Part shown: positions 1-64,000 of the stretch, piece after piece
Layout: each line of letters starts with the position of its first letter
Position numbering within the stretch: the stretch's first letter is position 1
DNA from: Knoellia subterranea KCTC 19937
GTDB lineage: Bacteria; Actinomycetota; Actinomycetes; Actinomycetales; Dermatophilaceae
Direction of reading: 5' to 3'
DNA length: 64,000 bases
Assembly: GCF_000768685.1 (NCBI RefSeq)
Contig: NZ_AVPK01000006.1
Location: 124,001-188,000, forward strand
Position numbers and translations under genes: made by a program
The notes under the pieces: model-generated
What the model was told of the DNA's origin: nothing
Seen by the model: the letters and a program-made list of their open reading frames with translations, nothing else
The model's database searches: none

Positions 1-59
1 CGGTCCAGGGCGTCGGCTACCGCATCGCTGCCGAGGGCGGGCATGGCCACACCACCTGA
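1..59 (+). CDS. Response regulator, C-terminal end (partial)
   Basis: Reading from base 3, the window opens inside a coding frame that gives VQGVGYRIAAEGGHGHTT and stops at TGA 57-59. The VxGVGYR string is the typical end of the winged-helix DNA-binding domain of OmpR/PhoB-type response regulators. It overlaps the start of the sensor kinase at 43 by 17 nt, the usual arrangement of a two-component pair. Only the last 18 codons are visible, so the regulator's identity and signal cannot be named. Confidence 0.8.
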   Translation, partial: VQGVGYRIAAEGGHGHTT

Positions 60-1176
60 CGCAGCGGTGACGGTCCGTCCGCAGGGCATGAGCGTGCGGC
101 TCAAGCTCACGCTGAGCTACGCCGCCTTCCTCATCGTGGCCGGCGCGATCCTCCTGGCCGTCGTGTGGCTCTGGTTGCTGCGCTACGTCCCGGACGTCAT
201 CATCGCGCGCGGGCCGGGGACCCCGAACCGCGGCGACCTGCAGCGCGCGTTCGTCCCCAAGGCCGCCTGGGCCATGTTCTTCATCGTCGTCTTCGGGCTG
301 GTTGGCGGATGGCTGCTCTCCGGCTGGATGCTCGCCCCGCTCAACCGCATCACGCGCACGACCCGACTCGTGGCGGACGGGTCGCTGTCGCAGCGCATCC
401 GCCTGGAGGGTCCCCGCGACGAGTTCCGGGAGCTGTCCGACGCGTTCGACACGATGCTCGATCGACTGGAGGCGCACGTCGAGGAGCAGAAACGCTTCGC
501 GGCCAACGCTTCTCACGAACTCCGCACACCACTGGCGATCACCCAGACCCTGCTCGACGTGGCCCGCAACGACCCGGCACGCGAGTCCGACGACCTGCTC
601 GACCGGCTGCACGCCGTCAACGTTCGCGCCATCGACCTCACGGAGGCACTGCTCCTGCTGAGCCGGGCAGATCGTCGCGCGTTCACCCGAGAGCCCGTGG
701 ACCTGTCGCTGCTCGCCGAGGACGCTGCCGAGACCTTCCTCCCGCTCGCCGAGTCCCGTGGCGTCACCCTCGAGGTCGACGGGGATGCGGCGCCCACCGA
801 TGGCTCGCCCGCGCTCCTGCTGCAGCTCGTCACGAACCTCGTGCACAACGCGGTCGTCCACAACCTCGCCGAGGAAGGGCGCGTCTGGGTGTCCACTGCC
901 GCCGGCCAGCGGCGGTGCGAGCTGGTCGTCGAGAACACTGGCCCCGTCGTCAGCGGCTCGCAGCTCGCGACCCTCGTCGAACCCTTCCAGCGCGGCGCCG
1001 GTCGCACCCGCACCGACCACGGGGGTGTGGGACTCGGCCTCGCCATCGCCAAGGCCATCACCGAGGCGCACGACGGCACGCTCGCCCTCGCCCCGCGCGA
1101 GGGAGGAGGCCTCCGCATCACGGCACGCTTGGCGCGAACCAGTCGCGAAGCCACCGCCGGGTCAGTCGTCGAGTAG
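43..1176 (+). CDS. Sensor histidine kinase
   Basis: A 377-residue membrane kinase, partner of the response regulator whose end it overlaps. Two hydrophobic segments (about residues 20-47 and 75-97) flank a short extracytoplasmic loop of only about 25 residues. A HAMP linker (about 95-147) is followed by the H-box ASHELRTPLAI near residue 155, an N-box NLVHNAVVHN and a G-box GGVGLGLAIA. All catalytic motifs look intact. The short loop suggests sensing within the membrane or through a partner rather than a folded periplasmic domain. The ATG at 43 was chosen because it lies inside the regulator gene end, consistent with translational coupling. The signal is unknown. Confidence 0.93.
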   Translation: MATPPDAAVTVRPQGMSVRLKLTLSYAAFLIVAGAILLAVVWLWLLRYVPDVIIARGPGTPNRGDLQRAFVPKAAWAMFFIVVFGLVGGWLLSGWMLAPLNRITRTTRLVADGSLSQRIRLEGPRDEFRELSDAFDTMLDRLEAHVEEQKRFAANASHELRTPLAITQTLLDVARNDPARESDDLLDRLHAVNVRAIDLTEALLLLSRADRRAFTREPVDLSLLAEDAAETFLPLAESRGVTLEVDGDAAPTDGSPALLLQLVTNLVHNAVVHNLAEEGRVWVSTAAGQRRCELVVENTGPVVSGSQLATLVEPFQRGAGRTRTDHGGVGLGLAIAKAITEAHDGTLALAPREGGGLRITARLARTSREATAGSVVE

Positions 1177-1833
1177 AGCCGCGATCTCGTCAAAACCCTT
1201 GATGCGGGCGTGTTCCAGAGCCGTCACGTCGTCCTTGTCGGCGATGGACCGGTCCGCTCCCGCGTCGAGCAGGATCCGCACGATCTCCTGGTGACGCTCG
1301 CCGCCGTCGCCGAGGATGACGGCTTCGAGCAGAGCGGTCCACCCGAGGTCGTTGACGTGGTTGACGTCGATGTCGGTCCGGACGACGCGGCGCACGTAGT
1401 CGACGTGTCCCCGCTCGCTCGCCGGAATGATCGACACCCCGCCGTAGCGGTTCTTGATGGTCAGATCCGGCTTCGCGGGGAGCAGCACCTCGACCATGGC
1501 GACGCTGCCGGTGACCCCGGTGACGAGCCACGGGGTGTCGTGCCGGCCGTCGAGAGCGTCCGGCGAAGCGCCCTGCGTCAGGAGCAGCTGGGCGACCTCG
1601 ACGTGATCGCCGGTCACGGCGAGCAGCAGTGGTGTGCGCTGCTGCTCGTCACGGGCTTCCACATCGGCACCTGCCTCGAGCGCCTGGGCCACCCCGCCGG
1701 TGTCACCGTCTCGTGCCGCGACGAGCAGCTCGGAATCGGCGTCGCCGGACCGTGCGGAACGCTCCGTTGAGGTGCACGCGGACGTCATCCATCCGAACGC
1801 GACGAGCAGCAGCACACTGAGGATTCGGGTCAC
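1162..1833 (-). CDS. Ankyrin-repeat lipoprotein
   Basis: A 223-residue protein beginning, from GTG 1833, with a lipoprotein signal (TRILSVLLLVAFGWMTSAC), lipidated at Cys about 20. Four to five ankyrin repeats follow, seen as TPLLLAVTGDHVEVAQLLL, GWTALLEAV and VTALEHARIKGFDEIAALL. Ankyrin lipoproteins are protein-binding modules on the outer membrane face; no catalytic residues are evident. Longer in-frame starts exist but would bury the signal peptide. The stop overlaps the convergent kinase end by 15 nt. The start lies only 18 nt from the start of the divergent oxidase gene, so the two promoters overlap. Confidence 0.85.
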   Translation of the reverse strand: MTRILSVLLLVAFGWMTSACTSTERSARSGDADSELLVAARDGDTGGVAQALEAGADVEARDEQQRTPLLLAVTGDHVEVAQLLLTQGASPDALDGRHDTPWLVTGVTGSVAMVEVLLPAKPDLTIKNRYGGVSIIPASERGHVDYVRRVVRTDIDVNHVNDLGWTALLEAVILGDGGERHQEIVRILLDAGADRSIADKDDVTALEHARIKGFDEIAALLDD

Positions 1834-1838
1834 GTTCC

Positions 1839-1844
1839 TAGGAT
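1839..1844 (+). promoter_or_regulatory. -10 element of a leaderless start
   Basis: TAGGAT lies 7 nt before GTG 1852, the TANNNT-N6/7-GTG layout of leaderless actinobacterial transcripts. It overlaps the alternative ATG at 1843, which therefore could not be in the transcript. Confidence 0.55.
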
Positions 1845-1851
1845 GGACGAT

Positions 1852-3234
1852 GTGACCGATCGCAGCGTTGCCGTCGCCGAACTCGTCTCGTCCCTCCCTG
1901 CGGGGGTGGTCGCGACAACACCCGAAGCGCTCGAGAAGTACCGGCAGGACTGGGCCAAGGACCCAGACGCCGGTATGCCGTGTGCGTGCGTTCGCGCCGA
2001 ATCTCCCGACCACGTCCAGGTGGCGGTGCGCTGGGCGGCGAGTCACGGCATACCCGTCGTCCCCCGCGGAGCGGGAAGCGGACTGAGCGGTGGAGCGTCA
2101 GCGGTCGAGGGCGGACTCGTAATCAGCCTCGAACGCATGACCGCGATCGAGATCGACCCGGCCGCGCGGTGCGCCGTCGTCGAGCCGGGCACGTTCAACG
2201 CCGACGTCAAGAAGGCCGCCGCGGAGCACGGCCTCTGGTACCCGCCGGACCCGTCGAGCTTCGAGATCTGCTCCATCGGCGGCAACGTCGCAACGAACGC
2301 CGGTGGTCTGTGCTGCGTGAAGTACGGCGTGACGACGGACTACGTCCTCGGGCTCGACGTCGTGCTGGCCGATGGTCGGCTGATCACGTTGGGCGGCAAG
2401 CGAATCAAGGACGTCGCGGGACTCTCACTGCTCAAGCTGTTCGTCGGCAGCGAGGGGACGCTCGGCATCGTCACGCGAGCGACGTTGCGGCTCATCCCTG
2501 CCCAGCTGGCGCCGTCCACGCTCGTCGCGACGTTCGACTCGGTGCGCGCGGCGGCGGATGCAGTCGTGGCGATGGGTCGGGTCGTTCGCGCATCGATGGT
2601 CGAGCTCATGGACAAGCCGACCGTCAACCAGGTCGAGGACTTCGCGCCTATGGGACTCGACCGCGACCGCGCGCTCCTCATCGTCCAGTCGGATGCTCCC
2701 GAAGGCGCCCGCGAGCAGGAGATGGCGATCATCGAAATGGCCTGTCGCGACGCCGGATCCGTCGATGTGTTCGTCACGCACGATGCCGCCGAGGGTGCAC
2801 AGTTCGTCCAGGCTCGGAGGCTCGCGTTCCCAGCGGCGGAGGCGGCGGGGTCGCTGCTGCTCGAGGACGTCGGCGTGCCGGTCCCGCTGCTGCCCGACCT
2901 CGTCGCCCGCGTCGAGCAGATCGGCGTCGAGCGCGGCGTCGACGTCGTCTGCGTCGCCCACGCCGGTGACGGCAACACCCACCCGATCGTCATGTACGAC
3001 GCCGCCGACCCGGACTCGACGCAACGGGCACGCGCGGCCTTCGACGACATCCTCACGGCGGCGATCGAGCTCGGCGGGACGATCACCGGTGAGCACGGCG
3101 TCGGACGGCTCAAGCGAGACGCCCTGCCCGCGATGCTCGGCCCCGACATCATGGAGCTCAACCAGCGCGTCAAGGATGCACTCGACCCGCAGGGCATCCT
3201 CAACCCCGGATCGGTCCTTGCCGCCCGCCCCTGA
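1852..3234 (+). CDS. FAD-linked oxidase (GlcD/D-lactate dehydrogenase type)
   Basis: A 460-residue flavoprotein of the FAD-binding type 4 / vanillyl-alcohol-oxidase fold, the family of glycolate oxidase GlcD and D-lactate dehydrogenases. It oxidises a 2-hydroxy acid to a 2-oxo acid. FAD-binding motifs are VPRGAGSGLSGGA (about residue 67) and GGNVATNAGGLCCVKYG (about 140). The C-terminal cap domain has CVAHAGDGNTHP and GEHGVGRLK, including the histidines conserved in GlcD-type enzymes. Length is normal for the family. GTG 1852 is preferred over ATG 1843 because of the leaderless promoter. No GlcE/GlcF partners are adjacent, so it probably acts alone; the substrate is unassigned. Confidence 0.88.
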   Translation: MTDRSVAVAELVSSLPAGVVATTPEALEKYRQDWAKDPDAGMPCACVRAESPDHVQVAVRWAASHGIPVVPRGAGSGLSGGASAVEGGLVISLERMTAIEIDPAARCAVVEPGTFNADVKKAAAEHGLWYPPDPSSFEICSIGGNVATNAGGLCCVKYGVTTDYVLGLDVVLADGRLITLGGKRIKDVAGLSLLKLFVGSEGTLGIVTRATLRLIPAQLAPSTLVATFDSVRAAADAVVAMGRVVRASMVELMDKPTVNQVEDFAPMGLDRDRALLIVQSDAPEGAREQEMAIIEMACRDAGSVDVFVTHDAAEGAQFVQARRLAFPAAEAAGSLLLEDVGVPVPLLPDLVARVEQIGVERGVDVVCVAHAGDGNTHPIVMYDAADPDSTQRARAAFDDILTAAIELGGTITGEHGVGRLKRDALPAMLGPDIMELNQRVKDALDPQGILNPGSVLAARP

Positions 3235-3237
3235 CCC

Positions 3238-3410
3238 ACTTCTTGCTCTCGTGGGACAACTCGCTGGCGCTCGCCGTTTCGATCCCGCTCTCGACTTCTT
3301 GCGCTCTTGGGACAACTCGCTGGCGCTCGCCGTCCGATCCCGCCCTCGACTTCTTGCGCTCTTGGGACAACTCGCTGGCGCTCGCCGTCCCAAGAGCGCA
3401 AGAAGTCGAG
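3238..3410. repeat. 55-56 bp tandem repeat ending in a 24-bp hairpin
   Basis: About 2.5 copies of a 55-56 bp unit begin at 3238, 3294 and 3349, each starting ACTTCTTGC and containing GGGACAACTCGCTGGCGCTC. The last copy ends in a perfect 24-bp inverted repeat (3345-3368 with 3387-3410, loop 18 nt). The array lies just after the oxidase stop and probably works as a terminator. The core CTTCTTGCGCT..TTGGGACA recurs in the hairpin at 50377-50430. Confidence 0.85.
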
Positions 3411-3500
3411 GGTGAATCCGCAGGTCAGGGGCTCGCAGACGATAGTGTCGATGAGCGATCCGGGCGACCCTGACCCGGACCCCGGCCACAAGGAGTGACC

Positions 3501-3761
3501 ATGTACATCGGACTCGGAATCGTCCTCATCGTCCTCGGTGCGATCCTCAAGTTCGTCCTGCAGGTGGACATCCCCGGCATGGACGACGGCGCCCTCGGCT
3601 GGATCCTCATCGCCGCCGGCGTCCTCGCAATCCTGCTGTCCTTCGCCATGCGCGGACGTACCCGCCCCACCGGCTACACCTCCACCCGCTCGTCGCAGGT
3701 CGACCCGGCCACGGGCACGCGTGTCGAGGAGACCCGCATCGACCCGGACTCGCGCTACTGA
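3501..3761 (+). CDS. Small membrane protein, DUF6458-like
   Basis: An 86-residue protein with two transmembrane helices (about residues 2-22 and 30-48) joined by a loop containing VDIPGMDDGALGW, then a polar C-terminal tail. This matches the layout of the short actinobacterial DUF6458 membrane proteins, whose function is unknown. ATG 3501 is supported by AAGGAG at 3490-3495 with a 5-nt spacer. The GTG six bases upstream lies inside that ribosome-binding site. It is flanked by terminators on both sides, so it is probably transcribed alone. Confidence 0.8.
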   Translation: MYIGLGIVLIVLGAILKFVLQVDIPGMDDGALGWILIAAGVLAILLSFAMRGRTRPTGYTSTRSSQVDPATGTRVEETRIDPDSRY

Positions 3762-3779
3762 GGCGACCACCCGGCATAC

Positions 3780-3821
3780 CGACGAAGCCCCGGCGACCAC
3801 ACGGCCACCGGGGCTTCGTCG
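3780..3821. terminator. Hairpin terminator
   Basis: Perfect 14-bp inverted repeat CGACGAAGCCCCGG (3780-3793) with its complement at 3808-3821, 14-nt loop, 19 nt after the stop of the small membrane protein. Confidence 0.75.
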
Positions 3822-3937
3822 CGTCTGTCGCGCGGGGGAGTCCTCCCCATCGACACCCCGGCCGCGGGCTGCAAGTGTTGGCACCAGCGCGGATCGGGGG
3901 ATCCGCCGGATCCGGCCAGGGGAACGCCGGACGCGGT

Positions 3938-3977
3938 GCGGAGTGCCTGCTCTGGGAGGGGCGAGCAGGCACTCCGC
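3938..3977. terminator. Second long hairpin upstream of hemerythrin gene
   Basis: Perfect 15-bp inverted repeat GCGGAGTGCCTGCTC (3938-3952) with 3963-3977, 10-nt loop. It lies between the membrane-protein gene and the hemerythrin promoter; apart from these two hairpins I see nothing in 3762-4045. Confidence 0.6.
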
Positions 3978-4045
3978 CCCTCCTCGTCTGCCCGTGCCCG
4001 GGTGGTGGTCCGCTCGAGGGGTACCGGCCTGTGGGTGGCGAGGTC

Positions 4046-4051
4046 TACGGT
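4046..4051 (+). promoter_or_regulatory. -10 element of a leaderless start
   Basis: TACGGT, then 6 nt, then GTG 4058: the leaderless layout, which decides the GTG start of the hemerythrin gene over the downstream ATG codons. Confidence 0.5.
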
Positions 4052-4057
4052 CGATGA

Positions 4058-4693
4058 GTGGCCCAGATGAACATGAACGAGATCATCCACGCCGCGGTGC
4101 GCCGCGACTTGGCCCGCTTCGAGTCCGCTCTGCGGGGCTTCCCCGAGGGTGACGGAGCGCGGGCGCGTCAGCTGCGTCGAGCGTGGGCCACGGTGGACCG
4201 GCAGCTGCACCATCACCACGAGATGGAGGACGCGTTCGTCTGGCCGTACGTCCGGTCGCTCAACGTTGTCGACCCGACGCTCCTCGATGCCATGGAGAGC
4301 GAACACCAGGCCATGGCTGCGGGTCTGGGTGCCGTGTCCAGCTCCCTCGACGACCTCATCGACGAGCCCACGACCGCCCGCGCCACGGCTGCTGCCGATG
4401 CTGTGGCCGAGACGACCCGCGCGACCGTCAATCACCTCGACCACGAGGAACGCGAGGTCATGCCGATCATCATCGAGCGCGAGCAGACCCCAGAGTGGAA
4501 GGCCGTCGAACGCCAGCTCCGCAAGGGCAGCCCGGCCATGGCCGGCGAGCTCTTCGCGTGGATCCAGGACGGCGCGTCGGCCGAGGTCCGCTCCTCGCTC
4601 AACGGCACGGTCCCGGCGCCGGTGAGGTTCATCCTCAGCAAGGCGTTCGGCCGCAACTATCACCGAGAGGTCGCGCCCGTCTGGCAGACCTGA
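4058..4693 (+). CDS. Hemerythrin HHE domain protein
   Basis: A 211-residue protein with a hemerythrin-like four-helix bundle that binds a di-iron centre. Candidate ligands are in HHHHEMED (about residue 49), ESEHQAM (about 78) and NHLDHEEREVMP (about 126). It has no signal peptide or membrane segment, so it is cytoplasmic. Such proteins bind oxygen or nitric oxide or buffer iron; which applies here cannot be read from the sequence. The C-terminal quarter (after about 150) is outside the bundle and typical of actinobacterial members. It stands alone between hairpins and is convergent with the TetR gene. Confidence 0.87.
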   Translation: MAQMNMNEIIHAAVRRDLARFESALRGFPEGDGARARQLRRAWATVDRQLHHHHEMEDAFVWPYVRSLNVVDPTLLDAMESEHQAMAAGLGAVSSSLDDLIDEPTTARATAAADAVAETTRATVNHLDHEEREVMPIIIEREQTPEWKAVERQLRKGSPAMAGELFAWIQDGASAEVRSSLNGTVPAPVRFILSKAFGRNYHREVAPVWQT

Positions 4694-4705
4694 CCGCGCC
4701 CGGGT

Positions 4706-4745
4706 GTGCTGCAGGACGCGCGCTATGCCGCGCCTTGTGCAGCAC
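4706..4745. terminator. Imperfect hairpin, GTGCTGCAGGACGCGC family
   Basis: GTGCTGCAGGACGCGCG faces an imperfect complement ending GTGCAGCAC. The left arm is the same word as in the perfect hairpin at 7136-7175, so the two belong to one family. It sits between convergent genes. Confidence 0.55.
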
Positions 4746-4881
4746 GCTCGCGCGGGCGGCCATGAAGCGACCTTGCGTTATCTGCGCTCCGGCCCCCGAA
4801 GGTCCCGTCCGATTGATCTGATGACTGGGCGCACGCCAGGCTCGATGGCTGGGCTGAGCGCTCGGCCCAGCGGTGCGGGGG

Positions 4882-5511
4882 TCAGTGGCTCCGCGGGGCC
4901 AACGCCGAAAGCACTGTCGAGGTGAGGTAGCCAGCCGCCTCGTCCATGCCGAACCGTCCCGCCCGCACCTCGTCGGCAGCGCCGTGCACGAGAGTGACCA
5001 CGGTCGTGACGAGCCAGTCCGTGGGGACGTCGGTGCGGAAATCGCCGCTGCTCCGACCGCGCTCGACGACACCCCGCAGCCGCTCCATGACCTGGCCGTG
5101 GGCGTCATGGACCGCGTCCGCTGGAAGCTCGCGCTGCGCGGCGTGGAGCACGGCCCGGAACTCGTCGACGATCGTCCAGGATGCGCCGACGAGTGATGTG
5201 AGGGCCTCGGTGGGAGCGCCGGAGAGGTCGACGTCCTCGAGTGACTCGTGCGAGCGGCGCATGGTCTCGTCGAGGACGGCCTGGAGGAGTTCGGCCCGGT
5301 TGCTGAAGTGACTGTAGACGGTCACGCGCCCGACTCCCGCAGCCTTCGCGATCTCGCCGAGGCTCGCGCTCGGATCGTCGCGCAGGCACGCGATCGCGGC
5401 GTCGAGGATCGCGGCGATGCTCCGGCGGGCGTCGGCGCGTGGCTGCTTGGCTTGCGACGGCTTTGAATGCGTCGGCTTGGCCGGTGTCGGCGTGGAGCGA
5501 TGAGCGGTCAC
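4882..5511 (-). CDS. TetR family transcriptional regulator
   Basis: A 209-residue repressor-type protein. The N-terminal helix-turn-helix (about residues 30-75) includes LGEIAKAAGVGRVTVYSHFSNR; the rest is the helical ligand-binding domain. GTG 5511 was chosen because CGGAGG lies 6 nt upstream; an ATG further upstream lacks a site. The gene diverges from the DHA2-type exporter at 5604, the classic arrangement of a TetR repressor with the drug exporter it controls. The intergenic GTACA/TGTAC repeats are the likely operator. The ligand is unknown. Confidence 0.9.
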   Translation of the reverse strand: MTAHRSTPTPAKPTHSKPSQAKQPRADARRSIAAILDAAIACLRDDPSASLGEIAKAAGVGRVTVYSHFSNRAELLQAVLDETMRRSHESLEDVDLSGAPTEALTSLVGASWTIVDEFRAVLHAAQRELPADAVHDAHGQVMERLRGVVERGRSSGDFRTDVPTDWLVTTVVTLVHGAADEVRAGRFGMDEAAGYLTSTVLSALAPRSH

Positions 5512-5532
5512 GCAGGGCCTCCGAAAGAACAT

Positions 5533-5585
5533 GTACAGGGGTGTACGGGTTATGTTACCGTCTCAAAAACCGTACAAGCATGTTC
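5533..5585. promoter_or_regulatory. Probable TetR operator region
   Basis: GTACAGGGGTGTAC (5533-5546) is an inverted repeat with a 4-nt spacer. A second, imperfect copy, GTACAAGCATGTTC, begins at 5572. The two lie between the divergent TetR and MFS starts. Operator function is inferred from position and symmetry. Confidence 0.5.
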
Positions 5586-5603
5586 GAGTTAGGAGAGCGC
5601 ACC

Positions 5604-7106
5604 ATGTCGACCACCGCCCACACCCCACCAAGCCGCCCGGGCCACGCCCCCGGCCCACCTCCCGAGAACCCGGCCGCCGCGCCGACCGTGAACCGACCCG
5701 GCCCCCTCGCCGGTCTCGCCCTCGCCGTCTTCGCCACGGCCCAGCTCATGCTCGTCCTTGACGTCACCGTCGTGAACGTCGCCCTGCCGCACATCGGCAC
5801 CGACCTCGGTATCGGCCGAGCGGTGTTGCCGTGGGTCATGACGATCTACACGCTGTGCTTCGGCGGACTGATGCTCGCCGGCGGACGCGTTGCCGATCGC
5901 TTCGGAGCACGTCGGGTCGCACTCGTCGGTCTCGTCGGCTTCATCGCCGCGTCGGCCCTCGCCGGGCTCGCCACCGGCACCACGACGCTCCTCCTCGGCC
6001 GCGCGCTCCAGGGCGTGGCCGCTGCCTTCCTCTCCCCGGCAGCGCTCGCCGCGGCTCTGGCTTTCCACCCTGGCCAGTTGCGCGCGCGGGCCATGTCCGT
6101 CTGGGCTGCTCTCGCCGGCACCGGCGCCGCGCTCGGCGTCATCCTCGGAGGCGTCGTCGTCGCCCAGACCTCGTGGCGCTGGATCTTCGGCATCAACGTG
6201 CCGATCGGCCTCGCCCTGCTCGCGACCATCCTGCTGAGGATCCCGGCTGCGGCTTCACGCCCCGTCGACCCGGCCTCCCCGACCGAGACCTCCGCCAGCC
6301 GGCGCATCGACCTCCCCGGAGCTCTTCTCATCACCGCGACCACCGCATCGGCCATCTATGGCCTCACCGTCGCCGGCACTGACGGCTGGCTCTCGCTCGC
6401 CACCGGACTGGCTCTCGCCGCGGCGGCCGTCCTGGCCGGGCTCTTCGTCATCGTCGAGCGCCGCACCTCCGAGCCCCTCCTCGACGCGCGGATGTTCACC
6501 CGCCGACCGGTCCTCGCAGGTGCCTTCCTCATGCTCGTGGCAACAGGGCTCCTCGTCGGCGCGTTCTTCGTCGGCAGCTTCGCGATGCAGCACGCCCACG
6601 GCCTGGGTGCCCTCGCAACGGGTCTCGCCTTCCTGCCCACGGCAATCGGCACCATCGTCGGCGCGCACCTCGCCGGCCACGTCCTTGAGCGGGTCAGCGC
6701 TCGCGTCGTCGCTCCGGTGGGCTTCGGCCTCGCGGCCATCGGGTATGCCGGCCCCGTCCTCTCGGACCGCCTCGCCTTCCTCGTGGCCGGACTCGGCGTT
6801 GCCGCGGCTGGGTTGGGGATGCTCTTCGTCACGGCGTTCACCGCCTCGCTCGGGGACGCCACCGAGCACGAGTCCGGTCTTCGGTCGGCGGTCGTCAACA
6901 CGTTCCACGAGCTCGGAGGCGCGGCCGGCGTCGCCGTCCTCTCGTCGGTCGCCGGTGCTGTCCTCGTGGCCGCCCGACCCTCGGCAGGCGACTTCACATC
7001 GACCTTCACGGTCGGGGCCGCCATCGCCGTCGTCGGCGGAGTCGTCAGCCTCGGCCTCGTCCCCCGTGTCCTGCGCCCGAGTGGCGTCGGCACCGGCCAC
7101 CACTGA
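5604..7106 (+). CDS. MFS exporter, DHA2 (EmrB/QacA) type
   Basis: A 500-residue, probably 14-helix, major facilitator drug:proton antiporter. The first helix carries LDVTVVNVALPHIGTDL, the DHA2 motif, and the loop after helix 2 has GGRVADRFGARRV (motif A). The proline-rich N-terminus (about 35 residues) is cytoplasmic. ATG 5604 follows AGGAG with an 8-nt spacer. It is probably repressed by the divergent TetR protein and induced by its own substrate, which is not predictable. It is followed by two strong hairpins and is convergent with the acyl-CoA dehydrogenase. Confidence 0.9.
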   Translation: MSTTAHTPPSRPGHAPGPPPENPAAAPTVNRPGPLAGLALAVFATAQLMLVLDVTVVNVALPHIGTDLGIGRAVLPWVMTIYTLCFGGLMLAGGRVADRFGARRVALVGLVGFIAASALAGLATGTTTLLLGRALQGVAAAFLSPAALAAALAFHPGQLRARAMSVWAALAGTGAALGVILGGVVVAQTSWRWIFGINVPIGLALLATILLRIPAAASRPVDPASPTETSASRRIDLPGALLITATTASAIYGLTVAGTDGWLSLATGLALAAAAVLAGLFVIVERRTSEPLLDARMFTRRPVLAGAFLMLVATGLLVGAFFVGSFAMQHAHGLGALATGLAFLPTAIGTIVGAHLAGHVLERVSARVVAPVGFGLAAIGYAGPVLSDRLAFLVAGLGVAAAGLGMLFVTAFTASLGDATEHESGLRSAVVNTFHELGGAAGVAVLSSVAGAVLVAARPSAGDFTSTFTVGAAIAVVGGVVSLGLVPRVLRPSGVGTGHH

Positions 7107-7135
7107 CGCCGGGCCGGGCGAACCTCTTCCGGCCC

Positions 7136-7175
7136 GTGCTGCAGGACGCGCGACATGCTGCGCGTCCTGCAGCAC
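7136..7175. terminator. Perfect 16-bp hairpin
   Basis: GTGCTGCAGGACGCGC (7136-7151) and its complement (7160-7175), loop 8 nt. It lies between two convergent genes, so it may terminate either. Related to 4706-4745. Confidence 0.7.
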
Positions 7176-7211
7176 ACCCGGTCCAGTTGCTCGACACACT
7201 CGCCCCAGACG

Positions 7212-7252
7212 CCGGTATGCCGGCCGCGCAAGGTGCGTGGCCGGCATACCGG
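7212..7252. terminator. Hairpin built from an inverted GTATGCCG pair
   Basis: CCGGTATGCCGGCC (7212-7225) pairs perfectly with 7239-7252, loop 13 nt. Each arm contains one copy of the window's over-represented word GTATGCCG. Confidence 0.7.
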
Positions 7253-7287
7253 ATCGTTCGTGACGGGACTCAATCCCGCCGGTGAGG

Positions 7288-9159
7288 TCAGAACGCGGAC
7301 TCGGGCACGTCCATGAGCTCGTTGTCCGTGGCCTCGGCCATCGCGCGCTCGGCGGCGAGACGGGGGAGGACCTGGCGGGCGTAGAACTGCGCCGCCGCGA
7401 CCTTGCCGGTGTAGAAGTCCTTGTCCTTCTCCGACACCGAACCCTCGAGGGCGGTGAGGGCGATGTCGGCCTGGCGCAGGAGCAGCCAGCCGACGACGAG
7501 GTCACCGGCGCCGAGGAGGAGGCGGGTCGTGTTCTGGCCAACCTTGTAGAGGTTGGTGACGTCCCCACCCTGGCGCGGGTCGGACTTCATGAGCTCGCCG
7601 ACCATGTAGCCGAGGATGCCCTGGACGTTCTCGAGGGCCTCGCCGAGGAGCTCGCGCTCGCGGTCGATCTTGCCCTCGTGCGCGCCGAGGTCCTTGGCGA
7701 ACTCCTGGATCTGCATGGCGATCGTGGTCAGGGCCTGGGCCTTGTCCTTGATGATCTTGCGGAAGAAGAAGTCGAGGCCCTGGATCGCGGTCGTGCCCTC
7801 GTAGAGGGTGTCGATCTTGGCGTCACGGACGTACTGCTCGATCGGGTAGTCCTGGAGGAAGCCCGAGCCACCGAACGTCTGGAGCGACTCGGTGCCGAGG
7901 AGCACCCAGGCGCGCTCGGAGCCGAGGCCCTTGACGATCGGGAGGAGCAGGTCGTTGACGCGGTTCGCGAGTTCGGCGGGCGAACCCTGCTCGAGCTCCT
8001 CCTTGCCGGACTCGAGCTGGGCAGCGTCGACGACGTCCTGCTGCGAGGCGGTGTAGAGGACGAGCGAACGCAGACCCTCGGCGTAGGCCTTCTGCAGCAT
8101 GAGGCTGCGGCGCACGTCGGGGTGGTGCGTGATCGTCACGCGCGGCGCGGCCTTGTCGGTCTGCTGCGTGAGGTCGGCGCCCTGGACGCGCTCCTTGGCG
8201 TACTCGAGCGCGTTGAGGTAGCCGGTCGAGAGGGTCGCGATGGCCTTGGTGCCGACAAGCATGCGGGCGTTCTCGATGACGCGGAACATCTGGGCGATGC
8301 CGTCGTGCACGTCGCCGAAAAGCGTTCCCGTGGCGGGCTTCTCGCCACCGAAGGTGAGCTCGCAGGTCGTCGAGACCTTGAGGCCCATCTTCTTCTCGAC
8401 GTTGGTGACGTAGACGCCGTTGCGCTCACCGAGCTCACCGGTCTCGAGGTCGACGTCGTACTTCGTGAGGATGAAGAGCGACAGGCCCTTGGTGCCGGGG
8501 CCAGCGCCCTCGGGGCGGGCGAGGACGAAGTGGACGACGTTGTCGACCATGTCGGACTCGGCGCTCGTGATGAAGCGCTTCACGCCGGTGATGTCCCAGG
8601 TGCCGTCTTCGTTCTGCGTCGCCTTGGTGCGGCCGGCGCCGACGTCCGAACCCGCGTCGGGCTCGGTGAGGACCATGGTGCAGTGCCAGTCCTTCTCGAT
8701 GATCCAGCGCGCGAGCTTCTTCTGGTCCTCGGTGCCGAGGATGTGGAGGAGCCGGGCGAAGGAGTAGGAGGCGTTGAACATCGCCAGGGCCGGGTTGGCG
8801 CCGAGGACGAGCTCGTTCATGGCCCACTTGAGGCTGGGCGGGGAGACCGTGCCGTCGAGCTCGCGCGGGACGTCGATGTTCCAGAAGCCGCTCTCGCGGT
8901 AGGCCGCGAAGGACTTCTTGAACGAGTCCGGCATCGTGACGACCTGGGTCTCCGGGTCGTACTTCGGCGGGTTGCGGTCGGCGTCCTGGAAGGACTCGGC
9001 GATCTCGTTCTCGGCGAGACGCGCCATCTCCTTGAGCATTTCGCGCGCGGTGTCGGAGTCGACGTCCGCGTAGGGGCCCTGGCCCAGGACGTCGTTGCGG
9101 CCGAGCACCTCGAAGAGGTTGAACTCGATGTCGCGCAGGTTGCTCTTGTAGTGGCCCAT
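7288..9159 (-). CDS. Acyl-CoA dehydrogenase (large FadE type)
   Basis: A 623-residue FAD-dependent acyl-CoA dehydrogenase, longer than the 380-residue classical enzymes because of an N-terminal extension and an added C-terminal domain, as in FadE/DmdC-like members. It catalyses the first step of beta-oxidation and passes electrons to electron-transfer flavoprotein. Visible motifs: [19 protein letters not shown] (substrate/FAD loop), [10 protein letters not shown], and [16 protein letters not shown], where the Glu of YEGT is the usual catalytic base. ATG 9159 has AGGAG upstream and gives the conserved start [20 protein letters not shown] palindrome at 9269-9286 is a likely operator and is shared with the etfD promoter. 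Confidence 0.93.
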
Positions 9160-9268
9160 GGCCGGTTGCTCCTCAGGTTGCGGGGCTGGGCAGGGTGAAG
9201 CCCAGAGGTCCTTCGACCATGGTGCTACCGGCGAGTAGGGCCGGGCAAGGCGGTCCGGGGGTTTTGTG

Positions 9269-9286
9269 ACTAAGCGCACGCTTAGT
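9269..9286. promoter_or_regulatory. Perfect 18-bp palindrome upstream of acyl-CoA dehydrogenase
   Basis: ACTAAGCGCACGCTTAGT, about 110 nt upstream of the start. A 14/16 match (CTAAGCGCTCGCATAG) lies at 37404-37419 just upstream of etfD. It has the form of a TetR/FadR-type operator; the regulator is not in this window. Confidence 0.6.
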
Positions 9287-9311
9287 GGCGCCGGTCACGC
9301 TCGGCGGGCGG

Positions 9312-9345
9312 ACGGCATACGAACGAAAATGCCTGTGTATGCCGT
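9312..9345. repeat. Inverted pair of the GTATGCCG word
   Basis: ACGGCATAC (9312-9320) and GTATGCCGT (9337-9345) with a 16-nt spacer, in the divergent promoter region between the acyl-CoA dehydrogenase and the DUF6584-like gene. Confidence 0.5.
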
Positions 9346-9393
9346 GTGTGCCGGTCCCCGGGACCGGTGCACACGTGTGGTTCGCTGGATTTC

Positions 9394-9948
9394 ATGCCTG
9401 AGCAGTCCCCCGAGAGCACCCCCGTCGCCGAGGCGACCACTGCCATCGACAACCAGCAACTCTGGGTCGCCCGTGACGTCCTGGCCGCCCACGTGCGTGA
9501 GGAGCGGGACGTCGAGGCGTTGCGTCTGCTCGGCGAGGTGCACCACGGGATGGGCGACCTGCCGGCGGCGGGCGCCGCGTGGTTCGGTGCCGGCGTGAAG
9601 GGGCCGGAGGTCGAGGCGGCGGTGGAGGCCTGGCGGGCCGCGCACGCGGATGACTTCGGTGCGATGTGGCGTTCGTTGCCGCGGTCGGTTCGTCAGGAGC
9701 CGCGCTCCAAGAAGGTCGAGGCGCTGCGGGCCAAGGCACTCGAGGCGCGCGATGCGTCGGATGCGGCGGCGTCGAAGGCTGGGTCTGGTGCGGCGGTCGT
9801 CGCGGCGTCGGGTTCGGCGGCGGGTTCTTCGTCGTCAGGTGGGTTCGACGCGGCTCAGCTCATCGCGTGGATCATCGCCGCGTTCGTCGTGGTGTGCGCG
9901 ATCGTCGGGCTCGTGCAGATCCTGCGCTGGATGGTCCCTGGCGGCTGA
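9394..9948 (+). CDS. DUF6584-like protein with C-terminal membrane anchor
   Basis: A 184-residue protein. The N-terminal part (about residues 20-95) is helical and TPR-like, with ALRLLGEVHHGMGDLPAAGAAWF, which resembles DUF6584 proteins of unknown function. A Ser/Ala/Gly-rich linker (about 125-150) leads to one transmembrane helix near the C-terminus (LIAWIIAAFVVVCAIVGLV), so the soluble part probably faces the cytoplasm. ATG 9394 gives a start at the conserved region; upstream in-frame codons would add an unrelated sequence. No operon partner is visible, and 9949-10092 holds nothing I can name. Confidence 0.75.
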   Translation: MPEQSPESTPVAEATTAIDNQQLWVARDVLAAHVREERDVEALRLLGEVHHGMGDLPAAGAAWFGAGVKGPEVEAAVEAWRAAHADDFGAMWRSLPRSVRQEPRSKKVEALRAKALEARDASDAAASKAGSGAAVVAASGSAAGSSSSGGFDAAQLIAWIIAAFVVVCAIVGLVQILRWMVPGG

Positions 9949-10092
9949 GCCGCTGTCTCCTGGGGGCTTCGTGGCGACGATGACCGGGCTGTGGGTGGCT
10001 GTTCGCCTACCGCGGAACGATCAGCTCGCCTCTGTGATGGGCCATCGCCCGTGTGATGCGGTCGCTAGCCAGCCGAGCTGATAGTCCGCCGG

Positions 10093-10485
10093 TCAGGTCG
10101 TCTTCTCGTTGAGAGGCTTGCCGTCCACCGCGCAGCCAGCTGCTGCCAGCAAGGCGGCCGAGGCGTCGTCGTAGGGGAAGACGAAGCCTCGTTCAGGGAT
10201 GACCGTGAACCGGATCTCGTGATCGGCCGAGCCCACGGTGACGACGTGGAAACGGTCGCCGTTGCCGAAGGAGCGCTCGTCGACATCTGCCGCGAGGGCT
10301 TCGGCGTCAGTGATGTCGTAGCCGGCCTTGCCCAGGCAGGAGTCCAGCGTCGACCCGTCGGCCAGGGCAGTGCCGCGGACTGCAGCGACGGAGTCCTCTG
10401 CGTCCTCGATGGCCCCACCCGAACATCCGGTAATCAGAATGGCCACGGCAGCTCCGACTGCGACAAACGTGTCGTTGCGACGCAT
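10093..10485 (-). CDS. Putative lipoprotein
   Basis: A 130-residue secreted lipoprotein: charged start MRRN, hydrophobic stretch and lipobox (AAVAILITGC), giving lipidation at Cys about 20. The mature part has two more cysteines (SCLGKAGYDI and AAAGCAVDG) that could form a disulphide. No family is recognised. ATG 10485 is used because it begins the signal peptide; AGGAGG lies 11 nt upstream, and a second ATG at 10512 is possible. It lies just outside the left end of the inserted island. Confidence 0.7.
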   Translation of the reverse strand: MRRNDTFVAVGAAVAILITGCSGGAIEDAEDSVAAVRGTALADGSTLDSCLGKAGYDITDAEALAADVDERSFGNGDRFHVVTVGSADHEIRFTVIPERGFVFPYDDASAALLAAAGCAVDGKPLNEKTT

Positions 10486-10580
10486 CAGTCGCCCGCCCTC
10501 CTGAATGCGCATCGCCTTCTGCGACGCCCCACTGCATTCAATCCCACTGCCGCGGAACTCGTGTGGTCAATCATCAGGCT

Positions 10581-10625
10581 GTGGAGCCGGTGACGGGAAT
10601 CGAACCCGCGTGTCCAGCTTGGGAA
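10581..10625 (-). repeat. Left attachment repeat (partial tRNA-Gly copy)
   Basis: 45-bp exact copy of 13612-13656, covering the CCA end, acceptor 3' strand, T arm, variable region and half of the anticodon arm. The sequence diverges exactly inside the anticodon arm, so it is not a functional tRNA. Confidence 0.85.
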
Positions 10626-11124
10626 TCTCACGAACCCCCGCACGAACACGCTTGCCGAGCACAATCGGCTGCCCGCCACTGCCCCTGACAGACCCCCACG
10701 TACCGCCACTCATGGTCCGCTAGTGGCCCACTGGCACCATGCGAGCAGCACCCTTGCGTCGAGGAGGGCCTGGCGATGACTCGCGGATCGCAGCGTCCCT
10801 TGGCTGTTACCTCGGCCACAACCTCATACGGCTAGAGCGCCTGAACCTGGCACCGCCGTCCATTCAACCGCTCGGCGAGTGGGCCAATGGTTCTCACACT
10901 CTGACCGATCACTACGCTCTCGCATCCGGGTGTCACAGACAGCGACAGGAGCTCGAGGATGTCGCGTGCGCGATCACCTAGGGGAGACATCGGTAGCGAT
11001 GGAAGCAGAAGTGCCACCTCGCTAAGGCGGTCGCCGTCCGGCACGGGGGCAACCTCGCCCTCCAAGCGAAGAAGGGGATGGATGGGCCTTCATCGCCAGG
11101 CATAAAGGCGTCGCCTCGCGTAAC
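10626..11124. other. Left part of island without a recognisable gene
   Basis: About 500 bp between the left repeat and the DUF262 promoter. Short frames exist on both strands (for example 10832-11065 on the minus strand) but none resembles a known protein or has a convincing start. It may be decayed integrase or regulatory DNA; I cannot tell. Confidence 0.4.
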
Positions 11125-11134
11125 GTGACGTCAC
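11125..11134. promoter_or_regulatory. Palindrome upstream of DUF262 gene
   Basis: GTGACGTCAC, a perfect 10-bp palindrome 37 nt upstream of the DUF262 start. It could be an operator; no regulator gene is visible in the island. Confidence 0.35.
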
Positions 11135-11170
11135 AACAGGAGAGTTGATTTTGGACCTAGGAGGGGCGAA

Positions 11171-12319
11171 GTGACTGAGGGCATCACTGACGTTGAGGAC
11201 GACCAGTTGGACGATGATCCGACGGCGGAGCAGGCCGAGCCGCTCGATCTCTCGAAAAGCGATCGAAAGCTGGTCACACAGCCATACGACTTCCCGGTCC
11301 ACAGCCTTAGCTCGGACATCGAATCTGGTCGTATTGCCCTGTCGATCGAGTATCAGCGCCAGTATGTCTGGGATGCGGGGAAGGCCAGTCGGCTTATCGA
11401 ATCACTCCTCCTCAACGTTCCCATCCCAGTCTGCTACTTCGCAGAAGTTGAGGACGGCGGCTATGAGGTAATTGACGGTCTCCAGCGACTTACCGCAATC
11501 AAGAGATTCCTAGAGAATGAGAGCCGTCTGTCCAACTTGTCAGTTCTGTCGGAACTTAATGGGAAGAATTTCAAGGAGCTCGACGCCCGTGACCAGAGGC
11601 GCCTTCAGAATAGGACTATTCGCTGTATAGTTATCACTGAAGAAAGCGACCCGGATATCAAGTTCGATGTTTTCGAACGTCTCAATACTGGCGCCGCGGT
11701 CCTTAATGCTCAGGAATTGCGCAACTCCGTTTATCGGGGCGCGTTCAACGACTCGCTTAAGGAATTGGCGAAGGACAATGACATCCGTTCCGCCTTGGGG
11801 GTCTCACGCAATACTCGAATGCTTGTCGAAGAGATCGCCTTGCGGTTTTTCGCGCTGGTGGATGGTTTGCCAGACTATGCACCACCGCTTAGGCAATTCC
11901 TGAACACATACATGCGGACCCGGCGAAACAAGGCTCTCACGCCAGATGAGGTCCAGAAGTTCAGGGGGATCCTGCACCTTGCCAACGAGGCGTTTGGCGG
12001 TACGCCCTTCCGGAGTCCCAGCTCCAAGAACCCTGTCAACAAGGCCCTGTTTGACGCCATCATGCTTCCGCTGGCTTTTGTCAAAGACCCTGATCAACTG
12101 CGCGAGGTGGAAATGTCATCTTACCTTAGCGCTCTGCTCGTGGACGACGCATTTTCTTCTTCTATCGGGCGTGCAACCGCCGACAAGCAACGGATGTACG
12201 GGCGCATCCGTTCTGTGGCCGCGATGCTTGAGGCAGTCGACGTGGAACTAACTCTGCCGATCGCGATCGTTGCTGATTCTGAGAGTGGGGATGAGGTCGG
12301 CCATGCCGGCACGGACTGA
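11171..12319 (+). CDS. DUF262 (GmrSD N-terminal-like) protein
   Basis: A 382-residue protein with the ParB-like DUF262 fold found in GmrSD-type restriction enzymes and many defence islands. Diagnostic motifs: DGLQR at residues 102-106 (the D-G-Q-Q-R nucleotide-binding/hydrolysis motif with Leu in place of one Gln), and FERLNTGAAVLNAQELRN (about 168-185). No DUF1524 HNH domain follows, so nuclease activity would have to come from a partner, probably the HEPN protein encoded next. GTG 11171 has AGGAGG six bases upstream. Codon use is more AT-rich than in neighbours, consistent with acquisition. The defence role is inferred. Confidence 0.88.
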   Translation: MTEGITDVEDDQLDDDPTAEQAEPLDLSKSDRKLVTQPYDFPVHSLSSDIESGRIALSIEYQRQYVWDAGKASRLIESLLLNVPIPVCYFAEVEDGGYEVIDGLQRLTAIKRFLENESRLSNLSVLSELNGKNFKELDARDQRRLQNRTIRCIVITEESDPDIKFDVFERLNTGAAVLNAQELRNSVYRGAFNDSLKELAKDNDIRSALGVSRNTRMLVEEIALRFFALVDGLPDYAPPLRQFLNTYMRTRRNKALTPDEVQKFRGILHLANEAFGGTPFRSPSSKNPVNKALFDAIMLPLAFVKDPDQLREVEMSSYLSALLVDDAFSSSIGRATADKQRMYGRIRSVAAMLEAVDVELTLPIAIVADSESGDEVGHAGTD

Positions 12320-13001
12320 TTCTCTGTCGGAACTTGATGCGGGAATTGATGAGTGTAGACTTCTAATTCACTTGCAAGGTGAGAGTGCAACCCCTGGTCA
12401 GGTCAACGCACTGAATCGAGCCGCTGTGGTCTTGCTCGTCAGTCACTTTGAAGGGTATCTTCAGGGATTGGCGCGAGAATTCGTCGACTCCATAAGCACT
12501 GGTGCAATAGAGTCACGGCTTCTGCCTATCAAGCTTCGTGAACTGCACACGCTGCCCGCCTTGCAGGAAGTAGTGTCATCGCAGGACGAGGCACAGCGCA
12601 AGGCTCTGCTCAGAAAGTTGGATGTGCAGGCTTCCCTTTGGAATGACCGCGCTAAGCCCCCGGCGGGAACGCTGAAAAGCGATCGCCTTAGTCGTCTGGT
12701 GACAAATGCAAAGGCGCACGTAATCGACGATCTTTTCGCCCATATGGGTGATCCTCGAAGTGTCTGCGCTGGCGACTTGGACGTTCCCGGTGATGAAGAA
12801 GAGATCAGTACAGTCAGTATCGAGAACTTTTTAACTGATGTGGTTGGTTGCAGAAACGCGATCGCGCACGGCGATCGGGAGCGGAAGCCAACCACGCAGG
12901 ATGTCGAGAATTATGCGCGAACGATTTGGGTTCTCGCAGAGCGCCTCGAGCGCAAGATGCGCGCCTGTATCGACGAAATATGCTCACCCGCGAGCTTGTA
13001 G
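12303..13001 (+). CDS. HEPN-domain putative RNase
   Basis: A 232-residue protein overlapping the DUF262 gene by 17 nt, so probably co-translated. RNAIAH at residues 184-189 is the R-x4-H motif of HEPN ribonucleases. The N-terminal NRAAVVLLVSHFEGYLQGL (about 38-56) resembles the RiboL-PSP/MAE_28990-type HEPN families. HEPN proteins in such pairs are usually RNA-cutting toxins restrained by a partner until infection. ATG 12303 was chosen over an upstream in-frame start because it gives the conserved length and lies at the overlap. A terminator follows at 13057. Target RNA and trigger are unknown. Confidence 0.82.
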   Translation: MPARTDSLSELDAGIDECRLLIHLQGESATPGQVNALNRAAVVLLVSHFEGYLQGLAREFVDSISTGAIESRLLPIKLRELHTLPALQEVVSSQDEAQRKALLRKLDVQASLWNDRAKPPAGTLKSDRLSRLVTNAKAHVIDDLFAHMGDPRSVCAGDLDVPGDEEEISTVSIENFLTDVVGCRNAIAHGDRERKPTTQDVENYARTIWVLAERLERKMRACIDEICSPASL

Positions 13002-13056
13002 GACTCTAGAAGCCAGTGAGGCCGAGGACGGCGCGGCAAGCGCCGACCGCAGGCCG

Positions 13057-13077
13057 GGCGCCGACGCAGTCGGCGCC
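13057..13077. terminator. GC-rich hairpin after the HEPN gene
   Basis: GGCGCCGAC (13057-13065) and GTCGGCGCC (13069-13077) with a 3-nt loop, between the convergent HEPN and unknown genes. Confidence 0.6.
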
Positions 13078-13092
13078 TTGATCTAACAGAGG

Positions 13093-13566
13093 TCAATTCG
13101 GCAGTAGGCCAGTTCTCCGACCTGCTGATGACGTGCGTACGGCGGATGCATACTCCGTCATGGCGTCTCGAAGGTCAGCCAGGCGCTCGGGGGCGACGGC
13201 GGGGAGGCCTTCGGTGTAACGGGAGCAAATGAGTTTCCGCTTAAGGGTGTCACCTTCGAGAAGGCTGGTCGCGCCGTCGGCAACGTTGTCGACATACGCG
13301 AGTCGGCGACGCACGAAGTCGCTGTGCACCTCGAAAGTCGCCAGGTACTCAACGTTGAGCATGGGTCCGCCGTCCATTGTCGTCGGCGCGAGCAATCGCC
13401 ATGCGTGCTCGCTGTACTGCGAGGCGCCATCGACGGGCGTATCGCGGTGGAGTGCCAGGCTTGTCCGCATCAGCAAGTGTTTGATGGGCAAGTGGTAGTC
13501 GGTCAGCCCCGCCAAAGGCCCTATTGCACGCCTGTTGCACGGCCAAGCGTGTAGGAGGTTGCGCAT
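13093..13566 (-). CDS. Hypothetical protein at the right end of the island
   Basis: A 157-residue frame that I do not recognise. It has no signal peptide, membrane helix or known catalytic motif; composition is mixed, with an Arg-rich C-terminus. In-frame stop TAG lies just upstream of ATG 13566, so the start is constrained, but the ribosome-binding site is weak. It occupies the place beside the tRNA where an integrase normally sits, yet shows no R..H-x-x-R..Y pattern of tyrosine recombinases. It could be a real cargo gene or a degenerate remnant. Confidence 0.45.
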   Translation of the reverse strand: MRNLLHAWPCNRRAIGPLAGLTDYHLPIKHLLMRTSLALHRDTPVDGASQYSEHAWRLLAPTTMDGGPMLNVEYLATFEVHSDFVRRRLAYVDNVADGATSLLEGDTLKRKLICSRYTEGLPAVAPERLADLRDAMTEYASAVRTSSAGRRTGLLPN

Positions 13567-13611
13567 CGTCCCCTAGCGCGGCGGGTTAAGCCTGTGACCT
13601 GCGGAAACGTG

Positions 13612-13656
13612 GTGGAGCCGGTGACGGGAATCGAACCCGCGTGTCCAGCTTGGGAA
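13612..13656 (-). repeat. Right attachment repeat inside tRNA-Gly
   Basis: The 45-bp segment shared exactly with 10581-10625; it begins at the tRNA CCA end and stops in the anticodon arm, the usual crossover region for tRNA-integrating elements. Confidence 0.85.
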
Positions 13657-13686
13657 GCTGGCGCTCTACCATTGAGCTACACCGGC
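13613..13686 (-). tRNA. tRNA-Gly (anticodon CCC)
   Basis: Complete cloverleaf on the minus strand: acceptor GCCGGTG pairing with CACCGGC, D arm, anticodon stem CCAGC/GCTGG with loop TTCCCAA (anticodon CCC), T arm GCGGGTTCGATTCCCGT, and an encoded CCA at 13613-13615. It is the integration site of the island on its 3' side and stays intact. Confidence 0.95.
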
Positions 13687-13719
13687 AAGCGCCCCCACGA
13701 GAGAGGCGCGGACGTGAGT

Positions 13720-14733
13720 TTAACCCACCGCCCCGCCCGTGTCGGAGCCTGCACCTCCAGCCGCACCGGTCGCCGCCGCGTCGAACCGCTCGGCCCACGA
13801 CGCCATCGTCTCGCGCACACCCGGGCTCGCGTCCTCGATCGTGAACGGTGCCTCGACGAGCCCCATCCCGAGCAGCAGGAACCCGACATCACGCGACTCC
13901 GCTGACACACGGCAGCGCCCATCCCCCAGATCCTCGACGGTCGTCCATCGCCCGATCCGCTTCTCGACGTCGGCCACCGGCGCGTGCACGACAGTGACGA
14001 GTCGGTGCGCATCGTTGCGGCCTTGCAGGCCGGCTTTCACGTATGCCGCGGCGTCGCCTCCCGGGATCGCTCGTCTCCGGAAGAGGGACTTCGTTCCGAG
14101 TGGCTCGGTCAGTCGGTCGAGGCGGAAGGATCGCCAGTCCGCGCGCTCGAGGTCGAACGCCAGCAGGTACCAACGCCGCCCAACAGTCACCAGCTGGTGG
14201 GGTTCGACGTGGCGGCGCACCTCTGCACCTGCACCCGATCCGCCACGAGCGGTGTAGGAGAACCGAATTCGCTCCGAGTCCCGGATCGCCTGCGCGATCG
14301 CACCGAGCACCGACGCCTCGACCTCGGGTGCCGTGGCAAACGGCGAGTCCACCGTGACAGCGCGCAGCGACTCGGCCCGACGCCGGAGCCGGGTCGGCAG
14401 CACCTGCACGACCTTCGACAGCGCGGACAGCGTCGAGTCCGCCAGAGCACCTGACTGCGCCGACGCCGTCTGCCCCAGGGCCACGACCATCGCGATCGCC
14501 TCGTCCTCGTCGACGACGAGCGGAGGCATCGACCCGCCGGCGCCCAACTGATACCCACCATCGACCCCGCGTGACGACGACACCGGATAGCCCAGCTCGC
14601 GCAACCGCTCGACGTCACGGCGCAGCGTCCGCTCCGACACCTCGAGTCGCGAGGCCAACTCACCACCCGGCCAGAACCGGTGCGTCTGGAGCAACGACAA
14701 CAACCGCAGCGTCCGGGAACTCGTGTTTGCCAT
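13720..14733 (-). CDS. WYL-domain transcriptional regulator (YafY type)
   Basis: A 337-residue regulator: N-terminal winged helix HTH_11 (residues about 8-60, with GGELASRLEVSERTLRRDVERL), then a WYL ligand-sensing domain (about 140-220, with VGRRWYLLAFDLERADWRSFRLDRL) and a WCX-type C-terminal extension. Such proteins repress or activate adjacent genes in response to small ligands. It diverges from the MFS exporter at 14795, which it probably controls through the inverted repeat at 14756-14772. The gene starts just inside the chromosome next to tRNA-Gly. Confidence 0.9.
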   Translation of the reverse strand: MANTSSRTLRLLSLLQTHRFWPGGELASRLEVSERTLRRDVERLRELGYPVSSSRGVDGGYQLGAGGSMPPLVVDEDEAIAMVVALGQTASAQSGALADSTLSALSKVVQVLPTRLRRRAESLRAVTVDSPFATAPEVEASVLGAIAQAIRDSERIRFSYTARGGSGAGAEVRRHVEPHQLVTVGRRWYLLAFDLERADWRSFRLDRLTEPLGTKSLFRRRAIPGGDAAAYVKAGLQGRNDAHRLVTVVHAPVADVEKRIGRWTTVEDLGDGRCRVSAESRDVGFLLLGMGLVEAPFTIEDASPGVRETMASWAERFDAAATGAAGGAGSDTGGAVG

Positions 14734-14755
14734 GACTCAAGACTCCCAAACACAG

Positions 14756-14788
14756 CGGTCAGAAAGTGACCGGAATGCCTTCTAGCGT
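14756..14788 (+). promoter_or_regulatory. Operator and leaderless promoter of MFS gene
   Basis: CGGTCAGAAAGTGACCG (14756-14772) is a perfect 6-5-6 inverted repeat sitting where the -35 box would be. TAGCGT (14783-14788) follows, with 6 nt to ATG 14795. Position suggests binding by the divergent WYL regulator. Confidence 0.55.
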
Positions 14789-14794
14789 CGAATC

Positions 14795-16276
14795 ATGACC
14801 ACAACGACAGCTCCAGAAGTCCAGGCTCCGACCAGCGCCCACCGCACACCCATTTGCGGCCGCGCCCGCACTCTTGCCCTCGTCAGCCTCCTCCTCGCCT
14901 CTATGATGGAGCTGATCGACGTCACGATCGTCAACGTCGCCCTCCCGACGATCGAGGCCTCGCTCAACGCGAGCGCGTCGATGCTCCAGTGGGTCGTCGC
15001 CGCATACCCGCTCGCGTTCGGCATCGCCCTCATCACTGGCGCCCGACTCGGCGACCGCTTCGGCCGCAAGCGCCTCTTCCTCCTCGGCCTCGTCGGCTTC
15101 ACGATCGCCTCCGCGGCGTGCGGCTGGGCGCCCAACGTCGAACTCCTCGTGGCCTTCCGGGCGCTTCAGGGCATCGCCGCGGCAGCGATGGTGCCGCAGG
15201 TCCTGACGAGCATCCAGGTCATGTACGCACCCCACGAGCGCGGCACCGCGATGGGCATCTTCTCCGGTCTGGCCGGCCTCGCGAGTGTCATGGGCCCGAT
15301 CCTCGGAGCGGTGCTCACGGAGGCCAGCAGCTGGCGCGCTGTCTTCCTCGTCAACATCCCGGTCGGCGTCATCGCGCTGGTCGCCGCCATCCGCTTCATC
15401 CCCGAATCACGCTCCGAGCACCCCGTCCGCATCAACGCGCGCTCCGTATTCGCCCTCGCCGCAGGCCTGCTCGCGATCCTGTACCCGCTCACGATGGGTC
15501 ACGAACTCGGCTGGCCGACGTGGTCCTTCGCGCTCATGGGTGCTGGCATCGTCGGCCTGATCGCCTTCCTCCGGTCCCAGCGCAGCGATGAGTCCCGCGG
15601 TGGAGACCCGCTCGTCACGACGTCCCTGTATGCCGGTCGCTCGGGTCGCGGATTCCGCGGCGCCACGATCGTCGGCTCGGTTCTCTTCATCGTGTGTGCC
15701 GGCTACTTCCTGTCGACCACGCTCTTCCTCCAGGTCGCTCTCGGCTGGTCGGTGCTCAAGGCCGGGCTCGTCAACATCCCGTTCGCGATCACGGCCACGA
15801 TCGGCGCAGGCTCCGGTGCTGCCGTGCTCATGCCCAGGATCGGTCGCCAGGTCCTGCTCATCGGCGCGGTGATCATGGCTGCGGGAGTCGGATTCCTCGC
15901 CATCGTCGCCGGTGACGCGACCACGACGGCGTCCTTCTGGGCCTTCGTCCCTGTGTTCGGCGTCGTGGGTCTCGGGTTCGGCTTCATGGTGTCGTCGATC
16001 GCACCTCTCGGTCTGGCCAAGGTCGACGGACGCCACGCCGGCTCCGCGTCGGGTCTGTTCAACACGACGACGCAGCTCGCGAACGCCGTCGGAGCCGCCG
16101 CCCTGGGGACGCTCTTCTTCGAAGTGGCCGCACGGCAGGAGGGGCAGCTGCCGCTGGAACTGTTGCGGCCGGCATACGTCATCGTCCTTCTCGTCGCGAT
16201 CGCGCTCCTGGGCGTCGTCGCGATGGCGACCCGCCTCATTCCGGCCGACGCCCACAGGTTCGCCGATCACGGCTAA
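14795..16276 (+). CDS. MFS exporter, DHA2 type
   Basis: A 493-residue, probably 14-helix, drug:proton antiporter of the EmrB/QacA group. ELIDVTIVNVALPTIEASL lies in helix 1 and GARLGDRFGRKRLFLLG is motif A. The C-terminal helices contain GLGFGFMVSSIAPLGLAKVDGRHAGSASG, a typical late-helix region. The start is leaderless from TAGCGT. Its stop codon (16274-16276) forms part of the -10 box of dcd. Probably controlled by the divergent WYL regulator; substrate unknown. Confidence 0.9.
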   Translation: MTTTTAPEVQAPTSAHRTPICGRARTLALVSLLLASMMELIDVTIVNVALPTIEASLNASASMLQWVVAAYPLAFGIALITGARLGDRFGRKRLFLLGLVGFTIASAACGWAPNVELLVAFRALQGIAAAAMVPQVLTSIQVMYAPHERGTAMGIFSGLAGLASVMGPILGAVLTEASSWRAVFLVNIPVGVIALVAAIRFIPESRSEHPVRINARSVFALAAGLLAILYPLTMGHELGWPTWSFALMGAGIVGLIAFLRSQRSDESRGGDPLVTTSLYAGRSGRGFRGATIVGSVLFIVCAGYFLSTTLFLQVALGWSVLKAGLVNIPFAITATIGAGSGAAVLMPRIGRQVLLIGAVIMAAGVGFLAIVAGDATTTASFWAFVPVFGVVGLGFGFMVSSIAPLGLAKVDGRHAGSASGLFNTTTQLANAVGAAALGTLFFEVAARQEGQLPLELLRPAYVIVLLVAIALLGVVAMATRLIPADAHRFADHG

Positions 16277-16279
16277 ATT
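16274..16279 (+). promoter_or_regulatory. -10 element of dcd overlapping a stop codon
   Basis: TAAATT, 6 nt before GTG 16286. Its first three bases are the stop codon of the upstream MFS gene, so dcd has its own leaderless promoter inside the gene junction. Confidence 0.6.
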
Positions 16280-16285
16280 GGCCGG

Positions 16286-16861
16286 GTGCTGCTGAGCGAC
16301 CGTGACATCAAGGCCGAGATCGACAACGGACGGGTCATCCTCGACCCGTGGGATCCGGAGATGATCCAACCGAGCAGCATCGACGTGCGCCTGGACCGAT
16401 TCTTCAGGCTCTTCGACAACCACAAGTACCCCTACATCGACCCGGCCGAGGACCAGCCGGACCTGACGCGACTCGTCGAGGTGGAGCCGGACGAACCGTT
16501 CGTGCTCCACCCCGGCGAGTTCGTCCTGGGCTCGATCTACGAGACGGTGACGCTGCCCGACGACGTGGCCGCGCGCGTCGAGGGCAAGTCGAGTCTCGGC
16601 CGTCTCGGGCTCCTGACCCACGCGACTGCCGGCTTCGTCGACCCGGGCTTCTCGGGGCACGTGACGCTCGAGCTGTCGAATGTTGCGACGTTGCCGATCA
16701 AGCTCTGGCCCGGCATGAAGGTCGGTCAACTCTGCTTCTTCCGCGTGTCGAGCCCGGTCGAGAACCCGTATGGCTCGGCGAAGTACGGCTCGCACTACCA
16801 GGGCCAGCGCGGCCCGACGGCGAGCCGCTCGTTCAAGAACTTCCACCGCACGCAGGTGTGA
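16286..16861 (+). CDS. dcd: dCTP deaminase / dUTPase
   Basis: A 191-residue trimeric dUTPase-fold enzyme that deaminates dCTP; actinobacterial members also hydrolyse the dUTP formed, giving dUMP for thymidylate synthesis. Motifs: [13 protein letters not shown] at the start, [27 protein letters not shown] (nucleotide binding, catalytic Arg), [22 protein letters not shown] and MKVGQLCFF. The C-terminal tail ends [12 protein letters not shown]. Length is typical. GTG 16286 is fixed by the leaderless promoter. cutA begins 2 nt after the stop. Confidence 0.96.
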
Positions 16862-16863
16862 GC

Positions 16864-17220
16864 ATGACCGGCGTCGCGGGGATGCCAGGGGTCGGCAGCG
16901 GCAACGGTCTGCTCGAGGTGCGCATCGCGGCTCCGGCGACTGATGCGCCGCGCATCGCCTCGGTGCTGGTCGAGGAGCGGCTCGCGGCGTGCACGCAGGT
17001 GCTGCCCGGTGTGACCTCGACGTTCCGCTGGGACGGTGCCGTGACCACCGCGGAGGAGCAGCTGGTGCTCGCCAAGACGCACCGCTCCCGCTTCGACGCG
17101 ATCCTCGAGCGGGTGGGCGAGATCCATCCGTACGAGACGCCCGAGATCATCGCGGTGCCGATCGTCGAGGCCAGTGCCGCGTATGCCGCGTGGCTCGTCG
17201 CCGAGATCGGCGCCGGGTGA
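16864..17220 (+). CDS. cutA: Divalent cation tolerance protein CutA
   Basis: A 118-residue CutA1-family protein, a small trimeric ferredoxin-like fold with a structure related to PII proteins. Family motifs: ERLAACTQVLPGVTSTFRWDG, EEQLVLAKTH and HPYETPEIIAVPI. The N-terminal ~15 residues are Gly-rich and extra to the family core, so a start slightly downstream is possible. It follows dcd by 2 nt and overlaps the hydrolase gene by 4 nt (GTGA), so the three are probably one transcript. Biochemical role is poorly defined for the family. Confidence 0.92.
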   Translation: MTGVAGMPGVGSGNGLLEVRIAAPATDAPRIASVLVEERLAACTQVLPGVTSTFRWDGAVTTAEEQLVLAKTHRSRFDAILERVGEIHPYETPEIIAVPIVEASAAYAAWLVAEIGAG

Positions 17221-17879
17221 AGGACCCCCTGGGTCGGCTCGTCACGCACGACCTGCGTGGCACGATGCCGGCCTCACCGGAGGGCGTGGCGCTCGTCATC
17301 CACGGCGGAGGCGAGAAGGGCTACGGCCCGATGCCCTGGTGGGAAGGGCCGGTGCTGCGTATGTGGCCGTTCGCCCGGGCGATCGAGCGAGCCGCCGGCG
17401 ATCGGCTGGCAGTCGTCCGCCTCAAGAACCGCTATCACGGGTGGAACGGGGACGAACAGACCCCGCTCGTCGACGCCCGTTGGGCGTTGGAGCGCATTCG
17501 CAGCCGGTATGCCGGCCTGCCCCTCGCGCTGATCGGCCACTCCATGGGTGGTCGCGTCGTCACCCACCTGGCCGGTGAACCGGGCGTCCGGGCCATCGCG
17601 GCGCTCGCGCCGTGGGTCGAGCCGGGCGATCCTCGTCCCGGCCGACCGGGGTTGGACGTCCTGCTCATGCACGGTCTGCTCGATCGAACGACGGACCCGC
17701 GTCGGACGCAAGTGCTCGGGGAGGAACTGCGGGCGCGTGGCGCCGATGTCACGTGGCGGCCGGTCGAAGGGGAGGGCCACGCCATGCTCAGGCATGCCGC
17801 GACGTGGCACCGCGAGGTCGCCGACTTCGTCACCACCGCCCTCCTCCCGCGTCCCGAAGTCACCCAATTGGGGAGTTAG
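17217..17879 (+). CDS. Alpha/beta hydrolase
   Basis: A 220-residue alpha/beta-hydrolase. It has the oxyanion region VIHGGGEKGYGPM, the nucleophile elbow GHSMGG (Ser about residue 105), the acid region MHGLLDRTTDP and a catalytic His in GEGHAMLRH. It has no signal peptide and is therefore cytoplasmic; the substrate is unknown. GTG 17217 overlaps the cutA stop (GTGA). The last codons (PEVTQLGS) lie within the first copy of a 31-bp intergenic direct repeat, so the repeat has become part of the coding end. Confidence 0.85.
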   Translation: MKDPLGRLVTHDLRGTMPASPEGVALVIHGGGEKGYGPMPWWEGPVLRMWPFARAIERAAGDRLAVVRLKNRYHGWNGDEQTPLVDARWALERIRSRYAGLPLALIGHSMGGRVVTHLAGEPGVRAIAALAPWVEPGDPRPGRPGLDVLLMHGLLDRTTDPRRTQVLGEELRARGADVTWRPVEGEGHAMLRHAATWHREVADFVTTALLPRPEVTQLGS

Positions 17880-17935
17880 GGACGGGGACTCGGGGGGCGT
17901 TGATGTCCCGAAGTCACCCAATTGGGGAGTTAGGG
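17851..17935. repeat. 31-bp direct repeat at convergent gene ends
   Basis: Two identical 31-bp copies (17851-17881 and 17905-17935), period 54, each with CACCCAATTGGGGAGTTAGG and an internal palindrome CCCAATTGGG. The first overlaps the hydrolase stop. The core AATTGG.GAGTT.GGG also occurs in the hairpin at 39575-39650. Confidence 0.8.
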
Positions 17936-17948
17936 GCGGTGCTCGGGG

Positions 17949-19388
17949 TCAGGGACGGGAGATTGGCGAGTCGTGTTCGGGGGTGGGGGTGGTGCCGTGG
18001 GTGCCGGCGAGACCGAACCAGCTCACGACGCCGCCGACGGTGAGCAGCACGGCGCAGATGACCATTGAAGCCCGGAAGCCCGACGTCATCGCTGAAGGGT
18101 CCTGATAGTCGTCGCCCGACAGCCCCACCAGTGCCGGCAGGGCCGCCACCGCGAGCAGAGAACCCGCTCGGGCCACAGCGTTGTTCACCCCGCTCGCGAC
18201 ACCGGCGAACCGGTCCGGCGCCGCTGCCAACACGGTCGACGTGAGTGGTGAGACGAGCAGTGCCAGTCCGAGGGCAAAGACGACCAGACCTGGCAGCACC
18301 GTCCACCACGTCGCACCGGCTCCCGCGGGGAGCAGCATCAGCGCACCCACAGCGCACACGACCGGCCCGAGAGACATGGGGACGCGAGGCCCGATTCGAG
18401 CAGACAGCTGCGCCGCCCGCGAGGACAGGAACATGAGCGCGATCGTCACGGGCAGCCCGGTGAGCCCGGCAGACAGGGCGGACCAGCCGGCGGAGACCTG
18501 AAGGTGCAGGACGAGGATGAAGAAGACGACGCCCAGCGCGCCATAGACCACGAGCGTCATCGCGTTGGCGGCGGAGAAGATCCGATCTCCGAACAGCGAG
18601 AGCTGCACCAACGGTGTGCGAGAACGGCGTTCGACGACGACGAACCCCACAGCCGCGAGGGCAGCGGCCACCAGCAGCCCGACGAGGAGGCCCCGCCCCA
18701 TCGTCGAGGATCCCGTGAGTGCATAGGTGAGGGCACCCAACGCCACCACCGTGAGCGCGGCCCCCGGCAGGTCGAACCGGCGCCCCGACGCTTCCGAGTC
18801 CCGCGTCTCGGGGGCCGCCCACACCGTCATGGCGATGACGACGAGGCACAGGGGCACGTTGATGCCGAAGATCCAGCGCCAGCCGCCGTTGTCGACCAGC
18901 CACCCGCCGACGAACGGCCCGATCGCTGCAGCGATGCCGGACATCCCGGCCCACGTGCCGATCGCCCCGGCGCGGTCCTCGGGTCGGAACGCCGACTGGA
19001 TGATCGCCAGCCCACCCGGCGTCAACAGTGCAGCGCCCACGCCCTGAAGCACCCGCATCGCGACGAGCTGCCCCGGCGTCTGGGCCACGGCGCACAGCGC
19101 GCTGGCGACGAGGAACCAGCCCATGCCGACGAGATAGACCCGCCGCCGCCCCAACCGGTCGCCGAGCGCGCCGCCGACGAGGACGAGCGACGCCAACGCC
19201 AGCATGTAGCCGTTGATGACCCATTGCAGTTGTTCGAGCGATGCGTCGAGTTCGGTGCCGATCGTGCGCAGCGCGACGTTGACGACGGATCCGTCGAGGA
19301 TCGCGATGCCCGACCCGAGCGTCACGGCGGTGAGGGTGGCGCGACCTCGCGCCGTGTCGCGGGCAAGGTAGTCGGTCACACGGCCCAT
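17949..19388 (-). CDS. MFS exporter, DHA2 type
   Basis: A ~479-residue multidrug exporter of the EmrB/QacA group with 13-14 helices. ILDGSVVNVALRTIGTEL lies in helix 1, GGALGDRLGRRRVYLVG is motif A and GGWRWIFGINVPLCL lies after helix 6. In-frame GTG codons at 19397, 19394 and 19379 are alternative starts; none has a clear ribosome-binding site. It diverges from the amidase at 19421 across an inverted repeat. No regulator gene adjoins. Substrate unknown. Confidence 0.88.
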   Translation of the reverse strand: MGRVTDYLARDTARGRATLTAVTLGSGIAILDGSVVNVALRTIGTELDASLEQLQWVINGYMLALASLVLVGGALGDRLGRRRVYLVGMGWFLVASALCAVAQTPGQLVAMRVLQGVGAALLTPGGLAIIQSAFRPEDRAGAIGTWAGMSGIAAAIGPFVGGWLVDNGGWRWIFGINVPLCLVVIAMTVWAAPETRDSEASGRRFDLPGAALTVVALGALTYALTGSSTMGRGLLVGLLVAAALAAVGFVVVERRSRTPLVQLSLFGDRIFSAANAMTLVVYGALGVVFFILVLHLQVSAGWSALSAGLTGLPVTIALMFLSSRAAQLSARIGPRVPMSLGPVVCAVGALMLLPAGAGATWWTVLPGLVVFALGLALLVSPLTSTVLAAAPDRFAGVASGVNNAVARAGSLLAVAALPALVGLSGDDYQDPSAMTSGFRASMVICAVLLTVGGVVSWFGLAGTHGTTPTPEHDSPISRP

Positions 19389-19396
19389 TCTCACCA

Positions 19397-19412
19397 CCTA
19401 CCGTCGGGTAGG
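19397..19412. promoter_or_regulatory. Inverted repeat between divergent MFS and amidase genes
   Basis: CCTACCGTCGGGTAGG: arms CCTACC and GGTAGG with a 4-nt spacer, 8 nt before the amidase ATG. It could be an operator for both genes or part of overlapping promoters. Confidence 0.4.
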
Positions 19413-19420
19413 AATGGTGC

Positions 19421-20848
19421 ATGACTGCTGCAACGACGCGTGTCAGCGCGTTCACCGATGATGCGCTGGGCACCGACGACGCGACCGGAGTCGCCGAACG
19501 CATCGCTCGAGGTGAGATCTCGGCCAGCGAGGCCGTCGACGCAGCGATCGCTCGCGTCGAGGCTGTCAACGCGGACCTCAATGCCGTCGCCTCCACCGAC
19601 CACGATCGCGCCCGGGCCCGCGCAGCGCGCGTCGCGCAGGGTCGCACTCGGGGCGCCTTCGCGGGCGTCCCCACCGCCACGAAGGAGAACATCCACGTCG
19701 CAGGTATGCCGGCCGGCATGGGTTCGCGTGCCGTCCCGAAGGTGCCGGGAGACCTCGACGGCGCCTTCACCAAGCAGTTCTTCGACACCGGCGTCATCCC
19801 CGTCTGTTCGACGACGATGCCCGAGTTCGGCTGGACCGCGACGACCGAACGCGTCGGAGGTGACGTGACCCGCAACCCGTGGGACACGGCATACAGCAGC
19901 GGTGGTTCATCCGGCGGCTCGGCCGCCCTCGTCGCGAGCGGCGCGCTGCCCTTCGCGCACGGCAACGACGGCGGTGGCTCGATCCGCATCCCGGCAGCCG
20001 TGTGCGGACTCGTCGGGCTCAAGGCGACGCGGGGTCGGCTGCGACTCGACGAGGGCAACGCGACGATGCCGGTCAGGGTCGTCGTCGACGGCGTCCTGAC
20101 CCGTTCGGTCCGTGACACCGCGCGCTTCTTCGAGGCGGCCGAACGGAGCTACCGCAACACCAGGCTCCAGCCGATCGGTCACGTCGAGGACGGTCCGGCC
20201 CGGCCGCTGCGCGTCGGGATGATGTTCGACTCGCCCGTCGCGCCGCCCTCGGACGCCGACGCTCGTGCCGCCGTCGAACGGACCGCCACCCTGCTGGAAT
20301 CGTTGGGGCACAGCGTTGTTGACTACGTCCCGCCCATCCCGACGTTCTTCAAGGCGGACTTCGAGGACTACTGGTCACTGCTTGCGTATGCCGTGTCGTC
20401 CAATCGCGGAGGAATGTTCGGCTCGGGCTTCGATGCCGCTCAGCTCGACCCACTCACGCTCGGACTGGCCAAGCGGTTCCGCCGCCGGGCCCACCGGACA
20501 CCGCTCTTCATCGCCCGGCTCGCCGCGTCAGGAGCGGTGCAGCAGAAGCGTTTTGGCGACGTCGACCTCGTCCTGTCGCCAGTGCTCGTGCACAACGCGC
20601 CCCGGATCGGCTACCTCGGCGCGGACCAGTCGTTCGAGGAGCACTTCGAGAAGCTGGTGCGCTACGCCGCGTTCACGCCACTCGCCAACGCCACCGGTGC
20701 TCCGGCGATCTCCTTGCCGCTGGGGCAGACCGATGACGGTCGCCCGGTCGGGATCATGCTGTCGGCGCGGCGCGGGGAAGAGCGACGCCTCCTCGAGATC
20801 GCCTTCGATCTCGAGGAGGCGTCACCCTTCGCCAGCCTCGCGGGCTGA
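19421..20848 (+). CDS. Amidase (amidase signature family)
   Basis: A 475-residue amidase with a Ser-cisSer-Lys triad. The catalytic Lys is in VPTATKENIHVAG (about residue 90), the Gly/Ser-rich signature is SSGGSSGGSAALVASG (about 165) and the nucleophile is in GNDGGGSIRIPA (about 190). The family hydrolyses carboxamides; GatA is excluded because no gatB/gatC is nearby and the surrounding motifs differ. The C-terminal part (ATGAPAISLPLG) is also typical. It is transcribed away from the MFS gene and converges on the ugp operon. Confidence 0.9.
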   Translation: MTAATTRVSAFTDDALGTDDATGVAERIARGEISASEAVDAAIARVEAVNADLNAVASTDHDRARARAARVAQGRTRGAFAGVPTATKENIHVAGMPAGMGSRAVPKVPGDLDGAFTKQFFDTGVIPVCSTTMPEFGWTATTERVGGDVTRNPWDTAYSSGGSSGGSAALVASGALPFAHGNDGGGSIRIPAAVCGLVGLKATRGRLRLDEGNATMPVRVVVDGVLTRSVRDTARFFEAAERSYRNTRLQPIGHVEDGPARPLRVGMMFDSPVAPPSDADARAAVERTATLLESLGHSVVDYVPPIPTFFKADFEDYWSLLAYAVSSNRGGMFGSGFDAAQLDPLTLGLAKRFRRRAHRTPLFIARLAASGAVQQKRFGDVDLVLSPVLVHNAPRIGYLGADQSFEEHFEKLVRYAAFTPLANATGAPAISLPLGQTDDGRPVGIMLSARRGEERRLLEIAFDLEEASPFASLAG

Positions 20849-20865
20849 CGGGTTCGGTCCGCGGG

Positions 20866-22293
20866 TTACTGGACCGAGCTGTTGTACTGGCTGATCTGAC
20901 CCGAGAGGGACTCGGCGGCCTTGGTCATGGCCTGCTGCGCGTCGGTGCCGTTGAGGGCGGACTCCAGCCCGTCCTCGGAGGCCTTGCGAGCCTGCGGCAT
21001 GACACCGAGGAGGCAGCCCTGCGTGGCCTTGCTCAGCTTCGTGCCCTCGAGCTGCTTGACGGCGACGTCGAAGAGCGGGTTGGCCTGGCGGTAGGCGACG
21101 TCCTCGGGCTCGTTGAGCGCGCCCTTGCTGATCGGGAAGTAGCCCGTGCCGGTGTGCCACTGCGCCTGGCTCTTCTTGTCCGCGAGGAACTTCACGAACC
21201 GCCAGGCGGCTTCCTTCTGCACGTCCTCGTGGTTGGCGCCGTTGATCCACAGCGAGGCGCCACCGATGATCGGGCCGCCCTCGGTGCCGGCCTTGATGTG
21301 CGGGTAGTTCGCCGCACCGAGCTCCCAGCCGCCCTCCTTGGCAGCCTTGCTGAAGCCGCCGAGCTGACCGGTCGACTCGAGCGTGATCGCGAGCTGCCCC
21401 GACTTGAACGCGGCCTGGGCGGCCTTGGTGTCACGACCGGTGTTGGCGGCCAGGCCGTCCTTCACCATGGTCTGCCACCACTTCACGACCTCGACGCTCT
21501 CCGGGCTGTCGAACAGCACCTTGGTCGCCTTGCCGTCACGACCGTTGCCCTGGTCGCAGTACTCCTTGCCGTCCGTGGCGATGAACTGCTCGAGCAGCCA
21601 GCCATAGATTGCGGCACCGAAACCGTAGTCCGCAGGGCCGCCGCCCTTCTTGGACAGCTTCTCGGCGGCGGCACGGATGCCAGCGAGGTCCTGCGGCGGG
21701 TTCTCCGGGTCGAGGCCGGCCTTCTTGAAGAGGGTCTTGTTGAAGTACAGAACCGGCATCGAGGTGTTGAACGGCATCGAGTTCAGCTTGTCGTCGATGC
21801 TGTAGTAGCCCGTGATGTTGGGCTGGAGGTCCGACACGTCGAGCTTGTCGCGGTCGATGAACGCCTGCATCGGGATGGTCTGCTTCGCGTCGATCATGAA
21901 GCGGGTGCCGATGTCATAGATCTGGATGACGTCCGGGGTCGACTTGCTCTGGATCGCCGCCTTGTACTTCGTGATGGCGTCGTCGTACTTGCCGGCATAG
22001 GTCGACTTGACCTCGATCTTGCCGGTGTTCGCCGCATTGAACTCCGCGACGAGCTTGTCGAGCGCCTCGGCGTTCGTGCCGTCCATGGCGTGCCAGAACG
22101 CCACCGTGGTGACACCGCTGGCCTTGTCGAGGACGTCGGCCGCGGGAGCCCCCGTGCCGCCCCCGTCGCTGTCCCCGTCGGATCCGGAGCCACCGCCACA
22201 GGCGGCGAGCACGAGGCTTGCCGACAGCGCAACGGCTGGCACGGCATACCGGAGCCGACTGCCCCTCGAGGGGCTGGAAGTCGTGCTGATCAC
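20866..22293 (-). CDS. ugpB: UgpB-like ABC substrate-binding lipoprotein
   Basis: A 475-residue extracytoplasmic binding protein with a lipoprotein signal ending AACGGG (Cys about residue 27). It closely follows the glycerol-3-phosphate binding protein UgpB: VAFWHAMDGTN, DVIQIYDIGTRFM, MPFNTSMPVLYFNKTLFKK and PIIGGASLWING. GTG 22293 has AAGGAG 5 nt upstream. It is the third gene of the operon ugpA-ugpE-ugpB, 14 nt after ugpE. By analogy it delivers glycerol-3-phosphate or a glycerophosphodiester, but sugar ligands cannot be excluded. Confidence 0.88.
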   Translation of the reverse strand: MISTTSSPSRGSRLRYAVPAVALSASLVLAACGGGSGSDGDSDGGGTGAPAADVLDKASGVTTVAFWHAMDGTNAEALDKLVAEFNAANTGKIEVKSTYAGKYDDAITKYKAAIQSKSTPDVIQIYDIGTRFMIDAKQTIPMQAFIDRDKLDVSDLQPNITGYYSIDDKLNSMPFNTSMPVLYFNKTLFKKAGLDPENPPQDLAGIRAAAEKLSKKGGGPADYGFGAAIYGWLLEQFIATDGKEYCDQGNGRDGKATKVLFDSPESVEVVKWWQTMVKDGLAANTGRDTKAAQAAFKSGQLAITLESTGQLGGFSKAAKEGGWELGAANYPHIKAGTEGGPIIGGASLWINGANHEDVQKEAAWRFVKFLADKKSQAQWHTGTGYFPISKGALNEPEDVAYRQANPLFDVAVKQLEGTKLSKATQGCLLGVMPQARKASEDGLESALNGTDAQQAMTKAAESLSGQISQYNSSVQ

Positions 22294-22307
22294 GAGAACT
22301 CCTTTGT

Positions 22308-23132
22308 TCACTTGACGGCGCCCGCGGTGAGCCCGCGGACGATGAAGCGCTGCCCGAAGATGACGAGCAGAAGCGTGGGGAAGAGCGCGAGCATCACGCC
22401 GGCGAGGACCATGCCGGGGGAGTCGGAGTCCGAGCTCTGCAGTTGGCTGATGCCGATCTGGATCGTCTGGTGCTTCGGGTCCTCGGTGGCGAGGAGCGGC
22501 CAGAAGTACATGTTCCAGGCCGACAGGGCCGACCAGATCCCGAGCGCCGCAAGGCTCGGCCGCGACAACGGCAGCAGGATCGAGAAGAGGAAGCGGAAGT
22601 GCCCCGCACCATCCACTCGCGCCGCGTCCCGCAGCTCCATCGGGAACGACAGGAACGACTGCCGCAGCAGGAACGTCCCGAAGCCCGTCGCAAGGAACGG
22701 CAGCGTCAGCCCGGCGATCGTGTCCTTGAGGCCCCACTGCGAGATGAGCAGGTAGTTCGGGATGATGATCGACTCGAACGGGATCATCATCGTCGACAGG
22801 AAGACGCCGAACCAGAACGCCCGCCAGCGCAGGTTGAGGAAGACGAACGCGTAGGCCGCGAGCGCACTCGTCACCATCTGGCCGAGCGTGATGCCGAGGG
22901 TCTGGAGGACGCTCGTGAGGTACTGGTTGCCCAGCGGAATGATGTCGAGCGCCTTGGAGTAGTTCTCGGGGTGAATCCCGTTCTTGGGCCACAGCGCTGG
23001 CGGGAAGCTGTTGGTGTCGCGCTCGCCCATGAGGGAGCCGACGAGTCCGTAGTAGACGGGGAAGAGGACGACGAGGAACAGCACCCCGAGGATGAGGTAG
23101 CTGCCGAGGTTGGCGAACCTGCGTGACTTCAC
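22308..23132 (-). CDS. ugpE: UgpE-like ABC permease
   Basis: A 274-residue MalG-type inner-membrane permease with six helices. The ATPase-contact EAA loop reads ELRDAARVDGAGHFRFLFSI. Region TNSFPPALWPKNGIHPENY matches the periplasmic segment of UgpE/MalG proteins. GTG 23132 overlaps the ugpA stop by 4 nt (GTGA), indicating translational coupling. It forms a heterodimeric channel with UgpA. No ATP-binding subunit lies in the operon, so a shared MsiK/UgpC-type ATPase elsewhere must energise it. Confidence 0.9.
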   Translation of the reverse strand: MKSRRFANLGSYLILGVLFLVVLFPVYYGLVGSLMGERDTNSFPPALWPKNGIHPENYSKALDIIPLGNQYLTSVLQTLGITLGQMVTSALAAYAFVFLNLRWRAFWFGVFLSTMMIPFESIIIPNYLLISQWGLKDTIAGLTLPFLATGFGTFLLRQSFLSFPMELRDAARVDGAGHFRFLFSILLPLSRPSLAALGIWSALSAWNMYFWPLLATEDPKHQTIQIGISQLQSSDSDSPGMVLAGVMLALFPTLLLVIFGQRFIVRGLTAGAVK

Positions 23133-24040
23133 CGGTAGAACACCTTCCTCTCGAGCACTCCGAATTGCAGGGCCGTGATGATGAGGACGATGACGAGCAG
23201 CACCATCGCCTGCGCCGACGCGTAGCCGTAGTTGCTGTTGTTGTTGGCGAACGCCTGCTCGTAGATCGAGTAGACGAGGGTCGTCGTCCGGTCCTCGGGT
23301 CCACCGACGGTGAGGATCTTGATCTGGCCGAAGCTCTGCAGCGAGTGGATCGTGCCGACGACGACGAGGAAGAAGAGCTGCGGGGTGAGCAGTGGCATGA
23401 CGATGCTGCGCTGGAGTCGCAGTCCGCTCGCGCCGTCGAGCCGCGCGGCCTCGAGGATGTCCTCGGGCAGTGCGCCGAGCCCCGCCGACAGGACGAGCAG
23501 GTTGTAGCCGATTTGCATCCACACAGTGGCGCCGGACACCGACCACAGGGCGAGGTCGGGGTTGGTCAGCCACTGCACCTTGTCGATGCCGAGGTGGCTG
23601 AGGATGCCGTTGAGGACACCGCTCGCAGGGTTGAACAGGACGCCGAAGATCACCGACGCCGTCGCCACGGAGAACGCGAACGGGAGCGCAAAAGCGGTGC
23701 GGAAGAACCGAACTCCGCGAATCCGCCCCTGGAGCAGCAGCGCAATGAGCAGGGCGATGGCGATGCTCGGGATGACCGTGAGAACCGTGAACGCGAACGT
23801 CACCCACAGCACCTGGAGGAAGTCCGGATCACTGAAGAGCCGCGTGTAGTTCACCGCCCCCACGAAGCCGCTCGGGTTGCCGAGGATGTCCGTGCCCTGG
23901 ACCGACAACAGGATCGACTTCACCAGCGGCCAGAAGATGAAGAGCCCGAACACGATGAGCGCGGGCAGCAGATAGCCGATCGCGATCCACCGTTCGCGCC
24001 GCCCCTCCGCACCGACGGTGCTCGCCACGGGGCTACTCAC
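23129..24040 (-). CDS. ugpA: UgpA-like ABC permease
   Basis: A 303-residue MalF-type permease, first gene of the ugpAEB-like operon. It has six helices and the EAA loop DILEAARLDGASGLRLQRSI. The motif GFVGAVNYTRLFSDPDFLQVLWVTF is split between periplasmic loop and helix 2, as in UgpA. GTG 24040 is used; GAGGAC upstream is a modest ribosome-binding site. The 225-bp region to the divergent osmoprotectant operon holds both promoters and an inverted pair of the GTATGCCG word. Confidence 0.9.
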   Translation of the reverse strand: MSSPVASTVGAEGRRERWIAIGYLLPALIVFGLFIFWPLVKSILLSVQGTDILGNPSGFVGAVNYTRLFSDPDFLQVLWVTFAFTVLTVIPSIAIALLIALLLQGRIRGVRFFRTAFALPFAFSVATASVIFGVLFNPASGVLNGILSHLGIDKVQWLTNPDLALWSVSGATVWMQIGYNLLVLSAGLGALPEDILEAARLDGASGLRLQRSIVMPLLTPQLFFLVVVGTIHSLQSFGQIKILTVGGPEDRTTTLVYSIYEQAFANNNSNYGYASAQAMVLLVIVLIITALQFGVLERKVFYR

Positions 24041-24165
24041 GGGTCTGTCCTCGTCGTTGGGGTGCCACGAGGCGCCATGCTAGGCCGGTTTGTTCACTTT
24101 CTGTCCATCTGACGACGCCTTTGGGCGGAAAGTTCCGTCCCGAATCCTCGGCCCCCTGATCTGCG

Positions 24166-24223
24166 CGTATGCCGTCCGCTCCCGTTACGTTGGAGGCTGC
24201 GGACCCGGGCCACACGGCATACG
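24166..24223. repeat. Inverted 10-bp pair containing GTATGCCG
   Basis: CGTATGCCGT (24166-24175) and ACGGCATACG (24214-24223), 38-nt spacer, in the divergent promoter region between ugpA and the osmoprotectant transporter operon. Confidence 0.5.
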
Positions 24224-24265
24224 GGAAAGCAGGTGCTCGACCGACAGCGAACGTGAGGGATGCGC

Positions 24266-25384
24266 ATGATCCGGTTCGACAACGTGACGAAGCAGTATCC
24301 CGGAGGGACGGTCGCCGTCGACGACCTCAGTCTCACCGCGCCGACCGGTCGGATCACGGTGTTCGTCGGGCCGTCCGGATGTGGCAAGACGACGTCGCTG
24401 CGGATGATCAACCGGATGATCGAGCCGACGACCGGGACGATCAGCCTCGACGGCCAGGACACGGCCACGATGAACGAGGCCGAGCTGCGGCGCGGGATCG
24501 GCTACGTCATCCAGCACGCGGGGCTCTTCCCGCACCGCACCGTCCTCGACAACGTGGGGACCGTGCCGCGACTCCTCGGGTGGGACAAGAAGGAGACCCG
24601 CGAACGATCGCGCGAGTTGCTGGCCCGCGTGGGGTTGGCCCCCGAGCTCGCCGATCGCTATCCGTCACAGTTGTCCGGTGGCCAGCAGCAACGCGTCGGA
24701 GTGGCCCGGGCGCTCGCGGCGGACCCGCCGGTCATGCTCATGGATGAGCCCTTCAGCGCGGTGGATCCCGTTGTGCGAGAGCAACTTCAGGACGTATTCC
24801 TGGACCTCCAGGGTGAATTGGGCAAGACGATCATCTTCGTCACCCACGACATCGACGAGGCGATCAAGCTGGGTGACCAGGTGGCGGTGCTGCGCGTCGG
24901 CGGCAAGCTCGCGCAGATCTCCGACCCCGCCTATCTGCTGGCGCACCCGGTCGACGACTTCGTCGCGGACTTCGTGGGGCGCGACCGTGGCTATCGGTCG
25001 CTGCAGTTCCAGCCGACTCCGCGGCTGCCGTTGGCGAACGAGCGCACGGTGGTGCTCGGGGAGTCGGTCGCTGACCTGTCGGTGCCGTGGGTGCTCGTCG
25101 TCGATGACGCCCACCGGCCGCTGGGCTGGGTCGAACCCTCGCGGATCGACGCGGAGGTCCGAACGGAGCACCTGCACCGCGGTGGCACGGTCGCGCGGGC
25201 ATCCGGTTCGTTGCGCGGGGCTCTCGATGCGGCGTTGTCCTCGCCATCGCGTCGCGGCGTCATCGTCGACGACTCCGGTGAGCTCGTGGGCACGGTGCGC
25301 GCGCACGAGGTGCTGTCCCTGATCGAGGCCGCCGACCGTCCCGACGAGGATCGAGCCAGCGCACTCGCAGAGGAAGGCTCCTGA
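24266..25384 (+). CDS. Osmoprotectant ABC transporter, ATP-binding subunit (OpuCA/ProV type)
   Basis: A 372-residue ABC ATPase: Walker A GPSGCGKTT, Q-loop, signature LSGGQQQRVG, Walker B VMLMDEPF and His in VTHDIDEA. The C-terminal ~130 residues form a degenerate CBS-like pair (VPWVLVVDDAHRPLGWV and GVIVDDSGELVGTVRAHEVL). In OpuA/OpuC-type importers these sense ionic strength. ATG 24266 is preferred over ATG 24260 because GAGGG would then be 5 nt upstream. First gene of a four-gene importer for glycine betaine, choline or related osmolytes. Confidence 0.92.
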   Translation: MIRFDNVTKQYPGGTVAVDDLSLTAPTGRITVFVGPSGCGKTTSLRMINRMIEPTTGTISLDGQDTATMNEAELRRGIGYVIQHAGLFPHRTVLDNVGTVPRLLGWDKKETRERSRELLARVGLAPELADRYPSQLSGGQQQRVGVARALAADPPVMLMDEPFSAVDPVVREQLQDVFLDLQGELGKTIIFVTHDIDEAIKLGDQVAVLRVGGKLAQISDPAYLLAHPVDDFVADFVGRDRGYRSLQFQPTPRLPLANERTVVLGESVADLSVPWVLVVDDAHRPLGWVEPSRIDAEVRTEHLHRGGTVARASGSLRGALDAALSSPSRRGVIVDDSGELVGTVRAHEVLSLIEAADRPDEDRASALAEEGS

Positions 25385-25388
25385 GGTC

Positions 25389-26036
25389 ATGACCTGGGTC
25401 AACGACCACTGGGACGAGATCTTCACGTTGGCACGCAGCCACGTGTGGCTCGCGGGGCTGCCGCTGATCCTGGGGCTGCTCATCGCCCTGCCTCTGGGTT
25501 GGGCGGCGCGGCGGTGGACCCGGGTCTATCCCGTGCTCATCTCGACGTCCGGGCTGCTCTACACGATTCCGTCCCTCGCGCTCTTCGTGATGATGCCGCT
25601 CATCATCGGGACGAAGGTGCTCGACCCGATCAACGTCGTCGTGGCGATGACGATCTACACCGTCGCCCTGCTCGTGCGCACGGTCGCCGACGGGCTGGGC
25701 TCCGTGCCCGACGACGTGCTCCAGGCCGCCCGGGCCATGGGCTATCGCGGGTTCCGCCGGTTCTTCGGGGTCGAACTGCCACTGGCCGTGCCGGTCATCG
25801 CGGCCGGGCTGCGGGTTGCGGCCGTCTCCAACGTCAGCATCGTCTCGGTCGCCTCCCTCATCGGCGTCTCCCAGCTCGGCAACCTGCTCACCGACGGATA
25901 CGACCGCTTCATCACCGAGGAGATCCTCGCCGGCATCGTCGCCTGCGTCGTGCTGGCCCTGATCTTCGACGGACTCATCCTGCTCGGGCAGCGGCTGCTG
26001 ACACCGTGGCTGCGCGCACAGGGGGCGCGGTCATGA
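25389..26036 (+). CDS. Osmoprotectant ABC permease 1 (OpuCB/ProW type)
   Basis: A 215-residue permease with about six helices. LYTIPSLALFVMMPLIIGTK and the EAA loop PDDVLQAARAMGYRGFRRFFGVELPL follow the OpuCB/OpuCD pattern. Starts 4 nt after the ATPase gene stop and overlaps the next permease by 4 nt (ATGA). Together with the second permease it forms the membrane channel. Confidence 0.92.
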   Translation: MTWVNDHWDEIFTLARSHVWLAGLPLILGLLIALPLGWAARRWTRVYPVLISTSGLLYTIPSLALFVMMPLIIGTKVLDPINVVVAMTIYTVALLVRTVADGLGSVPDDVLQAARAMGYRGFRRFFGVELPLAVPVIAAGLRVAAVSNVSIVSVASLIGVSQLGNLLTDGYDRFITEEILAGIVACVVLALIFDGLILLGQRLLTPWLRAQGARS

Positions 26037-26812
26037 TCGGCAGCATCCTCGAGTGGCTCACCTCGGCGGACACGTGGTCGGGGGACTCCGGTCTCGGAGC
26101 CCGATTGGTGCAGCACCTCTGGTACTCCCTCCTCGCCGTCGTGATCGCCGCCGTCATCGCCATCCCGTTGGGGCTGTGGGTCGGTCACACCGGACGCGCG
26201 CGGTGGCTCGTGACTCTGGCCAACTCCCTGCGTGCCGTGCCGACGCTCGGCCTGCTCTTCGCAGTGGCGTTGTGGCTCGGCCCGAAATTCACGTCCGACC
26301 TCGCCTTCCTCATTCCCAGCGTGGTCGTCCTCGTCGTCCTCGTCATCCCGCCCATCCTTTCCGGCGTGTATGCCGGTGTCGAGGCTGTCGATCCCGCCGC
26401 CCGTGACGCTGCGCGCGGAATGGGGATGACCGGGGCCGAAGTCGTCCGTCAGGTCGAGATCCCCAATGCGCTGCCGCTCATGCTGTCCGGCCTGCGGTCG
26501 GCGTTCCTCCAGGTCATCGCGACGGCGACGGTCGCGGCATACGTCGGTCTGGGCGGCCTCGGCCGCTATCTCATCGACGGACTCAAGACCGGCGACTACG
26601 TCTCCACGGCCGGTGGAGCGCTCGTCGTGTCGTTGCTGGCGCTCGCCGTCGACGGGGTTCTGGCCCTCATCCAACGTCTCGTCGTCTCGCCGGGTCTGAC
26701 CGGCAAGGCCTCGTTGACCCGTCGACGTGGAATGTCGGCGGTCAGTGCTGAAGTTGCATCAAGCGACGGCGGCTCCCCGCTGCCCGAAACCAACCGAAGG
26801 ATCTCCTCATGA
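26033..26812 (+). CDS. Osmoprotectant ABC permease 2 (OpuCD type)
   Basis: A 259-residue permease paralogous to the preceding one: LRAVPTLGLLFAVALWLGPK and EAA loop DPAARDAARGMGMTGAEVVRQVEIP. ATG 26033 is in the stop of permease 1 (ATGA) and its own end overlaps the binding-protein start (ATGA). The ~35-residue hydrophilic C-terminal extension (TRRRGMSAVSAEVASSDGG) is longer than usual and lies in the cytoplasm. Both permeases being separate distinguishes this OpuC-type system from fused OpuA types. Confidence 0.92.
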   Translation: MIGSILEWLTSADTWSGDSGLGARLVQHLWYSLLAVVIAAVIAIPLGLWVGHTGRARWLVTLANSLRAVPTLGLLFAVALWLGPKFTSDLAFLIPSVVVLVVLVIPPILSGVYAGVEAVDPAARDAARGMGMTGAEVVRQVEIPNALPLMLSGLRSAFLQVIATATVAAYVGLGGLGRYLIDGLKTGDYVSTAGGALVVSLLALAVDGVLALIQRLVVSPGLTGKASLTRRRGMSAVSAEVASSDGGSPLPETNRRISS

Positions 26813-27726
26813 AGCGCATGACCTCCGTCCTGGCACTCACCACTGCAGCGATCCTCGGACTGTCGGCCTGTGGCGGTGGCGGCGACCCGCTCTCCTCGGA
26901 CACCCCGGCTGCCAGCGGGTCGTCCTCGTCCGGCGGCGCAGTTGTCATCGGCTCCGCCGACTTCCCCGAGTCCGAGCTCCTCGCCGAGATCTATGCCGGC
27001 GCGCTCAAGGCCAAGGGCATCAACGCCTCCACGAAGCCGCGCATCGGTTCGCGCGAGATCTACCTCAAGGCGCTTGAGGACGGGTCGATCCAGGCCATCC
27101 CGGAGTACACCGGAGCCCTCGGGTTCTTCTATGACAAGAACTTCAAGGAGACCGACCCCGACAAGGTCTACTCGGCCGTCGAGGGCCTCCTGCCCGCGAA
27201 CTTCGCGATGCTCGAGAAGTCCGCTGCCGAGGACAACGACTCGATCGTCGTGACCAAGGCGACTGCCGATTCCAAGTCCCTCAAGACCATCGCCGACCTC
27301 AAGGCCTCCGCCGGTGAGATGACGCTTGGCGCACCCCCGGAGTTCGAGAAGCGTCCGCAGGGAATCCCGGGTCTGACGGCGACCTATGGCGTGACGTTCA
27401 AGTCGTTCCGTCCGCTCACGGGTCAGGCGCTTGTCCAGGCCCTGAAGAACGGACAGGTCGACGCAGCCAACATCTTCACGACCGACCCGTCGATCGCGGA
27501 AAACGGCTTCGTCTCGCTCGAGGACACCCAGAAGCTGTTCGGCTCGCAGAACATCGTCCCTCTCGTCGCCAAGGACCGCGCCGAGGAGTTGGCGCCCGCC
27601 CTCAACGCCGTGTCGGCCGCGCTGACCACCGAGGTCATCTCGGGGCTGCTCAAGCAGACCGTGACGGACAAGAAGGACGCCAAGGACGTCGCCGCCGAGT
27701 TCCTCAAGGCCAACAACCTCGGCTGA
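26809..27726 (+). CDS. Osmoprotectant-binding lipoprotein (OpuCC/ProX type)
   Basis: A 305-residue substrate-binding protein with lipobox LGLSAC (Cys about residue 21) and a Ser/Gly linker. The mature domain shows the OpuAC/QAT fold: IGSADFPESELLAEIYAGAL, GSREIYLKALEDGSIQAIPEYTGAL and QVDAANIFTTDPSIAENGFVSLED. Quaternary-amine binders of this class use aromatic cages; several Tyr/Phe are present but cannot be assigned. It completes the ATPase-permease-permease-binder operon. A long hairpin follows the stop. Confidence 0.92.
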   Translation: MKRMTSVLALTTAAILGLSACGGGGDPLSSDTPAASGSSSSGGAVVIGSADFPESELLAEIYAGALKAKGINASTKPRIGSREIYLKALEDGSIQAIPEYTGALGFFYDKNFKETDPDKVYSAVEGLLPANFAMLEKSAAEDNDSIVVTKATADSKSLKTIADLKASAGEMTLGAPPEFEKRPQGIPGLTATYGVTFKSFRPLTGQALVQALKNGQVDAANIFTTDPSIAENGFVSLEDTQKLFGSQNIVPLVAKDRAEELAPALNAVSAALTTEVISGLLKQTVTDKKDAKDVAAEFLKANNLG

Positions 27727-27734
27727 CTTGCTGG

Positions 27735-27813
27735 CGCGGATCGTGAATAGTGCCGCGCACGCTCAGTTGCTCCTTCGTCGCAAACGCGTGCACGGCACTA
27801 TTCACGATCCGCG
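27735..27813. terminator. 21-bp hairpin shared by convergent gene ends
   Basis: The 21-bp arm CGCGGATCGTGAATAGTGCC(G) at 27735-27755 pairs perfectly with 27793-27813; an inner GCACGC/GCGTGC pair extends the stem. The stop codon of thiD (27802-27804) lies inside the right arm. Confidence 0.7.
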
Positions 27814-28782
27814 AACGTCTGCGGTCGGGCTCACTGCCCGGCCTTGTGCGCGAAGCTGATCGGTCGACTTCGGCTCTGCGCCCTCGTCGGACGGTCTGGT
27901 CGGCCAGCGGGACTGCCAAGCGTGGTGGACGGGGCCGGGGCCGGAGCCGATGGTGAGATCGTCGGCGTGACGGAGTGCCCCCGTCAGGTAGTCCTTGGCC
28001 GCCTGCACCGCGGGCAGCCACTCCTCGTGCCGGGGCCGGAGGGCGGCGATGGCCGAGCTCAAGGTGCAGCCGGTGCCGTGGGTGTTCGTCGTTGCCACGC
28101 GCGGCGCACTCAGTTCGTGCGTGCCCGCAGCGTCGGCCCAGACATCGACGGCGGACGGTCCTTCGAGGTGCCCGCCCTTGAGGAGGACCCGAGGCGCGCC
28201 CGCATCGAGCAGTGCCTCGGCCTGGCCGTGCAGTTCGGCGACGTCACGGGCCTCGGCGCGGCCCAACAGGGCTGCGGCCTCGGGGACGTTCGGGGTGACG
28301 ACAGAGCACAGCGGCAGCAACGCGCGCATCGCCTCGAGGGCCGCCTCGTCGAGGAGGCGTGAGCCGGACGTCGACACCATGACGGGGTCGAGCACGACGG
28401 ATATGCCACGCAAGGACTCGAACCCCCGCAGCGCGGCAGCGACGACCTCGATGACGTCGGCACCGGCCAGCATCCCGATCTTCACTGCGTCGACGGCGAC
28501 GTCGGCCAGCAGGGTCTCGAGCTGCTCCGCGACGAAGGCAGGCGGGACGGTGTGGACGCCCGTCACGCCCGTCGTCGCCTGAGCCGTGAGAGCGGTGATG
28601 ACCGTCGTGCCGAAGGCGCCGAGAGCGGCGAACGTCTTGAGGTCCGCCTGGATGCCCGCACCACCTGACGGGTCGCTCCCCGCGATCGACAACGCAACCA
28701 CCTGCGATGGGTTCGCCTGTCCCGCAACGGAACTCACGGCATACACAGGATCGGGACCGGTGACCACGCTGGGGGGTGCCAT
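27802..28782 (-). CDS. thiD: Hydroxymethylpyrimidine/phosphomethylpyrimidine kinase
   Basis: A 326-residue ribokinase-fold kinase that phosphorylates HMP and then HMP-P for thiamine synthesis. Motifs: SIAGSDPSGGAGIQADLKTF, TALTAQATTGVTGVH, VVLDPVMVSTSG, VTPNVPEAA and anion-hole/catalytic NTHGTGCTLSSAIAA. The C-terminal ~55 residues beyond the kinase core are polar and not conserved. TACCTT lies 6 nt before ATG 28782 on the minus strand, suggesting a leaderless transcript that does not include the TPP riboswitch of the divergent thiC operon. Confidence 0.95.
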   Translation of the reverse strand: MAPPSVVTGPDPVYAVSSVAGQANPSQVVALSIAGSDPSGGAGIQADLKTFAALGAFGTTVITALTAQATTGVTGVHTVPPAFVAEQLETLLADVAVDAVKIGMLAGADVIEVVAAALRGFESLRGISVVLDPVMVSTSGSRLLDEAALEAMRALLPLCSVVTPNVPEAAALLGRAEARDVAELHGQAEALLDAGAPRVLLKGGHLEGPSAVDVWADAAGTHELSAPRVATTNTHGTGCTLSSAIAALRPRHEEWLPAVQAAKDYLTGALRHADDLTIGSGPGPVHHAWQSRWPTRPSDEGAEPKSTDQLRAQGRAVSPTADVRGS

Positions 28783-28788
28783 GCCGAC

Positions 28789-28794
28789 AAGGTA
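28789..28794 (-). promoter_or_regulatory. -10 element of thiD (leaderless)
   Basis: TACCTT on the minus strand, 6 nt before the thiD ATG. Confidence 0.5.
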
Positions 28795-28804
28795 GCGGTG
28801 GCGC

Positions 28805-32057
<3,253 letters not shown>

Positions 32058-32065
<8 letters not shown>

Positions 32066-32870
32066 CCCGACCGACCTGCGCCGGGAGGTGGCCCTGGCCA
32101 TCTCCCGGCTGCGGGATCGCGCACCGCTCGTCCACGCGATCACCGGCAGCGCGACGCAGGGCCTCGTCGCCGATGGGCTGCTCGCGGCGGGTGCCAGGCC
32201 GATGCTCACGTCGACCCTCGCCGAGGCACCCACACTTGTCCGCGGCGCGAATTCTCTTCTCGTCAACCTCGGTTCGCTCTCCACCGACGCACGCGAAGCG
32301 GCAGTCCCGACGGTTCAACAGGCTCGGGCGGACGGCATACCGTGGGTTCTCGATCCAACCGCCATCGGAGTGGCGCCGATCCGCACACCCCTCGCGCGCG
32401 AACTCGTGGCACGACGCCCAATTGCTGTGCGCGGCAACGCTTCCGAGATCCTCGCGCTGTGGGAGACAGACTCTCGGTATGCCGTCCGCGGCCCGGACAG
32501 CACCGCCTCACCGGACGCTGCGATCGAGTCCGCGAAGGCGTTGGCCCGGGCCCACGGGTGCGTCGTCGCGGTGTCCGGGCCGGTCGATGTCGTGACCGAT
32601 GGGGTGCAGGTCGTGCGCGTGGCGAACGGCCGCTCGCTGCTGACCAGGGTGTCCGGCACGGGGTGCCTGCTCGGAGCGCTGACCGCGGCGTCCGTGGTGG
32701 GGGCGTCATCGGTGCTCGGTGCGGTGGTCGCGGCGACGGCACTCCTCACCTGTGCGGCCGATCGAACGTCTGCAGCGGGACCTGGGTCGTTCCGGATCGA
32801 GCTGCTCGACGCGCTGGCGGAGATCGGGCCCGACGAGGTTGCGGAGGCGGTGGACCTGCGATGCGAGTGA
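32058..32870 (+). CDS. thiM: Hydroxyethylthiazole kinase
   Basis: A 270-residue ribokinase-like enzyme phosphorylating the thiazole alcohol for salvage. LVHAITGSATQGLVADGLLAAGARPML is the divergent N-terminal substrate region, with NLGSLSTDAREA, DPTAIGVAPIRT, IRGN-like AVRGNASEIL and the catalytic VSGTGCLLGALTAA. ATG 32058 lies within the MFS gene end. The first helix lacks the common VxMNxxAN string of thiM, so substrate range may differ slightly, but the active-site Cys of GTGC is present. Confidence 0.9.
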
Positions 32871-33523
32871 CGCCCGACTGGAGGCTGCAGTTCGTCACGT
32901 CCGGCAGCGGCGACCGCACGGTCGCGGCCGCGGTCGCCGCCGCGCGCGGAGGTGCCGGGATCGTCCAGGTGCGTGCCAAGGAGCTGCTCGGTGGTGAACT
33001 GCTCGAGCTCGTATGCCGGGTGGCCGACGCCGTCGCGGCCGCCGCGCCGTCGTCGCTGGTCACGGTCAACGACCGCGTCGACGTCGCCGTTGCTGCGCGG
33101 CGTCGTGGGGCGCGTGTGCATGGCGTTCACCTTGGCCAGGCGGACTTTCCGGTGGACGAGGCACGGTGGCTGCTCGGGGAGGGTGCCCTTGTCGGACTCA
33201 CGGCGGGGACGCTCGACTTCGCGCGCGAGGCCGAGAGTCGGGTGGGCGCGGGGCGGCCGGACTACCTCGGTGCCGGACCGTTTCGGCCGACCCCGACCAA
33301 GGACGTCGGACGGCCGCCGGTTGGGCTCGCGGGGTACCGCGATCTGGTGGCGGCGACGTCACTCCCGGTGGTGGCGATCGGCGACGTCCGCAGGGGCGAC
33401 GTCGCCGACCTCGCCACCACCGGCGTGGCGGGGGTGGCCATGGTGCGCGAGGTCATGGAGGCGACGGACGCCGAGGGGCTCGTGTGCGAGTGCCTCGCCA
33501 CGTGGGACGGCACGCGCAGCTGA
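32861..33523 (+). CDS. thiE: Thiamine-phosphate synthase
   Basis: A 220-residue TIM-barrel enzyme joining HMP-PP and thiazole phosphate. Motifs: GAGIVQVRAKEL, VNDRVDVAVAA, GVHLGQADFPVDEAR, YLGAGPFRPTPTKD and LPVVAIGDV. It overlaps thiM by 10 nt. Together with thiD across the promoter region, the locus makes the pyrimidine and salvages the thiazole; thiazole synthesis genes (thiG, thiS, thiO) are not here. Confidence 0.95.
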   Translation: MRVTPDWRLQFVTSGSGDRTVAAAVAAARGGAGIVQVRAKELLGGELLELVCRVADAVAAAAPSSLVTVNDRVDVAVAARRRGARVHGVHLGQADFPVDEARWLLGEGALVGLTAGTLDFAREAESRVGAGRPDYLGAGPFRPTPTKDVGRPPVGLAGYRDLVAATSLPVVAIGDVRRGDVADLATTGVAGVAMVREVMEATDAEGLVCECLATWDGTRS

Positions 33524-33669
33524 ACTCGGGTCCCGGCGGCTGAATCCGGGAGGTGGGGGCGGGCACGGCGTGCGGCAATCGGGAGAGGGGCTGCGTTCGG
33601 CTGTGCGGTGATGTGGCTCGTCGGCACAGGCAGACGGTCGTTTGCCGCGCGCCGTGCTCGCCAGAACAA

Positions 33670-33705
33670 GAGTGGCCCCGCCGACGGGTGTCGGCGGGGC
33701 CACTC
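33670..33705. terminator. Perfect 16-bp hairpin between thiE and etfD ends
   Basis: GAGTGGCCCCGCCGAC (33670-33685) and complement (33690-33705), 4-nt loop. Serves one or both convergent genes. The rest of 33524-33720 shows nothing recognisable. Confidence 0.8.
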
Positions 33706-33720
33706 ATGCGCGGTGCTGGA

Positions 33721-36700
33721 TCAGTCCCACGGGTCGGGCGCGTTGAGCAGGTCGTCCGCGTTGGCGACCGGTGCCTCGGTGGAGGTGGCCGGTGCGGGCT
33801 TCTGCTCGTCTTCCTCTGCCTGGCTTGCCTCGGCTGCGGGCTCTTCGGCGGGAGCCTCGTCAGCGGGCTCCTCAGTTGAGGGCACCTCTGCCGGAGCCTC
33901 GACCGCCGGCTCCTCGGCCTCGGCCTCGGCCTCGGGTGCTGGCGTCTCGGCGGGTGCGGAGGCGGCCGGCGTTGACGGCTCGTCCCACGGGTCCGGGGCC
34001 GAGAAGAGGTCGTCCTGGACGGGCGCAGCCGGAGCCGCGGACGTCGTCGGAGCAGCGGACGTTTCGGCTGCGGGCTCCTCAACCTCATCCTCGGCGGCTG
34101 CCTCGGTCTCCGGCTCGGCTTCGGCGGGTGCCTTGGTCTGAGCCGTCGGGGTGGCGGGCTCGTCCCACGGGTCGACGTCGTCGGTGGAGACCGGTGCGAC
34201 AGGTGCCTCGGGCTTCGGCTCGGCTTCGGCGGGTGCCTCGGTCTGAGCCGCCGAGGTGGCGGGCTCGTCCCACGGGTCAACGTCGTCGGTGGCGACCGGT
34301 GCGGCGGATGCCTCGGTCTTGGCCTCGGCGGGGGCGGCCGGGGTGGCGGGCTCGTCCCAGGGGTCGACGTCGTCGGTGGAGACCGGTGCGACAGGTGCCT
34401 CGGGCTTCGGCTCGGCTTCGGCGGGTGCCTCGGTCTGAGCCGCCGAGGTGGCGGGCTCGTCCCACGGGTCAACGTCGTCGGTGGCGACCGGTGCGGCGGA
34501 TGCCTCGGTCTTGGCCTCGGCGGGGGCGGCCGGGGTGGCGGGCTCGTCCCAGGGGTCGACGTCGTCGGTGGAGACCGGTGCGACAGGTGCCTCGGGCTTC
34601 GGCTCGGCTTCGGCGGGTGCCTCGGTCTGAGCCGCCGAGGTGGCGGGCTCGTCCCACGGGTCGGCTTCGGCGGAAGCGGCCGGTGCGGGGGCTGCGGCTG
34701 CGGGAGCAGCGGGCTCGTCCCACGGGTCGGCTTCGGCGGAAGCGGCCGGTGCGGGGGCTGCGGCTGCGGGAGCAGCGGGCTCGTCCCACGGGTCGGCTTC
34801 GGCGGACGGAGCCGGTGCGGGAGTTGCAGCCGGAGCAGCGGCGGCGGGCTCGTCCCACGGGTCCGCCTCAGCCGACGCGGTCTCTACCGGCTTTGCGTCA
34901 CCAGCGGGAGCAAAGGCACTCCCCTCACCGGTACCCGACGAGCCCTGCTGCCCGGCATCGTCAGCAACGGCCTCGGCGACCACGGCAGCACCGGCGGCGG
35001 CCGCGGGAGCCGACTGGCCGGCATACGAGGACGCCTCGGAGGCGACCGAAGCCGCAGCCGACTCGTCCACGACAGCCTCGTCAGCAGCGCCGTCCTCCTG
35101 GCCGCGGCGCACCGCGGCGAGCAGCATCTGGGCGACGTCGACGACCTCGACATCCTCACCGACGCCCTCGGACTGCTTGGCCGTGAGGCCGTCCGAGATC
35201 ATGACGCGGCAGAACGGGCAGCCGATGGCGATGCGCTCGGCACCGGTGGCGAGTGCCTCCTCGGTGCGGTTCATGTTGATGCGACCGCCGAGCTTCTCCT
35301 CCATCCACATGCGGGCACCACCGGCGCCACAGCAGAACGACTTCTCCTTCGAGCGCTCCATCTCGCGCAGCTCGACGCCGGGGAGGGCGCCGATGAGTTC
35401 GCGGGGCGGGGCGTAGACGTTGTTGTGGCGACCGAGGTAGCACGGGTCGTGGTACGTCACGGTCGGCGCCGTGGACGCGGCGTTCTTCGCGGACGACATG
35501 CCGGGGGCGTCGGCCGGACGGGCCACGGGGACGAGCTTCTTGTCGCGCACGAGGCGGTTGAGGAGCTGCGTGTGGTGGACGACCTCGAACGTGCCGCCGA
35601 GGTCGGGGTACTCGTTCTTGATCGTGTTGAAGCAGTGGGCGCAGGTGACGACGATCTTCTGGACGCCGAGCTCACCCATGGTCTCGATGTTCTGCTGGGC
35701 GAGCATCGAGAAGAGGATCTCGTTGCCGGCGCGGCGGGCCGAGTCGCCGGTGCAGGTCTCGCCGTCGCCGAGGACGGCGAACGACACACCCGCGGTGTCG
35801 AGGAGTTCGGCCACGGCGCGGGAGGTCTTCTTGGCGCGGTCCTCGTAGGCGCCGGCGCAGCCGACCCAGAAGAGGTAGTCGACCTCCTCGGCGGACTCGA
35901 GATCCTTGCCGAGGACCTTGACGTCGAAGGGGAGGTCCTTGGCCCAGTCGAGGCGGGCGCGCGCACCCATGCCCCACGGGTTGCCCTTGGACTCGAGGTT
36001 CTTGAAGAGGCCGCCGAGCTCGGAGGGGAACGCCGACTCGATGAGCGTCTGGTAGCGGCGCATGTCGACGATGTGGTCGACGTGCTCGATGTCGACGGGG
36101 CACTGCTCGACGCAGGCGCCGCAGGTCGTGCAGGACCAGAGGACGTCCTCGTCGATGACGGCGTCGGGGCCGTGCGGGTTGTAGGCCGAGAGGGGGCTGT
36201 CGATGTCGTAACCCGTCGCTCCGATGAGCGGCATGTCGGCGAACTGCGTCAGCGCCGACGGCATCTCGGCCCGGGCCTCCTCGGAGGCCTGGATCCACGG
36301 CGACTTCGCGTTGGCGTGGTCACGCAGGGTCATCATGAGCAGCTTGGGGGAGAGCGGCTTGTCCGTGTTCCACGCGGGGCACTGCGACTGGCAGCGACCG
36401 CACTCGGTGCAGGTGGAGAAGTCGAGCAGGCCCTTCCACGTGAAGTCCTCGACCTTGCCGACACCGAGGATCGGCTCAGAATCAGACTCGGTGGCATCCT
36501 CCGAGTCTTCGGAGGCGGCCTCCATGGCTTCCATCGAGAAGGGGGTGCCGTCACCCATCGTCATCGGCTTGAGGTTGCCGAGGGCGGTGCGGCCAGAGGA
36601 CTCGCGCTTGAACCAGATGTTGGGGAAGGCGAGGAAGCGGTGCCACGCGACACCCATCGTGGGCGTGAGCGAGATGGTGATCATCCACGCGAACGAGATG

Positions 36701-37383
36701 ATGATCTTGATCGTGGCGACGATGACGATCGCGGTCTTGATGCCGTCGACGGACAGGCCGCCGAAGATGCCCGACAGCCACCCGGTGAGCGGGAAGTGCA
36801 GGCCGATGGACTCGTCCGGGTGCTCGATCTTCGTCAGTGCGGCCTCGAGGAGGCGCAGCGCGAGGATGCACAGCGTGACGCCGAGGATCGTGAACTCGAC
36901 GTAGTAGGCCTGCCACCAGGTCGACCCGAAGAAGCGCGAGCGGCGTCCGTCCTTGCCCTCGGCCGAGCGGGGGTGCTTGGCCTGGCGGATCGCCATGAGG
37001 ATGACGATGCCGACGAGGCCGGTCCACGCGAAGACCTCCAGGATCCACTCGTACGGCGGGAAGTGGCCGATGATCGGCAGCACCCACTCCGGCTTGATGA
37101 GCTGGCCGAAGGCGTTGACGAGCGTCCCGAAGAGCAGGAGGAACGACAGCGCCGTGAACCAGTGCGCGATCGCGACGACCGGCAGCCGCGACATGCGCGT
37201 GTGTCCGAGGAACTCCTTGAGCAGCGTCCACGTGCGCGCCACCGGCTCGTTCGTGCGGCGCGGGTCGGGCTGGCCGACCTTGTAGAGGGCCACGAACCGG
37301 CTGATCTGGCGGAAGAGCAGGGCCCAACCGATCAGCATCAGCGGGAAACAGATGGCGGAGGCGACGATCTGGAGCGCGGACAT
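33721..37383 (-). CDS. etfD: EtfD-type membrane Fe-S oxidoreductase with DPWDEP repeat tail
   Basis: A 1220-residue protein. About five N-terminal transmembrane helices (residues 1-240) are followed by two 4Fe-4S motifs (Cys 325/328/331/335 and 418/421/424/428). Two CCG-type cysteine domains include VVTCAHCFNTIKNEYPDLGG and SFCCGAGGARMWMEE. This is the HdrD/Rv0338c architecture; EtfD passes electrons from electron-transfer flavoprotein to the quinone pool during beta-oxidation. From about residue 760 the protein becomes a long acidic Ala/Pro/Glu tail with ten DPWDEP motifs and a terminal DPWD. Known family members have shorter tails. A palindrome shared with the acyl-CoA dehydrogenase promoter lies just upstream. 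Confidence 0.88.
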   Translation of the reverse strand: MSALQIVASAICFPLMLIGWALLFRQISRFVALYKVGQPDPRRTNEPVARTWTLLKEFLGHTRMSRLPVVAIAHWFTALSFLLLFGTLVNAFGQLIKPEWVLPIIGHFPPYEWILEVFAWTGLVGIVILMAIRQAKHPRSAEGKDGRRSRFFGSTWWQAYYVEFTILGVTLCILALRLLEAALTKIEHPDESIGLHFPLTGWLSGIFGGLSVDGIKTAIVIVATIKIIISFAWMITISLTPTMGVAWHRFLAFPNIWFKRESSGRTALGNLKPMTMGDGTPFSMEAMEAASEDSEDATESDSEPILGVGKVEDFTWKGLLDFSTCTECGRCQSQCPAWNTDKPLSPKLLMMTLRDHANAKSPWIQASEEARAEMPSALTQFADMPLIGATGYDIDSPLSAYNPHGPDAVIDEDVLWSCTTCGACVEQCPVDIEHVDHIVDMRRYQTLIESAFPSELGGLFKNLESKGNPWGMGARARLDWAKDLPFDVKVLGKDLESAEEVDYLFWVGCAGAYEDRAKKTSRAVAELLDTAGVSFAVLGDGETCTGDSARRAGNEILFSMLAQQNIETMGELGVQKIVVTCAHCFNTIKNEYPDLGGTFEVVHHTQLLNRLVRDKKLVPVARPADAPGMSSAKNAASTAPTVTYHDPCYLGRHNNVYAPPRELIGALPGVELREMERSKEKSFCCGAGGARMWMEEKLGGRINMNRTEEALATGAERIAIGCPFCRVMISDGLTAKQSEGVGEDVEVVDVAQMLLAAVRRGQEDGAADEAVVDESAAASVASEASSYAGQSAPAAAAGAAVVAEAVADDAGQQGSSGTGEGSAFAPAGDAKPVETASAEADPWDEPAAAAPAATPAPAPSAEADPWDEPAAPAAAAPAPAASAEADPWDEPAAPAAAAPAPAASAEADPWDEPATSAAQTEAPAEAEPKPEAPVAPVSTDDVDPWDEPATPAAPAEAKTEASAAPVATDDVDPWDEPATSAAQTEAPAEAEPKPEAPVAPVSTDDVDPWDEPATPAAPAEAKTEASAAPVATDDVDPWDEPATSAAQTEAPAEAEPKPEAPVAPVSTDDVDPWDEPATPTAQTKAPAEAEPETEAAAEDEVEEPAAETSAAPTTSAAPAAPVQDDLFSAPDPWDEPSTPAASAPAETPAPEAEAEAEEPAVEAPAEVPSTEEPADEAPAEEPAAEASQAEEDEQKPAPATSTEAPVANADDLLNAPDPWD
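33960..34870 (-). repeat. Tandem repeats encoding DPWDEP motifs
   Basis: Within the etfD 3' end the codons for DPWDEP recur about every 67-105 bp. A 192-bp unit (64 residues, two DPWDEP motifs) is repeated almost identically about 2.6 times between roughly 34149 and 34653; anchor positions 34198, 34390 and 34582 are exactly 192 apart. Confidence 0.9.
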
Positions 37384-37398
37384 GCCCGCGAGTCTACT

Positions 37399-37433
37399 GA
37401 GCGCTAAGCGCTCGCATAGTGCTCAGAGAGCAC
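37399..37433. promoter_or_regulatory. Palindromes upstream of etfD
   Basis: Three overlapping or adjacent symmetries: GAGCGCTAAGCGCTC (37399-37413), CTAAGCGCTCGCATAG (37404-37419, 14/16 match to the acyl-CoA dehydrogenase palindrome) and GTGCTCAGAGAGCAC (37419-37433). A regulator common to fatty-acid oxidation genes probably binds here. Confidence 0.55.
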
Positions 37434-37509
37434 GCTCACGGCCTTTGTGTTGGGACTCACGGATCGGCACGGGTGGCTCCCGCCGCCGGAGATCACGCCG
37501 AGCGGCGGC

Positions 37510-37725
37510 TCAGGACCGGCTCCCGCCCGACCGGCCGCGGACCACGAGCGCCGCTCCGAGCAGTGCGACGAGGGGGCCGATGATGGCCCACGTCGTCGAG
37601 CCGGTCATGGCGCTCCCGCCGACGACGCCGATGCCCTGAAGGAACCAGAGCAGGCCGACGAGCACGAGGAGGGCACCGACGCCCACAGCAACAGGACCGC
37701 GCATGCCTCCATCATGCCCCCGCAT
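37510..37725 (-). CDS. Small two-helix membrane protein
   Basis: A 71-residue protein (64 if translation starts at ATG 37704): VAVGVGALLVLVGLLWFLQGIGVVGG and TTWAIIGPLVALLGAALVVRG are two transmembrane helices, with a short Arg/Ser-rich tail. Proteins of this pattern are common and uncharacterised in actinobacteria. A short frame upstream (37732-37836) may be co-transcribed. Confidence 0.65.
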   Translation of the reverse strand: MRGHDGGMRGPVAVGVGALLVLVGLLWFLQGIGVVGGSAMTGSTTWAIIGPLVALLGAALVVRGRSGGSRS

Positions 37726-37731
37726 GGAGCC

Positions 37732-37836
37732 TCATGAGGGGTGGCCGGGATCGGCCTGCCGGAGCAGGATGTCGAGTGAGGTGGGCAACGCGTTCTCCTC
37801 GGGTGGGTGGCTGTCACCCGGGAACTGTCCGCTCAC
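37732..37836 (-). CDS. Possible small protein (34 residues)
   Basis: GTG 37836 to TGA gives a 34-residue polar peptide (SGQFPGDSHPPEENALPT..., ending LRQADPGHPS) with codon use like its neighbours, 6 nt upstream of the small membrane protein gene. No clear ribosome-binding site; it may be chance. Confidence 0.25.
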   Translation of the reverse strand: MSGQFPGDSHPPEENALPTSLDILLRQADPGHPS

Positions 37837-37951
37837 CTCGCGAGTGTGACAGCCGCCGCGGAATCATCGAACGCCTTGTGGAGTTTGATAACTCAGTGTT
37901 GGATTAGACATAACTTCAACTATCCGTCGCCACGTGAACACAGGAGATCCC
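37837..37951 (+). promoter_or_regulatory. cysK promoter region
   Basis: An unusually AT-rich stretch (about 37876-37922) with TTGATA and CATAAC/TAGACAT spaced like -35 and -10 boxes, followed by AGGAG (37942-37946) 5 nt before ATG 37952. Sulphur-responsive control is plausible but not shown. Confidence 0.4.
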
Positions 37952-38887
37952 ATGCCCATCCTCGACGACGTCACCCAGGCCGTCGGCAACACGCCCCTCG
38001 TCCGCATCAACCGGATCATCGACGCCCCCGAGGGCACGACGGTCGCGGCGAAGCTGGAGTTCTACAGCCCCGCGAGCTCGGTCAAGGACCGCATCGGCGT
38101 GGCCATCATCGACGCCGCCGAGGCGTCCGGTGAGCTCCCGGCCGGCGGCACGATCGTCGAGGCGACGTCGGGCAACACCGGCATTGCTCTGGCGATGGTG
38201 GGTTCGGCCCGCGGCTACAAGGTCGTGCTCGCCATGCCTGAGTCGATGTCGAAGGAGCGCCGCGCGCTGCTGCGTGCCTATGGCGCCGAGCTCGTCCTCA
38301 CCGACCCCGCGGTGGGCATGAAGGGCGCGGTCGCCAAGGCCGAGGAGATCGCCGCCGAACGTGAGGGCGCGGTCCTCGCGCGGCAGTTCGCCAACCTGGC
38401 CAACCCCGAGATCCACCGCAAGACCACCGCCGAGGAGATCTGGCGCGACACCGACGGCAAGGTCGACATCGTCATCTCCGGCATCGGCACGGGCGGCACC
38501 ATCACCGGCGTCGGTGAGGTCCTCAAGGAGCGCAAGCCCGAGGTCCAGATCATCGCCGTCGAGCCCGAGGAGTCCGCGATCCTCAATGGTGGCCAGCCGG
38601 GTCCGCACAAGATCCAGGGCCTGGGCGCCAACTTCGTCCCCGAGATCCTCAACACCGAGATCTATGACGAGGTCATCGACATCAACGCCGGCACCGCCGT
38701 GGAGTGGGCCCGCAAGGCCGCCACCCAGGAGGGCCTGCTCGTCGGCATCTCGTCCGGCGCGGCCCTCGCTGCCGCCAACGTCGTCGCGACCCGTCCGGAG
38801 AACGCGGGCAAGACCATCGTCGTCGTCATCCCGAGCTTCGGCGAGCGCTACCTCTCGACGATCCTCTTCGAGGGTCTCGTCGACTGA
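37952..38887 (+). CDS. cysK: Cysteine synthase A
   Basis: A 311-residue PLP enzyme (fold type II) making cysteine from O-acetylserine and sulphide. The PLP lysine is in [14 protein letters not shown] (about residue 44), the asparagine/phosphate loop in [11 protein letters not shown], the Gly-rich PLP phosphate cup in [14 protein letters not shown], and the C-terminal [10 protein letters not shown] is present. The length and FGERYLST ending match CysK rather than cystathionine beta-synthase. AGGAG precedes ATG 37952. It is followed 50 nt later by cysE, giving the complete two-step pathway from serine. Confidence 0.96.
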
Positions 38888-38940
38888 CCCCTTCCAGCCA
38901 AAGGTCACCTTTCGTCGTGCTCACCTCACCCGAGTCCGGT

Positions 38941-39549
38941 ATGCCGTTCGCTCGCCTCCGCTCGCGCGTCCAGCGAGCGGTGGCGAGCGTGCGCGAGGAC
39001 GTCGACTCCGCCATCGCGCGGGATCCGGCGGCGGCATCGCGCACGGACCTCGTCCTGAATTCGCCTGGGCTGCACGCGATTTGGTCCTACCGGGTGGCGC
39101 ACAAGTTGTGGCAGCGTCCGCATCTCAAGCCTGCGGCGCGCCTGCTCTCCACGGCGACCCGAGCTGTGACGGGTGTGGAGATCCACCCAGCGGCGACCAT
39201 CGGGAAGCGCTTCTTCATCGACCACGGGATGGGCGTCGTCATCGGCGCGACCGCCGAGGTCGGAGACGACGTGATGCTCTATCACGGAGTCACGTTGGGC
39301 GGCCGATCCATGGCCAAGGTCAAGCGTCACCCAACGGTCGGCGACCGGGTCACGATCGGCACGGGCGCGCGGATCCTCGGGCCCATCGAGGTCGGAGACG
39401 ACGTGCAGATCGGCGCCAATTCGGTTGTCGTGAAGGACATTCCGTCCGGTGCCATCGCAACGGGCGTGCCCGCGAAGGTGCGCTACCCGGAGCACGCGGG
39501 CGAGGACCCCTACGAGGCCCTCTTCCGCGAACCCGCCCTCTTCATCTGA
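38941..39549 (+). CDS. cysE: Serine O-acetyltransferase
   Basis: A 202-residue left-handed beta-helix acetyltransferase of the short EpsC/CysE class. The sequence [25 protein letters not shown]...[14 protein letters not shown] shows hexapeptide repeats, and the active-site His/Asp is in FIDHGMG. ATG 38941 begins the conserved helical domain; an in-frame GTG at 38917 (8 residues longer) is an alternative. It supplies O-acetylserine to CysK encoded just upstream; the two proteins commonly form the cysteine synthase complex. Confidence 0.93.
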
Positions 39550-39574
39550 TCGTCTGATCCCTCACACGCCCTGT

Positions 39575-39650
39575 CCCCAACTCGCCAATTCCTCCCCTCC
39601 GGGACATCAAGGATTCAACGTCCCGGAGGGGAGGAATTGGCGAGTTGGGG
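39575..39650. terminator. Perfect 31-bp hairpin at cysE/CHAT gene ends
   Basis: Arms 39575-39605 and 39620-39650 are perfectly complementary over 31 bp (starting CCCCAACTCGCCAATTCCTC), loop 14 nt. The CHAT gene's last codons and stop lie in the loop and right arm. Part of the core is shared with the 17851-17935 direct repeat. Confidence 0.85.
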
Positions 39651-42221
39651 GCGGGACCAGGTGTTGCCGTAGGCGCAGAACGCGTCGGCGCCCTCCACCT
39701 CAATTGCGGTGTCCCGCAGGGCTGTTGCGACATCGACCCCGTCGACGAGGCGTTTGTGCAGGGCGATCATCGCCGCGGCTGCGACGTCGTCGTGGACGGG
39801 GTTCGTCGCTGCGACGGCGCACTGCACGCCGAGGCTGAGGAGGGCCGCGGCCAGACCCAGCGGTTCGTCACCGACGCGTCCGCGGCTCCTGCCGACGTCG
39901 CATGCGGACAGGATCACGAGTTCGGCGGCCAGGGGCGCTCGGAGTTCATGGGCGAAGACCGGTCCGTCCGCCATGTCGAGCGACGAGAAGAGTGGGCTCT
40001 GGTCGACGTGATGGCCGTGCGCGGCGAGATGGACGACCGACGCGGAAGCCAGCGCCTCACGCACATCGGACGACACGGCATACGCGGATGGGGTTGTCGC
40101 AGAAGCCGATTCGGTATGCCGGCCCCACACCTTCGTGACCGCCTGCGCCTCCTCGCGCGATCTGGGGAGGCCCGGCCCGGGGAGTGCCACAACCCCGCGG
40201 AAGTGAGTCTCGGGGGTGCTGCGTTGTGCCCAGGCCGTCACGGACGGTGACGCGACGACAGGGTGCCCGGCGAGGGAGGGGAGCGCCCGCCAGGGCAATG
40301 AGGCCAACCCGACCGTGGGCACGATGACAACGGTGCCAGTCGCAGAGAGGCCGCCCAGCAGAAGCTCGTCGACCCGGCGGAGCGATGAGGCGCGAGCCTG
40401 CGCGAGGAACCGAGTCATGGTCGGTCGGGCGAGGGCGAGAGCTCGCCCATCGGCGATGGCCCGGGAACTCGCCGCCACCACCTCGGCCACTGGGCCGATC
40501 ACGCTCTGTGTGGTGTCCGGGCCGACGACGACACGCACGACCGTCCCCCGCACCTCGTGGAACGTGATGACCGTGGCCCTGCGGCTCCCCACAAGCGCGG
40601 AGGCTTCGTCGAGCGTGGCGGCGCGGAGCCCTCGCGGCCCCGTTGGTCCGACGGTACGGCGAAGTCTCTCGGTGATCTCCGCCTGCAGTCGGCTTGCCTC
40701 CAGGTCGCGATCCGCGGTCACTGCCGCTGCTGAGGGCTGACTGTCGCGGCGCAGCTGGCGGAGCCGACCCACCAGAGCGCCGACCTCGGGATCGTCCGGG
40801 GGGCTGATGGGTGCCGCGCGCAGGGATGCCGCCCGCCAGCGCTCGGTGGCGTCGAACAGTTCGGACAGGGACCCCGAGTCGGTGGCCATCTCCACGTCCG
40901 CGTCGCGGATCCGCGCTGCGTGCAGGGCCAACCCTGCCCGGACTTCGTGACTGTGGACCGAGCCTTGGTCGCGGGCCAACCTTTCGGCGGCACCCGCAAT
41001 CAGCGCCTTGGAGCGGGCGGGGTCACCGTCGGCGGCGGCGATCCGGGCCGCGAGCAGACGCTCGTGGAGGAACGCGCCCAGTGGCACGACGGCGGACGTG
41101 TCGAGCCGATCCAATTCCTGTTGGGCCACCGCGAGGTCGTGCCGCCCCAGCGCCACCTCGGCGCGGATCCGAGTCGCCAGTCGCTCATTGGGTTGAGTGG
41201 CGATCGGGCTGTCCCAGCGGTCGGCGACGGCACCCGCCCGGGCGAGCCGACTCCCGATACCGACGTCGATGGCAGCCCCGATGAGCTCCGCCTCGTCCGC
41301 GCGACCCGTCGCGTGCAGGGTCCGGAACGTCCGTGCCGCCCGGCCAGCCCAGGTCCTGGCCTGTGCAAGATCGCCTCGGAGCAGCGCGGCTCGGGCCAGA
41401 TCGATCTGGATGTCGCCGCGTTCCAGCGGCTGACGGTCCTCGTGGGCGGCGTCGAGACCGAGATCGAGCACCACCTCTGCCTCATCGACGAGCCCGGCGT
41501 CCAACAGAACCTTCGCGTGATCCAGGTGCGCCCGAGCGAGCCCCACCCCTGCGTCGAGAGCGGCGGCCTCGGCCATGAGCCGCAGCGCAGCGGGCAGGTC
41601 CCCGGCGATGAACGCCACGCACCCGAGGTTGTGCCGCGCCTTGAACTCCTCCATCCGCAGGTCGTGGTCCACGGCGATCGTGAGCGCTGCCTCCAGATCG
41701 GCTCGGCCCTCCGTCAGCTGCTGGAGTGAGAGGTGGGCCAGGCCGCGATTGATCAGGGTCGCGCACCTCTCCGGTGGCGTGAGGTCATCGAGGTGCGGCT
41801 CCACCTGGGCGAGCTCGGCCAGCGCTTCGGACCAGTTCGACGACATGACATTGATCGCCCCGGCCTGGATGTGGGCGATGGCACCCAACAGAGGAGCGGA
41901 GGAGCCGTCGACGATCCGGTGCACCTCATCGAGGAGCGCGAGTCCCGCCTCGGGGCCATCGATGCCGAACCGGGCCATCGCCCGGGTGATGAGAATCCGG
42001 GCGTGGAGACGCAGTCGCTCGTCACTCGTCGACTCCCCGCCGGCGACGGCCTCGGCTTGCCCGGCCTCCCCGAGCTGACCGTCCTCCCCGACGGACTCGA
42101 GGGCACGGAGAGCCCGCGCCAGGGCAGCGTCGGCCTTCCGGTAGTGACCGGCGGTGTTCTCCGACCGGCCCCGGGCGTGAAGTTCGCGAGCTGACTCGAG
42201 TGTCGTCGGAGCTCCCCTCAG
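39615..42221 (-). CDS. TPR-CHAT domain protease-like protein, inferred CTG start
   Basis: An 868-residue protein. The N-terminal two-thirds is TPR-like helical repeats, and the C-terminal CHAT (caspase-like) domain has the His-Cys dyad H735 (HLAAHGHH) and C774 (LSACDVG). CHAT proteases act as regulated peptidases, often in conflict or cell-death systems. The first ATG is at 41978, but the TPR sequence continues 81 codons upstream (LESARELHARGRSENT...) with no ATG, GTG or TTG before the upstream in-frame stop. CTG 42221 overlaps the previous gene's stop as CTGA, mirroring the ATGA overlaps elsewhere in this operon, so I take it as the start. Last gene of the subtilase-sigma operon. Confidence 0.82.
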   Translation of the reverse strand: MRGAPTTLESARELHARGRSENTAGHYRKADAALARALRALESVGEDGQLGEAGQAEAVAGGESTSDERLRLHARILITRAMARFGIDGPEAGLALLDEVHRIVDGSSAPLLGAIAHIQAGAINVMSSNWSEALAELAQVEPHLDDLTPPERCATLINRGLAHLSLQQLTEGRADLEAALTIAVDHDLRMEEFKARHNLGCVAFIAGDLPAALRLMAEAAALDAGVGLARAHLDHAKVLLDAGLVDEAEVVLDLGLDAAHEDRQPLERGDIQIDLARAALLRGDLAQARTWAGRAARTFRTLHATGRADEAELIGAAIDVGIGSRLARAGAVADRWDSPIATQPNERLATRIRAEVALGRHDLAVAQQELDRLDTSAVVPLGAFLHERLLAARIAAADGDPARSKALIAGAAERLARDQGSVHSHEVRAGLALHAARIRDADVEMATDSGSLSELFDATERWRAASLRAAPISPPDDPEVGALVGRLRQLRRDSQPSAAAVTADRDLEASRLQAEITERLRRTVGPTGPRGLRAATLDEASALVGSRRATVITFHEVRGTVVRVVVGPDTTQSVIGPVAEVVAASSRAIADGRALALARPTMTRFLAQARASSLRRVDELLLGGLSATGTVVIVPTVGLASLPWRALPSLAGHPVVASPSVTAWAQRSTPETHFRGVVALPGPGLPRSREEAQAVTKVWGRHTESASATTPSAYAVSSDVREALASASVVHLAAHGHHVDQSPLFSSLDMADGPVFAHELRAPLAAELVILSACDVGRSRGRVGDEPLGLAAALLSLGVQCAVAATNPVHDDVAAAAMIALHKRLVDGVDVATALRDTAIEVEGADAFCAYGNTWSRPQLANSSPPGR

Positions 42222-42721
42222 ATCTCAATCCCCGGCGTGATGACCGGCCGTGTGCCGGGTTCGTCGTGCCGACGGATGAGGAGGTGGACGGTGCCGTGGT
42301 CGACCTGCTCGAAGACGAAGCGCCCTTCGTCGTCGGCCATCGCCTCCTGGCTGCGCGAACGCTCGCGCAGTTCCACTTCGGCCCCGGGGGCAGTCACCCA
42401 CCCACGCAGTCGGACCTTGTCGCGGTCCACCGGCTCGAGGGTCACCATGATGCTGAGCCCGGTACTCTCGAAGGTCACCGTCGTCGCGCGGTCGTACTCG
42501 GTTGCGCGGGTGGCGCTGGCGGTGAGGCTGTCGCTCATGAGATGCGCGATCTCCGCCTCGAGGCTGGCCACCGTCATGGCGAACTTGACGCGCTCGCCGA
42601 GACCGAACGGAACCGGGTCGACCAGGCTCAAGTGGCTTCGGATCAGGCCCAGGGCTCTCAGGTCCTCGGCGTCGAGGGCTTGCTCTGCCAGGACGTCTTC
42701 CTGGTTCTCGTGGGGGGTCAT
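42218..42721 (-). CDS. Carboxypeptidase-regulatory-like domain protein
   Basis: A 167-residue protein. The C-terminal half (about 75-160) is beta-rich with SIMVTLEPVDRDKVRLRGWVTAPGAEVELRE and EGRFVFEQVDHGTVHLLIR, resembling the regulatory-like/transthyretin-type fold found next to sigma factor and CHAT genes in actinobacteria. The N-terminal half is helical (LRALGLIRSHLSLVDPVPFGLGERV). No catalytic residues are evident; an adaptor role between sigma factor and CHAT protein is a guess. Overlaps the sigma gene (ATGA) and the CHAT gene (CTGA). Confidence 0.75.
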   Translation of the reverse strand: MTPHENQEDVLAEQALDAEDLRALGLIRSHLSLVDPVPFGLGERVKFAMTVASLEAEIAHLMSDSLTASATRATEYDRATTVTFESTGLSIMVTLEPVDRDKVRLRGWVTAPGAEVELRERSRSQEAMADDEGRFVFEQVDHGTVHLLIRRHDEPGTRPVITPGIEI

Positions 42722-43341
42722 GCCGTCACCTCCCAGCTGGGGTCAGCTAGGAGCGCGACACGGAGCTTCGCGAGGCACCGGCCGCGGGTCGGACCGATGC
42801 TGCCGACGGGGATGCCGAGGGCTGCGCTGACCGCGGAATAGTCGGGGCGATCGACGAAAGCCACCAGACGAAGCAACTGCTGGCACCGCTCGGGCAGGCT
42901 CTCGACATGGCGCCACATGGCCCTGGCCGCGTGCGCATCCTCGGTGGCGATCGCGGGATCCGCCGACTTCACCGGTCCCGTGGGGTCGGAGGTCGGTGGC
43001 TCGTCCCATGGTTCCTGGGGGACGGTTCGGCGGCTGCGACGCACTGCACTCCAGGCTTCCCGCTTGGTCGTCGTGAGCAGCCACTGGAGTACGGCCTGCG
43101 GGTCGGTGATCGCATCGCTGTGCTCGACGAGCCGCAGCCAGGTCGTCTGCACGACGTCCTCGGCGGTTGCCGCATCGGCGCCCTGCGATCGGGCCGTGTG
43201 CCACAACAAGGGAGTCACGTCGTCGACAAGCGCCTCCATCGCACTGGAGTCCCCGGCCCGATGGAGCGCAAAGGCCCGAGCTGCGGCCGCCGCGAGCCCC
43301 GTGGATCGGGCGCCAGTGTTCTCGCCCTTGGGGGAATTCAT
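42718..43341 (-). CDS. Sigma-70 family (ECF-like) sigma factor
   Basis: A 207-residue sigma factor with region 2 (about 20-95, including AEDVVQTTWLRLVEHSDAI and VLQWLLTTTKREAWSAVRRSRR) and region 4 (about 145-195, LPERCQQLLRLVAFVDRPDYSAVSAALGIPVGSIGPTRGRCLAKLR). No anti-sigma gene is adjacent; the CHAT or small domain protein may take that role. ATG overlaps the subtilase stop. I infer that it recognises the element present in both orientations at 45077-45156, co-activating the two divergent operons. Confidence 0.9.
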   Translation of the reverse strand: MNSPKGENTGARSTGLAAAAARAFALHRAGDSSAMEALVDDVTPLLWHTARSQGADAATAEDVVQTTWLRLVEHSDAITDPQAVLQWLLTTTKREAWSAVRRSRRTVPQEPWDEPPTSDPTGPVKSADPAIATEDAHAARAMWRHVESLPERCQQLLRLVAFVDRPDYSAVSAALGIPVGSIGPTRGRCLAKLRVALLADPSWEVTA

Positions 43342-44978
43342 CGCTCCTCCTCGAGGACGTGGGTCGTCTGGGTGAGAAGGTCCGCGACGACGCCACCTGC
43401 CTTCTTGACCCGGCTCGGGACGTCAGAGCCACCCATCGCGCCGACCGCAGCGGCGATCTGGCCGGCGATGGCAGGCGCCGCGAAGGACGTCCCACTCCAC
43501 AGGCCGAAGCCTCCGCGGTAGTCGTCGTAGTCAACGGCGCCCCGCGTCGGCACGCCGGTCAGAGCAGAGGATCCCTGCTGCTGCAGGACCTCGGCCCGGC
43601 TCGACGCATTGAACGTCGTGGGCATGGTGCTCACGACGTTCGTGGCCGTGGCGTAGGTCTGCACCCAGTGCCCGGTGTTCGAATAGATCGACACCGTGCG
43701 GCCGTCGGGGTTGAGGGCGCCGACGCTCACCAGGGGGGCCGTGTCGCCGCTCCCCGAGGGGAAGTGGTTCGCGAAGGCCGCGGGATAGAACTCGACGTCG
43801 CTGGCGTTGTTGCCCACCGACGCCACCACCGTCACGCCGTTCTCGGTCAGACCCTTGAGGACCCGAAGCAGGGCCGATTCGTCGTCGAAGGCACCGGGCG
43901 TCTCGTGCCGATAGCCCAGCGACAACGAGACGACATCGATGGCCTCACCCGTGTCCGCTCCGTGGCGAAGCGCCGCCACCTGACGGAGGTGCAGAGCCGT
44001 GAGCGCCGAGACGACGTCCTTCTCATCCGCCACCCCGTCACCCCACATGACGGGAGCCGAGAGGATACGCACGTCGGGGCAGTGTTGCCGCACGACGCCG
44101 GCGATGAAGGTGCCGTGCCCTGCGAGGGGGTCGAGTTGTCCGTTGACCAAATCGATGGTGACTCCCGAGCTCTCCCGGGGCATGTTCACCGGTCCCGGGA
44201 GCTCGTGGGTGCGGTCGTCGGTGAACCACTCGTGCTCCCCCAGACCCGTGTCGAGGATTGCCACGACGGGACCACCCTCGCGTCGCTCGGGTGCGTCGGC
44301 GCTCCAGACCACTGGCATGCGGCCTCCGGGACCGAACCCCACGCCCTGGCCGTAACCCACGCCCTGCCCATAACCGACGCCCTGCCCATAACCGACGCCC
44401 TGGCCGTAGCCGACCCCCTGTCCGTACCCAACACCCTGCCCGTACCCCACCCCCTGCCCGTAGCCACTGGCCGTCATCACGTGGCACAGGCCAACACCGG
44501 TCACGGCTTCGGGGTCCGAGAGCCGCACCGTCTGGAGGATCTCCCATGCGTCCGCGGGCTTGATGGGTGAACCCTCCTGATCCAGCGTGCGGACCGGTTC
44601 GAACCGGATCGCCGTGAACCCCACCCGATCGAGCTCGTCGATCAGATCGTTGCGCTCCGCGAAGGCGAGGGAAGGATCCTCCAGTGGGCGGACGGCATAC
44701 CCAAGGTTCTTGGCCACGGACGCCAAGGCGTCACGGCTGCGGTCGGCCGACCGTCCGATGACGCCGGGGAGGAGGAGAACGTCTCCGACGTAGGCCGTGG
44801 GTTCGGGCCGCAACGGCGTCTCGCGATCCTTGGGATGCACGGTCACCGTGGCGGTCGACGGGTCAAGAACCCGAACGTTCAGCCGACGGACGGCCGTCTC
44901 CGGGAGGAGAACCGGAGGGATGAGTCGCGGTCGGGATTCTCGACCGTCCTGGCCCTGTGCAACCTCGTCGTGGTTCAT
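43338..44978 (-). CDS. Subtilase (S8) with seven GYGQGV repeats
   Basis: A 546-residue serine peptidase: Asp243 (VAILDTGL), His288 (AGHGTFIAGV), Ser498 (SGTSFAAPAIAG) and an oxyanion Asn in SVGNNASDVEF. Before the catalytic domain, residues 172-213 are seven exact GYGQGV hexapeptides ending in GFGPGG, a flexible Gly/Tyr/Gln-rich segment. The N-terminal ~170 residues are a separate non-catalytic domain. There is no signal peptide, unusual for subtilases, so it should act inside the cell. GGAAGG lies 5 nt before ATG 44978. First gene of the operon with sigma factor and CHAT protein; likely partner or target of those proteins. Confidence 0.92.
   Translation of the reverse strand: MNHDEVAQGQDGRESRPRLIPPVLLPETAVRRLNVRVLDPSTATVTVHPKDRETPLRPEPTAYVGDVLLLPGVIGRSADRSRDALASVAKNLGYAVRPLEDPSLAFAERNDLIDELDRVGFTAIRFEPVRTLDQEGSPIKPADAWEILQTVRLSDPEAVTGVGLCHVMTASGYGQGVGYGQGVGYGQGVGYGQGVGYGQGVGYGQGVGYGQGVGFGPGGRMPVVWSADAPERREGGPVVAILDTGLGEHEWFTDDRTHELPGPVNMPRESSGVTIDLVNGQLDPLAGHGTFIAGVVRQHCPDVRILSAPVMWGDGVADEKDVVSALTALHLRQVAALRHGADTGEAIDVVSLSLGYRHETPGAFDDESALLRVLKGLTENGVTVVASVGNNASDVEFYPAAFANHFPSGSGDTAPLVSVGALNPDGRTVSIYSNTGHWVQTYATATNVVSTMPTTFNASSRAEVLQQQGSSALTGVPTRGAVDYDDYRGGFGLWSGTSFAAPAIAGQIAAAVGAMGGSDVPSRVKKAGGVVADLLTQTTHVLEEER
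44341..44466 (-). repeat. 18-bp tandem array encoding GYGQGV x7
   Basis: Seven consecutive 18-bp units (126 bp) with synonymous differences between copies but identical peptide, indicating that the amino-acid sequence is selected. Confidence 0.95.
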
Positions 44979-45076
44979 GAGCGCCTTCCATGAGCTCGAA
45001 TCCGAAACCCCTGGCGGCCGATGCCGTCGATCCAGCCTAGGTACTGGGGTGGGTTACGGGAAAGGAGTTCGGGGAA

Positions 45077-45156
45077 GCCGGCCAGATACGTTCTCGCACA
45101 CCTCTTTTTGCGATCGGTCGGAGATTTTTCTTGGGCCGAGACGTATCTGGCCCGGC
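45077..45156. promoter_or_regulatory. Divergent regulatory region with inverted shared element
   Basis: CGAGAACGTATCTGGCCGGC (minus strand, 45096 to 45077) and CGAGACGTATCTGGCCCGGC (plus strand, 45137-45156) are near-identical copies pointing toward the subtilase and trypsin-like genes. The 12-bp core ACGTATCTGGCC is exact, and the midpoint carries CGATCG. One copy lies 102 nt and the other 75 nt from the start codons. Either promoters for the encoded sigma factor or operators for one regulator. Confidence 0.7.
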
Positions 45157-45226
45157 CCCCGCCGCTCCTTGGGTGATGTCGGGGCCGTGCAGGGGCGGCC
45201 TCGCACCCAATCCAAGGGAGTGCGTC

Positions 45227-46681
45227 ATGGCAACACAGCACGAGCAGGCAGCGCAGCGCGCGGCCATCAGGCCGGTCAAGGAGTCCGTCGAGGACGAGCT
45301 CCTGGCCAAGCCCGGTGTCGTCGCCGTCGACATCGCCGAGAAGGAGACCGACGGCAGGAAGACGGGGGAGCAGAGCATCGTCGTCTTCGTCGAGCAGAAG
45401 AAGCCGACGTCCAAGCTGTCCAAGGGGGCCGCGATCCCCAGGGAGATCGACGGCATCAAGACCGACGTCCAGGAACTCGTCATCGAGCTCCAGCCGGCCT
45501 ACAAGCCGGTCGACGCGGCCGAGCTCCTCGTCGACACGGGCGACTACCCGACGCTGGCCGGCGGCATCGGCATCGGTCCGCGCCGCAGCGTCTTCCTCTC
45601 GCCGCCGGACGTGCCCGCTCCGGGCAACTACGTCTTCGTCGGCACGCTCGGCGCCATGGTGCGCGACCGCACGAGTGGCGCGACGATGGCGCTCACCAAC
45701 TTCCACGTCGCCTGCGTCAACAACACGTGGAGCGTCGGCGACCGCCAGGTGCAGCCGTCGCTCGTCGACGGCGGCGCCCCCACCGGAGAGTTCGGGTCGC
45801 TGACGCGGGCCGCGCTCTCAGAGAACATCGATGGCGCCGTCATCACCGTGGACGCCTCGGAGCCGTGGACCGCCACGGTCACGGGCATCGGTGGCGTCGC
45901 CGGCAGCACGGCAGCGACCGTCGGCATGGCGGTTCAGAAGCGTGGCCGCACGACCGAGCACACGTTCGGCACGGTCGCTTCGACGGACTTCACGGTCACC
46001 GTCAACTACGGCAGTGACGTGGGCTCGCGGACGCTGCGGCACCAGATTCGCATCGACACCGACACCTCGCGCAACCCGCGGTTCTCGGACCACGGGGACT
46101 CGGGCTCGGTCGTGCAGGACATGTCCCGCAACGTCGTCGGCCTCCTCTTCGCCGGAAGCAACGACGGGTCGATGACCTTCGCCAACCCGATCCAGGCCGC
46201 CCTCGACGAACTCGACGTCGACCTGCTGACGGCACCGGTTCTCACCGTGACCCGTCCGATCCTGTCGTGCTTCAACACCCGGATCACGGTCTGTCTCAAG
46301 ACCCGCACCGACATCGGGTGCATGACGATCAAGACGAAGATCCCGGCGCTCTGTCCGACCCTCGTGACCAAGCCGGCGATCTGTGACTTCGTCACGCGGC
46401 CGGCGACGTGTGCCGTCACGAAGATCCCGATCTGCGACCTCGAGTTCACCCGCCCCGGGTGCACCCTCCCGACGCGTGCGTGCGGTGGCGAGTTCGAGCG
46501 CCCGCCGATCGAGGAGTGGTCCCGCGGTGGCGGCGGGTTCGGCTATGGCACCTCGGCCACAGAGGTCGAAGCGGCAGCCGACGAGGCCTACTGGGGTGGC
46601 TACCTCGCCGCCCTGGAGGAGCTCGACGCGCTGGATTCCGAGGGCACTGGCTCCGGCTCCGGCTCTGGCGGAGGGGCCTGA
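45227..46681 (+). CDS. Trypsin-like protease with Thr/Cys repeat tail (putative lanthipeptide substrate)
   Basis: A 484-residue cytoplasmic protein (no signal peptide). Residues about 110-335 are a chymotrypsin-fold peptidase with His160 (TNFHVAC), Asp202 (NIDGAVI) and Ser292 (HGDSGSV). Residues 342-419 hold nine cysteines (348, 356, 365, 376, 386, 395, 403, 412, 419), each preceded 3-6 residues earlier by Thr-Lys/Arg, as in TKPAIC, TRPATC and TKIPIC. A Gly/Ser-rich acidic C-terminus follows. AGGGAG lies 6 nt before ATG 45227. The three genes after it are a kinase, a HopA1-like protein and LanC, the class V lanthipeptide enzyme set. I infer that the tail Thr residues are dehydrated and joined to the cysteines. 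Confidence 0.85.
   Translation: MATQHEQAAQRAAIRPVKESVEDELLAKPGVVAVDIAEKETDGRKTGEQSIVVFVEQKKPTSKLSKGAAIPREIDGIKTDVQELVIELQPAYKPVDAAELLVDTGDYPTLAGGIGIGPRRSVFLSPPDVPAPGNYVFVGTLGAMVRDRTSGATMALTNFHVACVNNTWSVGDRQVQPSLVDGGAPTGEFGSLTRAALSENIDGAVITVDASEPWTATVTGIGGVAGSTAATVGMAVQKRGRTTEHTFGTVASTDFTVTVNYGSDVGSRTLRHQIRIDTDTSRNPRFSDHGDSGSVVQDMSRNVVGLLFAGSNDGSMTFANPIQAALDELDVDLLTAPVLTVTRPILSCFNTRITVCLKTRTDIGCMTIKTKIPALCPTLVTKPAICDFVTRPATCAVTKIPICDLEFTRPGCTLPTRACGGEFERPPIEEWSRGGGGFGYGTSATEVEAAADEAYWGGYLAALEELDALDSEGTGSGSGSGGGA
46250..46483 (+). other. Coding segment of the nine-unit T-[KR]-x-C tail
   Basis: Codons 342-419 of the protease. Units start at Thr 342, 351, 359, 370, 381, 390, 398, 408 and 416; every one of the nine cysteines has one. 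The Thr-to-Cys distance shortens toward the C-terminus (6, 5, 6, 6, 5, 5, 5, 4, 3). Confidence 0.9.
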
Positions 46682-46684
46682 GCC

Positions 46685-47608
46685 GTGGCTTCGTCCCCCA
46701 GCCTGCTCGGCGCGGCCGTCCGTCACGGGCTCGTTCCCGCGGCAGACGTCCGCGCCGGGCGGGTCCGCGTGCGACCCGTCTCCCGCAGCAACGCCGTGCA
46801 CGTCATCGAGCACGACGGGGCGCCGGTGGGCTACGTCAAGCAGGCTGGGGCAGCGGCCCGGCTCGACGGTGACGACACCGTCGGCGCCGAGGCCGCCCTC
46901 CTGGACGCGATCGCGTCCCTGAATCTCGCACCGACCCCGGTCCGTCAGGGGGGACCGGGGTCGGTGTGGATGACCGCCCTCCCGGGTGAGGAACTGTCCG
47001 TGGTGCAGGACCCGGCGCTGCTGCGACCCGCCGCCGTCGAACTCGGTCGCGTCCTGGCGCGCCTCCACCGCCACCCGGTGGGTCCGGGTGTCCCCAAGGC
47101 GCCGACGCCGTGGCCGCTGCTCGACGAGCTCCCGCCCTCGATGGAGGGCGGGGCCGACCGCCCCGACGCGAAGCCCGTCCTCGACGCGCTCGAGTCGCCC
47201 GTGATCCGCCGCGCACTCGAGGCGGCGCGCGCGCAGTGGCGCCCGACCCACCTCATCCACGGAGACATCTCGCCCGGCAACGTCATGGTCACCACCTCGC
47301 CTGCGGGGGACGTCCGCGTTGGCCTCATTGACTTCGAACTCGGTGGGCACGGTTCTCCTGAAATGGATCTCGCGTCCGCCGCCGCCATGCTGACCGAGTT
47401 GTCCCAGCCGGGGTCGGACCTCGCCCAGCTCTGTCTCGAGGCGTATTGGACGGCCTGCGGGCCGGCTTCCCACACGGCCGCATGGCGGTGCGTGCGAGCG
47501 CTCCTCACGGCGTGGCAGGTCGCCCTGACGCTGGGCGAGAAGGGCGCCCTCGACGTCGAACGCCTCCTTGCCCGCGCCACGGCAGCAGCAGTCGAGGTGG
47601 CGTCGTGA
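46685..47608 (+). CDS. APH-fold phosphotransferase (LanK-like kinase)
   Basis: A 307-residue aminoglycoside-phosphotransferase-fold kinase: K52 (VGYVK), catalytic loop HGDISPGN (H192-N199, base D194) and metal-binding D216 in LIDFE. In class V lanthipeptide systems a kinase of this fold phosphorylates Ser/Thr of the precursor; here the Thr-rich protease tail encoded 3 nt upstream is the obvious candidate. GTG 46685 is weakly supported by GGAGG upstream. Its stop overlaps the next start (GTGA). A small-molecule kinase role is the alternative reading if the context is ignored. Confidence 0.85.
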   Translation: MASSPSLLGAAVRHGLVPAADVRAGRVRVRPVSRSNAVHVIEHDGAPVGYVKQAGAAARLDGDDTVGAEAALLDAIASLNLAPTPVRQGGPGSVWMTALPGEELSVVQDPALLRPAAVELGRVLARLHRHPVGPGVPKAPTPWPLLDELPPSMEGGADRPDAKPVLDALESPVIRRALEAARAQWRPTHLIHGDISPGNVMVTTSPAGDVRVGLIDFELGGHGSPEMDLASAAAMLTELSQPGSDLAQLCLEAYWTACGPASHTAAWRCVRALLTAWQVALTLGEKGALDVERLLARATAAAVEVAS

Positions 47609-48516
47609 AGACGTTCTCGGCGGAACACGCGCGCGAACTGCTCGCCGCGCGGGACGTCCTCCGCGAACCTTCGGACGGAACCTCGCCGAGCGAGCGTCTC
47701 TATCAACACTGGTATGCCGTCCGCCCACCTTCCGCACGCCCGTCCCGTCCCTGGGACCCACCGATCGCCTCGCTGGCCCGGGTGGCCCACGCAGCGGCAT
47801 CGGCGTGGGGTGAAGAGGACGTGGAGGTCATCGCCACGGGCATCGCCGGTGTCGTGGTCGTGCACACGGCGACGGGCCGCCGGGCCCTGACGAGGGGTGA
47901 GTACGTCACGACGAGCGGTCGACCCGGCTTCCCGCCACGAGAGGGCGACCGGGTGCGGGTGATCGAGCGTCGCGGTGCCGTCGTTCAGGACGGGTGGTGG
48001 CGCACTTGGGGTGCGGGCTGGGACCAGCGCCGCCCACCTGCGGACACGATCCGCGTCTACCTCAGACCCGCCCAGGGGAGGGTCGCCGAACTCATCCGCA
48101 CCGTGACCAGCGCTCTGGCACACCACGATTCGTGGTTGGTCAAGGTTGCCTCCCGACCGGAGCTGCTCGACCGTCCGGATGCCGTCGTCGCCTACGTCGC
48201 CGGACCCAACCGTCATGCCGCGCGCGCTGCCGTGGCCGACGCCGTCCTTGCTGCAGGTTTGTCGATCGGCGACCCGCCACCCCTCACGTGCCGACTCGGT
48301 GAGGGCGTCGGGTGGGCCGACGACCCCGGCACGGGAGAGAGCTTCGGCGAGGTGCGCTGTCAGGCGATCGCGACGGCATACGCGGCGGTTGAAGGGCACG
48401 CACAGGCGACGACCGACGCCGACTGGCTCGACGCGGTTGCGCGTGAATTCGCCTCTCGCGGAATCGATCCGGCACAGCCGCACCGGACCACGGGGAAGGA
48501 CTTGGTGGCGTCGTGA
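47605..48516 (+). CDS. HopA1-like protein (LanY-like lyase)
   Basis: A 303-residue protein resembling the T3SS-effector HopA1 family as found in class V lanthipeptide clusters, where it removes phosphate to form dehydroamino acids. Visible family-like stretches: SERLYQHWYAVRP near the N-terminus, DTIRVYLRPAQGRVAELI (about 150) and LVKVASRPELLDRPDAVVAYV (about 180-200). The two Arg/Lys-rich segments would suit phosphate recognition. Starts inside the kinase stop (GTGA) and ends inside the LanC start (GTGA), so the three enzymes are made together. The assignment rests on motif memory and context. Confidence 0.75.
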   Translation: MKTFSAEHARELLAARDVLREPSDGTSPSERLYQHWYAVRPPSARPSRPWDPPIASLARVAHAAASAWGEEDVEVIATGIAGVVVVHTATGRRALTRGEYVTTSGRPGFPPREGDRVRVIERRGAVVQDGWWRTWGAGWDQRRPPADTIRVYLRPAQGRVAELIRTVTSALAHHDSWLVKVASRPELLDRPDAVVAYVAGPNRHAARAAVADAVLAAGLSIGDPPPLTCRLGEGVGWADDPGTGESFGEVRCQAIATAYAAVEGHAQATTDADWLDAVAREFASRGIDPAQPHRTTGKDLVAS

Positions 48517-49769
48517 CTGCCGTACTGGAGGGCTTGGTGCCGGAACCCGAACAACTCGTGCGCGGCGCTGAGGACGCCACGGCGGTCCTCGATGCTGCTC
48601 ACCGCGCGGTGGACCTGCTCGTCCGAACGGCCATCCTCGATCGCAGCGGCCCGACGTGGCCCGCCTGGGAACTCGGCCCGGACGGTCGAGCCCATGGAGT
48701 CGTCGCCGGTCGACGCTCCCTCTATGACGGCGATGCCGGGGTGGTGTGGGCTCTGACCCACCTCGGCACCGCCCTGAACCGCCCGGACGCCGCCGAGCTC
48801 GCGGCGTCCGGTGCCTCCACACTCCTGCAGGTGCGTCCGACCGGCCCGGACGCACCTGCAGGACTCCTCGTCGGTGAGGCCGGCGTCGACCTGCTCGCGC
48901 GGGTCGGCGCCCGAACCGCCCCGGGTTGGGCCGACGGGAGTGACATCACCGACGGCCTCGCCGGGATCCTGCTCGGCTTGGCCCGGGCCCGTCGGCACGA
49001 GGACCACGCAGCGGCGATCGTGGCCGAACTGCGTCACCGCTCCCGCGTCGAACCATGGGGCCGCAGCTGGCCCGACCACCGCCTGTCCGGTGGTGCCGCG
49101 CGGCCACTGTGCGGACTCGCGCACGGAGCGTCGGGCATCGCCTGGGCGCTCGCCGAGGCCGCCGCTGTCTGGTCGGGGCTGGCGCCTGCCGCTCTCGACC
49201 TTGCAGCCGACGCGCTCGCCTGGGAGGCCTCGTGGTCCGACCCTGCCCGGGGTGGGTGGCCGGACCTGCGCGAGGGCGATCCGACTTGGCCGGACCTCTG
49301 GTGCCACGGTGCCGCGGGGGCCGGTGCGGTCCGCCTCCGCCTGCTGCAGTTGGCCGGGTCCGGGCTCGACCTGCCGTGGTCGCTCGACACGACCCGCGCC
49401 GAAGCCGAGATGGCCGTGCAGCGCTGCGGTCAGGCGATGTCCGAGGCCGCCGCCACCGTTGCCACGCAGGGCGCTCTCGGTCTCACCGCGGGCTGGTCCC
49501 TCTGTCATGGAGTCGCAGGCCCCACGGGGGTCGTGGCGCTCGCGGCGGACGTGCTCGATGTGCCCGAGCATCGGGAGCGGGCGCTGGCCGCCGCGGCCAC
49601 GTTCGTTCGGAGTGTCCCGCTCGACCCGGAGGAGTGGCCGTGCGGGCTGCGCGGAGCCGACGGCGACGTGTCCCTCGCCAACGGCGTAGCGGGTACGGCG
49701 ATGCTGCTCGCGGATCTCGCCCTCCCGGGGACGGTCCCGCCCGTCGTGCTGCTCGGCTTCGGCCGGTGA
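48513..49769 (+). CDS. LanC-like lanthionine cyclase
   Basis: A 418-residue LanC-family alpha-toroid enzyme. The zinc ligands and acid/base His of characterised cyclases are conserved: H204 (GLAHGASG), C264 (LWCHGAAG), and C331-H332 (LCHGVAG). Additional GDAGVVWAL, GEAGVDLL and DGLAGILLGL segments are the repeated GxxG helices of the fold. It would add cysteine thiols to dehydrobutyrine in the protease tail. GTG 48513 overlaps the HopA1-like stop. It ends 3 nt from the convergent YtxH-like gene. Confidence 0.9.
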   Translation: MTAVLEGLVPEPEQLVRGAEDATAVLDAAHRAVDLLVRTAILDRSGPTWPAWELGPDGRAHGVVAGRRSLYDGDAGVVWALTHLGTALNRPDAAELAASGASTLLQVRPTGPDAPAGLLVGEAGVDLLARVGARTAPGWADGSDITDGLAGILLGLARARRHEDHAAAIVAELRHRSRVEPWGRSWPDHRLSGGAARPLCGLAHGASGIAWALAEAAAVWSGLAPAALDLAADALAWEASWSDPARGGWPDLREGDPTWPDLWCHGAAGAGAVRLRLLQLAGSGLDLPWSLDTTRAEAEMAVQRCGQAMSEAAATVATQGALGLTAGWSLCHGVAGPTGVVALAADVLDVPEHRERALAAAATFVRSVPLDPEEWPCGLRGADGDVSLANGVAGTAMLLADLALPGTVPPVVLLGFGR

Positions 49770-49771
49770 AA

Positions 49772-50131
49772 TCAGCTGCCGGTATGGCGAGTGGCGCTGG
49801 CCCAGGGGTCCTCGCCGCGCGTCGAGCCTGACACGACCCAGGGGTCGCCGCCCGTGGTGCGGTCGCGTCCGTCGCTCACCTGCGACGGAATCGTGCGGGA
49901 GGCGCGCAGCTTTTCGCCGGTGGAGCGGGCGGCATCGGCCACGAAGTCGGCGACGACGGGGGCGGCCTTGGTGCGGGCGTTCTCCTTGGCGACGGCGACC
50001 TGCTTCTGCACCGGCTTGCTGTTCCAGACCTTGCCCGAGACCTCCTTGATCTGGGCATAGCGCTGCTTGCCGGCGCGGGCGCCGAGGACGTAGCCGGCCG
50101 CGAGGCCGACCATGAAACTCATCTTGGGCAT
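49772..50131 (-). CDS. YtxH-like small protein
   Basis: A 119-residue protein: short hydrophobic N-terminus (MSFMVGLAAGYVLGARAG) followed by a helical, Lys/Ala-rich coiled region (KEVSGKVWNSKPVQKQVAVAKENARTKAAPVVADF) and a polar tail. This matches the YtxH/gas-vesicle-like stress protein pattern, of unknown biochemical function. ATG 50131 or the internal ATG 50122 could start translation. It is unrelated by strand to the lanthipeptide-type operon. Confidence 0.65.
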   Translation of the reverse strand: MPKMSFMVGLAAGYVLGARAGKQRYAQIKEVSGKVWNSKPVQKQVAVAKENARTKAAPVVADFVADAARSTGEKLRASRTIPSQVSDGRDRTTGGDPWVVSGSTRGEDPWASATRHTGS

Positions 50132-50278
50132 GGGGCGTGGTCCCTTCCGTTCTGGCCCCCGACCCTACCTGTCGCGGGTCCGCCGCTGGAGTCTGTCGCG
50201 CAGCGCGAGTCCGGGTTCCGCGAACGGGGAGCGGACGGCATACCCTGTGGATCGGTCACCGGCACGTCCGGTGAGCCG

Positions 50279-50363
50279 GGCGGGTTCGCATAGTGGCCGA
50301 GTGCAGTCGCCTTGAAAGCGACCAGAGTGAGAGCTCTCGTGGGTTCAAATCCCACACCCGCCG
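50279..50363 (+). tRNA. tRNA-Ser (anticodon UGA)
   Basis: Acceptor GGCGGGT pairs with ACCCGCC; the anticodon loop CTTGAAA gives UGA; a long variable arm (CAGAGTGAGAGCTCTCG) is typical of class II serine tRNAs; T arm TGGGTTCAAATCCCA. CCA is not encoded. A 24-bp hairpin follows 14 nt downstream. Confidence 0.95.
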
Positions 50364-50376
50364 CCGCGGTTTCACC

Positions 50377-50430
50377 CCACTTCTTGCGCTGTTGGGACAC
50401 GCAGATGTGTCCCAACAGCGCAAGAAGTGG
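50377..50430. terminator. Perfect 24-bp hairpin between tRNA-Ser and lacI-type gene
   Basis: CCACTTCTTGCGCTGTTGGG continuing to 50400 pairs with 50407-50430, loop 6 nt. The core is nearly identical to the repeat at 3238-3410. The LacI-family gene stops exactly at the edge (50431). Confidence 0.85.
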
Positions 50431-51465
50431 TCAGTGGGGTGGGGGGATTTCGCCGGAGCCGCGCACGACGAGGGTCGGCTCGACGACGATGCGATGCGGT
50501 GGAGAGTCGTCGCCGTCGAGTCGAGCGACGAGCAGGTCCGCGGTGAGGCGTCCGATCCGGGCGACGTCCTGGCGGACGACGGTCAGCGGAGGCGAGACCA
50601 GGTCGGCGAGCGGGAAGTCATCGAAGCCGACCAGAGCGATCGCGTCGCTCTGCCCGCGGCGCTGCAGGGCCCGGATGGCTCCCTGGGCCAGGTCGTTGCG
50701 CCCGGCGAAGAGGGCGGTTGGTGGATCGGCCCGGTCGAGGAGGTCCGCGACTGCCGCTTCGCCCGCCCCCGCGCCGCGCACGCCGGAGATGGTGAGCGCC
50801 GGATCGGGGCGTATGCCGCGTGCCTCGAAGGCGGCCACGTAGCCTTCGCGTCGGCGTCGGGCCGTGTAGATCTCGTCGAGGTCGGTGAGGCAGGCGATGC
50901 GCCGATGTCCCTGTGCGAGAAGGTGTTCGACGCCCATTCGGGCGCCTTCGAAGTTCTCGACGGTGACGGAGTCGGCGGCCACTCCCCGCGGTTCGCGGTC
51001 GACGAAGACGACGGGCAGGCCGGCGCGTACCTCGGACGAGAGGTAGTCCTGGCGGTCCGTCGACGGCATGAGCACCAGGCCGTCAACGCGACGCGTCACG
51101 AGGTCGTGGACGAGTGCGCGTTCGCGCTCCGGCTCCTCATCGAGGCTCGCCGAGAGGATCGCCGATCCGCGGTCACGGGCGGCGTCCTCGAGCGAGCGGA
51201 GCAGGGCGGCGGAGAAGCTGTTGCTCACGTCCTGGAGCAGGGCGCCGATGAGGCCGCTGAGGCCGCGACCCCGGCGCAGGTTGCTTGCCGCGAGGTTGTG
51301 GCGGTAGTCGAGGCGAGCAGCGGCTTCCTGCACCCGAATTCGCACGCCCTCCGCCACTCCGGCCTCGTTGTTGACGACCCGCGAGACGGTCTTGATGCTG
51401 ACGCCCGCGAGGGCTGCGACATCGCGCATCGTGGCTCGCCCGGACCGCTCAGGCACGGGGGTCAC
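50431..51465 (-). CDS. LacI family transcriptional regulator
   Basis: A 344-residue repressor. The headpiece TMRDVAALAGVSIKTVSRVVN (about residues 12-32) is followed by the hinge NLAASNLRRG and a periplasmic-binding-protein-like ligand domain (GLIGALLQDVSNSFSAALL to FDDFPLADLVSPPLTVVRQD). GTG 51465 is the longest start; ATG 51429 would begin directly at the headpiece. It diverges from the sugar ABC operon and very probably represses it through TGACAACGTTGTCA operators, releasing them on binding the transported sugar. Confidence 0.93.
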   Translation of the reverse strand: MTPVPERSGRATMRDVAALAGVSIKTVSRVVNNEAGVAEGVRIRVQEAAARLDYRHNLAASNLRRGRGLSGLIGALLQDVSNSFSAALLRSLEDAARDRGSAILSASLDEEPERERALVHDLVTRRVDGLVLMPSTDRQDYLSSEVRAGLPVVFVDREPRGVAADSVTVENFEGARMGVEHLLAQGHRRIACLTDLDEIYTARRRREGYVAAFEARGIRPDPALTISGVRGAGAGEAAVADLLDRADPPTALFAGRNDLAQGAIRALQRRGQSDAIALVGFDDFPLADLVSPPLTVVRQDVARIGRLTADLLVARLDGDDSPPHRIVVEPTLVVRGSGEIPPPH

Positions 51466-51481
51466 CGCCTTCCGGCGACGC

Positions 51482-51573
51482 AGACAACGATGTCACTATC
51501 ACGTCACGAGTTGTACGGCATGCCTTGACCTCGGCGCAAGGTGGCCCTATACATGGCCTTGACAACGTTGTCA
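51482..51573 (+). promoter_or_regulatory. Sugar operon promoter with two LacI-type operators
   Basis: TTGACC (51525-51530), 17 nt, TATACA (51548-51553) is a near-consensus promoter. TGACAACGTTGTCA (51560-51573) is a perfect palindrome at the expected transcription start. AGACAACGATGTCA (51482-51495), a 12/14 match, lies 78 bp upstream near the regulator's start. This spacing would suit looping. Confidence 0.8.
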
Positions 51574-51599
51574 TCGGACACTCAAAGGAGAGCTATTCC

Positions 51600-52691
51600 A
51601 TGCGCACCACGTCCCGCGCCTCTCGCGCCCTCGTCTGTGCGGTCGCCGCATCGACGGCCCTGACCCTCGCCGCCTGCAACCGTTCCAGCGACTCCGAGTC
51701 CGGGGGAGACGGGGAGGCCGCGGTCGGTGTCGCGCTCATCACCAAGGACTCGACCAACCCGTTCTTCGTGGCCATGCAGGAGGGCGCCAAGGCCGACGCC
51801 ACGAAGAACAACGTCAAGCTCACCGTCGCCTCCGGCAAGCAGGAGGGTGACGACCAGGGCCAGATCACCGCCATCGAGGACGCCATCGCCCGCGGCGACA
51901 AGGGCATCCTCATCACGCCGATGAGCACCGGCGTCAACGCCGCGATCAAGAAGGCCCGCGACGCCGGCCTCTACGTCATCGCGCTCGACACCCCGCCGGA
52001 CCCGGCCGACACCGTCGACATCACCTTCGCCACCGACAACCGCGAGGCCGGCAAGCTCATCGGGCAGTGGGCCGCGACCCAGATGGCGGGCAAGCCCGCG
52101 ACCATCGCGCTGCTCGACCTCTTCGCCGACAAGATCGTGTCGGTCGACTACAACCGCGACCAGGGCTTCCTCGAGGGCATGGGCATCCCGGTCAACGACC
52201 CGAAGAAGAACGGTGACGAGGCCAAGACGGGCAAGTACTCCGCGGCCGGCGGTGGCGACTACACCATCGTCTGCAACGAGGCGGCCAACGGCGCCGAGGA
52301 CGGTGGACGCACCGCGATGGAGAAGTGCCTCGCCAAGAACCCCAACATCAACCTCGTCTACACCCTCAACGAGCCGACCGCGGTCGGCGCCAACGCCGCC
52401 CTCAAGGCTGCGAACAAGACGGCGGTCATCGTCTCGGTCGACGGCGGCTGCGCCGGGGTCAAGAGCGTGACCGACGGCGTCATCGGCGCGACGTCGCAGC
52501 AGTACCCGCTGAAGATGGCCACGCAAGGCATGGAGGCCATCGCCAAGGTGGCGCGCGGTGGTGAGAAGCCCACCCCCGACGCCGGCCTCGACTTCAAGAA
52601 CACCGGGGTCGCCCTCGTGACGGACAAGGCCGCCGACGGGGTCGAGAGCATCACCTCGGAAGAGGGTTCGAAGATCTGCTGGGGCAACTGA
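51600..52691 (+). CDS. Sugar ABC transporter substrate-binding lipoprotein
   Basis: A 363-residue type I periplasmic-binding-like protein (ribose/fructose group) with lipobox LTLAAC (Cys about residue 26). GVALITKDSTNPFFVAMQEGA starts the sugar-binding fold; TPMSTGVNAAIKKARDAGLYVIALDTPPD and VYTLNEPTAVGANAAL are further family signatures. AAGGAG lies 9 nt before ATG 51600. First gene of the LacI-controlled operon; similar to FrcB-type proteins, but the ligand (a mono- or small oligosaccharide) cannot be fixed. Confidence 0.93.
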   Translation: MRTTSRASRALVCAVAASTALTLAACNRSSDSESGGDGEAAVGVALITKDSTNPFFVAMQEGAKADATKNNVKLTVASGKQEGDDQGQITAIEDAIARGDKGILITPMSTGVNAAIKKARDAGLYVIALDTPPDPADTVDITFATDNREAGKLIGQWAATQMAGKPATIALLDLFADKIVSVDYNRDQGFLEGMGIPVNDPKKNGDEAKTGKYSAAGGGDYTIVCNEAANGAEDGGRTAMEKCLAKNPNINLVYTLNEPTAVGANAALKAANKTAVIVSVDGGCAGVKSVTDGVIGATSQQYPLKMATQGMEAIAKVARGGEKPTPDAGLDFKNTGVALVTDKAADGVESITSEEGSKICWGN

Positions 52692-52694
52692 CCG

Positions 52695-53717
52695 ATGAGC
52701 ACTGACGTCACTTCTGCTGCCGCCGAGTTCGCTCGGCGGCAGCAGTCGCCCCTCCAGCGGGTGCAGCACCAACTGCACCGCAGGCCGTGGCTCAGCCCGC
52801 TGTTCCTCCTGGTAGCGGCCTTCATCGGCTTCTTCATCGCGACGCCGACATTCCTCACGCCCAACTCGATGGGCATCCTGCTCCAGCAGACGGCCATCGT
52901 CGCGGCCCTCGCGGTGGGCCAGACGCTCATCATCCTCACGGCCGGAATCGACCTGTCCGTCGGCGCGATCATGGTGCTGTCGATGATGGTCATGGCCACT
53001 CTGGCCAAGGACGACGGGATGCCCGGCATCCTCGCCCTCCTGATCGGAGTGGCCCTCGCCGTCGGCGCCGGCTTCCTCAACGGGCTCCTCGTGACCCGGA
53101 TCAACCTGCCGCCGTTCATCGTCACCCTCGGCACGCTGAGCATCTTCACCGCGATCGCGCTGCTCTACTCCGGCGGCTCGAGCATCCAGGCCGAGCACCT
53201 CCCGCGGCTGCTCAACTTCCTCGGCGAGGGGTTCGGCATCGGCGAGTTCCGGATCACGTGGGGCATCGTCGTCGTCATCCTCATCTATGCGGTGATGGCC
53301 TACGTCCTGTCCCAGACCGCCTGGGGCAGATACGTGTATGCCGTCGGCGACGATCCGGAGTCCGCTCGCCTCTCGGGTGTGCCGAGCAAGCGGGTCCTGC
53401 TCGCCGTCTACACCGTGGCGGGCCTCGTCTACGGACTCGCCGCCTGGATCCTGATTGGCCGTGCCGGTGCCGCCACGCCCAACGCCGTGCCCGACGCGAA
53501 CCTCCAGAGCATCACCGCCGTCGTCATCGGTGGCACGAGCCTCTTCGGTGGACGCGGCCGACTCATCGGCACGCTCATCGGTGCGCTCATCGTCCAGACA
53601 CTGCAGTTCGGTCTCTCGCAGATGGGGGTCGACCAGCAGTGGCGGGTGCTCGCCACGGGCATCCTCGTCATCGTCGCGGTCGCCATCGACCAGTGGATCC
53701 GGAAGGTGAAGTCATGA
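52695..53717 (+). CDS. Sugar ABC transporter permease (RbsC/FrcC type)
   Basis: A 340-residue permease with about ten helices of the BPD_transp_2 family. GQTLIILTAGIDLSVGAIMVLS is the family hallmark; the cytoplasmic coupling loop reads GDDPESARLSGVPSKRVLLAVYT, and ITAVVIGGTSLFGGRG lies near the C-terminus. It starts 3 nt after the binding protein stop and overlaps the ATPase start (ATGA). It works as a homodimer with the ATPase encoded next. Confidence 0.94.
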   Translation: MSTDVTSAAAEFARRQQSPLQRVQHQLHRRPWLSPLFLLVAAFIGFFIATPTFLTPNSMGILLQQTAIVAALAVGQTLIILTAGIDLSVGAIMVLSMMVMATLAKDDGMPGILALLIGVALAVGAGFLNGLLVTRINLPPFIVTLGTLSIFTAIALLYSGGSSIQAEHLPRLLNFLGEGFGIGEFRITWGIVVVILIYAVMAYVLSQTAWGRYVYAVGDDPESARLSGVPSKRVLLAVYTVAGLVYGLAAWILIGRAGAATPNAVPDANLQSITAVVIGGTSLFGGRGRLIGTLIGALIVQTLQFGLSQMGVDQQWRVLATGILVIVAVAIDQWIRKVKS

Positions 53718-54556
53718 GCACCGCAGCAACCGAGCACCTGGACGTCGCCCATGGCGGCATCCCGGCCGGCAAGGAACACATCTACGCGCAGGCCCCGGTG
53801 CTGTCGGCACGCAACCTCGTCATCACGTTCGGTCGGGTCGTCGGCCTCGACGGGGTCGACCTCGACCTCTACCCGGGCGAGATCCTCGCGGTGATCGGCG
53901 ACAATGGTGCCGGCAAGTCGACGCTCATCAAGTGCCTCACCGGTGCCTACGTGCCGGACTCGGGCACGATCACGATGAACGGGCAGCCGGTGTCGTTCCG
54001 CAAGCCGCAGGACGCCCGCGACGCCGGCATCGAGACGGTCTATCAGCAGCTCGCCGTCATCCCTGCGCTCGACATCGCGAGCAATCTCTATCTCGGTCGC
54101 GAGGAGCGCCGCAAGGGTCCGCTCGGGTCGGTCCTGCGCATGCTCGACAAGAAGGGCATGGAGCACCGCGCCGGGGAATCGGTCCAGAACCTCGGCATCC
54201 AGACGATCCAGAACATGGGTCAGGCCGTCGAGACCCTGTCCGGCGGGCAGCGCCAGGCCGTCGCCGTCGCCCGGGCCGCCGCATTCGGGTCCAGGGTCGT
54301 CGTCCTCGACGAGCCGACGGCCGCGCTGGGCGTCAAGGAGTCGGGGATGGTCCTCGACATGGTCAAGCAGCTGCGCGACAAGGGGCTGTCGGTCATCCTC
54401 ATCTCGCACAACATGCCGCACGTGTGGGAAGTGGCCGACCGCATCCACATCCAGCGCCTCGGCGGCCGGGCCGGCGTCATCACCCCCGAGACGCACGACA
54501 TGGGTGAAGGCGTGGCGATCATGACCGGCGCCAAGAAGCTCGCGGCGCCGGCATGA
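53714..54556 (+). CDS. Sugar ABC transporter ATP-binding protein (FrcA type)
   Basis: A 280-residue ATPase with a single nucleotide-binding domain, unlike the double-domain RbsA: Walker A GDNGAGKST, signature LSGGQRQAVAVARA, Walker B VVVLDEPTAALG and H-loop ISHNMPHVWEVAD. The ~30-residue N-terminal extension precedes LSARNLVITFGRVVGLDGVDLDL. Single-domain ATPases of this group are typical of FrcBCA systems. Starts in the permease stop and overlaps the universal stress gene (ATGA). Confidence 0.94.
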   Translation: MSTAATEHLDVAHGGIPAGKEHIYAQAPVLSARNLVITFGRVVGLDGVDLDLYPGEILAVIGDNGAGKSTLIKCLTGAYVPDSGTITMNGQPVSFRKPQDARDAGIETVYQQLAVIPALDIASNLYLGREERRKGPLGSVLRMLDKKGMEHRAGESVQNLGIQTIQNMGQAVETLSGGQRQAVAVARAAAFGSRVVVLDEPTAALGVKESGMVLDMVKQLRDKGLSVILISHNMPHVWEVADRIHIQRLGGRAGVITPETHDMGEGVAIMTGAKKLAAPA

Positions 54557-54942
54557 CCGTCGTCGTGGGCTACGTCCCCAACCCGCAGGGACTCGCCGCC
54601 GTCGAGGCCGCCATCGCCGAGGCCGAACGCCGTGGCGAGAAGCTCGTTGTCGTGAATTCCGGTGTGCTGGGCGACTATTCGGGACCCAGCTTCGCCGACC
54701 CGAAGGACCTCGACGCGCTCGACGCGCAACTCACGGCCCGCGGGCTCGACCACGACGTGCGCCAGATGACCCGTGGCCTGGCCCCGGCGGACGAGATCCT
54801 CTCGGTGGCGGCGGAGGTCGGGGCCGACCTCATCGTCATCGGCGTCCGCAAGCGCTCACCGCTGGGCAAACTCGTCACGGGCAGCACCGCACAGCAGGTT
54901 CTCCTCGATGCCATGTGCCCAGTCCTGGCGGTCAAGGCCTGA
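54553..54942 (+). CDS. Universal stress protein in sugar operon
   Basis: A 129-residue UspA-fold protein: first strand VVVGYVPNPQGLAAVEAAI, C-terminal ATP-binding signature GVRKRSPLGKLVTGSTAQQVLLDAMCPVLAV (G-2x-G-9x-G(S/T) type). ATG 54553 overlaps the ATPase stop, so it is made with the transporter; it may monitor or regulate uptake or sugar metabolism. A strong terminator ends the operon. Confidence 0.9.
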   Translation: MTVVVGYVPNPQGLAAVEAAIAEAERRGEKLVVVNSGVLGDYSGPSFADPKDLDALDAQLTARGLDHDVRQMTRGLAPADEILSVAAEVGADLIVIGVRKRSPLGKLVTGSTAQQVLLDAMCPVLAVKA

Positions 54943-54957
54943 GGCGGGACCACACGC

Positions 54958-55006
54958 AAAAGGCGGGGTATGCCGGGTGCCCGCCACCCGGCATACCCCG
55001 CCTTTT
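54958..55006 (+). terminator. Intrinsic terminator built from an inverted GTATGCCG pair
   Basis: 22-bp perfect stem (54958-54979 with 54985-55006), 5-nt loop, ending in CCTTTT. Each arm includes GGTATGCCGG, the over-represented window word, as in the hairpin at 7212-7252. Confidence 0.9.
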
Positions 55007-55075
55007 GTCGTTTCTCAGTCCGTGAACACTTGGTGTCGCTGAGTCGCTCGTGAGGCTGAGCTGCGCGTTTGCTGC

Positions 55076-55265
55076 TAAATTTGTGAGTGGTTGCACAACA
55101 GCAGTTCCTCGCAGGTCGCAATACGCGCCCGTCTGGCTTCCACAGAAGGCGGGCGTTGATGTGTCTGAGCCCGGTTTCCGGTCGTGATTGGGGTTTGGTT
55201 GCGTGCAGCCATGGGCGCCGCGATTCTGCTGCGTCCGAGTGCTACACACAGGAAAGAGTTACCCC
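55076..55265 (+). promoter_or_regulatory. Long 5' leader of cold-shock gene
   Basis: TAAATT at 55076-55081 is a possible -10, leaving a leader of about 175 nt before the cold-shock ATG. It contains GTTGCACAAC and a stem CGCCCG/CGGGCG (55126-55131 with 55150-55155). Long structured leaders are common on cspA-type mRNAs and confer temperature-dependent translation; that function is inferred. Confidence 0.45.
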
Positions 55266-55469
55266 ATGGCACAGGGCACCGTGAAGTGGTTCAACGCTGA
55301 AAAGGGCTTTGGTTTCATCGCCCAGGACGGCGGCGGCCCGGACGTGTTCGTTCACTACTCCGCCATCGACACCCAGGGCTACCGCAGCCTCGACGAGAAC
55401 CAGCAGGTCGAGTTCGAGGTCACCCAGGGTCCGAAGGGTCCGCAGGCCGAGCAGGTCCGCCCCCTCTGA
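55266..55469 (+). CDS. Cold-shock protein (CspA family)
   Basis: A 67-residue single OB-fold nucleic-acid-binding protein: [15 protein letters not shown] (RNP1 KGFGFI) and DVFVHYSAI (RNP2). Acts as an RNA chaperone, melting mRNA structure. ATG 55266 follows GGAAAGAG. A strong hairpin terminator follows, so it is a single-gene transcript. Confidence 0.97.
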
Positions 55470-55495
55470 TCGAGGACTCCCCACAGTCTTTGAGC

Positions 55496-55529
55496 GAGGC
55501 CCCCTCCCGCCACCGGCGGAGGGGGCCTC
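55496..55529 (+). terminator. Terminator after cold-shock gene
   Basis: GAGGCCCCCTCC (55496-55507) and GGAGGGGGCCTC (55518-55529), 10-nt loop. Confidence 0.8.
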
Positions 55530-55676
55530 GTCACGTTCGGGCTCATTCACCCCTGTCCGCGGACACGCCGGGGGAGCGCTCAGGAGCCTCTCAGGGTCGA
55601 CCTCTACACTCGATCGGCGCGGTGCCGGGAGGGGACGGTCGCCGCGTTTCGATGCCCCCGGGACGAAGAGGATTTC

Positions 55677-57200
55677 GTGCACGACGCGCCTGACGACACC
55701 GATGTCGATCTCGTCGCGCCCCAACGCGGTGAGCTGCGGGTCCGGTCGCGCGGGGAACGGGCCGACGCCGTGCATGCCCGTCGGCGCGCTCGCCGGCGCC
55801 GCGGGCTCGTCGTGATGAGCGCCGTGGCCTCGGTGCTCGTCGTGGCCATGGTGGCGGCCTACATCCGACTCAACGGCAACATCTCGCGTCTCGATGTGTC
55901 GGGCATGCTCGGCAAAGACCGACCCACGCCTGCCGGCAATGTCGCGAGCGGCCCGCTCAACATCCTGCTGGTCGGCTCCGACGTGCGTCAGGGTGACGGC
56001 AACGAGAGCTACGGCGACGGAGACTGGGAGCCGGGGCAGCACTCGGACACCAACATCCTCATGCACATCTCGGGGGACCGGAAGTCCGTGACGATGGTGT
56101 CCATCCCGCGCGACTCGATGGTCCCGGCGCCGGTGGACTGCGACGCGGAAGCTCCCGTGGCGGACTGGGAGGTCACGCAGTGGAACCAGAACTTCAACAC
56201 CGGGGGCCCGGGGTGTCTCATCCGGACCATCGAGGGCAACACTGACGTCTTCGTCAACCACTTCGCCGTCGTCGACTTCGGCGGGTTCAAGAACATGGTG
56301 GACGCGCTGGGCGGTGTGCCGGTGTGCACGCCCACGGACATCAACGACAGCCACGCGAAGTTCACCCTGTCCGCGGGGCGTCACACCCTCGACGGGGAGC
56401 AGGCGCTGGGCTACGTCCGGACCCGCAAGAGCATCGGCGACGGCTCCGACATCGGGCGGATCAAGCGACAGCAGGCATTCATGGCCTCGGTCGCCCAGGA
56501 AGCGACGAAGTCCTCGCTCCTGTTGCGCCCCGACAAGCTCCTGCGTTTCCTCGACGCTGCGACCCAGTCGCTCACCACGGACCCAGACTTCGGAGTCGCT
56601 GCGATGAAGGACGTCGCGGAGAGCGTCAAGGGGATCGGCGTCGACAAGATCCAGTTCGTCACCGTGCCCACGGAGGCCTATACGGGGGACGAGAACCGCG
56701 TCCAGTGGGCCCCGGCGGCGCAGGACCTGTGGGAGGCCATCCGGACCGACCGCGACCTGTCCACCCCGAAGCCGAAGCCGAGCCCGACGGACACCGAGCC
56801 GCTGACCGTGACTCCCGACGAGATTGACGTCGAGGTCGTCAACGACGCGGGCGTGACGGGACTCGCGAAGCAGGCCGTCGAGGCGCTCCAGGTGCAGGGC
56901 TTCCCCAGCCCCACCTCCAGCAACGGCACCGAGGTCGCCAGCGGCGTGACCATCGAGCACTCCCCGGAGAAGGCCGACTCGGCCCGCACCGTTGCCGCGG
57001 CGTTCCCCGGTGCCACGCTCAAGGAGGTCGAGGGCATGGGCTCGCAGGTGCGGGTCATCCTCGGCTCTGGTGCTCCGAACGTGGTCGAGGTGCCGAACCG
57101 GATCGGGGACGAGCCGATCCCCACCCCGACGCTCACGGCGACGCCGACGATCAGCGGGACGATCGAGACGCGCAAGGCAGACGCGGACATCTGCTCCTGA
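55677..57200 (+). CDS. LytR-CpsA-Psr (LCP) family protein with LytR_C domain
   Basis: A 507-residue envelope enzyme. A cytoplasmic Arg-rich N-terminus (about 45 residues) and one transmembrane helix (VVMSAVASVLVVAMVAAY) precede the LCP domain (about 95-310), with ILLVGSDVRQ, SDTNILMHISGDRKSVTMVSIPRDSMV and LGYVRTRKSIGDGSDIGRIKRQQAF. A C-terminal LytR_C domain (about 385-480) follows. LCP proteins attach polymers such as teichoic acid or arabinogalactan to peptidoglycan outside the cell. GTG 55677 has AGAGGA upstream. Confidence 0.92.
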   Translation: MHDAPDDTDVDLVAPQRGELRVRSRGERADAVHARRRARRRRGLVVMSAVASVLVVAMVAAYIRLNGNISRLDVSGMLGKDRPTPAGNVASGPLNILLVGSDVRQGDGNESYGDGDWEPGQHSDTNILMHISGDRKSVTMVSIPRDSMVPAPVDCDAEAPVADWEVTQWNQNFNTGGPGCLIRTIEGNTDVFVNHFAVVDFGGFKNMVDALGGVPVCTPTDINDSHAKFTLSAGRHTLDGEQALGYVRTRKSIGDGSDIGRIKRQQAFMASVAQEATKSSLLLRPDKLLRFLDAATQSLTTDPDFGVAAMKDVAESVKGIGVDKIQFVTVPTEAYTGDENRVQWAPAAQDLWEAIRTDRDLSTPKPKPSPTDTEPLTVTPDEIDVEVVNDAGVTGLAKQAVEALQVQGFPSPTSSNGTEVASGVTIEHSPEKADSARTVAAAFPGATLKEVEGMGSQVRVILGSGAPNVVEVPNRIGDEPIPTPTLTATPTISGTIETRKADADICS

Positions 57201-57234
57201 GCCGCTCGTTCACCGGCACGGACGGGATCGGTGC

Positions 57235-57355
57235 GTACCGGCGGACATGCAATACGAGGCTGGCCAGGGCTGCCCGAGCCGGTGGGGACGGGTGCCCACG
57301 CACCGTGAGAGTCCTTCTCGGAACCTTGAGCCGCGCACTGCATGTCCGGCGGTAC
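57235..57355. repeat. 17-bp inverted repeat enclosing 87 bp
   Basis: GTACCGGCGGACATGCA (57235-57251) and TGCATGTCCGGCGGTAC (57339-57355) are complementary at 16 of 17 positions. No coding capacity is seen between the arms. It lies between the LCP and alkyltransferase genes; it could be a miniature element or an extended hairpin. Confidence 0.55.
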
Positions 57356-57391
57356 TCACACCTGTCGGCCCCGTGGCGTTGAATGGTCGTG

Positions 57392-58027
57392 ATGACGACG
57401 CAGCAGCCCTCTCGCCCGATGGACCCGCCGACGGACGCGTCGGCAGCGCTGCCGGCGACCCCACCGGAGGCCCTGACGCCGAGCCGCGCGGCAGTGAAGC
57501 CCACGCCGGCTCGACCGCCGCGCCGGCACACGACGCTCACGACCGATCTCGGGGACCTCATGGCCGTGGCCGAGGGGGACGCGCTCGCGGGTCTGTATTT
57601 CCCGGGTCACTGGCACCCGCCGGCCGTCGGCACGATCGGCAGCGCCGTGTCCGCGAGCGGGGACCGACTCTTCGAGACGACGCGTGACGAACTCGCGGAG
57701 TACTTCGACGGCGAGCGCACCACCTTCTCGGTGCCCACAGTGACTCACGGCGACGCCTTCTCCGAGCGGGTGTGGGACCTGCTCATGACGATTCCGTACG
57801 GCACCACGACGACCTACGGGACCATCGCCCGCGAACTCGGCAACGCCGGGTTGGCGCAGCGGGTCGGGCAGGCCGTCGGCCACAACCCGGTGAGCATCCT
57901 CATCCCGTGCCACCGCGTCGTCGGCGCCGACGGGTCACTCACGGGTTTTGCCGGCGGGCTCGAACGCAAGGCCCGACTGCTCGAGATCGAGGAGCCGCGC
58001 GAGGTCAGCGAGTCCCGCCTCTTCTGA
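57392..58027 (+). CDS. ogt: Methylated-DNA-protein-cysteine methyltransferase
   Basis: A 211-residue suicide repair protein that moves alkyl groups from O6-alkylguanine to its own cysteine. The active-site motif is LIPCHRVVGADG, preceded by the helix-turn-helix region TTTYGTIARELGNAGLAQRVGQAVGHNP. The N-terminal ~45 residues are Pro/Ala/Thr-rich and extra to the family. TTGAAT lies 7 nt before ATG 57392, suggesting a leaderless start; ATG 57383 is the alternative. Confidence 0.92.
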   Translation: MTTQQPSRPMDPPTDASAALPATPPEALTPSRAAVKPTPARPPRRHTTLTTDLGDLMAVAEGDALAGLYFPGHWHPPAVGTIGSAVSASGDRLFETTRDELAEYFDGERTTFSVPTVTHGDAFSERVWDLLMTIPYGTTTTYGTIARELGNAGLAQRVGQAVGHNPVSILIPCHRVVGADGSLTGFAGGLERKARLLEIEEPREVSESRLF

Positions 58028-58157
58028 TCCCTGGGCATTCGCCTGACCGGCAGCTCACCCGACCTCTACCGGCCGACTATCAGCCCGGAGCGAGCCGTCC
58101 CGGCTCGTGCCTCGCCGGCCCACGCCCGCTCCCGGCATCCCCCCGCCTCAACACATG

Positions 58158-58188
58158 AAAAAGCCCCGGGTCGCAAGCTCCCCGGGGC
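58158..58188 (-). terminator. Terminator of tRNA-Ser(GCU)
   Basis: On the minus strand GCCCCGGG, 10-nt loop, CCCGGGGC and TTTTT: a textbook intrinsic terminator 12 nt past the tRNA 3' end. Confidence 0.9.
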
Positions 58189-58199
58189 AATTCCATGTG

Positions 58200-58289
58200 C
58201 GGAGGCGGAGGGATTTGAACCCTCGATGGGCGATAAACCCAAACCGCATTAGCAGTGCGGCGCCATAGACCGGACTAGGCGACGCCTCC
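58200..58289 (-). tRNA. tRNA-Ser (anticodon GCU)
   Basis: Minus-strand class II tRNA: acceptor GGAGGCG/CGCCTCC, anticodon stem CCGCA/TGCGG with loop CTGCTAA (GCU), long variable arm, T arm GAGGGTTCAAATCCCTC. CCA is not encoded. Confidence 0.95.
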
Positions 58290-58485
58290 TCAGCCGGAAC
58301 AGGGTAACCGTCCGGCCACGCGCCGAGCAAAGCGGCCACCGTTTCGGCCTCGCCGGGCCACATGGAGCCGTCGTCCCAACCCCGCTCCAGAGGCCCTCAT
58401 CAGCAGTGTCGCGCCGCCCGCCGGCGAGCCCTTCCGCATGAGGTCAGCGCCACCGCCATCTCGTGCGTCGGGCCCGCGCTGGTGA

Positions 58486-59166
58486 TCAGCTGCTCGAGGC
58501 GCCGGCGCTCGCCGTGGACGCGACGACCGCGCCGATGATGGCTGCGTTGACGGCGGCCTGCACCTCGGCGACGGCTTTGCTGACCGCGGCGCCGGCCCAG
58601 TTCCCCTCAGAGATCACCTTGGCGCGTCGGGTGAGCTCCCGGCCCGACAGTGCACCCAGGCCCTCGAAGAGGGACGGGATCGCGCCGATGGCGAGCAGCA
58701 GTGACGTGATCGAGCCGCTTCGGGCGTCGGCGGCAGCCGTGCCGAGGAGGACCTGTGCGACGGCGTCTCGCGTCTGCTCGCGTCGGCCGTGCGGGTCGGG
58801 AACCCAATGCGTCGTGGGGAAGATGCCGAACCGCTTGGCCTCCTGCGGCCGCACCTCACCTGCGGCCGCGAGGCCGGAGTAGAGCTGCTGTCGTAATCCC
58901 TTGGCGACCTTGCCGAGCACCTTGCTCGGCTTCTTGCCCTGGTGTTGGTCGAAGACGGCGAGCGCAGCATCGAGCGTCGGCTGGCCAATGGGCGCGCGGC
59001 TCTGGGTCAGGAGGCGACCGTTGGGCGTGAGCGTCACCCGTTCGAGGAGTGCCAGCTCGCTCAGCAGGGCACCGGCCAGGCCCAGATCCAGGCCGGAGGA
59101 GGCCGGCGACGTCACGCGACCATCAGGCAGGGTTGCCTGCAACAGGAGTTCCTCGGCGATGAGCAT
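58486..59166 (-). CDS. GPP34 family phosphoprotein
   Basis: A 226-residue all-helical protein of the GPP34/GOLPH3 family: MLIAEELLLQATLPDGR at the start, DLGLAGALLSELALLERV and a hydrophobic hairpin region near the C-terminus. In eukaryotes GOLPH3 binds PI4P at Golgi membranes; the many actinobacterial members are uncharacterised and thought to bind membranes or phospholipids. On the minus strand TACCGT is 6 nt before ATG 59166, so the start is leaderless; that -10 overlaps a GTATGCCG word and the stop of the glycosyltransferase upstream. 58290-58485 shows no convincing gene. Confidence 0.9.
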   Translation of the reverse strand: MLIAEELLLQATLPDGRVTSPASSGLDLGLAGALLSELALLERVTLTPNGRLLTQSRAPIGQPTLDAALAVFDQHQGKKPSKVLGKVAKGLRQQLYSGLAAAGEVRPQEAKRFGIFPTTHWVPDPHGRREQTRDAVAQVLLGTAAADARSGSITSLLLAIGAIPSLFEGLGALSGRELTRRAKVISEGNWAGAAVSKAVAEVQAAVNAAIIGAVVASTASAGASSS

Positions 59167-59170
59167 GCCT

Positions 59171-60445
59171 TCACGGTATGCCGGCCGCCCACCGTTCGCT
59201 TCCCTCCTCGGAGGGAGTGGGGTCACCCTCGCGGAGGACCCGCCCCACCTCGGCTTCACCTGCCTCGATGGTGCCCGCGGGAGCGAAGATCCATGTCCGC
59301 ATGAGGACAAACTTCACCACCGTCGAGAGGACGGTCATCACGGCGACGGCCAGGGTCTCGACCCAGGTGGGCGCAGCCGGAGCCACGCCGTGGAGCAGCC
59401 CCAGGCCGGCGGTCGTCAACGCCAGGGTCAGCACGAAGACGACGAGTGCCTGACTCTGCTGCCGACCGGCGCCGTCGCGTCCGCGCACACCAAAAGTCCA
59501 GTGCCGGTTCCACGCGGTGTTCGCGACGGTGGCGATGAAGAGCGCGAGAGCATTGGCCACGGTCGCCGACGCCAGCCCCTGCCGGAGCAGGGCGAACAGC
59601 CCGAGATGCACCACCGTCGACGCCACGCCGATCACCGCGAAGCTCGCCGCCTGGCGCGCGAGGGGACCACCCGGCATACGCCGTCCCATGCGGTCCGCGA
59701 TCGCGCGGACCGGGGCGGACGACGACGTGAGGGTGCGCCGCATCCGCCACACGCCACTCAGGTCATCGCGCGCGGTGCGGACGATGTCGACGCGGCTGTC
59801 GGGGTCGTCGTACCAGTCGACGGGGACCTCGTGGATGCGCAGCTGGGCGCGTTCGGCGAGGACGAGCAGCTCGGTGTCGAAGAACCACGACGTGTCCTCG
59901 ACGAGCGGGAGGAGCTCCCGGGCGACATCGCCGCGGATCGCCTTGAAACCGCACTGGGCGTCGGTGAACCGTGCCCCGAGCGCGCCGCGCAGGACGAGGT
60001 TGTAGCAGCGGGAGATGACCTCCCGCTGCGCGCCGCGGACGACGCGCGCACCGCGGGCCAGTCGCGACCCGATGGCGAGGTCCGAGTGGCCCGACATGAG
60101 CGGCGCGACGAGCGGCCACAGGGCGTCGAGGTCGGTCGAGAGATCGACGTCCATGTATGCGAGGACAAGGGCATCGGAAGCGAGCCAGACCTGCTTGAGC
60201 GCGCGACCGCGTCCCTTCTCCGTGAGGTGCACGGCGCGCACGCCGGTGAGCTCGTCGGTGAGCGCCTGGGCCGTCGCCCACGTGGCGTCGGTGCTCGCGT
60301 TGTCCGCGACGGTGATCCGGAACGGATAGGGGAACGTCGCGACGAGGTGCGCATGGAGCCGGCGCACGCACGCGCCCACCGTGGCTTCCTCGTTGAACAC
60401 CGGCACGACGACGTCGAGGACGGTGGTGGCGCCGGCGGTGCTCAT
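59171..60445 (-). CDS. GT2 glycosyltransferase fused to GtrA domain
   Basis: A 424-residue fusion. Residues about 8-235 are a GT-A dolichol-phosphate-mannose-synthase-like transferase: VVVPVFNEEATVGACVRRL, DNASTDATW, AYMDVDLSTDLDAL (DxD) and DAQCGFKAIRGDVARELLP. Residues about 270-395 are a four-helix GtrA membrane domain (FAVIGVASTVVHLGLFALL). It probably makes a polyprenyl-phosphate sugar and helps flip it. It overlaps the upstream family-39-like gene (ATGA), whose product would use the lipid-linked sugar. Confidence 0.92.
   Translation of the reverse strand: MSTAGATTVLDVVVPVFNEEATVGACVRRLHAHLVATFPYPFRITVADNASTDATWATAQALTDELTGVRAVHLTEKGRGRALKQVWLASDALVLAYMDVDLSTDLDALWPLVAPLMSGHSDLAIGSRLARGARVVRGAQREVISRCYNLVLRGALGARFTDAQCGFKAIRGDVARELLPLVEDTSWFFDTELLVLAERAQLRIHEVPVDWYDDPDSRVDIVRTARDDLSGVWRMRRTLTSSSAPVRAIADRMGRRMPGGPLARQAASFAVIGVASTVVHLGLFALLRQGLASATVANALALFIATVANTAWNRHWTFGVRGRDGAGRQQSQALVVFVLTLALTTAGLGLLHGVAPAAPTWVETLAVAVMTVLSTVVKFVLMRTWIFAPAGTIEAGEAEVGRVLREGDPTPSEEGSERWAAGIP
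59173..59178 (-). promoter_or_regulatory. -10 element of GPP34 gene (leaderless)
   Basis: TACCGT on the minus strand, 6 nt before ATG 59166; it overlaps the last codon/stop of the upstream glycosyltransferase gene. Confidence 0.5.
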
Positions 60446-62610
60446 ACCGCCGTCGCCGTGGTTGTCGTGGACGACGTGCCGGTCGACGAAGTGCTGCCCA
60501 GCGGTTGCGTCAGGTCATAGAACGTCGAGCCGTCGATCGTCACCGCGGTGAAGTTCTCCTGAACCCAGGCGCTGATCTCCGACGCGGTGCCGTTGCCACC
60601 GAGGCCGCCGCCGCGACCACCCATGCCGCCGCCGCTCCCGGCGAACCAGTGGATGAGGCCCTGGTCGACGTACTCCTGGAACTGCGCGAGCGTCGGGCTC
60701 GGGTCGGAGCCGTTGAACCCACCGATCGCCATGACCGGGAGCTCCGTGCCGAGCTGGAGCCCGGCGGCGTTCTGCGAGCCGATGGCGGACGCGACCCAGC
60801 GATAGCTGCTGGCGTCCTCGGACAGGGCCGCCACGACCTCGGTGCTCGGAGCGCTGGCGTCGAGCAGACCGCCCATGCCGCCTCCGCCGCCGGTGGGCGC
60901 CTGACCCTGACCTTGCGGGGTGCCGCCCTGGCCCTGGCCCTGGCCCTGCATCTGCCCCTGCCCGGGAAGCTGACCACCCGGGAAGGTGCCGCCGCCCGGC
61001 ATACCGCCACCACCCGGCATACGGCCGCCTCCCGGACCACCAAAGCCTCCGGTGCTCGGTCCAGCGGTGATGATCGATCCGGTGTAGCTCGAGTTCACGG
61101 TCGTGAGGCTGTAGGCCGTCGGGCCGGCGAGCGCGGTCACGAGTGCGGCCGCGATGACGGCCGGCACGGCGCGACGGTGGAGGCGGTCGACGACGAGGAA
61201 CCCGAGAGCCGCGGTGATGCCCAGCGCGAGGATCGAGACGCGAAGCCAATCCCCGTACGCCGTGGTGCGGCTCAGGAGGACGAAGCTCCAGATCGCGGCC
61301 GCGAGCGTTGCGATCGAGAGGGCTCCGACGCCGAGCCAGGAGCTGCGGCGTTCCCACGCCTCGGCCGAGCCCATGCCGACGAGGGCGGCGACGGCGGGGG
61401 CGAGGGCGACGGTGTAGTACTCGTGGAAGATGCCCGCCATGAGCGAGAACGTCAGGAGCGTGACGACGAGCCATCCGCCCCAGACGAGGTAGCCGGCCCG
61501 GCGGACGTCGTGGCGCGGCGCGCGGCCACGCAGCCAGAGGCCGACGGCGAGCAGGATGAACGCGCTCGGGATGAGCCACGAGATCTGGCCGCCGATGCTC
61601 GCGTTGAACATGCGGCCGAGGCCGGTCTCACCCCAGCCGCCGCCGCCACCGACGGACCCGGTCTCGTTGCCGTTGATCCGGCCGAGTCCGTTGTAGCCGA
61701 AGGTGAGCTCGAGGAAGGAGTTCGTCTGGCTGCCGCCGATGTAGGGGCGCATGCTCGCCGGGACGAGTTCGACGATCGCGACCCACCAGCCGGCCGAGAG
61801 GACCATGGCGCCGACACCGACGGCTGCGCCGATGATCCGGTGGCGCAGGGACGTGTGGGCGGCGACGAGGTAGGCGATGCCGAAGAAGGGGACGACGAGC
61901 AGCACCTGGAGGGTCTTCGTGAGGAAGCCGAGGCCGATGAAGACACCGACGATCGCCATCCACTTCGCGGAGCCCCGCTCGATGGAGCGCATCGTCGCCC
62001 AGGCGCCGAGGGCCATGAGGAGGACGAGCAGGGCGTCCGGGTTGTTGAACCGGAACATCAGCACGGCGACGGGGGTGAGCGCCATGACCGCACCGGAGAT
62101 GAGACCGGCGGCGGCGCCCCAGTAGCGCTTGACCGTCGCGTACACGACGCCGACCGTCGCCACGCCCATGAGGACCTCGGGGAAGAGGATCGAGAACGAG
62201 CTGAGCCCGAAGAGGCGGACGCTCAGTGCCATGACCCACAGGGCCGCCGGGGGCTTGTCGACGGTGATCGCGTTCCCCGCGTCGGAGGAGCCGAAGAAGA
62301 ATGCCTTCCACGACTCGCTGCCGGCCTGGACCGCGGCCGAGTAGAAGCTGTTCGCCCAACCGTTGCTCGTCAGGCCGTAGGTGTAGAGGAGGGCCGTCGC
62401 GAGCAGCAGCCCGAAGAGGGCCGGGCGGGCCCAGGTCGGGTCGTGGGCGTCACCGCGGAGGAACCGCTGGAGGCGGGAGCGGCCAGTGGTCCCCGCGTCG
62501 ATGCTGGAGTCGCCATCGGTGGCGGGGTCGTCGGAGGAGTCCCGAGGTGTGACGGGGAGACTGGCGGTGGCCGGTGTGTCCGGCCCGGGGGAGAAGGTCA
62601 GCGCGTTCAT
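60442..62610 (-). CDS. ArnT/PMT-like (GT39-type) membrane glycosyltransferase
   Basis: A ~722-residue membrane protein with about 11-12 helices. The first extracellular loop has NGWANSFYSAAVQAGSESWKAF and the acidic DKPPAALW motif typical of PMT/ArnT-type enzymes that use polyprenyl-phosphate sugars. After the last helix, a ~60-residue segment rich in Gly, Met, Pro and Gln (GGGRMPGGGGMPGGGTFPGG, then GQGQMQGQGQGQGG) precedes a globular extracellular domain (LGTELPVMAIGGFNGSDPSPTLAQF). ATG 62610 was chosen over GTG 62619. Likely partner of the GT2-GtrA protein in glycosylating the envelope. Confidence 0.9.
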   Translation of the reverse strand: MNALTFSPGPDTPATASLPVTPRDSSDDPATDGDSSIDAGTTGRSRLQRFLRGDAHDPTWARPALFGLLLATALLYTYGLTSNGWANSFYSAAVQAGSESWKAFFFGSSDAGNAITVDKPPAALWVMALSVRLFGLSSFSILFPEVLMGVATVGVVYATVKRYWGAAAGLISGAVMALTPVAVLMFRFNNPDALLVLLMALGAWATMRSIERGSAKWMAIVGVFIGLGFLTKTLQVLLVVPFFGIAYLVAAHTSLRHRIIGAAVGVGAMVLSAGWWVAIVELVPASMRPYIGGSQTNSFLELTFGYNGLGRINGNETGSVGGGGGWGETGLGRMFNASIGGQISWLIPSAFILLAVGLWLRGRAPRHDVRRAGYLVWGGWLVVTLLTFSLMAGIFHEYYTVALAPAVAALVGMGSAEAWERRSSWLGVGALSIATLAAAIWSFVLLSRTTAYGDWLRVSILALGITAALGFLVVDRLHRRAVPAVIAAALVTALAGPTAYSLTTVNSSYTGSIITAGPSTGGFGGPGGGRMPGGGGMPGGGTFPGGQLPGQGQMQGQGQGQGGTPQGQGQAPTGGGGGMGGLLDASAPSTEVVAALSEDASSYRWVASAIGSQNAAGLQLGTELPVMAIGGFNGSDPSPTLAQFQEYVDQGLIHWFAGSGGGMGGRGGGLGGNGTASEISAWVQENFTAVTIDGSTFYDLTQPLGSTSSTGTSSTTTTATAV

Positions 62611-62711
62611 GACAACCACGCTCCGGCCCGCCGCTGTGCGGTTGCTGTGACGCGACTGTCGCGCCGGGATGAGCTCGAGAGGGCGCCCCAGTCAGCGCAA
62701 TCAGTGCGGGG

Positions 62712-64000
62712 TCAGTCGGTGTGGGGGAGGTGCACGGTGAACGTCGTCGATCCCGGGGTGCTTTCGAGCGCGACCCGGCCACCGTGCGACTTCGCGACGG
62801 CATCGACGATCGACAGCCCGAGGCCCGTCGACCCACCAGTGCGGGTCCGGGCCTCGTCGCCGCGGGTGAAGCGCTCGAAGACGCTCTCCTGCAACGCTTC
62901 TGGCACGCCGGGACCGTCGTCCGTCACCGTCAGCCGAACCCACCCGTCGGACGAGCGCAGCGACGTCACCACGCGGGTCCCCTCGGGCGTGTGCGTGCGG
63001 GCGTTGGCCAGCAGGTTGGCGACGACCTGGTGGAGCCGGGCCTGATCGCCGATGACCTCGACCGGCTCGTCGGGCAGGTCGAGTTCCCACCGGTGGTCGG
63101 GCGCAGCCGCGTGCGCATCGGACACGGCGTCCATCGCGAGCAGCGACAGGTCCACGGGCTCCCGATCCAACGGCCGACCGGCATCGAGCCGGGCCAGCAG
63201 CAGGAGGTCCTCGACGAGCCCCTGCATCCGCAGTGCCTCGGACTCCACCCGGGTCAACGCGTGGGTGACCGACGGCGGAACGGGAGCCGGATCGCGACGG
63301 GACAACTCGGCGTACCCCCGAATGGACGCCAACGGCGTCCTCAGCTCGTGCGAGGCGTCGGCAACGAACTGCCGGACCCGGGTCTCGGACTCGTGCCGCG
63401 ACTGAAGGGCCCCCTCGACGTTGTCGAGCATGTTGTTGATCGCGAGCCCGACCTGGCCGACCTCGGTTCGCGGGTCGGTGTCGGCGGACGGAACCCGTTG
63501 TGCCAGTGCCACATCGCCCGAGTCCAGCTTGAGCCGGCTGACCTGGGTGGCGGTGTGGGCCACGCGCGACAACGGCGCGAGGTTGCGTCGGATGAGCCAC
63601 TGGCCGCCGAGGGCGACGAGGGCCAGCCCGGCGATCGTCGTGCCCACGACGAGGCTGATGATGGCGTCGACGATGCGGTTGACGCCGGTCATCGGCAGGC
63701 CCGCGATGACGGTGTCGCCGGCGGTCGAGCGGGCGCTGGCAACGCGGTACGACCCGAGACCCTCGACCTCGACAGTGCGTGGCGTCGTGCCGATGCCGGC
63801 GCTCTGGAGCTCGGCGATCTGCGTGTCCGAGAGCTGCTCGATGGTGCGGCCGTGCTCGACGCGGTTGGCCGCGACCTCCCCGTCACTGAGGACGACGATG
63901 AGCGACTCACCTCCGCCGCCGGGGATCGGCCCGCCTCCGCCGATCGGGCCTCGGGGCCCGCCTGCGCGGAAGACCTGCGACGTGACGTCCTGATCGATCT
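62712..64000 (-). CDS. Sensor histidine kinase (5' end beyond window)
   Basis: At least 429 residues; the frame stays open to the window edge. Visible parts: end of an extracytoplasmic sensor domain with a Gly/Pro-rich stretch (GPRGPIGGGGPIPGGGG) and VEVEGLGSYRVASARS, a transmembrane helix (IISLVVGTTIAGLALVALGG), a HAMP linker, H-box VADASHELRTPLASIRGYAEL, N-box ANLLANARTHTPEG and G-boxes DDGPGVP and GGSTGLGLSIV. It lies upstream of the glycosyltransferase genes on the same strand with a 100-bp gap. Its response regulator would be further right, outside the window. Confidence 0.92.
   Translation of the reverse strand, partial: IDQDVTSQVFRAGGPRGPIGGGGPIPGGGGESLIVVLSDGEVAANRVEHGRTIEQLSDTQIAELQSAGIGTTPRTVEVEGLGSYRVASARSTAGDTVIAGLPMTGVNRIVDAIISLVVGTTIAGLALVALGGQWLIRRNLAPLSRVAHTATQVSRLKLDSGDVALAQRVPSADTDPRTEVGQVGLAINNMLDNVEGALQSRHESETRVRQFVADASHELRTPLASIRGYAELSRRDPAPVPPSVTHALTRVESEALRMQGLVEDLLLLARLDAGRPLDREPVDLSLLAMDAVSDAHAAAPDHRWELDLPDEPVEVIGDQARLHQVVANLLANARTHTPEGTRVVTSLRSSDGWVRLTVTDDGPGVPEALQESVFERFTRGDEARTRTGGSTGLGLSIVDAVAKSHGGRVALESTPGSTTFTVHLPHTD

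What the first reader, a model, noticed from the sequence alone, without database searches (positions are those of the whole stretch)
45227..49769. Protease whose Thr/Cys repeat tail is encoded beside a complete class V-type lanthipeptide enzyme set
Seen: a trypsin-like protease has nine tail cysteines (residues 348-419), each preceded 3-6 residues earlier by Thr-Lys/Arg. The next three genes, joined by 3-nt gap and GTGA overlaps, encode an APH-fold kinase, a HopA1-like protein and LanC with intact zinc ligands (C264, C331, H332). Known: APH-type kinase + HopA1-type lyase + cyclase make class V lanthipeptides by phosphorylating Ser/Thr, eliminating phosphate and adding Cys. No short precursor peptide is seen in the operon. 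Inference: the protease tail itself is the substrate, giving a folded protease with up to nine methyllanthionine rings, a protein-scale lanthipeptide. I know of no described example.
Basis: partly seen in the sequence, partly recalled or inferred. Interest (0 to 1): 0.93.

Follow-up and report, generated by a model that had tools for sequence, protein, structure and literature searches.

The report
Protease with a lanthionine-stapled tail
A bacterial protease appears to carry a floppy tail that three neighbouring enzymes lock into many small sulphur-bridged rings, chemistry known from short antibiotic-like peptides rather than from the tail of a whole enzyme.

Summary
Observation confirmed to the residue: a NAL1-like serine protease (45227-46681) ends in nine Cys (348-419), each with Thr-Lys/Arg 3-6 residues upstream, followed by APH kinase, HopA1-type lyase and LanC genes with intact catalytic residues. 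Of 63 related protease loci, 22 have a Cys tail: 20 carry all three enzymes, 2 contigs end inside the kinase. Of 40 without a Cys tail none has lyase or LanC; one locus is frame-broken. Subtilisins, an unrelated protease family (3 loci, 2 genera), carry an S/T-x-C tail directly before the same enzymes. Without the Cys tail, surviving enzymes have dead active sites: lyase and LanC in four genomes, kinase-like genes in three. 203 of 205 trypsin-type and 45 of 45 subtilisin-type tail Cys have Ser/Thr at -3..-6, against 130 of 351 control Cys. No independent short precursor was found. Best reading: class Vb-type lanthionine chemistry on the disordered tail of a folded protease. Limits: about three evolutionary changes within the trypsin family, no mass data, function of the tail unknown.

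The parts
45227..46681 (+). NAL1-like serine protease (484 aa) with a lanthionine-type tail; likely triad H160, D202, S292
46244..46483 (+). Disordered Thr/Cys tail, residues 340-419, nine T-[KR]-x-C units; proposed substrate
   Evidence: Cys positions; residues 339-464 have pLDDT under 50; family pattern.
46556..46639 (+). C-terminal helix, residues 444-471, motif [FY]WxGYxAAL after the tail; possible docking element
   Evidence: Helix 444-471, mostly at pLDDT under 50; G458, Y459 and A462 invariant in 18 Cys-tail proteases; similar motif after PFTE tails.
46685..47608 (+). APH-fold kinase (LanK-like), HGDxxxxN at 192-199 and Asp in LIDFE
   Evidence: PF01636 6e-23; HxDxxxxN and Asp intact in 25 of 25 Cys-tail loci whose kinase is complete there.
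47605..48516 (+). HopA1-type phospho-Ser/Thr lyase (LanY-like): R150, K180, R190, Y197
   Evidence: PF17914 1.3e-16; profile hits solved lyase 9dk1_B, E 1.5e-16; Lys-Arg-Tyr spacing 10 and 7, as CaoY K219/R229/Y236 (PMC9486802); intact in 24 of 24 Cys-tail loci with a lyase.
48513..49769 (+). LanC cyclase, zinc ligands C264, C331, H332 and active-site His in LAHG
   Evidence: PF05147 1.8e-32; zinc ligands intact in 23 of 23 Cys-tail loci with a complete LanC.
43338..44978 (-). Divergent S8 subtilase with GVGYGQ repeats (associated module, not the substrate)
   Evidence: PF00082 9.3e-18.
42718..43341 (-). ECF-type sigma factor of the divergent module
   Evidence: TIGR02937 3.8e-16.
42218..42721 (-). 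167-aa protein of the divergent module
   Evidence: Found in 19 of 19 loci of the 63-locus set that have both sigma factor and CHAT gene.
39615..41978 (-). TPR-CHAT (caspase-like) protein of the divergent module
   Evidence: PF12770 1.9e-26.

Best explanation
The protease and the three following genes form one post-translational modification unit. The kinase phosphorylates Thr (or Ser) in the disordered tail, the HopA1-type lyase removes phosphate to leave dehydrobutyrine or dehydroalanine, and the zinc LanC adds the Cys 3-6 residues downstream. The product would be a folded NAL1-like protease whose tail holds a string of small methyllanthionine or lanthionine rings, up to nine in the window. 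Shown here: the genes, intact catalytic residues, the tail pattern, the co-occurrence, and a second protease family with the same arrangement. Inferred: that the reactions happen, their connectivity, that the C-terminal helix docks the enzymes, and that the tail stays attached. [quoted passage not shown] That the protease is intracellular is judged by eye from the lack of a signal peptide; that disulfides are unstable in the cytosol while thioethers are stable is general knowledge.
For: Co-occurrence: of 63 trypsin-type loci 22 have a Cys tail, 20 with kinase+lyase+LanC and 2 cut by the contig end inside the kinase; 0 of 40 tail-less loci have lyase or LanC. L143 (kinship 'same phylum') adds a Cys tail with all three. 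In 297 genomes of the order, all 7 genomes found with a Cys tail are among the 18 with a HopA1 gene (hypergeometric p 8e-10, not corrected for relatedness). The enzymes follow the tail, not the sigma/CHAT module: L084, L087 and L091 have tail and enzymes with no sigma/CHAT in 9 kb upstream; L038-L041 have sigma/CHAT but no Cys tail, lyase or LanC. Second protease family: three S8 subtilisins with an S/T-x-C tail just before kinase, lyase and LanC. Catalytic residues intact in lyase 24 of 24, LanC 23 of 23; lost in L071-L074, where no kinase, trypsin-type protease or Cys tail was found; kinase-like genes beside PFTE tails (L039-L041) have lost Asn and Asp. Tail: 203 of 205 Cys with S/T at -3..-6, 183 with [ST][KR]; S8 45 and 12 of 45; control 130 and 13 of 351. 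In five Knoellia/Janibacter tails Cys are kept at 7 of 7 and Ser/Thr-before-Lys/Arg at 7 of 7 sites, other non-Lys/Arg, non-Ser/Thr sites at 9 of 32. The tail is predicted disordered.
Against: No chemical evidence. Within the trypsin family the label needs only 3 changes on the tree and independent pairs are too few to test. The -3..-6 range was chosen after looking, single-tail shuffle p values are modest (0.0005 to 0.12), and the paired-Cys measure also scores in out-of-frame readings. In L081 the lyase Cys252, kept in the other 23, is Ala. One tail Cys of L085 has no S/T at -3..-6. Four genomes keep dead lyase and LanC as open genes, so these proteins may also have a non-catalytic role. S8-type tails mostly lack Lys/Arg after Ser/Thr (12 of 45) and, by eye, the C-terminal helix motif, so a common docking signal is not shown. 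In S8-type tails Ser/Thr also lies at +2 of 64% of Cys (L069 and L070), so ring direction is open.
Confidence: 0.82

Rival explanations
1. The tail is modified, but the protease (or a partner protease) then cuts it off, so the protease is only a giant leader and the product is a free lanthipeptide. This rivals only the claim that the tail stays attached.
For: The body is a trypsin-like protease with conserved triad and the tail is predicted disordered; leader removal is the norm in lanthipeptides (established knowledge).
Against: No transporter lies in the four-gene unit. The helix after the tail is conserved and similar in PFTE-tail relatives. Tail Cys number varies from 7 to 20, unlike a fixed bioactive core.
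Confidence: 0.2
2. A short precursor encoded elsewhere is the true substrate; the protease is its maturation protease and the Cys-rich tail has another use.
For: Related enzymes do lie beside short peptides: L176/L177 (kinase, fused HopA1-LanC, 107-113-aa peptides ending in CSxACC) and L145 (lyase, LanC; 92- and 100-aa peptides). Unclustered partners exist for other lanthipeptides (PMC8960859, search listing only).
Against: Of 31 short Cys-containing candidates around 22 loci, 30 lie under a longer coding-like ORF; the window candidate is antisense to a better-conserved gene (76-84% against 70-76% identity). It would not explain why Cys tails with paired S/T occur beside the enzymes in two protease families. 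The rest of the genome was not scanned for precursors.
Confidence: 0.08
3. The Cys tail is a metal-binding or disulfide element and the enzymes act on something else.
For: Cys-rich tails often bind zinc (general knowledge).
Against: C-C spacing is irregular, 5 to 12 with one gap of 72; S/T partners are as conserved as Cys; tail-less relatives lack the enzymes.
Confidence: 0.04
4. Co-occurrence is mere shared descent of one operon.
For: 3 changes on the protease tree; five of the seven order-sample cases are one genus.
Against: Five tail-less proteases (Micrococcus, Citricoccus, Propionibacteriaceae) lie inside a fork of support 98 with 14 Cys-tail rows and lack the enzymes too; separate S8 case; dead enzymes where the Cys tail is gone.
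Confidence: 0.05

Closest known systems
Class V lanthipeptides (cacaoidin CaoK/CaoY; lexapeptide LxmK/LxmY)
   Same: APH-type kinase plus HopA1-type lyase; same Lys-Arg-Tyr spacing as CaoY (PMC9486802, parts 1-3 of 5 read; alignment).
   Different: Substrate there is a short peptide with N-terminal leader (that paper collected ORFs under 110 residues); here it would be the C-terminal part of a 484-aa enzyme.
Class Vb lanthipeptides (SmoA/SmoC)
   Same: LanK, LanY and a LanC cyclase (as described in review PMC12328550, section 7; the original paper is not held).
   Different: SmoA is described as a lanthipeptide; no protease-tail substrate is mentioned in the section read.
NARROW LEAF 1 (NAL1) plant protease
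   Different: The alignment ends at residue 339, before the Cys tail; plant developmental protease (recalled).
LanCL glutathione addition to dehydroamino acids in eukaryotes
   Same: A LanC-type enzyme acting on dehydroamino acids, described for eukaryotes as intermolecular (abstract start and passages of PMC9934072).
   Different: Glutathione is added from outside; no rings.
Trypsin/caspase conflict systems (Kaur and colleagues 2020, 2021)
   Same: Trypsin-like, caspase-like and sigma-factor genes in conflict neighbourhoods (passages of PMC7159879 and PMC8195603).
   Different: Neither main text holds words starting with lanthi, HopA1 (both) or LanC (the second only searched).

Membership tests
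Class V/Vb lanthipeptide gene cluster | LanK: APH-type kinase with intact HxDxxxxN and Asp | tested here: met
Class V/Vb lanthipeptide gene cluster | LanY: HopA1-type lyase with catalytic Arg, Lys, Arg, Tyr | tested here: met
   residues from PMC9486802
Class V/Vb lanthipeptide gene cluster | LanC cyclase with zinc ligands (Vb) | tested here: met
Class V/Vb lanthipeptide gene cluster | Short precursor peptide with leader (under about 110-120 aa in mining papers) | tested here: not met
   30 of 31 short candidates around 22 loci are shadows of longer ORFs; proposed substrate is 484 aa. Cut-offs: PMC9486802, PMC7268733. Tested near the operon only.
Class V/Vb lanthipeptide gene cluster | (Methyl)lanthionine in the product | not testable with these tools
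   needs mass spectrometry
NAL1-like serine proteases | NAL1 fold with Ser-His-Asp triad | tested here: met
   Pfam Nal1_C seen only below its cut-off, in L143
EAD-type conflict systems | Effector-associated adaptor domains and NTPase | tested here: inconclusive
   None in the Pfam or PADLOC tables of these genes, apart from a sub-threshold TCAD9 hit of the kinase; weak families may be missed

The most novel reading that the evidence does not exclude
Lanthionine chemistry is used by the cell to build proteins rather than natural-product peptides: two unrelated protease families in Actinomycetota carry genetically encoded, repeat-built tails that a dedicated kinase-lyase-cyclase set turns into permanent thioether-stapled arms of active intracellular enzymes, giving reduction-proof cross-links where disulfides cannot form. 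This would be a class of lanthionine proteins, missed because mining pipelines discard precursors above about 110-120 aa.
Probability: 0.55. Interest if true: 0.95.

Novelty: new variant of a known kind. Interest (0 to 1): 0.88.

Why it matters
Lanthionine rings are known from short peptides. Here the same enzymes appear dedicated to the tail of a full-size protease, in two unrelated protease families; the trypsin-type tail alone is seen in nine named bacterial families (Intrasporangiaceae, Nocardioidaceae, Micrococcaceae, Microbacteriaceae, Dermacoccaceae, Cellulomonadaceae, Propionibacteriaceae, Ornithinimicrobiaceae, Nitriliruptoraceae; in the Microbacteriaceae and Nitriliruptoraceae cases the contig ends inside the kinase). 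If true, it widens lanthionine chemistry from peptides to enzymes, offers stable cross-linked protein tails in a reducing cell, and shows a blind spot of genome mining: two mining papers collected only ORFs under 110 residues (PMC9486802) or discarded those over 120 (PMC7268733). The test is simple: co-express four genes and weigh the protease.

Tried and rejected
Rejected: a nearby short precursor. No close relative of the protease was found on plasmids (9 records, none covering 80% of the query, none over 60% identity) or in viral contigs (16 pattern matches, none confirmed). Tails elsewhere: one search gave besides three known genomes four marginal hits (L194-L197, E 0.004-0.009), with the S8-type tail, gave 13 marginal hits (best E 1.6e-4) and did not include G278 or G145 among its hits, so it says little. 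My first look at some of these printed one strand only; one search scanned both strands of L194-L210: paired-Cys stretches of 4-10 per 80 aa occur but look like out-of-frame readings, and were not studied further. This also shows that the paired-Cys measure alone is not specific; one search likewise flagged many ORFs with no protease motif.

The scan finds only relatives that match two short peptide patterns, so the 53 loci are not all relatives. Rows left out: L032-L037 are the same contigs as L076, L078, L079, L080, L083 and L097, and L189 the same as L082, so they are not counted twice; L117 (genes broken by frame) is set aside, though pieces of its Cys tail are visible in two frames; five short protease domains, L076 and L117 are not in the tree. 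Tails of 30 of the 42 order-sample genomes with a protease match were read (7 with 7-9 Cys, 23 with 0-1); the other 12 gave no locus. L080, L085, L091 and L093 were not in the short-ORF scan. My K, Y and C profiles were built partly from S8-type sequences (Y: L069, L070; C: L069), so their E-values there are inflated; BLAST of the window lyase against L069 and L070 gave E 1.8e-11 and 4e-15. L190 was recognised as S8 by its motif and likeness to L070, not by Pfam; L070 and L190 are one genus.

Literature: nine searches of the held open-access library showed no title or abstract describing a protease tail or other large protein as class V substrate; most subscription papers are missing. Read: PMC9486802 (parts 1-3 of 5), PMC12328550 (section 7 and passages). 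Passages only: PMC9415263, PMC8195603, PMC10907252, PMC7159879, PMC11251773, PMC7268733, PMC9934072. Others: search listing only, or recalled.
Full report
What is there. The window is from Actinomycetota; the nearest named relatives are Knoellia. On the + strand, protease 45227-46681, APH-type kinase 46685-47608, HopA1-type lyase 47605-48516 and LanC 48513-49769 follow with a 3-nt gap and two overlaps. Divergently lie an S8 subtilase, an ECF sigma factor, a 167-aa protein and a TPR-CHAT protein.

Tail and enzymes go together. A scan of the genome-contig collection with the protease alignment gave 53 loci (found through two short peptide patterns). With the window and nine loci from the order sample that makes 63. 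Of these, 22 have at least 6 tail Cys: 20 have kinase, lyase and LanC downstream, and in 2 (L085, L093) the contig ends inside the kinase. 40 have no Cys tail (short ends, KEFIKDKE repeats or PFTE repeats): none has lyase or LanC, though 3 of them have under 4.5 kb downstream; one (L040) has a kinase-like gene, and so by a more sensitive scan have L039 and L041. One (L117) is broken by frame. L143, from another part of the phylum, adds a Cys tail with all three enzymes. In the 297-genome order sample 42 genomes have a protease match; of 30 whose tails could be read, 7 have a Cys tail. 18 genomes have a HopA1 gene, including all 7. The sigma/CHAT module does not explain this: three tail loci with 9 kb upstream lack it (L084, L087, L091), and L038-L041 have it without Cys tail, lyase or LanC.

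A second protease family. Among the other HopA1 loci, L069, L070 and L190 have a subtilisin (PF00082, 1.8e-49 for L069 and 3e-54 for L070) whose C-terminus is a Ser/Thr-x-Cys repeat tail of 11-17 Cys, directly followed by kinase, lyase and LanC. L070 and L190 are one genus; L069 is 35% identical to L070. Trypsin-type and subtilisin-type proteases are unrelated folds (established knowledge), so the arrangement arose twice or moved between them. The Tessaracoccus trypsin-type tail (L091) has CPSxxxxC units like those of L070.

Dead enzymes where the Cys tail is gone. Lyase Arg, Lys, Arg and Tyr are intact in 24 of 24 Cys-tail loci with a lyase; LanC zinc ligands in 23 of 23 complete ones; kinase HxDxxxxN and Asp in 25 of 25 complete ones. 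In L071-L074, which keep the sigma/CHAT/S8 module but show no trypsin-type protease, kinase or Cys tail in the 14 kb fetched, the lyase has lost Lys and Tyr and LanC its zinc ligands. The kinase-like genes beside PFTE tails (L039-L041) have lost Asn and Asp. The lyase spacing Lys-10-Arg-7-Tyr equals that of CaoY K219/R229/Y236, of which K219 and R229 were mutated in PMC9486802 and Y236 is named as conserved.

The tail pattern. 203 of 205 Cys in 23 trypsin-type tails have Ser/Thr at -3..-6, 183 with [ST][KR]; of the two misses one (L086) comes from my trimming, as the alignment shows, and one (L085) is real. S8 tails: 45 and 12 of 45. Control, Cys of the kinase, lyase and LanC proteins: 130 and 13 of 351. 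In trypsin-type tails the S/T frequency falls from 0.41/0.36 at -5/-6 to 0.04 at -7. In five Knoellia/Janibacter tails, Cys and Ser/Thr-before-Lys/Arg sites are kept at 7 of 7 each, Lys/Arg sites as Lys or Arg at 8 of 9, other Ser/Thr at 2 of 5, the rest at 9 of 32. The range was picked after looking, single-tail shuffles give p from 0.0005 to 0.12, and out-of-frame readings of GC-rich DNA can mimic the measure, so the weight lies on the conserved, in-frame family pattern and on co-occurrence.

Limits. On the protease tree the Cys-tail label needs 3 changes (2 forced by well-supported branches), too few for a test of independence. Everything chemical is inference from known enzyme families: kinase then lyase as in CaoK/CaoY (PMC9486802), zinc thiol addition as in LanC enzymes (passages of PMC9934072). 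Related sets with ordinary short precursors exist (L145, L176, L177), so proteases may have taken over enzymes from peptide clusters or the reverse; the direction is not tested. The rest of the window's genome was not scanned for precursors.

How it probably works. The disordered tail is presented by a folded body that takes the place of a leader. Kinase and lyase may dock on the conserved C-terminal helix; PFTE-tail relatives keep a similar helix and three keep a dead kinase, but in L038 the helix is there and no kinase was found, and S8 types lack it by eye, so this is weak. LanC then closes rings. The product would be a protease with a rigid, reduction-proof arm. What the arm does (anchor, plug, bait or released peptide) is open.

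Why it was missed. PMC9486802 collected ORFs under 110 residues and PMC7268733 discarded those over 120. Nine searches of an open-access library showed no description of such a protein.

Verdict. Observation confirmed; interpretation supported at the level of comparative genomics; chemistry awaiting one mass-spectrometry experiment. Novelty: known chemistry on a new kind of substrate.

Noticed in passing
L071:5668-7808 (and L072-L074): Open lyase and LanC genes with lost catalytic residues, kept in four genomes beside the sigma/CHAT/S8 module: possibly non-catalytic roles.
   Followed up: partly
L039:10715-11566; L040:10258-11058; L041: Kinase-like genes with lost Asn and Asp directly after proteases that carry PFTE repeat tails in place of the Cys tail.
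   Followed up: partly
L038:7885-9402; L103; L039-L041: PFTE/PFTQ tetrapeptide repeat tails without Cys in the same protease family; other relatives have KEFIKDKEL-like repeat tails (L102, L105, L106, L108-L111, L113, L114). The tail slot seems to be a hot spot for repeats.
   Followed up: no
43338-44978: The divergent S8 subtilase has about eight GVGYGQ-like hexapeptide repeats before its catalytic domain.
   Followed up: no
L176:5527-9143; L177:4174-8823: Kinase plus a fused HopA1-LanC protein with short precursors ending in CSxACC, one in L176 and three in L177.
   Followed up: partly
L091:8983-11065; L117:9900-11100: Tessaracoccus: two Cys tails in one ORF (L091), and a further protease-like start between the tail and the kinase.
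   Followed up: partly
L069:1308-2153; L070:2485-3336: SARP/BTAD-like regulator genes (by eye, recalled family) upstream of two S8-type units, where the trypsin-type often has the sigma/CHAT module.
   Followed up: no
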